A stretch of 30,836 nt of DNA from a virus: positions 737 through 31,572 of IMG/VR virus record IMGVR_UViG_3300030380_003465; one strand, 5' to 3'. A model generated the notes under the pieces. It worked only from the letters and a program-made list of their open reading frames with translations, ran no database searches and was not told the origin of the DNA. Position 1 is the stretch's first letter. The number at the start of each line of letters is the position of its first letter. A program made the translations under genes and the position numbers. Below, piece after piece: positions 1 through 30,836 of this stretch.

Positions 1-1
1 T

Positions 2-3000
2 TTCTGGAAGGGTGCGATAGATCTTACTCCAGCATCTGATACTTGGGTTGACACAGTAAGACTTGAAGCAAAAGTCATAGAGGTTGAAGGAAACTTTGCT
101 AAAACAATAAAAGAGGCAGAGAAAACTCAGGGTCTCGATCCTCAAACAGGATTGACTGAGATGATATGGCAAGGTTGGCAAACTGTTTGGACAGGAACTG
201 AAAGAAATATAAGAACAAATACCCGAACAGAAGAAGTAGACAGAAATGTTGATGTGAATTCTCAACGTAGAATTGAAACTTCTACCCTTAATACAATTCA
301 AGATACCTTTACTGATAACTTCAGAGTTGGAACATCTACAAGACAAGGTTCACGAGAGTTAATTACTGAAACATATGATCAAGAATCTCTTGGTGATAGA
401 ACAATCAGTAAGGAAGTTATACCTATAATGAGATCAAGAAATATCGCATTTGAGGGTAAAGGATTTAAACCACAAACAAGAGTTTACGGATTCTTTGATG
501 GAGTCAATGTGACTAAACATTGTGTTCCAAAACTTCTTGAAATAAACATGAAGTCTGGTGTATTCCAAGTAGGTGAAACAGTAACAGGAACTGTAACTGA
601 TGGTGGAATTAATTCAGCTAAAATAACATTTAGAGTTGCAGTATCAAACCATAAAGAAGGCCCTTATAATTCTCCAACAAGAGTATATGCAACAAGTCCA
701 TATACATCTACCACTGGAGCAACACAGTTAGAGACATACTCAGGTGCTGCTGGTTCAGTTCAATTATCAGGATCTGGAAGTGTAGCGATTATTCCATCTA
801 CTTATTCCTCAACATCAACGATATTAAATATTGATATAATTTCCCTCTCAGAGCAAGCACAAGGTGCTTATTTTGGACAAGTTACCACTGACATGGTATT
901 GAAAGGTAATACTTCAGGAGCTGAAGCGGTTATTACTGATGTAAGATTAATCTCTGATTTCTCTGCTTCCGTCTTTGGTAGTTTCTTTATACCAGATCCA
1001 AATATACCAGTAAATAGTAGATTTGAAACAGGAAAGAGAGAATTTAGATTAACTGATAGTCAGACAAATGACATTGATTCTTCAACAACAGTTGGTAGTG
1101 ATGTATTTGAAGCGACAGGAACTCTTGAAACTGTTCAGGAAAATATCCTTTCTGTTAGAAATGCAAAACGTGAAACACTTACTTCCACTCAGGATAGACC
1201 AGCAAGACAATTTATTGGAACTGATGTCAACACTGAAATTATTGGAACTCAACCATTAAGAAGAGTAGAAGAATTTGATCAAGACGATCCATTAGCACAA
1301 TCATTCTTTGTAAGTGAAAATAGTGGTGTTTATATTACAAGTTGTGAGGTTTACTTCTCGGCAGTTGATGATAATAACGTTCCTGTTCAATTAGATATAA
1401 GAACTTTAAAATTAGGAGTTCCATCTCAAGAAGTTCTTCCATATTCACAAATATTACTTGATCCAGATCAAATTACAACATCATCAAACGGATCAGTTGC
1501 AACTAAATTTACATTTAAATCACCAGTTTATTTGTCACCTGCAACTGAATATGCAATTTGCATGTTATCTGCATCAGCTAAATACAGAGTTTTCATATCA
1601 AGGATTGGTGAAAATGATTTAATTACAGATGAATTTGTATCAAATCAACCTACATTAGGATCATTATTTAAATCTCAAAATGCATCAACATGGGAACCAA
1701 GTCAATGGGAAGATTTAAAGTTTAAATTAAATAGAGCACAATTTGTTACATCAGGATCTGCTGAAATCTATAGTCCAATACTTGGTGAAGGTAATGCTCA
1801 AATTCCTAAATTATTACCAGATTCTCTTAGAATGAACTCTAAGAAAATAAGAGTTGGTATATCTTCAGCTTTTGCTGCTGGTATACATCCTACATTAGGA
1901 AATACAATTTACCAAACTGTATCTAATGCAACTGGTGATTTTGTAGGAAGTGCTGGTATTGCAACAGGTAATTTGGGAGTAATAAGAGCAGGATTGGGAT
2001 ACACTCCAGCTTCTGGAAATCGTGGTTTAATAGGTATTGCTTTAACCACTATCACAGGTAGTGGTAGAAACGCAACTGCAAATGTTCACTTTGATGGTGG
2101 AGTTGCTGTTGCGGCGACAATTTCAAATGGTGGAATTGGATATCAAGTCGGTGATATTGTAGGTATCTCTACCAATCTTGGTATTAATGCAAGATTATCA
2201 GTGGCATCTATCGGAAATACAAGTGAACTTATACTTGAAAATATTCAAGGTGAATTTGCAACTGGAGCTGGATCAACATTAATGTATGGAAATACACTTG
2301 GTAATGCAGGATTTGGTAGTGCAATCACAGGTAATGGTGGAGAGATTGGTGCATTTATTCCTGCGGGAACAATATCAACTATAACTGATGGTTTACACAT
2401 TATAGTTAATCACAAAAACCATGGAATGTATCACGAACAGAATAGAGTGATTATATCTGGAGTTGAAAGTGATATATTACCATCTAAATTATCTGTTGAT
2501 TACGCAATAGATTCTACAGATGATATTACTGTTGACAGTTCAACTGTGTATAGTAATTTTGAAAATGTTGGTGTTGCATCTACTAATCCCGGATATGTTA
2601 AGATTGGAAATGAAATTATTAGATATGAAGGTGTATCTGGTAATACACTAACTGGTATTACAAGGCAACAAGATTCAACTCTTGCTGCAAATTACACATC
2701 AGGATTATTAGTTGAAAAATATGAATTGAATGGCGTATCTTTACGTAGAATAAATCAAACTCATAATCTAGCAGATGTCACTGATTCAAATCCAATAACA
2801 TTTGACTCGTATAAAATTAAATTAGATATGGGTTCAAATGGAATTGGTAGAACAAGCGTTACAACTTCAGATTTCCCACCAAGATTATTCTTAAATGGAA
2901 CAAAATCATCCGGTGGTTCAAATATACGTGCAACACAAAACATGCCATTTGAAGTTATCACACCTATGGTTCAGAATGTCACTGTTCCCGGAACTTCTCT

Positions 3001-3763
3001 CAGTGCTAACTTGAGAACTGTAAGTGGAACAAGTGTGAATACAGGATCTGGTCAAGGATCAGATACACCATTTATTGTTCAACCAACAGAAAGTATCGCT
3101 TTAAATCAAATCAATTATTTGAATTCACCTAGAATAATTGCATCAAGAGTAAATGAAATTAACAATGCAACTATAACAGTATTACCGGGAGATCGGTCAT
3201 TAAATATGACACTTGATCTATCAACTACTGATAGTCGTATATCTCCTTTTGTTGATACTGAAAGAATGAATACAATTCTTACCTCAAATAGAGTTGATAA
3301 ATTAATTACTAACTTTACTGAAGATAGTCGAGTCGATACTCTTACTGAAGATCCATCATCATTCTTGTATATTTCAAAAGAAAATACATTAGAAACATCT
3401 GCTACATCAATCAAGATTATACTTGATGCACATATTAATGAATATAATGATATAAGAGCGTTCTTCTCAATTAGCGAGAATCAGGGGTCAGAACCGATAT
3501 TCATACCGTTCCCCGGTTTTGATAATTTAAATGAAAGAGGACAGGTGGTTGCACTTGATAAGAGTGATGGAAGACCAGATTCAAAAGTATCATTATCAGA
3601 TGCTAGTGGATTTGCATCTGAAGAATTACAATATAAAGAGTATACATTCAGTATTACAGATCTACCCTCATTTAAATCATTTAGAATAAAATTATTAGGA
3701 TCATCAACCAATCAAGCTTATGTTCCTAGATTCAGAAGTTTGAAGGTGATCGCTTTAGCATAA
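2..3763 (+). CDS. Large virion structural protein, DUF4815-like, 5' truncated
   Basis: The frame is open from base 2, before the first ATG at 152, so the gene starts outside the window; at least 1,253 codons are present. The segment before that ATG (FWKGAIDLTPASDTWVDT) reads as normal protein and resembles the DUF4815-type structural proteins of T4-like cyanophages, usually annotated as virion or baseplate/tail-fibre-associated proteins; that family call is from memory. The middle has a conserved-looking DPLAQSFFVSENSGVYITS segment. Later come Gly-rich repeats with GxGY cores (about bases 1980-2170) and a small domain with GYVKIGNEIIRYEG and TGITRQQDST (about 2590-2690) that resembles the C-terminal domain of gp15 here. 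It has no membrane segments and is rich in Ser, Thr, Asn and Gly, as expected of an extracellular beta-rich structure. It lies upstream of the neck genes. Exact virion position is unknown. Confidence 0.85.
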   Translation, partial: FWKGAIDLTPASDTWVDTVRLEAKVIEVEGNFAKTIKEAEKTQGLDPQTGLTEMIWQGWQTVWTGTERNIRTNTRTEEVDRNVDVNSQRRIETSTLNTIQDTFTDNFRVGTSTRQGSRELITETYDQESLGDRTISKEVIPIMRSRNIAFEGKGFKPQTRVYGFFDGVNVTKHCVPKLLEINMKSGVFQVGETVTGTVTDGGINSAKITFRVAVSNHKEGPYNSPTRVYATSPYTSTTGATQLETYSGAAGSVQLSGSGSVAIIPSTYSSTSTILNIDIISLSEQAQGAYFGQVTTDMVLKGNTSGAEAVITDVRLISDFSASVFGSFFIPDPNIPVNSRFETGKREFRLTDSQTNDIDSSTTVGSDVFEATGTLETVQENILSVRNAKRETLTSTQDRPARQFIGTDVNTEIIGTQPLRRVEEFDQDDPLAQSFFVSENSGVYITSCEVYFSAVDDNNVPVQLDIRTLKLGVPSQEVLPYSQILLDPDQITTSSNGSVATKFTFKSPVYLSPATEYAICMLSASAKYRVFISRIGENDLITDEFVSNQPTLGSLFKSQNASTWEPSQWEDLKFKLNRAQFVTSGSAEIYSPILGEGNAQIPKLLPDSLRMNSKKIRVGISSAFAAGIHPTLGNTIYQTVSNATGDFVGSAGIATGNLGVIRAGLGYTPASGNRGLIGIALTTITGSGRNATANVHFDGGVAVAATISNGGIGYQVGDIVGISTNLGINARLSVASIGNTSELILENIQGEFATGAGSTLMYGNTLGNAGFGSAITGNGGEIGAFIPAGTISTITDGLHIIVNHKNHGMYHEQNRVIISGVESDILPSKLSVDYAIDSTDDITVDSSTVYSNFENVGVASTNPGYVKIGNEIIRYEGVSGNTLTGITRQQDSTLAANYTSGLLVEKYELNGVSLRRINQTHNLADVTDSNPITFDSYKIKLDMGSNGIGRTSVTTSDFPPRLFLNGTKSSGGSNIRATQNMPFEVITPMVQNVTVPGTSLSANLRTVSGTSVNTGSGQGSDTPFIVQPTESIALNQINYLNSPRIIASRVNEINNATITVLPGDRSLNMTLDLSTTDSRISPFVDTERMNTILTSNRVDKLITNFTEDSRVDTLTEDPSSFLYISKENTLETSATSIKIILDAHINEYNDIRAFFSISENQGSEPIFIPFPGFDNLNERGQVVALDKSDGRPDSKVSLSDASGFASEELQYKEYTFSITDLPSFKSFRIKLLGSSTNQAYVPRFRSLKVIALA

Positions 3764-3987
3764 TGAGTTTTATTAAAGTAAAAGATAATGAGCATTTAGT
3801 TAGAGATACTAATTCAAATTGCATCATTAATACAAACAAGTCTGAGTATGAGGAGTATCTATCTCGTCGTAAACTCAAACAGTCTGAAAAAAATAAAATT
3901 GAAAATCTTGAAAAAGATGTATCTACTTTAAAAAATGATATTGGTGAAATAAAAGATCTCTTAAGGAGTTTAGTAAATGGCAACTAA
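3763..3987 (+). CDS. Small conserved coiled-coil protein, 74 aa
   Basis: The start codon shares its A with the stop of the large structural gene (TAATG), which suggests translational coupling. The N-terminal half (HLVRDTNSNCIINTNKSEYEEYL) resembles small proteins that I remember from this place in cyanophage structural modules. The C-terminal half, about residues 35-74, is a charged heptad-like helix (KNKIENLEKDVSTLKNDIGE) that should form a coiled coil. It overlaps the next gene by 11 bases. No catalytic motif is visible and function is unknown; a structural or assembly role is inferred only from its position among virion genes. Confidence 0.75.
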   Translation: MSFIKVKDNEHLVRDTNSNCIINTNKSEYEEYLSRRKLKQSEKNKIENLEKDVSTLKNDIGEIKDLLRSLVNGN

Positions 3988-4402
3988 AAAGATAACATTT
4001 GATCCAGAGGCAGGAGTTGCATATCCATGCGATTTGATATTAAATGTTGGTGCAGATTTTAGTGCATCATTTCAAGTTGTTGATACTTCAAACACTGGTT
4101 TTAATTTTTCCACCACCAATTCAGTTGGTCTTGGGACAACGACTGGATGGACAGGATCATCTCAAATGACAAAGAGTGTTGCAGTTGGATCAACTGCTTT
4201 TCCTGATGCGACATTTAGTGTTGGAATTGATACTACTGCATCAGTTGGTTATGGATTTACAATATCATTAGGTTCAACTGCGACAAGAAGTATAAAGGCT
4301 GGGAGATATGTATATGATGTTTTAGTCGGTTCAGGATCGACTGTGTATAGAATTGTAGACGGTAACATCATCGTAAGAGGTGGTGTATCTTCCGCACCAT
4401 AA
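3977..4402 (+). CDS. Hypothetical virion-associated protein, 141 aa
   Basis: Starts inside the preceding gene; a GGAG at bases 3965-3968 is its likely ribosome site. The protein is low in charge and rich in Gly, Ser, Thr and Val (for example SVGIDTTASVGYGFTISLG), a composition typical of beta-sandwich virion proteins, and has no signal peptide or membrane segment. The C-terminus (RYVYDVLVGSGSTVYRIVDG) looks like an immunoglobulin-like or baseplate-type beta fold; it resembles phage proteins with a 'GxYxYDV' strand. It directly precedes gp13. I do not recognise a T4 counterpart. Its stop codon TAA is part of the late-promoter octamer for gp13. Confidence 0.75.
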   Translation: MATKKITFDPEAGVAYPCDLILNVGADFSASFQVVDTSNTGFNFSTTNSVGLGTTTGWTGSSQMTKSVAVGSTAFPDATFSVGIDTTASVGYGFTISLGSTATRSIKAGRYVYDVLVGSGSTVYRIVDGNIIVRGGVSSAP

Positions 4403-4405
4403 ATA
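4398..4405 (+). promoter_or_regulatory. Candidate T4-type late promoter for gp13
   Basis: CATAAATA, one base off the T4 late -10 octamer TATAAATA, lies 19 bases before the gp13 ATG and contains the stop codon of the previous gene. It is one of a series of similar octamers in this window placed before structural genes. gp55 (26791) would be the factor that reads it. Confidence 0.6.
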
Positions 4406-4424
4406 TTGATAGAGGTATTGTGTA

Positions 4425-5273
4425 ATGGCTCAACCAACGAGTAGATCAACATTAATCGATTATTGCAAAAGGCAACTGGGTGCCCCAGTGCTTGAAATTA
4501 ATGTTGCGGACGAACAAGTTGAAGACTTGTTAGATGATGCTCTTCAATTTTATCAGGAGAGACATTATGATGGTGTCATACAGACATACTTAAAGTATCA
4601 AATAAGACAAGTAGATGTAGATAGAGCAAGAGGTAGAAATGGAAATAACCCAGTAGGAATAGTTACAACATCAACGTCTACATCGATCGTTGGTGTGACA
4701 ACTACTTTTACCTTTGAAGAGGATAGTAATTATCTTGAGATGCCATCTTCAGTTATTGGAGTAAATAAACTTTTTCACTTTGATGGATCTAACACAGTTA
4801 CTAATAATATGTTCAGTGTTAAGTATCAATTGTTTTTAAATGATGTTGCATTTAATTTAGGATATGCTGGCATATTGAACTATGCAATGACAAAAAGGTA
4901 TCTTGAAGATATTAATTTTGCCCTTACAACAGAAAAACAAATAAGATTTAATCAAAGACAAGATCGTTTATACATGGATATAGATTTTGCAAGTGTTGAT
5001 GTTGGTGATTTTATTATCATTGATTGTTTTAGAATAATTGATCCGGATGATTTTACTGGTGTTTACAATGATTACTTTTTAAAAAGATATTTGACAGCGT
5101 TAATGAAAAGGCAGTGGGGTCAAAATCTTATTAAGTTTCAAGGTGTTAAATTACCCGGTGGTATAGAATTGAATGGAAGACAAATATATGATGATGGTCA
5201 AAGAGAACTTGATGTCATAAGAGAGCAAATGTCAAATACTTACGAACTTCCTCCATTAGATTTTATAGGTTAA
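4425..5273 (+). CDS. gp13: Neck protein gp13 (head completion)
   Basis: 282 aa against about 309 in T4. The N-terminus (SRSTLIDYCKRQLGAPVLEI) followed by VADEQVEDLLDDALQFYQ is the characteristic start of gp13 in T4-like phages. In T4, gp13 forms a ring with gp14 below the portal after DNA packaging and lets the tail attach. The rest includes a hydrophobic, aromatic middle region (FIIIDCFRIIDPDDFTGVYN, about residues 197-216) and a charged C-terminus ending PPLDFIG. It is followed after 4 bases by gp14, its partner, matching the T4 order. A late-type octamer stands 19 bases upstream. Confidence 0.93.
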   Translation: MAQPTSRSTLIDYCKRQLGAPVLEINVADEQVEDLLDDALQFYQERHYDGVIQTYLKYQIRQVDVDRARGRNGNNPVGIVTTSTSTSIVGVTTTFTFEEDSNYLEMPSSVIGVNKLFHFDGSNTVTNNMFSVKYQLFLNDVAFNLGYAGILNYAMTKRYLEDINFALTTEKQIRFNQRQDRLYMDIDFASVDVGDFIIIDCFRIIDPDDFTGVYNDYFLKRYLTALMKRQWGQNLIKFQGVKLPGGIELNGRQIYDDGQRELDVIREQMSNTYELPPLDFIG

Positions 5274-5277
5274 TGAT

Positions 5278-6705
5278 ATGGTGCTCAATCCGTTTTTTCA
5301 ACAAGGATCTAAAGGCGAACAAAATTTAGTTCAATCATTAATTAATGAGCAACTACAAATGTATGGAGTGAATGTTCACTACATGCCACGAAAGTATGCG
5401 AAAACAAATACAATCATTAAAGAAGTAATAGAATCAAAGTTTGATGATGCGTATCCTATTGAGGCTTACGTTGAGTCTTTTGACGGTTATGGTGACAATC
5501 CCACCTTGCTTTCTAAATTTGGAATACAGCAAACTAATGAATTAACATTAACTATTTCAAGAGAGAGATTTGAAACGTATATATCTCCTTTAATAAAAAA
5601 TGAAGAAAATATCAAACTATCAACAAGACCAAAAGAGGGTGATTTAATTTATTTTCCTCTAGGTGATCGTTTATTTGAGATTAAATATGTAGAACATGAG
5701 CAACCTTTTTATCAATTACGTGATACTTATGTTTATACTCTTCGTTGCGAACTCTTCCGTTATGAGGATGAAGTCATCGATACTGGAGTTGGTGAGATAG
5801 ATGATACACTTGCTGCAACAGAAGGTGTTGATGGTGAAGATTTTATCATAGGTGGAACACAAGTTTTAACATTAGTCGGAACAGCATCAAGTGCATCTGC
5901 GGTAACTACTGTAGTAAATGGTGGTATTCAATTTATTGATATAACAAATCGTGGTAGAAATTATTTGTTTGCACCTAGAGTTGCTATTTCTTCAGCACCT
6001 ACTGGTGGTGTGACAGGTATTGCGACTGCTAATTTAAGAAGTGGTATTGTTGTTTGCACGGGTGCAGCAGAGGCATCAAATTTAAAAGCATCAGTCGTTC
6101 AAACAATAAATCTAGTAAATCCCGGATCAGGATATACAACTGGGCCTGATATACAAATATTTGGTGGTGATGGTGTAGGTGCTGCTGCAACTGCTGGAAT
6201 GGCAAATGGAACTATTGGTATTGTAACTATAACAGGTGGTGGTTCCGGATATACAACAACACCAACAATTACTTTCACAGGACTATCAACAGTATCTGCT
6301 GCTGCAACTGCGATCGTATCAACTGCAGGAACCATAAGTGCAATTCATATAACAAATGCTGGTGCTGGATACTCAACACCTCCAACAATTGCAATCGATC
6401 CTCCTGCTGCAAGTGATGCATCTGGTAATTTCCAGTTTAATGAGATAATCACAGGTGGAACAAGTGGAGCAACCGCAAGAGTAAGAAAATGGAATTCTGT
6501 GACAAGTGAATTAGATATATCAAATGTAGAAGGGACGTTCCTAAGAAAAGAAACAGTTACTGGTGGAACTTCAGGTGCAGTTCATACAATTCGACTTATA
6601 GATCTTACAAACTTTGATGATGGGTTTGGTGATAATGATGACTTTGAAACTGAAGCAGATGCGATCATCGACTTCTCTGAGGGCAATCCTTTTGGGCAAC
6701 CATAA
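5278..6705 (+). CDS. gp14: Neck protein gp14 with long repeat extension
   Basis: 475 aa against about 256 in T4. The start MVLNPFFQQGSKGEQNLVQS and the following LINEQLQMYGVNVHYMPRKY are typical of gp14; the conserved neck domain seems to end near residue 170 (QLRDTYVYTLRCELFRYEDE). After that comes an extension of about 300 residues built of Gly/Ala/Thr-rich units: four with a G-x-G-Y-like core (near bases 5950, 6125, 6235 and 6358; the first is degenerate, GRNY), then two with a GGTSGA core (near 6450 and 6560). These look like surface-exposed beta repeats and also occur in the large structural protein upstream. gp14 works with gp13 at the head-tail joint. The start has little ribosome-site signal; coupling to gp13 is likely. 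Confidence 0.92.
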   Translation: MVLNPFFQQGSKGEQNLVQSLINEQLQMYGVNVHYMPRKYAKTNTIIKEVIESKFDDAYPIEAYVESFDGYGDNPTLLSKFGIQQTNELTLTISRERFETYISPLIKNEENIKLSTRPKEGDLIYFPLGDRLFEIKYVEHEQPFYQLRDTYVYTLRCELFRYEDEVIDTGVGEIDDTLAATEGVDGEDFIIGGTQVLTLVGTASSASAVTTVVNGGIQFIDITNRGRNYLFAPRVAISSAPTGGVTGIATANLRSGIVVCTGAAEASNLKASVVQTINLVNPGSGYTTGPDIQIFGGDGVGAAATAGMANGTIGIVTITGGGSGYTTTPTITFTGLSTVSAAATAIVSTAGTISAIHITNAGAGYSTPPTIAIDPPAASDASGNFQFNEIITGGTSGATARVRKWNSVTSELDISNVEGTFLRKETVTGGTSGAVHTIRLIDLTNFDDGFGDNDDFETEADAIIDFSEGNPFGQP

Positions 6706-6708
6706 ATA
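6701..6708 (+). promoter_or_regulatory. Candidate T4-type late promoter for gp15
   Basis: CATAAATA, 19 bases before the gp15 start and containing the gp14 stop codon TAA. Same octamer and same distance as the one before gp13, which makes chance less likely. Confidence 0.6.
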
Positions 6709-6727
6709 ATATCGTATAGGTGCAAAA

Positions 6728-7753
6728 ATGTTTGAGTATTTTTACAACGAAATATTAAGAAAAACAATTATTTCATTTGGAACGTTGTTTAATGATCTCT
6801 CCATTAAACATACAGATTCTGATGGAAATAAATCAGTAACAAAAGTTCCATTGGCATACGGGCCAATTCAAAAATTTCTAGCGAGATTGGAACAAGCACC
6901 AGATTTAAATAAGTCAACAGCAATGACATTACCAAGAATGTCATTTGAATTTAATGGACTTACTTATGATTCAAGTAGAAAAGTTACAACAACACAACAA
7001 CTTACTGTTAAAGATCCAAATACTGATACAGTAACTAAAAAAGTTTTCATGCCTGTCCCCTACAATATGGCATTTGAACTTAACATAATGACAAAATTAA
7101 ATGATGATGCACTTCAGATTGTTGAGCAAATACTTCCATTCTTTCAACCATCATATAACGTCACAGTCAATCTTCTTTCTGAAATAAATGAAAAAAGAGA
7201 TATACCTGTTGTTTTAGAGAGTGTTACATTTCAAGATGAATATGAAGGAGATTATACTTCAAGAAGAGTTTTATATTACACACTAAGATTCACAGCAAAA
7301 ACTTACTTGTTTGGCCCTGTTACAACAGCGACTGCAGATATCATTAAATCTACATCCATCCGTTATCTTGCTGGTGGAGCACGAAGTCTTGAGAGAGATA
7401 TTACTTACTCAGTTACACCGAGAGCAATTAAAGATTATACTGGCGATGTAATAACAAATCTTGCAGAAGATATAGACGGAGTTCAAACAACATTTAAGGT
7501 TGATAATACCACCAATCTAAAGACAGACTTTTATGTTGTTATAGATAATGAAGAGATGTTTGTAAAATCTATCTCCACCTCATCAAGCAAAATCACTGTT
7601 AGAAGAGGTCAAGATAAAACTTTACCCACATCACATGTTAGAGGTAGTGACATTTTAGGCATTGATTATACTCAAAATGCAGAAGGTGTTGGTGTCGATA
7701 GCGCAATTATCCCGATGGGAGATGACTTTGGATTTACTGGAATCAGCACATGA
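6728..7753 (+). CDS. gp15: Tail sheath stabilizer and completion protein gp15
   Basis: 341 aa against about 272 in T4. The N-terminus (MFEYFYNEILRKTIISFGTL) closely parallels T4 gp15 (MFGYFYN...), and the following FNDLSIKH, KVPLAYGP and LPRMSFEFNGLTYD segments match the family pattern. In T4, gp15 caps the tail tube and sheath and docks the tail to the neck. The C-terminal part, about residues 250-341, is an extra domain: DGVQTTFKVDNTTNL, then VVIDNEEMFVKSI and ITVRRGQDKT. The same kind of module (IGNEIIRYEG ... TRQQDST) occurs in the large structural protein at the window start. The stop overlaps gp16 by 4 bases (ATGA). Confidence 0.93.
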   Translation: MFEYFYNEILRKTIISFGTLFNDLSIKHTDSDGNKSVTKVPLAYGPIQKFLARLEQAPDLNKSTAMTLPRMSFEFNGLTYDSSRKVTTTQQLTVKDPNTDTVTKKVFMPVPYNMAFELNIMTKLNDDALQIVEQILPFFQPSYNVTVNLLSEINEKRDIPVVLESVTFQDEYEGDYTSRRVLYYTLRFTAKTYLFGPVTTATADIIKSTSIRYLAGGARSLERDITYSVTPRAIKDYTGDVITNLAEDIDGVQTTFKVDNTTNLKTDFYVVIDNEEMFVKSISTSSSKITVRRGQDKTLPTSHVRGSDILGIDYTQNAEGVGVDSAIIPMGDDFGFTGIST

Positions 7754-8193
7754 AAACCTCGAAATTTGACAACTTAAATGATGCATTTAACGTAGAGTCA
7801 ATATCTCCAGACAAGATAATTCAATCGACAGAAGATACGCAGATAATTAAAAAAGATGTATTAGATAGTGTTAACGAAGATATAAAAAAAGATTACAAAT
7901 ATACAAGAGGTCAATTATATTCTATAATCGAAAAGGGACAGGAGGCTATTAATGGAATACTTGAGTTAGCACAAGAAAGTGAGATGCCAAGAGCGTATGA
8001 AGTTGCAGGACAATTAATCAAAAACGTATCTGATGCAACAGATAAATTAATGGATCTTCAGAAAAAACTCAAGGATGTGAATAAAGAAGAGGAACAGAAG
8101 GGGCCATCGACAGTCAATAACGCTTTGTTTGTTGGATCAACATCAGAGTTATCTAAACTATTAAAGTCTGAAATCGATAAGGGTAATAAATAA
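7750..8193 (+). CDS. gp16: Small terminase subunit gp16
   Basis: 147 aa against about 164 in T4. The layout matches T4 gp16: a variable acidic N-terminus, a helical middle with DDYG-like text replaced here by KKDYKYTRGQLYSIIEKGQE, a PRAYEVAGQLIKNVSDATDK segment corresponding to T4 PRHMEVFATL, and a C-terminal ALFVGSTSELSKLLK corresponding to T4 ATVFMGSPTELMDEI. The protein forms oligomers that recognise concatemeric DNA and regulate gp17. It overlaps gp15 by ATGA. In this phage it is separated from gp17 by about 4 kb of accessory genes, while T4 has the two adjacent. Confidence 0.9.
   Translation: MKTSKFDNLNDAFNVESISPDKIIQSTEDTQIIKKDVLDSVNEDIKKDYKYTRGQLYSIIEKGQEAINGILELAQESEMPRAYEVAGQLIKNVSDATDKLMDLQKKLKDVNKEEEQKGPSTVNNALFVGSTSELSKLLKSEIDKGNK
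8185..8192 (+). promoter_or_regulatory. Candidate late promoter before the 644-aa fibre-like gene
   Basis: AATAAATA, overlapping the gp16 stop codon, 40 bases before the next start. A short inverted repeat (GGGA...TCCC, about 8198-8211) lies between octamer and gene and would be within the 5' leader; its role is unknown. Confidence 0.45.
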
Positions 8194-8232
8194 ATCAGGG
8201 AGAGGAATCCCGAAGTAATATTTACTCATACA

Positions 8233-10167
8233 ATGTCGGATAAACTACCGTCAATAGAAGATTTCACCATTGTTGGTGATCTTCCATCAGTTGACGACTT
8301 AATAACTGAAGAAAAATTACCCTCATTGGACGAGTTCATTGAGAAAGAGGACGAAGATGAAGTAGAAGATACTGCACCTTGTTCTATAGAAGAGAATATA
8401 ACAGAGAAAGAAAAACAAGATTTAACAGAGATTTTACGTCTTATAAATGACGTAAGAAAAGATATTCCTGAGATTCCAGAGATAAAATCTTATGATGAAG
8501 AATTACAAAAAATATCAGAAAATATAGAAGAAGTCAGATCAGAGATTCCTGAAATTCCTGAAGTTAAATATTATGACAATGAGATAGAAACTGTTCACAA
8601 ATTACTTGATGATTTAAAAGAAGAGATAAATCGAAACGCTGCCGATATACCTGAAATTAAATATTATGATGAGCAGATTAATGAATTAGATGAAAAAATA
8701 AAAAATCTGCCAGAGATAAAACATTATGACAGTGATTTAACTTCTTTAAAAGAAGATATCATTGCAGTTAAAGAATCTATACCAGTATTTCCTAAATGGG
8801 TAAATGAAGTTAATGAAGTCCCTGATTTTTCATGGATTGGAAAAACATTTAGTGTCATTGATGATGATTTTGTAAAAGTAAATGATGGAATGGATTCGAT
8901 AAAAAATCGAATCAATAGAGAAGTTCAAGAAATTGCGGAAACATTTGAAGTTAAGGAATTTGAAAATAAAATAGAAGTAGAAAAAATTACAAAAAATTTA
9001 AAAGAGACTAAAGATAAAATTTTCAAAGAATTAAGAGAAGCGGCTTTAAAGATATGGGATCACCACCATGAATTTAAAGATGATGATCGTAAATTAAAAA
9101 AACAAATTCTTAGTCATTATAATGCTTTAAAACAGAAAGTAGATAGTGAAGTTAAAGAATTTAATCGTAAAAATTTAGAAACAAAAGATTTATCAAAAGG
9201 ATACTTTGATACATTAGCAGAAGAAATATCTAATCTTCCTATTCCAAAATATTATGATGATAATATTAAAAATATAGAAAAAGATGTTATTAAGTTAAAC
9301 AATCATCATGATTATAATACAACTAATATCACAGAGTTATATAAGATAGTTGAAGAATTAAAAGAAAAACAAGAGATATTAAAAGAGGAAGTAAATACTA
9401 GACCTATTCAACCAGATCCAAGTGAAGATAATACAGATCCTCTTACACCAACCAATCAAAATTTTGCAACTCATGAAGATCTAGCAGAACATTATAAACT
9501 GTTCGTAAACAGAATCCAACAACAATTATATACGATTGGTGGTGGTGGTGCAGGATTTATAAAAGATTTAGATGATGTTACTTTTGATAGTGGAATAGGC
9601 ACAAATAAATTATTAATTTATAATGGAAATAAATGGGTTGGTATTGCCAGCACAGCTTTAATAGGAAATATATCTGAAGTATCAGGTAATTTTAACGTTG
9701 CAGGAAACATAACTGCAACAGCAGCCACATTTACTGGAAACGTTACGGTTGGTGGAACTATCACATATGATGATGTAACATTTTTAGATTCGGTAGGAGT
9801 TGCAACTGCTAGAAGTGGTTTAGATGTTGGTGGTGGAAGTATTACTCCGATTATATCAATTCAAGCAGCAACTGATACAACTACAACCACATCAGTATCT
9901 ACAATTGATAGTTTCAGCAAATCAACGTTTAGATCAGCTCAATATCAAATACAAATAACACAGGGATCTAATTATCATGTTACAACTTTGAATGTTTTAC
10001 ATGACGGGTCAACAGTGTTTTTAAATGAGTTTGGAACGATAAGGACAGGTGCATCTCTTGCATCTTTTGATGCTGATATTAGTTCTGATAATGTAAGAGT
10101 TAGAGCAACTCCAACCACGGATTCATCCACTGTTTTTAAATTAACAAAAACCCTAACTAGAGTATGA
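8233..10167 (+). CDS. Coiled-coil, fibre-like virion protein, 644 aa
   Basis: No homologue recognised with certainty, but the architecture is clear. Residues 5-35 hold three short motifs of the form LPS-x-x-[DE]-[FL] exactly 12 residues apart. Residues 78-190 repeat an IPEIK-YYD-like unit (near 78, 105, 139 and 159), separated by charged helices; another LPIPKYYDD appears near residue 336. Residues 60-400 are strongly charged and helical, compatible with long trimeric coiled coils. After a Pro/Asp-rich hinge (about 394-408), the C-terminal 170 residues turn Gly/Thr-rich and beta-like, with TATAATFTGNVTVGGTITYD and a final module (FRSAQYQIQITQGSNYHVTT ... VLHDGSTVFLNEFG) that I know from marine phage fibre and structural proteins. 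A fibre, whisker or neck-attached structural role is inferred. No good ribosome site precedes the ATG. Confidence 0.8.
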   Translation: MSDKLPSIEDFTIVGDLPSVDDLITEEKLPSLDEFIEKEDEDEVEDTAPCSIEENITEKEKQDLTEILRLINDVRKDIPEIPEIKSYDEELQKISENIEEVRSEIPEIPEVKYYDNEIETVHKLLDDLKEEINRNAADIPEIKYYDEQINELDEKIKNLPEIKHYDSDLTSLKEDIIAVKESIPVFPKWVNEVNEVPDFSWIGKTFSVIDDDFVKVNDGMDSIKNRINREVQEIAETFEVKEFENKIEVEKITKNLKETKDKIFKELREAALKIWDHHHEFKDDDRKLKKQILSHYNALKQKVDSEVKEFNRKNLETKDLSKGYFDTLAEEISNLPIPKYYDDNIKNIEKDVIKLNNHHDYNTTNITELYKIVEELKEKQEILKEEVNTRPIQPDPSEDNTDPLTPTNQNFATHEDLAEHYKLFVNRIQQQLYTIGGGGAGFIKDLDDVTFDSGIGTNKLLIYNGNKWVGIASTALIGNISEVSGNFNVAGNITATAATFTGNVTVGGTITYDDVTFLDSVGVATARSGLDVGGGSITPIISIQAATDTTTTTSVSTIDSFSKSTFRSAQYQIQITQGSNYHVTTLNVLHDGSTVFLNEFGTIRTGASLASFDADISSDNVRVRATPTTDSSTVFKLTKTLTRV

Positions 10168-10193
10168 AGACTTTTAAGGAATTCTTACAAGAG
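10164..10193 (+). other. Predicted capsid-targeting sequence, cleaved after Glu10
   Basis: Codons 1-10 encode MKTFKEFLQE. The likely gp21 cut lies between Glu10 and Gln11 (L-Q-E|Q). The T4 targeting peptide is also ten residues long and also begins MKT with an aromatic residue at position 4. Confidence 0.6.
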
Positions 10194-10523
10194 CAACCAA
10201 CAATGTCGGGGGGAAATCCTCAAGCATATAGTCAGGATGCTGATGATAGTGGCCCTGTTGCCGGTCATGATAAAAGACTATTTCCTCAAGATATAGATCT
10301 TTTAGATCAAGGATTCCAAACTGCTGCAGAGACTGGAGAAAATCGTTATAACACATTTTCAAATGTGTATCCAGTTATGAGAGTATCGCTTTCAAATAAT
10401 CAAGGTGATGGGCCTTCAATAGATAGTATGGTTGCAGCATCAAAGAAATTTGTTAATATAGAGGCAGCAAAAACTGCAGAAAGAATTAAAAAAACCTATC
10501 AACAATTCATGGGATACAGATGA
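10164..10523 (+). CDS. Candidate packaged head protein with capsid-targeting N-terminus, 119 aa
   Basis: Starts by ATGA overlap with the 644-aa gene and overlaps the next gene by 4 bases. Residues 1-10 (MKTFKEFLQE) closely resemble the T4 capsid-targeting sequence of internal proteins (MKTYQEFIAE), and L-Q-E fits the [LI]-x-E cleavage consensus of the prohead protease gp21, so a cut after Glu10 is predicted. The predicted mature start QPT equals that predicted for gp23 here, and SGPVAGHD (residues 29-36) matches SGPVAGFD near the gp23 mature N-terminus at similar spacing. The rest (FPQDIDLLDQGFQTAAETGE, then NVYPVMRVSL) is soluble and mixed in composition, with a helical, basic C-terminus. 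No enzyme motif is visible. Head localisation is an inference from the N-terminus. Confidence 0.75.
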   Translation: MKTFKEFLQEQPTMSGGNPQAYSQDADDSGPVAGHDKRLFPQDIDLLDQGFQTAAETGENRYNTFSNVYPVMRVSLSNNQGDGPSIDSMVAASKKFVNIEAAKTAERIKKTYQQFMGYR

Positions 10524-10549
10524 AAAGTTTAGATCGTTTTATAGAAGAG
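10520..10549 (+). other. Predicted capsid-targeting sequence, cleaved after Glu10
   Basis: Codons 1-10 encode MKSLDRFIEE followed by Ala-Ala. I-E-E|A satisfies the T4 gp21 consensus [LI]-x-E|[A/G] exactly. This is weaker at positions 3-6 than in the neighbouring gene but the length and cut position are the same. Confidence 0.55.
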
Positions 10550-11170
10550 GCAGCAAAAAGTGTCTCTCCAAAAAAATGTCCACCCGGATCATATTATTGT
10601 TTTGATGAGAAAAAATGCAAAAAAATACCCGGAGGATACCACGTTGGTAGAGGTGGGTTTTTAGAACCTGACTCTAAAAAGAAAAATGGAAATGGAGGTA
10701 ACGGTAATGGAAATGGAAACGGAAATGGCAATGGAAATGGCAACGGTAATGGATCTGGAAATGGTAATGGCTCTGGTAATGGTGGGAACGGCGGCTCTGG
10801 TAATGGTGGGGGTGGCGGCGGTGGAATTGGCGAGGAGGTAGTAAACTTACCACTTCATGTTATAATTCCAAAATCTCAAGTTGAATTTAATCTAGGACTC
10901 ATGTTTAAAGAGAGTTTAGATCAAGATACGGGAATGTTGTTCATATTTAAAGAGAATGGTGAAAAATATTTTCATATGAAAAATACAGTCATTCCTTTAG
11001 ATGTTGCTTTTATTGACGAGCAAGGTTATGTTGCTAATATCAAAGAATTATATCCTTTAAAAACAACTGCAATTCCATCAGAATGTAATGCCAGATATGC
11101 TCTTGAAGTTAATCGTGGTTGGTTTGAAAGAAATAATGTGAAAATAGGGGATAAAGTTTTAGATATATAA
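10520..11170 (+). CDS. DUF192-domain protein with capsid-targeting N-terminus and Asn-Gly linker
   Basis: 216 aa in four parts. Residues 1-10 (MKSLDRFIEE) resemble the T4 capsid-targeting peptide and end in I-E-E followed by Ala, which fits gp21 cleavage after Glu10. Residues 20-33 hold three cysteines, C20-x6-C27-x5-C33, in a CPPGSYYCF context. Residues 56-102 are almost pure Asn, Gly and Ser, a flexible linker. Residues about 115-214 form a DUF192 (COG1430-like) domain: FIFKENGEKYFHMKNTVIPL, then DVAFIDEQGYV, and ALEVNRGWFERNNVKIGDKV, the three blocks typical of that family. DUF192 proteins are small beta-rich proteins of uncertain function. The gene is coupled to its neighbour by ATGA, and both start with the same kind of peptide, so joint delivery into the head is inferred. 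Confidence 0.82.
   Translation: MKSLDRFIEEAAKSVSPKKCPPGSYYCFDEKKCKKIPGGYHVGRGGFLEPDSKKKNGNGGNGNGNGNGNGNGNGNGNGSGNGNGSGNGGNGGSGNGGGGGGGIGEEVVNLPLHVIIPKSQVEFNLGLMFKESLDQDTGMLFIFKENGEKYFHMKNTVIPLDVAFIDEQGYVANIKELYPLKTTAIPSECNARYALEVNRGWFERNNVKIGDKVLDI
10685..10825 (+). repeat. In-frame Asn-Gly hexanucleotide repeat tract
   Basis: About 47 codons dominated by a 6-base unit (AATGGA and synonymous variants AATGGT, AACGGT, AATGGC), ending in Gly codons. It encodes the flexible linker of the DUF192 protein. Codons vary at the third base, so the tract has been kept at protein level and is less slippage-prone than a perfect repeat. It is also a local GC-rich island. Confidence 0.9.
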
Positions 11171-11190
11171 TATATCGATCATGTATTTGA

Positions 11191-11754
11191 ATGGAAAGTA
11201 AGAAAGGACTGCTAAAGTGGTTCGCTCTTGGTGTTGGCACTTTATTGGGCGTATCACATTTTAGTATGATTGGTTTACTGGCAAATCGAAAAACTTTGCC
11301 GGAGATTAATTTACCTGTAGGCCCATATACTTCATATGAAGTAAGAGCAGGGCATGAAGGTTATGAAATAAAATATCGGGCAAATGATCCGAAAGTATTA
11401 ACAGTAGAGAAAGATATAAACAGAAAAGGTGGTTTTCTTGGTTTAGGAAATAACAAAACAATTGTAAAAGAACAATTTGTTATGAGTTCTAGTGGAGGAT
11501 ATAAACAGGAAAAGAAGCTTAGTGCAGCGCAAGTCGAATGTATCAAAGCAGCAGGAGGAGGAGAGCAAACGGGAAGACTTGTCGGGGGCAGTGTTGGCAC
11601 TGTTGTTGCTAAGCCTCTTGCCTCTGTCCCCATTGTTGGTTGGGTTCTTGCTGGTGCTGCGACGATGATGGGAATGAATGAAGGTGCTGAGATAGGTGGA
11701 AATATGGCACAAGATTTGTCAGATGCATGCCAAGAAGAAAACCTAACTAAATAA
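11191..11754 (+). CDS. Membrane protein with two hydrophobic segments, 187 aa
   Basis: The N-terminus has a Lys-flanked transmembrane stretch (WFALGVGTLLGVSHFSMIGL, about residues 10-30). The middle, about 35-115, is polar and would lie on one side of the membrane. A second hydrophobic, Gly/Ala-rich segment follows at about 130-165 (VGTVVAKPLASVPIVGWVLA), which has small-residue spacing compatible with helix packing. It resembles a membrane protein I remember near gp17 in cyanophages, but I cannot name it. Holin-like, lysis or DNA-entry roles are all possible; none is proven. It ends in TAA inside a late-type octamer for the next gene. No lysis enzyme is present nearby to support a holin call. 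Confidence 0.7.
   Translation: MESKKGLLKWFALGVGTLLGVSHFSMIGLLANRKTLPEINLPVGPYTSYEVRAGHEGYEIKYRANDPKVLTVEKDINRKGGFLGLGNNKTIVKEQFVMSSSGGYKQEKKLSAAQVECIKAAGGGEQTGRLVGGSVGTVVAKPLASVPIVGWVLAGAATMMGMNEGAEIGGNMAQDLSDACQEENLTK
11747..11754 (+). promoter_or_regulatory. Candidate late promoter (CTAAATAA type) before the 128-aa gene
   Basis: CTAAATAA, including the stop codon TAA of the membrane protein, 20 bases before the next ATG. The same variant precedes gp20 (as CTAAATAG), gp22 and the gp3-position gene. Confidence 0.45.
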
Positions 11755-11774
11755 TAACACGATAACTCGTAAAC

Positions 11775-12161
11775 ATGACACCATCTCAAATTTCAGCATT
11801 AGAACATTGTGGTATCAAAGTTGAAGATGCCACTGGAGACATTAAGTTTCGTGAATTCGAGTTCATTGATATAATTAAAACAGAACCACTTAAATCACCA
11901 AAATCTAATATTCAATACACAGAATATCAAGAAGCAACAAAGCTTCCAGATTATAATAAAGTAGGAAATATAATAGACGTATACTTAGCATGGAGAGGAT
12001 CAAGTTACATGATCAAAATGTTCTTCCCATCAGTCAAAAAACCATCCCGTAGAGAAGTCCAGATACAGATGCAGAAAGTGTATCCCGGTGCTAAACTCTA
12101 TAATTATCAGATATCCAATCATGACCCCGGAGCACCAATCCTCCAGACAACAAGAGGATAA
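11775..12161 (+). CDS. Conserved hypothetical protein, 128 aa
   Basis: A soluble protein with no membrane segment. It has a compact alpha/beta-looking core: NIIDVYLAWRGSSYMIKMFF, then REVQIQMQKVYPGAKLYNYQ, ending DPGAPILQTTRG. The 'VYPGA...Y...PG.P' ending resembles short proteins seen near the large terminase in cyanophages; I do not know a function. It precedes gp17 and is overlapped at its 3' end by a 43-codon frame in another phase. Confidence 0.7.
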   Translation: MTPSQISALEHCGIKVEDATGDIKFREFEFIDIIKTEPLKSPKSNIQYTEYQEATKLPDYNKVGNIIDVYLAWRGSSYMIKMFFPSVKKPSRREVQIQMQKVYPGAKLYNYQISNHDPGAPILQTTRG

Positions 12162-12252
12162 CAAGAATTTAAAGAAGAAAATAGAAAATTTACAAAAAGT
12201 TTTAGAGTTACAACAAAAAACAATTGATCACGACAAAAAATTTATGATTTAA
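12121..12252 (+). CDS. Small coiled-coil protein, 43 aa
   Basis: An ATG at 12121 opens a 43-codon frame that overlaps the preceding gene by 41 bases and ends 3 bases before gp17. It fills what would otherwise be a 94-base gap. The product has a charged helix with heptad-like Leu/Ile spacing (KKKIENLQKVLELQQKTIDH). Small coiled-coil genes are common beside gp17 in related phages, and the tight packing of the genome supports it, but there is no clear ribosome site and it could be chance. Confidence 0.5.
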   Translation: MTPEHQSSRQQEDNKNLKKKIENLQKVLELQQKTIDHDKKFMI

Positions 12253-12255
12253 AAA

Positions 12256-13911
12256 ATGCCTACAGTTGAAAATATTTATCTTGGCAATCCTAATTTAAAG
12301 AAAGCCAATACACCAATTGAATTTACACAAGAACAGGTATTAGAGTTTGTGGCATGTCGTCATGATCCTGTCTATTTTGCACAAAAATATATAAAGATAG
12401 TCACATTGGATCATGGATTGCAACCATTTGCAATGTATGATTTTCAAAAAAAATTAATTGAGAATTTCCATGAAAACCGTTTTAACATCTGTAAGATGCC
12501 TCGGCAGACGGGTAAATCTACAACAGTTGTATCTTATCTCCTACATTATGCAGTATTTAATGATAATGTTAATATTGCAATACTCGCTAACAAAGCCTCC
12601 ACTGCAAGGGATCTTTTAGGTAGATTGCAATTAGCATATGAAAATTTACCCAAGTGGATGCAGCAAGGTATTCTTGCTTGGAACAAAGGTTCATTAGAAT
12701 TAGAAAACGGATCAAAAATATTAGCAGCATCCACATCAGCATCAGCAGTTCGTGGAGGATCTTATAACGTCATATTCTTAGACGAATTTGCTTTCATTCC
12801 AAATCATATTGCAGATCAGTTCTTTGCATCTGTATATCCTACAATATCATCTGGACAAAGCACAAAAGTTATAATAGTATCCACGCCACATGGTATGAAT
12901 CATTTCTACCGTATGTGGCATGATGCTGAACGTTCAAAAAATGAATATGTTCCTACAGATGTTCATTGGTCGGAAGTTCCGGGTCGAGATGAAAAATGGA
13001 GAGAACAAACAATTGCAAACACATCAGAAGCTCAATTTAAAGTTGAGTTTGAATGTGAATTTCTTGGATCAGTTGATACTTTGATTGCCCCAAGTAAATT
13101 AAGAAGTTTGGTATATGAGAATCCAATAAAAAGAAATGCTGGATTGGACGTATATGAAGATCCTGCTGTAAAGCATGATTATGTTTGCACAGTTGACGTT
13201 GCTCGTGGAGTTGGAAATGATTACTCTGCATTTGTAGTAATTGATATTACAACTTTCCCTCACAAGGTTGTGGCAAAATATCGAAACAACGAAATAAAAC
13301 CAATGCTGTTTCCCTCAATAATATATGAAGTATGCAAAAGTTATAACAATGCATTTATATTATGCGAGGTGAATGATATTGGTGATCAAGTTGCATCAAT
13401 TCTCAATTTTGATATGGAATATGAAAATCTCTTGATGTGTTCAATGAGAGGTCGCGCTGGTCAAATTGTTGGGCAAGGTTTTTCTGGAAAGAAAACTCAA
13501 CTTGGTGTAAAAATGTCTAAGACCGTCAAGAAAGTTGGATCGTTAAACCTAAAAACAATTGTTGAAGCAGATAAACTGATATTTTGTGATTATGAAATAT
13601 TAAGCGAACTTACAACATTCATACAAAAAAGTAATTCATTTGAAGCAGAGGAAGGATGTAATGATGACCTCGCCATGTGTCTCGTCATATATGCATGGTT
13701 AGTTCAGTGTGATTATTTTAAAGAACTTACTGATCAAGATGTCAGAAAAAGATTATATGAGGAGCAAAAAAATCAAATAGAACAAGACATGGCTCCCTTT
13801 GGTTTCATGGACGATGGACTTGGCGAAGATACGTTCATTGATTCTGACGGTGATCGTTGGAATAAAGCTGACGAATATGGAGACCGATCTTTTATGTGGG
13901 AGTATCGATGA
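12256..13911 (+). CDS. gp17: Large terminase gp17, DNA packaging ATPase-nuclease
   Basis: 551 aa against about 610 in T4. It packages DNA into the prohead through the portal and cuts concatemers. ATPase domain: Walker A PRQTGKST at about residues 82-89; Walker B with acidic pair VIFLDEFAF, Asp176-Glu177; coupling motif VSTPHG at about 208-213. Nuclease (RNase H-like) domain: TVDVARGVGNDYSAF with Asp314, EVND with Glu371, and CNDDLAM with Asp470/471, the expected three acidic positions. No intein or intron interrupts it. It starts 3 bases after the 43-aa frame, and its stop overlaps the next start (ATGA at 13908). Confidence 0.97.
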   Translation: MPTVENIYLGNPNLKKANTPIEFTQEQVLEFVACRHDPVYFAQKYIKIVTLDHGLQPFAMYDFQKKLIENFHENRFNICKMPRQTGKSTTVVSYLLHYAVFNDNVNIAILANKASTARDLLGRLQLAYENLPKWMQQGILAWNKGSLELENGSKILAASTSASAVRGGSYNVIFLDEFAFIPNHIADQFFASVYPTISSGQSTKVIIVSTPHGMNHFYRMWHDAERSKNEYVPTDVHWSEVPGRDEKWREQTIANTSEAQFKVEFECEFLGSVDTLIAPSKLRSLVYENPIKRNAGLDVYEDPAVKHDYVCTVDVARGVGNDYSAFVVIDITTFPHKVVAKYRNNEIKPMLFPSIIYEVCKSYNNAFILCEVNDIGDQVASILNFDMEYENLLMCSMRGRAGQIVGQGFSGKKTQLGVKMSKTVKKVGSLNLKTIVEADKLIFCDYEILSELTTFIQKSNSFEAEEGCNDDLAMCLVIYAWLVQCDYFKELTDQDVRKRLYEEQKNQIEQDMAPFGFMDDGLGEDTFIDSDGDRWNKADEYGDRSFMWEYR

Positions 13912-14180
13912 TTTATTTTTTACTTACAAGCGCAAGTTTTTTTAACTTTTTATTTTACATTTTTGCGATAGGATTTGTCATTGCATTGATATTAGAGCAA
14001 ATTGTAAGAAGAGGTGGTGATGATCTAGATATTTTAATTGTTACAACTAATAGAAAATTTTGTTGGCGACAAGCTTGGCTTGTAAATATTCTTTGGTTTT
14101 TATGCAATATTCTACTGTATCTTTCAACAAGAGCAGCAGCACCAGTTGGTTCAGATATTATCTGGAGAGGTGAATTGTAA
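13908..14180 (+). CDS. Small membrane protein, 90 aa
   Basis: I chose the ATG at 13908 (ATGA overlap with gp17) over an in-frame GTG at 13896. The N-terminus is one long hydrophobic helix (FFNFLFYIFAIGFVIALILE), then a basic/acidic loop (QIVRRGGDDLDILIVTTNRK), then a second hydrophobic helix (AWLVNILWFLCNILLYLS). The topology is a two-helix hairpin in the inner membrane. Function is unknown; the size and shape would fit a holin or a membrane-protein accessory gene, but no lysin is near. Confidence 0.7.
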   Translation: MIYFLLTSASFFNFLFYIFAIGFVIALILEQIVRRGGDDLDILIVTTNRKFCWRQAWLVNILWFLCNILLYLSTRAAAPVGSDIIWRGEL

Positions 14181-14240
14181 AGAAAAACATTATAAAGAGA
14201 ATATTAAACTTGTAAATAATAAAGAACAAAGGTAGACTGA

Positions 14241-14423
14241 GTGGATTGGGATAAAGAAGTAAAATTATCTGAAATGGAGAGTATGATTACTGTTTACGAA
14301 AAACACATCGAACATTTAGAAAAAGAAAACGTTGAACTTAAGGACGAAGTTCTTTTTTTAAAAAAACAACTTGAATACAAGACAATGGGAAAACCAACAC
14401 ATGAGGTGAATAATGAGTGGTGA
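14241..14423 (+). CDS. Small coiled-coil protein, 60 aa, GTG start
   Basis: The GTG start at 14241 is supported by AAAGG at 14228-14232, eight bases away. Residues 8-48 form a strongly charged heptad-type helix (MESMITVYEKHIEHLEKENV, then ELKDEVLFLKKQLEY). Such short coiled-coil proteins recur in T4-like cyanophages between gp17 and gp18. Function is unknown. It overlaps the next small gene by 11 bases. Confidence 0.65.
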   Translation: MDWDKEVKLSEMESMITVYEKHIEHLEKENVELKDEVLFLKKQLEYKTMGKPTHEVNNEW

Positions 14424-14571
14424 TGTAGGTTTATCAGGAGATGACACGATCGTTTTCTATAGTAAAAAAATGACTGAAGCAAAAATGATTGTTTTAGCAC
14501 ACAAAGGAATTAAATTAAATTATGACTCTAAATATGATATTAATAATGTAAAGTCATTAAACAATAAATAA
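14413..14571 (+). CDS. Small hypothetical protein, 52 aa
   Basis: A 52-codon frame starts at 14413 inside the preceding gene and fills the gap before gp18. The product (starts MSGDVGLSGDDTIVFYSKKM) is polar with alternating strands and helices and has no recognised domain. A GAGGTGA upstream (14403-14409) could serve as ribosome site. Its stop codon overlaps the gp18 late-type octamer, as with several other genes here. I consider it probably real. Confidence 0.6.
   Translation: MSGDVGLSGDDTIVFYSKKMTEAKMIVLAHKGIKLNYDSKYDINNVKSLNNK
14563..14570 (+). promoter_or_regulatory. Candidate late promoter for gp18
   Basis: AATAAATA, 34 bases before the gp18 start, overlapping the stop codon of the 52-aa gene. 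The gp18 ribosome site CGGAG (14594-14598) follows six bases before the ATG. Confidence 0.55.
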
Positions 14572-14604
14572 TTTCTAGGTAAAACTGAGAACTCGGAGAA
14601 AAAC

Positions 14605-16911
14605 ATGGCGACTCCTCAATTATCTCCCGGCGTATTGGTCAGAGAGGTTGATTTAACAGTAGGAAGAGCAGATAATGTATTAGACAATATCGGCGCAATA
14701 GCGGGCCCATTTCGTCTTGGCCCAATTGATGAACCCATTCAAGTATCAAATGAAGAGGAGTTAATCAAAAATTTTGGTAAACCACTTTCAACTGATAGGC
14801 AGTATGAATATTGGATGAGTGCAGCATCATTCTTATCATATGGTGGTGTATTAAAGGTAGTAAGAGCAGACGATGATGACTTAGGTAATGCTAACGCTGG
14901 TGTTGGTATTGCATCTACAACTGTCATTGGTGGATCAGGTGGTTTAAAAATAGAAAACTATGATGATTATCAGCAAAATCATGTTGCCGATACAAGTTTC
15001 TATTATGCTGCTAAAACTCCGGGTTCTTATGCTAACGGATTAAAGGTTTGTCAGATCGATGATCAAGCAGATCAAATAATCGGAATCAATACAACAAGTT
15101 TAGAAGATTACGGTGCAACAATTGGTGTCGGTGTCACAGCAGCATTAACTAATGTTGTCATACCGGGTGCAGGATCAACTGCAACATTCACTGGACATCT
15201 GAAAGGAATCATTACAGGTGTGGCAACAGATGCTACAAATGGTGATTCAAAAATTGATGTTAAGATTACTGCAAGAGTATCAAGTGCCGGAACAGAATTT
15301 AAAATAGATTATGCACAAAATTCACTAACCAACTCATTTAAAACAGTAACTGAAGGTGGTGGAGCAGGAATTGCAGCAACAACTGTATTCTTTGTGAATA
15401 GTTCAGGTATTAACACTGGTGCACCGAACGCACCAATCACAGCTGCATCTGCAGAAATTGTAACAGCAGTAGATTGGTATGATCAACAAACTCTAGGATT
15501 AGAAAACTCAACTATTTTCTGGAAAACACTTGCACCTAGACCAGTATCTAATAAGTATACACTTGATAGAAATGGTAAGAACGATGGTATTCACGTTGCA
15601 GTCATTGATGATGCTGGAACAATAAGTGGTGTTCAAGGTAATGTTCTTGAGAAACATCTTCACTTATCTAAAGCACATGATGCTATCTCAAATGTAAATT
15701 CTCCAGAAAAAATTTACTATAAGCAATATCTTGCAGATAGATCAGAAAATCTTTATGCTGGATTTAATCCATCACAATCACAAGATACTTTCCATAAAAC
15801 TGCTGCTGGATCATTCCAAGAACCAAGAGCAACAGGATTCTCAACAGGATTTGTTGCAAATACAACTGCTCAAGGTTTGTGGAGTCAAAATGCTCAGAAT
15901 AATACATTCGCAGCCATAGGTAATGTAACTTACAACCTTGGTGGAGGAACAGATTACACTAGCGTTTCTGGTGCAATTCCTGCTCCCGGAGCAAATGGTG
16001 GAATGACTGCTACGCTCTCTGATCTTAAAACAGCGTATGACACACTTTCAAATAAAGATGAACAGGCAGTTGATTTTATAATCATGGGGCCTGGTCTTGG
16101 ATCTAGAGATTTATCTCAAGCAAAAGCAAATCATGTAATCTCAATTGCAAATGCAAGAAAGGATTGTATTGCTACTGTTGGGCCACATAGAGATGATCTT
16201 GTTAACATATCCAACACAACAACACAAACAAATAATTTAATACAATATTTCAGTCCATTAACCTCATCATCATATTGTGTGTTTGATAGTGGTTACAAAT
16301 ATATGTTTGATAGATTCAATAATGAATTTAGATTCATTCCTGCTAATGGAGACACTGCCGGATTGATGGTTCGCACAGCGGTCACTTCATTCCCATGGTT
16401 CTCACCTGCTGGTGAACAAAGAGGTGTGTTGAATAACGCTATTAAATTAGCATATAACCCAACCAAAGCACAGAGAGATATACTTTATCCTCAAAGGGTT
16501 AACTCTTACATAACCAAACCGGGAATCGGAACATTATTATTTGGTGATAAAACTGGATTGTCATTTGCATCTGCATTCGACAGAATCAATGTTCGTCGTT
16601 TATTCCTTACTGTGGAACAAGCACTTGAAAGTGCTGCTGAAGCACAACTCTTTGAGTTGAATGATGAACTAACAAGAGCAAACTTTAGAAATATTGTTGA
16701 ACCGTTCTTGAGAGATGTTGAAGCAAAACGAGGAATATCAGGATTCCTAGTTATTTGTGATACATCAAACAACACTCCTGATGTTATTGATAATAATGAA
16801 TTCAGGGCTGACATCTTCCTGAAACCAGCAAGATCAATCAACTTCATCACACTAACATTCGTTGCCACTAGAACTGGAGTTAGTTTTGAAGAAGTCGCAG
16901 GTCGAGTTTAA
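14605..16911 (+). CDS. gp18: Tail sheath protein gp18
   Basis: 768 aa against about 659 in T4. Start MATPQLSPGVLVREVDLTVG is the usual gp18 N-terminus (SPGV-x-V-x-E/EVDLT). The most conserved part is C-terminal: YNPTKAQRDILYPQRVNSYI, then GDKTGLSFASAFDRINVRRL, AKRGISGFLVICD and the end SINFITLTFVATRTGVSFEE, the polymerisation core of contractile sheaths. A Gly/Thr/Ala-rich stretch at about residues 160-280 probably corresponds to the variable outer domain. Subunits surround the gp19 tube and contract at infection. A strong ribosome site GGAG and a late octamer precede it. Confidence 0.96.
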   Translation: MATPQLSPGVLVREVDLTVGRADNVLDNIGAIAGPFRLGPIDEPIQVSNEEELIKNFGKPLSTDRQYEYWMSAASFLSYGGVLKVVRADDDDLGNANAGVGIASTTVIGGSGGLKIENYDDYQQNHVADTSFYYAAKTPGSYANGLKVCQIDDQADQIIGINTTSLEDYGATIGVGVTAALTNVVIPGAGSTATFTGHLKGIITGVATDATNGDSKIDVKITARVSSAGTEFKIDYAQNSLTNSFKTVTEGGGAGIAATTVFFVNSSGINTGAPNAPITAASAEIVTAVDWYDQQTLGLENSTIFWKTLAPRPVSNKYTLDRNGKNDGIHVAVIDDAGTISGVQGNVLEKHLHLSKAHDAISNVNSPEKIYYKQYLADRSENLYAGFNPSQSQDTFHKTAAGSFQEPRATGFSTGFVANTTAQGLWSQNAQNNTFAAIGNVTYNLGGGTDYTSVSGAIPAPGANGGMTATLSDLKTAYDTLSNKDEQAVDFIIMGPGLGSRDLSQAKANHVISIANARKDCIATVGPHRDDLVNISNTTTQTNNLIQYFSPLTSSSYCVFDSGYKYMFDRFNNEFRFIPANGDTAGLMVRTAVTSFPWFSPAGEQRGVLNNAIKLAYNPTKAQRDILYPQRVNSYITKPGIGTLLFGDKTGLSFASAFDRINVRRLFLTVEQALESAAEAQLFELNDELTRANFRNIVEPFLRDVEAKRGISGFLVICDTSNNTPDVIDNNEFRADIFLKPARSINFITLTFVATRTGVSFEEVAGRV

Positions 16912-16914
16912 TTG

Positions 16915-16922
16915 AATAAATA
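16915..16922 (+). promoter_or_regulatory. Candidate late promoter for gp19
   Basis: AATAAATA, 20 bases before the gp19 start, just after the gp18 stop. An AAAGGAG ribosome site follows at 16926-16932, one of the best in the window, as expected for a high-copy structural protein. Confidence 0.6.
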
Positions 16923-16942
16923 ACTAAAGGAGATTAACAACT

Positions 16943-17533
16943 ATGGCAACAACTAGAGAAAACAAAACCATTTCTCAATTTAAATCTCAATTAATTGGTG
17001 GTGGAGCAAGACCGAATCTGTTTGAGGTAGAGATGGCAACTTTACCTCCGGGCATAGCATGGCCTGCAGATAACTTTAGGTATATGTGCAAAGCAGCACA
17101 GTTACCAGCATCAGTTATTGCAAACATTGATATACCATTTAGAGGTCGTATTTTTAAAGTCGCTGGAGATAGAACCATTGAACCATGGAGTATCACAGTT
17201 ATTAATGATGAAGACTTTAGAATTAGAAAAGCAATGGAAGAATGGGTTGATACAATTGCTAAATTAGAAAATAATTTAGGTGCAACCGATCCAAGTGCAT
17301 ATATGGTTAATGCAAAAGTATTCCAATTAGGTAGAGGATCTGTTCCAAGTTCACAAAATAACGCTGGTGACAGAAATACAGTTTTAAGAGAATATGAGTT
17401 TATCGACATATTTCCAACAAGTGTATCATCAATTGACCTATCTTACGATTCTTCTGATACAATAGAAGAGTTCGTAGTTGATTTCGCAGTTCAGTCATTC
17501 CAGTTTATTGACGCAGGGGGCACTGACGGTTAA
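16943..17533 (+). CDS. gp19: Tail tube protein gp19
   Basis: 196 aa against about 163 in T4. Typical tube features: NLFEVEMATLPPG, YMCKAAQLPASVIANIDIPF, FRGRIFKVAGDR, then PWSITVINDEDFRIRKAMEE and W at the end of that helix, and a C-terminal YEFIDIFPTSVSSIDLSYDS. It forms the inner tube through which DNA passes and sits directly after the sheath gene as in T4. A strong AAAGGAG ribosome site stands 10 bases before the ATG. Confidence 0.95.
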   Translation: MATTRENKTISQFKSQLIGGGARPNLFEVEMATLPPGIAWPADNFRYMCKAAQLPASVIANIDIPFRGRIFKVAGDRTIEPWSITVINDEDFRIRKAMEEWVDTIAKLENNLGATDPSAYMVNAKVFQLGRGSVPSSQNNAGDRNTVLREYEFIDIFPTSVSSIDLSYDSSDTIEEFVVDFAVQSFQFIDAGGTDG

Positions 17534-17541
17534 CTAAATAG
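17534..17541 (+). promoter_or_regulatory. Candidate late promoter (CTAAATAG) for gp20
   Basis: CTAAATAG directly follows the gp19 stop codon and lies 17 bases before the gp20 ATG. It belongs to the CTAAATA variant class seen also before gp22 and the gp3-position gene. Confidence 0.45.
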
Positions 17542-17558
17542 ATAAAAAGTAATAAATT

Positions 17559-19229
17559 ATGTCTAAATTATTTGGGTTCTCGATTGAGAACACAGAACCA
17601 CTATCTCCAAATGTAGTATCTCCAGTCCCTGAAAATAGGGAAGATGAGTCAGACTACTTTATGAGTAGTGGTTTTTTTGGTTCTTATGTTGACATTGAAG
17701 GTGTATTTAAAACTGAATTTGATTTAATAAAAAGATATCGTGAAATGAGTCTGCATCCAGAAGTGGATAGTGCCATTGAAGATATTGTAAATGAAGCTAT
17801 AGTTTCTGATACAAATGATCATCCAGTTGAAATTGATCTAGATCATTTAAATGCAAGTGATGGTATTAAAAAGAAAGTAAGAGAAGAATTTAAATATATT
17901 CTTGATTTATTGGATTTTGATAAAAAAGCACATGAGATATATCGTAATTGGTATATTGATGGTAGAATCTATTACCACAAAGTAATTGATATTAAAAAAC
18001 CAGAAGAGGGTATTCAAGAATTAAGATACATAGACGCAATCAAAATGCGTTATATAAGACAAGAACAAAAATCAAAAGAGGACAAATATAAAGTAAACAA
18101 TCTTTTATCAGATAATCCTACTGATTATCCCTTTCCAAAGATAGAGGAGTATTTTGTTTATAATCCAAAAGCTGCATATCCAACTGGTAACATTCAAGCA
18201 AGAGGTGCATCTCAAGGAATTAAAATGTCAAGAGATTCAGTCTCTTATTGCACATCTGGTTTAGTAGATAGAAATAAAGGAACTACATTATCATACTTAC
18301 ACAAGGCCATCAAATCACTCAATCAATTACGTATGATTGAGGATAGTTTGGTGATATATAGATTATCCCGCGCTCCAGAGCGTAGGATTTTCTACATTGA
18401 TGTAGGAAACTTGCCGAAGATCAAAGCAGAACAATATCTCAGAGATGTGATGATGCGATATCGAAACAAATTAGTTTACGACGCTAACACAGGAGAGATC
18501 CGCGATGACAAAAAGTATATGGCGATGCTTGAAGATTTCTGGTTGCCTAGAAGAGAAGGAGGGCGTGGAACTGAGATTTCTACTTTACCGGGAGGTCAAA
18601 ATCTCGGAGAGATCACGGACATCGAATACTTCAAGAAAAAACTCTATAGATCGCTCAATGTCCCGCCGTCGAGAATGGATGGCGAAGGAGGATTTAACTT
18701 GGGACGATCTTCAGAGATACTGAGAGATGAGTTAAAATTTACTAAATTTGTTGGACGTTTGAGAAAAAGATTCTCAAATATGTTCCATGATATGTTACGC
18801 ACTCAACTAATATTAAAGAACATTATTACCCCAGAAGACTGGGAAACAATGAGTGAGCACATACAATATGACTTTTTATATGATAATCACTTCTCTGAAC
18901 TCAAAGAATCTGAGTTATTAAATGAGAGATTAGGTAACGTTGCAACAGCAGAACCATATATTGGAAAGTATTTCTCACAGGATTATGTAAGACGTAAGAT
19001 ACTTAGACAAACTGATGAGGATATCATAGAACAAGATAAATTAATTAAACAAGAAATTGCGAGTGGTGCAATTCCAGATCCAAGTATTCCTGTTGATCCA
19101 CAAACAGGTTTACCAATGGATCAAGCTGGATCTACAGGAGATCTTGGTGCACCAGTTCAAGAACCAGATCTAGAATCTGAAGGTGGTGCAACAGAAGCAC
19201 CCACTATCCCTAGTGGTGGGGAAATATAA
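17559..19229 (+). CDS. gp20: Portal vertex protein gp20
   Basis: 556 aa against about 524 in T4. It forms the dodecameric portal that starts prohead assembly and is the channel for gp17. Conserved blocks: YREMSLHPEVDSAIEDIVNE, NWYIDGRIYYHKVID, LSRAPERRIFYIDVGNLPKI, DFWLPRREGGRGTEISTLPG, NLGEITDIEYFKKKLYRSLN and FNLGRSSEILRDELKF. The C-terminus is an acidic, Pro/Gly-rich tail. The stretch at about 18360-18720 is noticeably richer in GC than the rest of the gene. Order gp19-gp20-gp67 is as in T4. Confidence 0.96.
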   Translation: MSKLFGFSIENTEPLSPNVVSPVPENREDESDYFMSSGFFGSYVDIEGVFKTEFDLIKRYREMSLHPEVDSAIEDIVNEAIVSDTNDHPVEIDLDHLNASDGIKKKVREEFKYILDLLDFDKKAHEIYRNWYIDGRIYYHKVIDIKKPEEGIQELRYIDAIKMRYIRQEQKSKEDKYKVNNLLSDNPTDYPFPKIEEYFVYNPKAAYPTGNIQARGASQGIKMSRDSVSYCTSGLVDRNKGTTLSYLHKAIKSLNQLRMIEDSLVIYRLSRAPERRIFYIDVGNLPKIKAEQYLRDVMMRYRNKLVYDANTGEIRDDKKYMAMLEDFWLPRREGGRGTEISTLPGGQNLGEITDIEYFKKKLYRSLNVPPSRMDGEGGFNLGRSSEILRDELKFTKFVGRLRKRFSNMFHDMLRTQLILKNIITPEDWETMSEHIQYDFLYDNHFSELKESELLNERLGNVATAEPYIGKYFSQDYVRRKILRQTDEDIIEQDKLIKQEIASGAIPDPSIPVDPQTGLPMDQAGSTGDLGAPVQEPDLESEGGATEAPTIPSGGEI

Positions 19230-19232
19230 ATA
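19225..19232 (+). promoter_or_regulatory. Candidate late promoter (perfect T4 octamer) for gp67
   Basis: TATAAATA, identical to the T4 late -10 consensus, contains the gp20 stop codon TAA and lies 29 bases before the next ATG. Confidence 0.65.
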
Positions 19233-19261
19233 TAAAAGGTTAAAGTATTATTTTCTAAAAT

Positions 19262-19498
19262 ATGGACGATTTAATGGATATGATCATCGCTGATGAATCG
19301 CCGTCACAAATTAGTGATACGATTAAAGATGCTTTGTTTTCAAAATCAGCTGAGCGTGTTGATGCCTTTCGACCTCAAGTGTCTTCATCAATTTTTGATA
19401 ATGGTGAAGTAGAGGATGAAATAGAGGATGAAGTAGAAGCAGAGACTGAAACAGATGTAGAAGCTGAAGCAGATACTGAAATAGGTGACGAAGAGTAA
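19262..19498 (+). CDS. gp67: Prohead core protein gp67
   Basis: 78 aa, close to the roughly 80 of T4 gp67. The N-terminal helix MDDLMDMIIADESPSQISDT with a basic middle (DALFSKSAERVDAFRPQ) is followed by a strongly acidic tail of about 30 residues (EDEIEDEVEAETETDVEAEA), the T4 gp67 pattern. The protein is part of the scaffolding core and is degraded by gp21 in T4. Position between gp20 and gp21 matches T4. Confidence 0.85.
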   Translation: MDDLMDMIIADESPSQISDTIKDALFSKSAERVDAFRPQVSSSIFDNGEVEDEIEDEVEAETETDVEAEADTEIGDEE

Positions 19499-19500
19499 CC

Positions 19501-19508
19501 TATAAATA
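19501..19508 (+). promoter_or_regulatory. Candidate late promoter (perfect T4 octamer) for the 200-aa gene
   Basis: TATAAATA two bases after the gp67 stop, 26 bases before the next ATG. Two perfect consensus octamers bracket gp67, which suggests separate strong initiation for the 200-aa gene. Confidence 0.65.
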
Positions 19509-19534
19509 AATAAAAAATGATCTAGAGTATATCA

Positions 19535-20137
19535 ATGGCTTTAAGAACTGTCGGGACAGGGGCATCACTACCAATAAAAGTGGGTGTAGCGCAGACATCT
19601 TCGTTTTTCACAGTGCAATCAGGTTACATGCGTGTAGTCGCAAAAGGATCTGGTGCACATGTCACTATTGGAACCGATGCTAGTGCAGCAATAACTGATT
19701 TGTATATTCATGCAGGCCCCGAAGGTGAAACTTTATCAATGACTAAGGCATCGCAAAGAGTTGTTGGTATAAGCACTGGAACAACAACTGTTCTCACTGC
19801 ACCTGAAGGAACACATATGCCATTTGTTCCCGGTGACATCGTAACAGTTGAATTTGGTAGTAATGCATCTGTTGATACTAATTACAGTGCAAAACTAACT
19901 GGTGGAGTATCAGTTCTTTCAGTTGATAATAACATTCCAAATGTTATATCAGATAACTTTGCTCGCAGTAACATTACTGTTGCAGCAGATACATCGGGTA
20001 TTATCACAGCATTTAATTCAGCAGCAGATTCCACTGTAAGAAAAGTTTTAAAACTATCTTGCATTGCTGCAACGGGTGAAGGTGCTGCTAATAGTGTATT
20101 CCATTTTCAACAAGTTCAAACTACAGGTAGTGCGTAA
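19535..20137 (+). CDS. Beta-rich structural protein at the gp68 position, 200 aa
   Basis: Lies between gp67 and gp21 where T4 has gp68, but the sequence does not look like a core protein: no capsid-targeting start and no acidic or helical character. It is rich in Gly, Thr, Ser and Val with predicted strands (TVQSGYMRVVAKGSGAHVTI, MPFVPGDIVTVEFGSNASVD), like virion surface or decoration proteins. T4-like cyanophages encode a structural protein here, as far as I remember. A head-decoration role is an inference from position, composition and a perfect late promoter. Its stop shares a base with the gp21 start (TAATG). Confidence 0.7.
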   Translation: MALRTVGTGASLPIKVGVAQTSSFFTVQSGYMRVVAKGSGAHVTIGTDASAAITDLYIHAGPEGETLSMTKASQRVVGISTGTTTVLTAPEGTHMPFVPGDIVTVEFGSNASVDTNYSAKLTGGVSVLSVDNNIPNVISDNFARSNITVAADTSGIITAFNSAADSTVRKVLKLSCIAATGEGAANSVFHFQQVQTTGSA

Positions 20138-20787
20138 TGAAACTGATTAGAGAAGAAATCGAAACCGTTGAATTTCTTGTCGAACAAAAGAACGGCAAAA
20201 AATCAATGTATATCGAAGGTGTATTCTTACAAGGAAACATTAAAAACCGTAATGGTAGAATGTATCCTATGGAAACTCTTCGTAAAGAGGTTTCTCGTTA
20301 TAATGAGAATCACATACAATCTGGAAGAGCACTTGGTGAATTAGGTCATCCCGAAGGCCCAACTGTTAATCTAGACCGTGTTTCCCATAAAATTGTATCA
20401 CTCAGAGAGAACGGATCCAATTTTATTGGAAAGGCAAAATTATTATCCACACCAATGGGTAAAATTGCGTCTTCTCTCGTCGAAGAAGGAGTCAAACTCG
20501 GAGTCTCATCTCGTGGAGTTGGATCTCTTAAAATGACAAGAGAAGGTATAAATGTAGTAGGAAGCGACTTTATGTTGGCGACTGCTGCAGATATAGTTGC
20601 CGACCCTTCCGCACCAGATGCTTTCGTTGAAGGAATCATGGAAGGAAAGGAGTGGGTATGGGATGGAGGAATACTTCGAGAGAAGTATGCTGAAAAAACA
20701 TACAAACAAATTAATACATTAACAGATCAGAAAAAATTAGATGAGCAGAAATTGAACCTGTTCAACGACTTTTTGTCTAATTTATAA
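20137..20787 (+). CDS. gp21: Prohead maturation protease gp21
   Basis: 216 aa, close to T4 (about 212). It is a serine protease of the herpesvirus-assemblin-like fold that cleaves capsid, core and internal proteins. The expected blocks are present: MYIEGVFLQGNIKNRNGRMY, ALGELGHPEGPTVNL with catalytic His71, and KLGVSSRGVGSLKM with the catalytic serine at 124 or 125; PSAPDAFVEGIME follows. T4 cleavage follows [LI]-x-E; the protein itself holds FLVE|Q (Glu16) and KLDE|Q near the C-terminus, possible self-processing sites. It is translationally coupled to the previous gene. Confidence 0.95.
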   Translation: MKLIREEIETVEFLVEQKNGKKSMYIEGVFLQGNIKNRNGRMYPMETLRKEVSRYNENHIQSGRALGELGHPEGPTVNLDRVSHKIVSLRENGSNFIGKAKLLSTPMGKIASSLVEEGVKLGVSSRGVGSLKMTREGINVVGSDFMLATAADIVADPSAPDAFVEGIMEGKEWVWDGGILREKYAEKTYKQINTLTDQKKLDEQKLNLFNDFLSNL

Positions 20788-20792
20788 CTTTT

Positions 20793-20800
20793 CTAAATAA
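20793..20800 (+). promoter_or_regulatory. Candidate late promoter (CTAAATAA type) for gp22
   Basis: CTAAATAA lies in the gp21-gp22 gap, 37 bases before the gp22 start. The ribosome site CGGAG (20825-20829) is separate and well spaced. Confidence 0.5.
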
Positions 20801-20837
20801 AAATAGTTTCAAATCAAGACTCATCGGAGTAGTTAAA

Positions 20838-21965
20838 ATGTCTCGTGGCACAAAATTACAAGAAATGGAAGTAAAGACACAGCAATCTAAATCCGCTGTC
20901 AATGCTAACGCCAAGCCAGGCGATCCAATGCCAAAACTTACAACAGGTGGAACACCACCAACATATGAAGATCTCGGAGGGCCAACTCCTGAGAATTATA
21001 GACCAGATGATGATTCGGCAAAAATCAAAGAGCCAGGCGGTTCCCTTAAACAAGTTAAGGATGTCGTTAACAAAGGTGCTAAAGGAGCAGACCCCATGAA
21101 GTCCGGTGGGAAAGGTTACAAGGAGGAAGAAGAGGTGGAACTCGAAGACCAGCAAGAAATTGTTTCTGAAGATGACGCTGCTACCGAAGAGGAAGTAGTT
21201 GCAGAAGAAGATCAAGTAACCGAAGAGCAAGTTGAAACTTATGACATCGATGATGATGTCAAAGCTTTACTTGGAGGAGAAGAACTCTCTGAAGAGTTTA
21301 AAAACAAAGCAAAAACAATCTTTGAGACTGCGCTCAAGTCTAAAGTTGCCGAAGTAAGGTCACTTTTAGAGCAGCAATACGAGGAAAAACTCGGACAAGA
21401 GATTGTTGAAGCAAAAGAGGAACTCTCAAGTAGAGTTGACTCATATCTTGAGTATGTCGCTGACGAATGGTTTACTGAAAACCAGTTAGCAGTAGAGACA
21501 GGACTCAAAGAAGAACTTACAGAATCATTCCTTGGTGGAATGAAAAGTCTTTTTGAAGAACATTATGTATCAATCCCTGAAGACAAATACGATGTGCTTG
21601 AGAGCATGGTAGAAAAACTTGATGACATGGAAACAAAACTCAATGAGCAAATTGAGAAGAATATTGGATTAAACAAACGTCTCGCAGAGTCGGTTGCCGA
21701 TGGTATTCTTGATGAAGTTTCTGAAGGGCTCGCGTCCACACAGAAAGAGAAGCTCGCTTCACTTGCCGAAAGTGTAGAGTTTGAAAGTGAATCCGAATAT
21801 CGTGAGAAGCTAGAGGTTTTAAGAGAATCATATTTCTCTTCAAAATCAACACCTTCATCAGCTAAAACTGAAACTTTATCTGAGGGAGTAGATAGTTCAC
21901 CTGAATCAGTTCAGGGTTCTATGAGTGCATACCTGAAAACACTTTCAGCATTTAGCAAAAACTGA
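20838..21965 (+). CDS. gp22: Prohead scaffold (major core) protein gp22
   Basis: 375 aa against about 269 in T4. Position between gp21 and gp23 and composition identify it: a low-complexity N-terminus, a very acidic segment (EEEEVELEDQQEIVSEDDAA) and a long helical, Glu/Lys-rich C-terminal two thirds (for example TEESFLGG-like turns and KLDDMETKLNEQIEKN). The scaffold is assembled inside the prohead and digested by gp21 to free space for DNA. Candidate cleavage points of the [LI]-x-E type include KLQE (Glu9), KLNE|Q and TLSE|G near the C-terminus. Codon usage has more C-ending codons than the neighbouring tail genes. Confidence 0.9.
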   Translation: MSRGTKLQEMEVKTQQSKSAVNANAKPGDPMPKLTTGGTPPTYEDLGGPTPENYRPDDDSAKIKEPGGSLKQVKDVVNKGAKGADPMKSGGKGYKEEEEVELEDQQEIVSEDDAATEEEVVAEEDQVTEEQVETYDIDDDVKALLGGEELSEEFKNKAKTIFETALKSKVAEVRSLLEQQYEEKLGQEIVEAKEELSSRVDSYLEYVADEWFTENQLAVETGLKEELTESFLGGMKSLFEEHYVSIPEDKYDVLESMVEKLDDMETKLNEQIEKNIGLNKRLAESVADGILDEVSEGLASTQKEKLASLAESVEFESESEYREKLEVLRESYFSSKSTPSSAKTETLSEGVDSSPESVQGSMSAYLKTLSAFSKN

Positions 21966-22010
21966 TTTTAAAATTAAATCAAACGTAAACTTTAAAAGGT
22001 AAATCCGCAA

Positions 22011-22181
22011 ATGTTTCAATCAGAATCATTGCAGGAAAAGTGGAAGCCACTTCTTAACTATGAGGGCCTTGATGAAATCAAAGATCCCCATCGTAAAGCA
22101 GTTACCGCTGTCCTGTTAGAAAATCAAGAAAAATTCCTCAGAGAGGAGCAAGCATTTACATCAGGAATCAACCTGATGGAA
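22011..22181 (+). other. Predicted gp23 propeptide (codons 1-57)
   Basis: The first 57 codons encode the expected delta-domain-like propeptide removed by gp21. The predicted boundary is L55-M56-E57|Q58-P59-T60, and the corresponding T4 site is FLTE|AE. Confidence 0.6.
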
Positions 22182-23453
22182 CAACCAACTGTTAATACAA
22201 ACACTGGTGCTAATGCTGGTTTCAGTGCTGGTGCAACTGCATCTGGCCCTGTCGCTGGTTTTGACCCTGTATTAATCAGTCTTATCCGTCGTTCTATGCC
22301 TAACTTGGTCGCATATGACCTAGCAGGTGTTCAACCAATGAGCGGCCCAACTGGACTTATCTTCGCGATGAGATCCAAGTATAACACCATGTCCGGTGGA
22401 AGTTCTACAGAAACATTCTACAACGAAGTAGATTCTGCATTCTCCGGTCGTGACAGAGGAACTAACGCCGAAACAGGTTTTGTTGACGGTGCAGCTGGTA
22501 TGGGAACAACATCTGTTTCTGCTACTAACCCTGCAGTTCTTAACCCTGTATCATCTGCTGATTCCACATCCTACAGAGTAGGTCAAGGAATGAGAACAGA
22601 CGAGGCAGAAGCGTTGAATACTGGTCAAGATCAGTTCAACCAGATGGCATTCTCAATCGAGAAGATCACTGTTACTGCTAAGTCCAGAGCACTAAAGGCA
22701 GAGTATAGTTTAGAACTTGCTCAAGACCTTAAGGCAATCCACGGATTAAACGCAGAGGCAGAACTTGCTAACATCTTATCAACTGAGATACTTGCTGAGA
22801 TAAACAGAGAAGTTATCAGAACAATCTATAAGACTGCAGAGCAAGGTGCTGTTCAAAACGTTGCAACCGCTGGTATATTTGACTTAGACGTTGACTCCAA
22901 CGGTAGATGGTCAGTTGAGAAGTTCAAAGGACTACTCTTCCAGATCGAAAGAGATGCGAACGCAATTGCACAAAGAACTCGTAGAGGAAAGGGTAACATC
23001 ATCCTTTGTTCTGCTGACGTTGCTTCTGCTCTAACAATGGCTGGCGTTCTTGACTACACTCCTGCACTTAATGCTAACCTTAACGTTGATGACACCGGTA
23101 ATACATTTGCTGGAACATTACAAGGTAAGTTCAGAGTATACATCGACCCATATGCTGCTAACCTAACAGGTTCTGCATCTGGTGGTGCTGCTCCTACAGG
23201 TGGTAATCAATACTATGTTGTTGGTTACAAAGGAACATCTCCATACGATGCTGGATTGTTCTACTGCCCTTACGTTCCACTTCAGATGGTTCGTGCAGTG
23301 GGAGAAAATAGTTTCCAACCAAAAATCGGGTTTAAGACTCGTTATGGTATGGTTGCTAACCCATTCGCAGAAGGCACACAAGCAGGTCTTGGTTTCCTTA
23401 GTGTTAACTCAAACCGCTACTACAGACGTGTTGCTGTTAAAAACCTTATGTAA
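22011..23453 (+). CDS. gp23: Major capsid protein gp23
   Basis: 480 aa against about 521 in T4. The propeptide WKPLLNYEGLDEIKDPHRKA followed by ENQEK is the hallmark start. Core blocks are unmistakable: LIRRSMPNLVAYDLAGVQPM, SGPTGLIFAMRSKY, AKSRALKAEYSLELAQDLKA, ILSTEILAEINREVIRTIYK, FQIERDANAIAQRTRRGKGN, GKFRVYIDPYA and PKIGFKTRYGMVANPFAEGT. The predicted gp21 cut is after Glu57 (L-M-E|QPT), close to the T4 site after residue 65. The segment that T4 has between core blocks is shorter here. AAAAGG at 21993-21998 is the ribosome site. Codons are markedly C-ended, as expected of the most abundant protein. I see no clear late octamer directly before it, so it may be read from the gp22 promoter. 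Confidence 0.98.
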   Translation: MFQSESLQEKWKPLLNYEGLDEIKDPHRKAVTAVLLENQEKFLREEQAFTSGINLMEQPTVNTNTGANAGFSAGATASGPVAGFDPVLISLIRRSMPNLVAYDLAGVQPMSGPTGLIFAMRSKYNTMSGGSSTETFYNEVDSAFSGRDRGTNAETGFVDGAAGMGTTSVSATNPAVLNPVSSADSTSYRVGQGMRTDEAEALNTGQDQFNQMAFSIEKITVTAKSRALKAEYSLELAQDLKAIHGLNAEAELANILSTEILAEINREVIRTIYKTAEQGAVQNVATAGIFDLDVDSNGRWSVEKFKGLLFQIERDANAIAQRTRRGKGNIILCSADVASALTMAGVLDYTPALNANLNVDDTGNTFAGTLQGKFRVYIDPYAANLTGSASGGAAPTGGNQYYVVGYKGTSPYDAGLFYCPYVPLQMVRAVGENSFQPKIGFKTRYGMVANPFAEGTQAGLGFLSVNSNRYYRRVAVKNLM

Positions 23454-23477
23454 GCGAGATGCTTATATATCTTTCAA

Positions 23478-23504
23478 AGAGACCCTTGACGGGTCTCTTT
23501 TTTT
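23478..23504 (+). terminator. Intrinsic terminator after gp23
   Basis: A perfect 8-bp stem AGAGACCC/GGGTCTCT with loop TTGAC is followed by a run of seven T (23498-23504). It ends the long head-gene transcript. Confidence is high because stem, loop and T-run are all near ideal. Confidence 0.92.
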
Positions 23505-23514
23505 ATGCTATTCT
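23486..23514 (+). promoter_or_regulatory. Possible sigma70-type promoter inside the terminator
   Basis: TTGACG at 23486-23491 (terminator loop) and TATTCT at 23509-23514 are 17 bases apart; start would be near 23521, before the 67-aa gene. The -35 is five of six consensus bases, the -10 four of six. Tentative. Confidence 0.35.
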
Positions 23515-23539
23515 ATAAAAGCATACACACATTTACACT

Positions 23540-23743
23540 ATGAAACCCGTAGCACGAGTAACCGACAAGTTTGATGTCGTCACTTTTTTAGCAGATCAAT
23601 ATCTATTAGAGTCTATTAATAGTATCGATAAAAGATTAGGGCAAGGATATGCCAAAAAGAATCCTCAATTAGTTTCTACAATGGTTAAAGTTATGCAAGA
23701 TTGTTCTTTTGTTAATGAAGGACAAATTGCAGTATTAAATTAG
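23540..23743 (+). CDS. Small conserved hypothetical protein, 67 aa
   Basis: A short, mainly helical protein (VTDKFDVVTFLADQYLLESI, then DKRLGQGYAKKNPQLVSTMV). I recall similar small genes directly after gp23 in T4-like cyanophages, with the FDVVTFL-x-[DE]Q motif. It is unusual here in having its own terminator on each side, so it should give a short separate transcript. No DNA-binding or catalytic motif is obvious. The function is unknown; the isolated setting suggests its dose is set separately from the capsid genes. Confidence 0.75.
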   Translation: MKPVARVTDKFDVVTFLADQYLLESINSIDKRLGQGYAKKNPQLVSTMVKVMQDCSFVNEGQIAVLN

Positions 23744-23749
23744 CAAGAG

Positions 23750-23773
23750 GAGACCCGAAAGGGTCTCTTTTTT
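23750..23773 (+). terminator. Intrinsic terminator after the 67-aa gene
   Basis: Stem GAGACCC/GGGTCTC closed by a GAAA tetraloop, then a T run (23768-23773). The stem is the same sequence as in the gp23 terminator 270 bases upstream. Confidence 0.92.
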
Positions 23774-23775
23774 AT

Positions 23776-23783
23776 CTAAATAA
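23776..23783 (+). promoter_or_regulatory. Candidate late promoter (CTAAATAA type) for the gp3-position gene
   Basis: CTAAATAA just after the T run of the second terminator, 16 bases before the next ATG. Terminator plus octamer separates the downstream recombination/tail transcript from the head genes. Confidence 0.5.
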
Positions 23784-23799
23784 AGAAAAGAGTAATAAT

Positions 23800-24354
23800 A
23801 TGTCTCGACCATCACAAATTGAAAATAGAAATTTTCTCTCTCCAGTTGGGTTTAAATTTAATCTTAAACGAAGTCCGGGGGTTGCTTTCTTTTGCAATAC
23901 TGCAAATATTCCAGACCTCAACTTAGGAGTTGCCAACCAACCCAATTACTTAAGAGATATACCAGTTCCCGGTGATAAAATTGATTTCGGTGATTTAAAC
24001 ATCCGATTTCTTGTTGATGAAGACTTAAAAAATTTCATGGAAATACAAAAATGGTTAAGAGGTTTAGGTTTTCCAGAAGAAGTTCAAGAGTTTCGTGATT
24101 GGGAAGCAAGTGGACTTCAACCAAAAAGAAACTATGGTAAAGCACCTCAAGATATTTTTTCTGATGGAACTTTACAAATTTTAAGTAGTAACTTTATTCC
24201 TAAATTTAATGTTACATTTAAAGATTTATGGCCTTATAGTTTGACTACTTTATCATTCGATGCTACAGATACAGATATTGAATACTTTACAGCTGATGCA
24301 AGTTTCAAATATACCATGTATAATATAACTGACTTATCCAATAATCCTTTATGA
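23800..24354 (+). CDS. gp3: Tail tube-like protein at the gp3 (tail completion) position
   Basis: 184 aa; T4 gp3 has about 176. In related cyanophages the gene between gp23 and uvsY is annotated as gp3, tail completion and sheath stabiliser. The sequence itself is tube-like: PVGFKFNLKRSPGVAFFCNT, IPVPGDKIDFGDLNIRFLVD, then DEDLKNFMEIQKWLRGLGFP, the pattern of gp19/gp54-family tube and tube-capping proteins. It would end the tail tube near gp15. The name rests mainly on position; a gp54-like or other tube homologue is possible. It overlaps uvsY by ATGA, which couples a tail gene to a recombination gene. Confidence 0.68.
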   Translation: MSRPSQIENRNFLSPVGFKFNLKRSPGVAFFCNTANIPDLNLGVANQPNYLRDIPVPGDKIDFGDLNIRFLVDEDLKNFMEIQKWLRGLGFPEEVQEFRDWEASGLQPKRNYGKAPQDIFSDGTLQILSSNFIPKFNVTFKDLWPYSLTTLSFDATDTDIEYFTADASFKYTMYNITDLSNNPL

Positions 24355-24785
24355 TTGATCTTGAAAAACTTCAAGAGATGTGGGAAAAAGATGCAAAAAT
24401 AGATCGTGATAATCTACATGATGAGTCACTTAATATCCCCTCTCTACATGCAAAGTATTTTGAATTATATAATACAATCTTTCTATTAAGAAAAAAAGCA
24501 GAACAACAAAGAAAAAATATTCGTCATGAACGGTATGAGTATTTTAGTGGAAAAGCAGATCCAGATGTTTATATTGAGAATCCATTTCCAAAAAAGATAA
24601 GAGATAAAGATACCATGACTAAGTATCTTGATGCAGATGATAAATTATCAAATGCCACTTTGAAAATAGATTACTATGATACGATGTTAGTATATCTCGA
24701 AAGTATTCTTAAAGTAATACAAAATAGAACATTTCAAATTAAAAATGCCATTGAGTTTATGAGATTTAATTCTGGACTGGGTTGA
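24351..24785 (+). CDS. uvsY: Recombination mediator UvsY
   Basis: 144 aa against 137 in T4. The alignment with T4 UvsY is visible along its length: start DLEKLQEMWEKDAKID parallels RLEDLQEELKKDVFID; then EYFSGKADPDVY parallels DYYSGRGDGDEF; KYLDADDKLSNATLKIDYYD parallels LSADKDVLKVDTSLQYW; and RTFQIKNAIEFMRF parallels RGFAIKHIQDMRAF. It loads UvsX recombinase on gp32-coated single strands. It is coupled to the gp3-position gene and precedes uvsW, as in T4 where uvsW and uvsY are neighbours. Confidence 0.95.
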   Translation: MIDLEKLQEMWEKDAKIDRDNLHDESLNIPSLHAKYFELYNTIFLLRKKAEQQRKNIRHERYEYFSGKADPDVYIENPFPKKIRDKDTMTKYLDADDKLSNATLKIDYYDTMLVYLESILKVIQNRTFQIKNAIEFMRFNSGLG

Positions 24786-24791
24786 TAAATA
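24784..24791 (+). promoter_or_regulatory. Candidate late promoter (GATAAATA) for uvsW
   Basis: GATAAATA overlaps the uvsY stop codon and lies 21 bases before the GTG start of uvsW. T4 uvsW is expressed late, so a late octamer here is in keeping. Confidence 0.5.
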
Positions 24792-24812
24792 CATATAGAT
24801 TTATGGATCTAT

Positions 24813-26285
24813 GTGACAGCAAACGTTGTTATATCTAAAGCAAATGAAGTATTCTTGACAGTAAATGCTGAACCACACATTCAGTATGAACTTCGAGATC
24901 ATTTCACATTTCAGGTTGAGGGTGCAAAGTTTATGCCCCAATATCGTAATCGTAACTGGAATGGTGAAATACATTTATTTGATCTACGGTCAAAAAGAAT
25001 TTACATTGGACTGTTAGATCGTATCATAGCATTTTGTAAGAAGCACGATTATAGTTATAGATTTGAAGATAATGAATATTACGGATCTCCTTTTGAGTTG
25101 AATGAAAGGATTTCATATGAAGGTGTAAAAGATTATATACGTTCTATTTCAAGAATTTCCCCTCGTAATTATCAGATAGATGGAGTATATGATGCCTTAC
25201 GGCACAATAGAAAATTATTGATATCACCGACTGCTTCAGGTAAATCTTTGATGATTTACGCTCTTGTAAGATATTATGTAGATAAATCTCAAAAAATCCT
25301 GCTAGTTGTTCCAACGACATCCCTTGTAGAACAGATGTATAAGGACTTTCAAGATTATGGTTGGGATTCTGATTCATACTGCCATCGAATATATTCTGGA
25401 AAAGAAAAGACCAATGAATATCCAGTTACGATTACAACATGGCAATCTGTATATAAACTTGAAAGATCTTTCTTTGAAGATTATAGTGTAATCATTGGAG
25501 ATGAAGCTCACCTGTTTAAGAGTAAGTCATTAATATCTATAATGACAAAACTACATCATGCAAAATATCGTTTTGGATTTACTGGAACTTTGGATGGAAC
25601 ACAAACACATAAGTGGGTATTGGAGGGATTATTTGGCCCATCATATAAAGTAACTAAAACAGATGAATTGATGAAGCAGGGTCATCTATCTCAATTGGAT
25701 ATACAATGTTTGGTTCTCAAACACTCTCCACAAAAATTTGAAACATATGAAGATGAACTGCAATATTTAATCACACATTCACAAAGAAATCGTTTCATTA
25801 CTAACTTAGCACTTGATCTAAAAGGTAATACTCTTATCTTATACAGTCGAGTAGAAACTCATGGTGCAGTTTTATATGAACTAATAAATACTAACAAGAG
25901 TGGTAATCGAAAAGTTTTCTTTGTTCATGGTGGTGTGGATGCTGAAGAAAGAGAACAGATTCGTGAAATCACTGAGAGAGAAGTGAATGCTATTATTGTT
26001 GCATCCTATGGAACATTTTCAACAGGTATCAATATTAAAAACTTGCATAATATTGTTTTTGCCTCTCCGTCAAAGTCTCGAATTAGAAACCTCCAAAGCA
26101 TTGGCAGAATACTCAGAAAAGGAACTAACAAAACCAAAGCTATTCTATACGATATCTCTGATGACTGCTCTAATAAATCTAGAAAAAACTACACATTAAA
26201 TCATCTAATAGAAAGAATAAAAATTTATAACGAAGAAAACTTTAACTATGAAATAATTACAATTCAATTAAAAGGAGACAAATGA
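24813..26285 (+). CDS. uvsW: UvsW recombination helicase, GTG start
   Basis: 490 aa against about 503 in T4. GTG at 24813 is the only usable start: the ATG two bases before is followed at once by TGA, and the frame has a stop at 24786. The N-terminal domain (ELRDHFTFQVEGAKFMPQYR, then NRNWNGEIHLFD) parallels T4. Helicase motifs: Walker A SPTASGKS at residues 138-145, motif Ia VVPTTSLVEQM, motif II DEAH at 230-233, motif III GFTGTLDG, then VASYGTFSTGINIKNLHN (V) and QSIGRILRKG (VI). UvsW unwinds D-loops and R-loops and switches replication from origin to recombination mode. The stop overlaps the next gene by ATGA. Confidence 0.97.
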   Translation: MTANVVISKANEVFLTVNAEPHIQYELRDHFTFQVEGAKFMPQYRNRNWNGEIHLFDLRSKRIYIGLLDRIIAFCKKHDYSYRFEDNEYYGSPFELNERISYEGVKDYIRSISRISPRNYQIDGVYDALRHNRKLLISPTASGKSLMIYALVRYYVDKSQKILLVVPTTSLVEQMYKDFQDYGWDSDSYCHRIYSGKEKTNEYPVTITTWQSVYKLERSFFEDYSVIIGDEAHLFKSKSLISIMTKLHHAKYRFGFTGTLDGTQTHKWVLEGLFGPSYKVTKTDELMKQGHLSQLDIQCLVLKHSPQKFETYEDELQYLITHSQRNRFITNLALDLKGNTLILYSRVETHGAVLYELINTNKSGNRKVFFVHGGVDAEEREQIREITEREVNAIIVASYGTFSTGINIKNLHNIVFASPSKSRIRNLQSIGRILRKGTNKTKAILYDISDDCSNKSRKNYTLNHLIERIKIYNEENFNYEIITIQLKGDK

Positions 26286-26677
26286 TAGAAGACGATTTTT
26301 ATGCTACAATAAAATTTAAGAATGGTGAAGAAATATTTGCCAAGGTAGCAGCCTCTGAAGAAGAGGATAGAACTTTACTTATTGTATCTAATCCTATCGT
26401 TATTAATGAAGTTAAAGCAAAGAATGGAATTTCTGGATATCGAATTGAACCATGGTTAAAAACAACTAAAGAAGATATATTCATGATTAATTTAACAGAT
26501 ATCCTAACCTTATCAGAATCATATGATGTTGAAGTAATTTCAATGTATCAAAAATGGGTAAAGGATACGACAAGAGTAAAAAACAAAGAACCAAAACTAA
26601 GTCGTGAAATGGGATATATTGCTAGTGTAAGTGATGCAAAAGATATATTAGAAAAACTATTTAAACTTAAAGGCTAA
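26282..26677 (+). CDS. Candidate Sm-like (LSm-fold) protein, 131 aa
   Basis: Between uvsW and gp55. Residues 5-80 fit an Sm-type barrel: strand FYATIKFKNGEEIFAKVAAS, a strand with LLIVSNPIVINEV, and a final strand IFMINLTDILTLSE; the KNGEE and 'NPI' positions resemble the Sm1 turn and the polar RNA-contact loop. The C-terminal third is a helical extension. I remember a crystal structure of an Sm-like protein of presumed cyanophage origin whose description fits; not checked here. It could bind RNA or assemble as a ring. The call is moderate, because Sm folds have weak sequence signatures. It overlaps uvsW by ATGA. Confidence 0.6.
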   Translation: MIEDDFYATIKFKNGEEIFAKVAASEEEDRTLLIVSNPIVINEVKAKNGISGYRIEPWLKTTKEDIFMINLTDILTLSESYDVEVISMYQKWVKDTTRVKNKEPKLSREMGYIASVSDAKDILEKLFKLKG

Positions 26678-26736
26678 TTACCCTTGAACCTCTACAAAGG
26701 TTATTCTACACATATTTTAATACCTTGTCAAGTAGC

Positions 26737-26765
26737 TTGCTATTTTGATACAAAAATGTTATAAT
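26737..26765 (+). promoter_or_regulatory. Sigma70-type promoter for the gp55-gp47-gp46 operon
   Basis: TTGCTA at 26737-26742 and a perfect TATAAT at 26760-26765 are 17 bases apart, with a start expected near 26772, 19 bases before gp55. It sits in the 113-base gap after the Sm-like gene, the longest gene-free stretch in this half of the window that has no terminator. An unmodified host RNA polymerase could use it, in keeping with the need for gp55 before late transcription. Confidence 0.75.
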
Positions 26766-26790
26766 TTCTACATAATAATGATTAATAGTT

Positions 26791-27285
26791 ATGGCAATAA
26801 TTAAACCTATGCCGAAAAGAAAACGATCTGAACATTATGTGAATAACAAAGAGTTTCTTGCTGCTTTGATTCGATACCGTGAAGATGTAGAGATAGCAGA
26901 AATTAGAGGTAATCCAAAACCAGTTATTCCAAGATATATTGGTGATTGTTTTTTAAAGATTGCTAATCATCTATCATTTAAACCAAACTTTGTAAATTAT
27001 ATGTTCAAGGAGGACATGATCTCTGATGGAATCGAAAATTGCGTTCAATACATACATAATTTTAATCCTGAGAAATCCAAAAATCCTTTTGCTTACTTTA
27101 CGCAGATTATTCATTTTGCGTTTCTCAGGAGAATACAAAGAGAAAAAAGACAATTAGATATTAAAAATAAAATACTAGAAAGATCCGGTTATGATGAAGT
27201 CTTTCATGGTGATAAGGTTGACGGAATGGCTACTTCCGACTATAATCAAATTAAGGATGCAGTGCACTCTAAACTACGTTATTAA
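26791..27285 (+). CDS. gp55: Late-transcription sigma factor gp55
   Basis: 164 aa against about 185 in T4. It is a minimal sigma factor that turns host RNA polymerase to late promoters. The conserved region 2-like helices are visible: VNYMFKEDMISDGIENCVQY, then NFNPEKSKNPFAYFTQIIHF and AFLRRIQREKRQ, the -10-recognising and core-binding part. There is no region 4, as in T4. The T4-type C-terminal clamp-binding tail is not obvious in DYNQIKDAVHSKLRY, so clamp-dependent activation may differ. The start follows a sigma70-like promoter; the stop shares a base with the gp47 start. Confidence 0.95.
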   Translation: MAIIKPMPKRKRSEHYVNNKEFLAALIRYREDVEIAEIRGNPKPVIPRYIGDCFLKIANHLSFKPNFVNYMFKEDMISDGIENCVQYIHNFNPEKSKNPFAYFTQIIHFAFLRRIQREKRQLDIKNKILERSGYDEVFHGDKVDGMATSDYNQIKDAVHSKLRY

Positions 27286-28325
27286 TGAAAATTGCGATTA
27301 TAACAGATCAACACTTCGGGTGTCGTAAGAACTCGCAAATTTTTCATGATTATTTTTTGAAATTTTATAATGATATATTTTTTCCTAAACTAGAAGAAGA
27401 AGGTATCACTACCATAATTGATATGGGAGATACTTTCGATAGTCGAAAGGGGATTGATTTTTCTGCTTTAACTTGGGCAAAGAAAAATTACTTTGATAGA
27501 CTTAAGCAGATGGGTATAACAGTTCATACTATTGTTGGAAATCATACTGCATATTATAAAAATACAAATGAAGTAAATGCTATTGATTTATTATTGAAAG
27601 AATATGACAATGTAAGAGTATATTCTGAAACAACTAATATATGCATAGATGGATTAAATATTCTTCTTGTTCCTTGGATCAATTCAGAAAATAAAGAAAA
27701 AAGTTTAGCATTAATTAAAGACTCACAATCTCCTGTTTGTATGGGACATTTGGAGTTAAAGGGTTATAAAGTAAATGAATATGTTGTAATGGATCATGGG
27801 TTAGATGATAAACCTTTTGAAAAATTTGAAAGAGTTTTCTCTGGACATTTTCATACAAGATCAAATAATGGTAAAGTTTATTACTTTGGTAATCCTTATG
27901 AAATGTATTGGAATGATTATGATGATACAAGAGGATTTCATTTCTTTGATACAAACACCTTAGAGCATACTGCAGTTAATAATCCATATCGTTTCTTCTA
28001 TAAAATTTATTATGAGGATACACCTCATCAAACTTTTGATACAAGAGAATACGAAAATAAAATTGTAAAATTAATTGTTCGTAAAAAATCTGATCCTAAA
28101 AAGTTTGAAAAGTTTATTGATAAATTATATGCTTCAAATATTCATGAACTTAAAGTTATTGAAAATTTTCAATTGCATGAGAATGAAGAGTTTGAGGCTT
28201 TTGAATCAGAAGACACTCTCTCTATTTTAAATAGGTATGTTGAAGAATCTGATGTTGATCTCAAAAAATCTACAATACAAGATTTGATTAAAGAAGTTTA
28301 TCAAGAGGCATGTGAATTAGTTTAA
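27285..28325 (+). CDS. gp47: Recombination nuclease subunit gp47 (Mre11/SbcD-like)
   Basis: 346 aa, close to T4 (about 339). Metallophosphoesterase motifs are all present: Asp8-x-His10 (ITDQHFGCR), GDTFDSRK with Asp49, GNHT with Asn86 and His87, GHLELKGY with His155, and GHFHTR with His188 and His190. With gp46 it trims double-strand ends and generates single strands for UvsX. It is coupled to gp55 upstream (TAATG) and to the DUF3110-like gene downstream (ATGTTT shares the last base). Confidence 0.97.
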   Translation: MKIAIITDQHFGCRKNSQIFHDYFLKFYNDIFFPKLEEEGITTIIDMGDTFDSRKGIDFSALTWAKKNYFDRLKQMGITVHTIVGNHTAYYKNTNEVNAIDLLLKEYDNVRVYSETTNICIDGLNILLVPWINSENKEKSLALIKDSQSPVCMGHLELKGYKVNEYVVMDHGLDDKPFEKFERVFSGHFHTRSNNGKVYYFGNPYEMYWNDYDDTRGFHFFDTNTLEHTAVNNPYRFFYKIYYEDTPHQTFDTREYENKIVKLIVRKKSDPKKFEKFIDKLYASNIHELKVIENFQLHENEEFEAFESEDTLSILNRYVEESDVDLKKSTIQDLIKEVYQEACELV

Positions 28326-28597
28326 TGTTTGTTCTAACAATCGTAGGAAGAGAAGATGAAGGAGCATACTCTGTTCAAAATGAAGAAGGTGATAGTATCT
28401 TGTATCTTTTTGAAGAACAAGACGATGCTGTTAGATATGCTATGATGTTAGAGGATATGGATTATCCTGAAATGCATGTGATGGAAGTCGATCCAGCTGC
28501 TATGTTAAACTTATGTCAAAATTATGATTATGAATACACGGTTATTACTCCAAATGATATTGTTATCCCACCTGATATAGAGCATGATTTTATTTGA
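28325..28597 (+). CDS. DUF3110-like protein between gp47 and gp46, 90 aa
   Basis: The pattern fits DUF3110, a small family I know from cyanobacteria and plastids: N-terminal FVLTIVGREDEGAYSVQNEE, then YLFEEQDDAVRYAMMLEDMD (family text is FE-x-x-DDA-x-RYA-x-x-LE), MHVMEVDP, LCQNYDYEYTVI and PPDIEHD at the end. It has no membrane segment and a strong acidic character. It overlaps gp47 by one base and gp46 by 14 bases, so it is locked into the nuclease operon. Function is unknown; operon placement suggests a link with the SbcCD-like complex or tight co-expression with it. It also points to a cyanobacterial host. Confidence 0.75.
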   Translation: MFVLTIVGREDEGAYSVQNEEGDSILYLFEEQDDAVRYAMMLEDMDYPEMHVMEVDPAAMLNLCQNYDYEYTVITPNDIVIPPDIEHDFI

Positions 28598-30296
28598 AAA
28601 AGTTCGTTGGAAAAATTTCCTTTCAACGGGTGATCAATATTCTGAGATAGATTTTCAAGGTTCATCTACAACTTTGATAGTGGGATCTAATGGAAGTGGA
28701 AAGAGCACAGTTTTGGATGCTTTAACTTTTGGTTTGTTTTCAAAACCATTTCGTAAGATAAACAAAAGTCAATTAATTAATACTGTTAATGAGAAAGATT
28801 TAAGAGTTGAAGTTGAATTTGTAATAGGAACAATAACATGGAAAGTAATTCGTGGTATCAAACCAAATATATTTGAGATATGGAGAAATGATAAACTACT
28901 TGATCAGTTTGCATCTGTAAATGATCAGCAAAAATGGTTAGAACAAAATGTAGTAAAGATGAATTATAAATCGTTTACACAGATTGTAATTCTAGGATCA
29001 AGTAACTTTGTCCCATTCATGCAATTAAGTGCAACGAATCGTAGAGAAGTAATTGAAGATTTACTTGACATAAAAATATTCACATCGATGAATAATATTA
29101 TCAAGGATAAGATTAGGCAAGTTAAAGAGAAAACAAAAACTTTAGATCTTAAAAAAGAATCTTTAATTGATAAAGTTTCTATGCAAGAAAGATTTATGAA
29201 TGAAATAGAGACTCGTGGTAAAGAGGATATTGAAAAGAAGAAAAAAAAGATGGATAGTTTAGGTGATGATATTTGTGTTTGTATTATGCAGAATGAGGAG
29301 GCAGAGGATAGTATCTATGGATTGCAGCAAAAACAAGAAAAATTAACAGCAGCATCAGACACTTTAGCTAAACTTAATAATTTAAAAGGTCAGATATCTA
29401 ATAAAGTATCAATGATATCTAAAGAGGATAAATTTTTTAAAGACAATACGGTTTGTCCTACATGCACTCAGGAAATCGATGAAGATTTCAGAATAAATAA
29501 AATCAATGACGCTCAAAATAAAGCAAAGAAGTTGCAATCAGGTTATAAAGAACTTGAAGATACAATTAAAAAAGAACAAGAAAGAGAGCGTCAATTTACA
29601 AAAATATCAAAGGAGATTACTAAACTCACGCATGGCATTTCTCAAAACAACTCTCTCATCTCTAACTGTCAAAAACAACAACGAGATCTTAAAGATGAAG
29701 TTCAAACACTTACCAATCAAATTGAAAACAGAAATACTGAGCATGAAAAGTTAGAAACATTTAAACAAAATCTCCAAGATACATATGAAGAATTAGGGTC
29801 TCAGAAAGAGAAAATAAAATATTTTAATTATACCTATGAGTTATTGAAAGATGGTGGAGTTAAAGCAAAAATTATAAAGAAGTATTTACCATTAATAAAT
29901 CAACAGATAAATCGTTATCTACAGATGATGGACTTCTATATTAATTTTACTCTTGATGAAGAGTTTAATGAAACCGTTCAATCACCAATTCATGAAGATT
30001 TTTCATATGCTTCGTTTAGTGAGGGAGAAAAACAAAGAATAGATTTAGCTTTGTTATTTACTTGGAGAGAAGTTGCTAAGTTTAAAAATTCAATATCTAC
30101 TAATTTAATGGTATTGGATGAGGTGTTTGATAGTTCACTTGATGGTCAAGGAACAGAGGAATTTTTAAAGATAATTAAATATGTTATTGAAGATGCTAAC
30201 ATATTTGTTATTTCTCACAAAACAGGTCTAGATGATAGATTTGAAAATGTGGTAAGATTTGAAAAAATTAAAGGATTCAGTAGGATGGTATCATGA
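28584..30296 (+). CDS. gp46: Recombination ATPase subunit gp46 (Rad50/SbcC-like)
   Basis: 570 aa, close to T4 (about 560). Start with VRWKNFLSTGDQYSEI, then Walker A GSNGSGKST (residues 34-42), Q-loop/ILGSSNFVPF, a coiled-coil middle (about 170-430) with zinc-hook CPTC at 291-294, ABC signature FSEGEKQRIDLALLF (about Ser479), Walker B MVLDEVFD (Asp512-Glu513) and the H-loop VISHK. It works with gp47 in double-strand-end processing. It starts inside the DUF3110-like gene and ends in ATGA overlap with the UDP-sugar dehydrogenase. Confidence 0.97.
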   Translation: MILFEKVRWKNFLSTGDQYSEIDFQGSSTTLIVGSNGSGKSTVLDALTFGLFSKPFRKINKSQLINTVNEKDLRVEVEFVIGTITWKVIRGIKPNIFEIWRNDKLLDQFASVNDQQKWLEQNVVKMNYKSFTQIVILGSSNFVPFMQLSATNRREVIEDLLDIKIFTSMNNIIKDKIRQVKEKTKTLDLKKESLIDKVSMQERFMNEIETRGKEDIEKKKKKMDSLGDDICVCIMQNEEAEDSIYGLQQKQEKLTAASDTLAKLNNLKGQISNKVSMISKEDKFFKDNTVCPTCTQEIDEDFRINKINDAQNKAKKLQSGYKELEDTIKKEQERERQFTKISKEITKLTHGISQNNSLISNCQKQQRDLKDEVQTLTNQIENRNTEHEKLETFKQNLQDTYEELGSQKEKIKYFNYTYELLKDGGVKAKIIKKYLPLINQQINRYLQMMDFYINFTLDEEFNETVQSPIHEDFSYASFSEGEKQRIDLALLFTWREVAKFKNSISTNLMVLDEVFDSSLDGQGTEEFLKIIKYVIEDANIFVISHKTGLDDRFENVVRFEKIKGFSRMVS

Positions 30297-30836
30297 TTGG
30301 AATTGTTGGTAATGGTTTTGTTGGCAACGCTGTCTATCAAAATTTTAGAGACAAAACACAATGCAAGGTCTATGACACAGACAAAAATAGATCTTTAAAT
30401 ACTTTAGGAGAGGTAATAAATGAGAATTTTATTTTCGTTTGTTTACCAACCCCAATGAGATATGGGGGTGAGTGTGATTTATCAATCTTAAATAAATTTT
30501 TTGAGGATTTGCCAGATCATATTACTGGAACATTTGTTATCAAATCAACTGTTCCAATAGGAACAACTAAAAAGTTTTTTGAGAGACATAATGTAATTCA
30601 TAATCCAGAATTTTTAACTGCTAGAAATGCAATAAAAGACTTTGCAAATTCTGAGAGAAATATTGTTGGTGGTGATATGGAATTATGTGTTGATTTTGTT
30701 CGTATGTTTGAAGGATATTTTCCTCACATTCCAAGTATCATTACAACTTCTGATGAGAGTGAAGCAATTAAGTATTTTTCAAATACATTTCTTGCATACA
30801 AAGTAGCATACTTCAATAAAATATATGATTTATGTC
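30293..30836 (+). CDS. UDP-glucose/nucleotide-sugar dehydrogenase, 3' truncated
   Basis: At least 181 codons, running off the window. It begins with a Rossmann fold: GIVGNGFVGNAV with Gly6-x-Gly8-x-x-Gly11. Next come FVCLPTPMRYGGECDL, KSTVPIGTTKKFFERH and NPEFLTARNAIKDF, typical of the UDP-glucose/GDP-mannose dehydrogenase family (NAD-dependent oxidation of a nucleotide sugar to the uronic acid). NTFLAYKVAYFNKIYDLC contains the family's conserved lysine helix; the catalytic cysteine lies beyond the end. Exact sugar substrate cannot be told. Coupled to gp46 by ATGA. In phages such genes are thought to serve glycan or exopolysaccharide metabolism. Confidence 0.88.
   Translation, partial: MIGIVGNGFVGNAVYQNFRDKTQCKVYDTDKNRSLNTLGEVINENFIFVCLPTPMRYGGECDLSILNKFFEDLPDHITGTFVIKSTVPIGTTKKFFERHNVIHNPEFLTARNAIKDFANSERNIVGGDMELCVDFVRMFEGYFPHIPSIITTSDESEAIKYFSNTFLAYKVAYFNKIYDLC

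Follow-up and report, generated by a model that had tools for sequence, protein, structure and literature searches.

Candidate capsid-targeting peptides and proposed modular head cargo in a T4-like cyanophage

Two neighboring genes of a T4-like cyanophage, orf119 and orf216, open with ten-residue peptides that resemble the capsid-targeting sequence (CTS) of T4 head proteins. The CTS and its trimming by gp21 are classical in T4. Comparison with related phages makes it quite likely that both products are packaged in the prohead and trimmed by gp21. The best explanation for the whole is that the cargo specified by the island housing the two genes is probably destined for the head and relies on a modular form of the T4 capsid-targeting system. 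In the papers that the search returned, no named cyanophage protein was given a CTS, and the two terms occurred together only in a T4 review.

Candidate capsid-targeting peptides in the gp16-gp17 island

The window (the whole 30.8-kb stretch of viral DNA that was analyzed) comes from a Kyanoviridae-type T4-like phage, judging by its PHROGs and Pfam gene content. It runs through gp13, gp14, gp15, gp16, the island, gp17, gp18, gp19, gp20, gp21, gp22 and gp23, with uvsY, uvsW, a late sigma factor and an SbcD/SbcC pair downstream of gp23. The first-pass annotation had recognized a T4-like phage, and gp21, gp22 and gp23 are indeed all encoded in the window (Table 1). Within the island, orf119 and orf216 are preceded by a fiber-like gene and followed by a phrog_605 gene and orf128. 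The orf119 and orf216 reading frames share 4 bases, an ATGA coupling.

Table 1. Features of the window (all on the + strand)
Feature	Coordinates	Strand	Basis
orf119 (119 aa; stop codon ends at 10523), CTS-bearing small protein with gp23 N-fist-like mature end	10164..10523	+	ORF, homologues, gp23-arm HMM
Candidate capsid-targeting propeptide of orf119, MKTFKEFLQE, cut after LQE	10164..10193	+	
gp23 N-fist-like mature N-terminus of orf119, QPTMSGGNPQAYSQDADDSGPVAGHDKRLF	10194..10283	+	gp23-arm HMM
orf216 (216 aa; stop codon ends at 11170): CTS, cysteine module, GN-rich linker, second site, DUF192	10520..11170	+	
Candidate capsid-targeting propeptide of orf216, MKSLDRFIEE, cut after IEE	10520..10549	+	
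Cysteine module KCPPGSYYCFDEKKCKKIPGGYHVGRGGFLEPD, small beta module in model	10574..10672	+	relatives, AlphaFold
GIGE, second candidate gp21 site, linker/DUF192 boundary	10823..10834	+	
DUF192 (PF02643), orf216 residues 114-213	10859..11158	+	Pfam 6.3e-27
orf128, VRxPxKTGN polyprotein module as its own gene	11775..12161	+	phrog_10346
QYTEYQEA in orf128, CTS-like internal site YTEYQE↓A ahead of module	11910..11933	+	
gp21 prohead protease (Peptidase S77)	20137..20787	+	Pfam 4.3e-34, phrog_207
gp22 scaffold, candidate CTS partner	20838..21965	+	phrog_237 8.9e-114
gp23 major capsid protein, predicted cut LME↓QPT	22011..23453	+	phrog_138 1.8e-171
gp23 mature N-terminus (N-fist/arm), resembled by orf119	22182..22274	+	

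What do the two peptides have in common with the T4 signal? Experiments on the T4 CTS indicate that residues 4 and 7 mainly target, while residues 8 and 10 govern processing; an Asp at position 10 stops processing and leaves targeting intact (PMC9026906). These positions are F4, F7, L8 and E10 in orf119 and L4, F7, I8 and E10 in orf216. Translation bears out the earlier observation that coupled neighbors open with ten-residue peptides ending in [LI]-x-E (MKTFKEFLQE↓QPTM and MKSLDRFIEE↓AAKS, arrows marking predicted cuts); the locus as first annotated ended at 10549, the final base of the orf216 peptide. A strict CTS pattern, M(M)[KRNSTD]x0-2[FYLIM]xxF[LIVMFQ]xE, is found in only two of the window's 34 ORFs, orf119 and orf216, side by side. 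The first-pass annotation had also proposed searching related phages for an N-terminal motif of this kind, and the motif proved to be enriched at N-termini: in nine other cyanophage genomes and contigs, the strict pattern occurs at 14/1589 N-terminal methionines (the near-identical contig G001 being counted among the 14) versus 2/6163 internal ones. On this enrichment, a chance likeness of the two peptides is rejected. Among 24 N-termini that match the pattern in its hydrophobic positions, glutamate occupies the cut position in 14. Strict CTSs also begin two proteins without known function, SSM2_065 (L101:2523-3104; MKTLGQFLAE↓AYDK) and one in the AG345L05 genome (32221-32739; MKTFKEFLEE↓SSLS).

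The same signal is found on an enzyme. The cyanophage NMNAT/cytidylyltransferase (T4-GC 190), including the S-SM2 copy, starts MK(S/N)xxxFLxE↓A, and K2, F7, L8 and E10 are invariant in all 18 distinct cyanophage NMNAT N-termini. Jumbo-phage NMNAT homologues align from about query residue 100, leaving the N-terminal extension unmatched. In related phages, this conservation shows selection on the CTS. NMNAT has been detected by mass spectrometry in the virions of several cyanophages (PMC9602691, PMC10665884), and the S-SM1 virion was found to contain the GC190 cytidylyltransferase (PMC3037559). The authors of the S-SCSM1 and S-CREM2 studies could not distinguish packaging of NMNAT from co-purification or contamination (PMC9602691, PMC10665884); the apparent CTS on NMNAT argues for packaging. 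In the deposited S-SCSM1 record (MK867354.2), virion-protein labels are attached to gp029, the CTS-bearing NMNAT and the N-fist-like gp275. These labels concern S-SCSM1 relatives rather than the window phage or orf119, and 47 tagged proteins were counted in the record versus the 45 virion proteins by mass spectrometry stated in the paper. The first-pass claim that the window pair is packaged and trimmed by gp21 is strengthened by the conserved CTS, the retained cut site and the virion labels of island relatives, evidence that is comparative throughout.

Two further observations concern other genes. The fiber-like protein (window 8233-10167) has three LPS-type repeats in residues 5-39 (LPSIEDFTIVG, LPSVDDLITEE and LPSLDEFIEKE), the third closely resembling SLDRFIEE of the orf216 CTS, and contig G002 has similar repeats; these are possibly short motifs for the partner of the CTS. 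The gp23 of contig G015 lies in three separate pieces (L271, L274, L275), as though broken up by inserts or frame breaks.

orf119 and the N-fist of gp23

Searches of Pfam and PHROGs returned nothing for orf119, whose mature form is acidic (pI 5.2). Among its homologues, the cut site is retained while the propeptide ahead of it is swapped. An alternative propeptide class, MxIDRVIxxIRxLxE, stands ahead of the same mature protein (L016, L010, S-SKS1), so homology through the propeptide alone is rejected. This class precedes PTN-type mature ends in L016, L010, L011:3932, L020:6016 and the AG345L05 genome at 56821, and PTN-type ends are common to it and the MKxFKxFLxE class. The first-pass annotation had held that homologues without the first ten residues would speak against cleavage and packaging. 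Such homologues occur on three contigs (L020-L022), yet their first residues are those predicted for the mature protein, which weakens the necessity of the CTS but not the cleavage model. Since these homologues, S-SCSM1 gp029 and many cysteine-module proteins have no CTS, other targeting must exist.

The mature end of orf119 resembles that of the major capsid protein. In T4, the N-fist is formed by residues 66-91, the first 26 of mature gp23 (PMC7136217). Against an HMM of 15 gp23 arms, built without the window phage's own gp23, orf119 scores 32.4 bits (E 4e-8), and the best of 2000 shuffles reaches 9.1 bits. A second program matches gp23 queries to orf119 homologues over the same residues (G005, G010). 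The likeness includes the cut site: the predicted maturation site of cyanophage gp23 commonly reads ...LxE↓(A/Q/T)PT(N/M)...GPVAGFDPVL. It is also genome-specific, as in S-SM2, where gp23 reads QPTNAVGNGGYTSSGGQTVAGFD and SSM2_108 reads TPTNSVGNGGYTSAGGQTVAGYD. Over 17 genome pairs, 11 of them from a second family (T4-GC 426/phrog_696 and similar), similarity to the phage's own gp23 is higher than in any of 200,000 permutations (p about 5e-6); for orf119-type pairs alone, p = 0.02, and three pairs lack an own-gp23 match (G013, P-SSM7 and ACG-2014a). A simple species-tree signal is an unlikely source of the match, since the proteins compared are paralogues from one and the same genome. Members of the second family mostly have no propeptide, begin exactly at the mature end or close to it, and often carry the annotation “major head protein”; a tblastn search from the member in S-SCSM1 matched 308 phage records, some of them gp23 itself. 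Proteins other than gp23 that start with an N-fist are widespread in cyanophage records, many without a propeptide, and L103:14122-14307 and the T4-GC 426 genes (L325-L333) are such proteins annotated “major head protein.”

What might an N-fist do on a small protein? With a probability only a little short of even, orf119 is a capsid-lattice protein that occupies gp23 N-fist sites, for example at vertices or around the portal, where fists are disordered, as a cement or tether, its CTS serving only for prohead entry. The resemblance to the N-fist and the tracking of the phage's own gp23 point this way. So does the T4 structure, in which the N-fist touches four subunits and is disordered in the five facing the portal (PMC9958956, PMC7136217), as does the virion label (MK867354.2) on S-SCSM1 gp275, a member of the same-start family phrog_696. 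Against this, the remainder of orf119 has no known fold, its AlphaFold model is poor (pLDDT 54.5), and searching PDB sequences turned up only a single meaningless match (E 1.1) and no solved structure of such a protein. The acidic mature protein with its N-fist copy makes docking at least as favored as free, injectable cargo. A more tentative suggestion is that the products are ejected host-takeover or counter-defense proteins like T4 IPI and Alt. The island is accessory and variable, and an enzyme of several virion proteomes, NMNAT, bears the same CTS, but orf119 has no effector-like domain.

Modules and their junctions

The first-pass annotation had overlooked the GIGE site and DUF192 domain of orf216, as well as orf128, the polyprotein relatives and the match to gp23. 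The cysteine module of orf216 reads KCPPGSYYC...FLEPD; its AlphaFold model is moderate (core pLDDT about 83), and a PDB fold search with that model found no match (best E 2.2). The GN-rich linker (window 10679-10831) is a fast-changing tandem repeat whose length varies even between near-identical phages, giving 216 aa in the window and 214 aa in L014. Ahead of DUF192, the homologous junctions of relatives read GISE, GLGE and GMKE where orf216 has GIGE. DUF192 itself scores 94 bits versus a Pfam gathering cut-off of 27 and has PDB relatives 3pjy and 3m7a. The N-terminal piece of orf216 has a pI of 9.6, and the DUF192 piece a pI of 5.0. The orf128 module also lies inside S-SM2_109 and S-SCSM1 gp029, with more than 100 hits overall, and a CTS, MKSFSQFEE, is present on one orf128 relative (L023). 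S-SCSM1 gp030 (L102:14216-14536), a probable orf128 relative that is not labeled a virion protein, likewise has its own CTS (MKTFKQFMSE↓SVNI).

The island's module families occur either as single CTS-bearing genes or as pieces of long multi-domain proteins. The cysteine module follows a CTS in L005 (MKEFDKFIEE↓AAAK) and L252 (MKQFNKFIEE↓AASK); elsewhere it starts a gene without a CTS (MKNGRCPAG...) or lies within long proteins. Up to about eight modules, including the cysteine module, DUF192, DUF6321 and the orf128 module, are chained in S-SM2 SSM2_109, Bellamy 123, SynMITS9220M01 097 and S-SCSM1 gp029, the last of which comprises a cysteine module, a VRxPAKTGN module and DUF6321 and has no CTS at its start. 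Similarly, the SWSNKYKK module stands behind a CTS in its own gene (MKTFKQFQE↓SWSNK) and is fused behind an orf119 homologue (FEEFRE↓SWSNK); it also lies inside P-TIM68_111 (KRMNE↓GWSDK). In L010, an orf119 homologue is joined to the cysteine module across FMGE↓AKESKKC. Whole CTS-like motifs also occur within polyproteins: SFQQFSE↓KCWK (L109), SYTEFQE↓KCWK (L140), FSQFMSE↓AKSAAWT (L165) and FGEFMAE↓GAAW (L180).

Are such sites characteristic of the junctions? Upstream contexts of 11 module families were collected from loci and genomes, with controls for 10 families. A glutamate lies no more than 7 residues away in 383/429 junctions, these being all junctions with at least 10 upstream residues. 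The residue at P3 of the junction glutamate is hydrophobic in 50-100% of cases per family, versus 8-32% for other glutamates in the same linkers, and P1' is mostly A, G, K, S or D. After clustering such that no pair of contexts shared more than 6 of 12 residues, an [LIVMF]xE ended in the last five residues of 158/201 junctions (79%) versus 61/1127 upstream control windows (5%). Module starts were placed by eye, several directly after E, and related contigs are not independent; the Fisher p of this test therefore overstates the result. E-rich linkers invite chance motifs, but the control windows were drawn from the same proteins. The strongest point of the result is that the module families have no visible homology to one another.

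From their sequences, the modules look like a polyprotein processed by gp21. It is improbable that the E-x motifs are flexible acidic linkers of intact virion proteins and the N-terminal peptides unremoved amphipathic scaffold-binding helices: the linkers do abound in E and K, and the orf119 model has a helix at residues 4-9, but against this reading stand the hydrophobic P3 at junction glutamates, the exchange with single genes whose start coincides with the junction, and the same type of tripeptide ahead of the mature gp23 N-terminus. The chances are about even for a wider proposal, in which the head cargo of T4-like cyanophages consists of polyproteins of shuffled mini-domains, released in the prohead at CTS/gp21 sites, with some cargo plugging into the lattice through an N-fist matched to the phage's own gp23.

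A proposed pathway and its implications

For modular head cargo we infer four steps: targeting, cleavage, docking and ejection. Through their ten-residue peptides, orf119 and orf216 would be recruited to the prohead core of gp22 and gp21. There, gp21 would cleave after [LIVMF]-x-E, trimming both proteins at residue 10. A second cut at GIGE would probably divide orf216 into a basic cysteine/GN-rich piece and the DUF192 domain, and orf128 may be cut once. In relatives, where the same modules are fused in long polyproteins, most junctions have a predicted site. Through its copy of the gp23 N-fist, mature orf119 probably docks in the lattice of the capsid. The two orf216 pieces would remain in the head, and the small basic modules, held with the DNA, may be ejected.

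How does this compare with known systems? First, the pair resembles T4 IPI-IPIII and Alt in its ten-residue peptides, which end in [LI]-x-E and share with IPIII the residues for targeting and processing, in the presence of gp21, gp22 and gp23 in the phage, and in variable, non-conserved mature parts. The mature proteins themselves differ: orf119 is acidic and N-fist-like whereas the T4 internal proteins are basic, and the internal second site of orf216, the fused polyprotein relatives and the gp16-gp17 location also set the window apart. By its motif the pair would belong with the T4 internal proteins, with cleavage and location predicted and ejection possible. Second, phiKZ and SPN3US ejection proteins are also head-packaged and trimmed by a protease similar to gp21, which cleaves after a short motif whose last residue is E; some of their propeptides are cut several times (PMC10052503). 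Unlike the scheme proposed here, the protease takes off N-terminal propeptides there, and the portions of the phiKZ/SPN3US literature searched describe no case of several mature domains from one chain. Third, the N-fist of T4 gp23* likewise follows directly after a protease site, and cyanophage gp23 shares sequence and lineage-specific variants with orf119-type proteins, but the orf119 version sits on a small separate protein rather than the shell protein. Fourth, T4-GC 119/phrog_727 has the same cysteine module, GN linker, DUF192, VRxPxKTGN module and gp16-gp17 position; it is one fused chain, in contrast to the separate genes of the window, and is recorded without function.

What would modular head cargo mean for marine phages? 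If the proposal is correct, abundant proteins such as T4-GC 119, phrog_727, DUF6321 and phrog_696 would gain a function and boundaries, and the recurrence of NMNAT in cyanophage virions would be explained. Exact new N-termini are predicted, and these could be confirmed in existing raw mass spectra. Many “major head protein” records of N-fist-starting proteins would be wrong. An N-fist matched to the phage's own gp23 would, if true, be a novel mode of anchoring a protein to the capsid.
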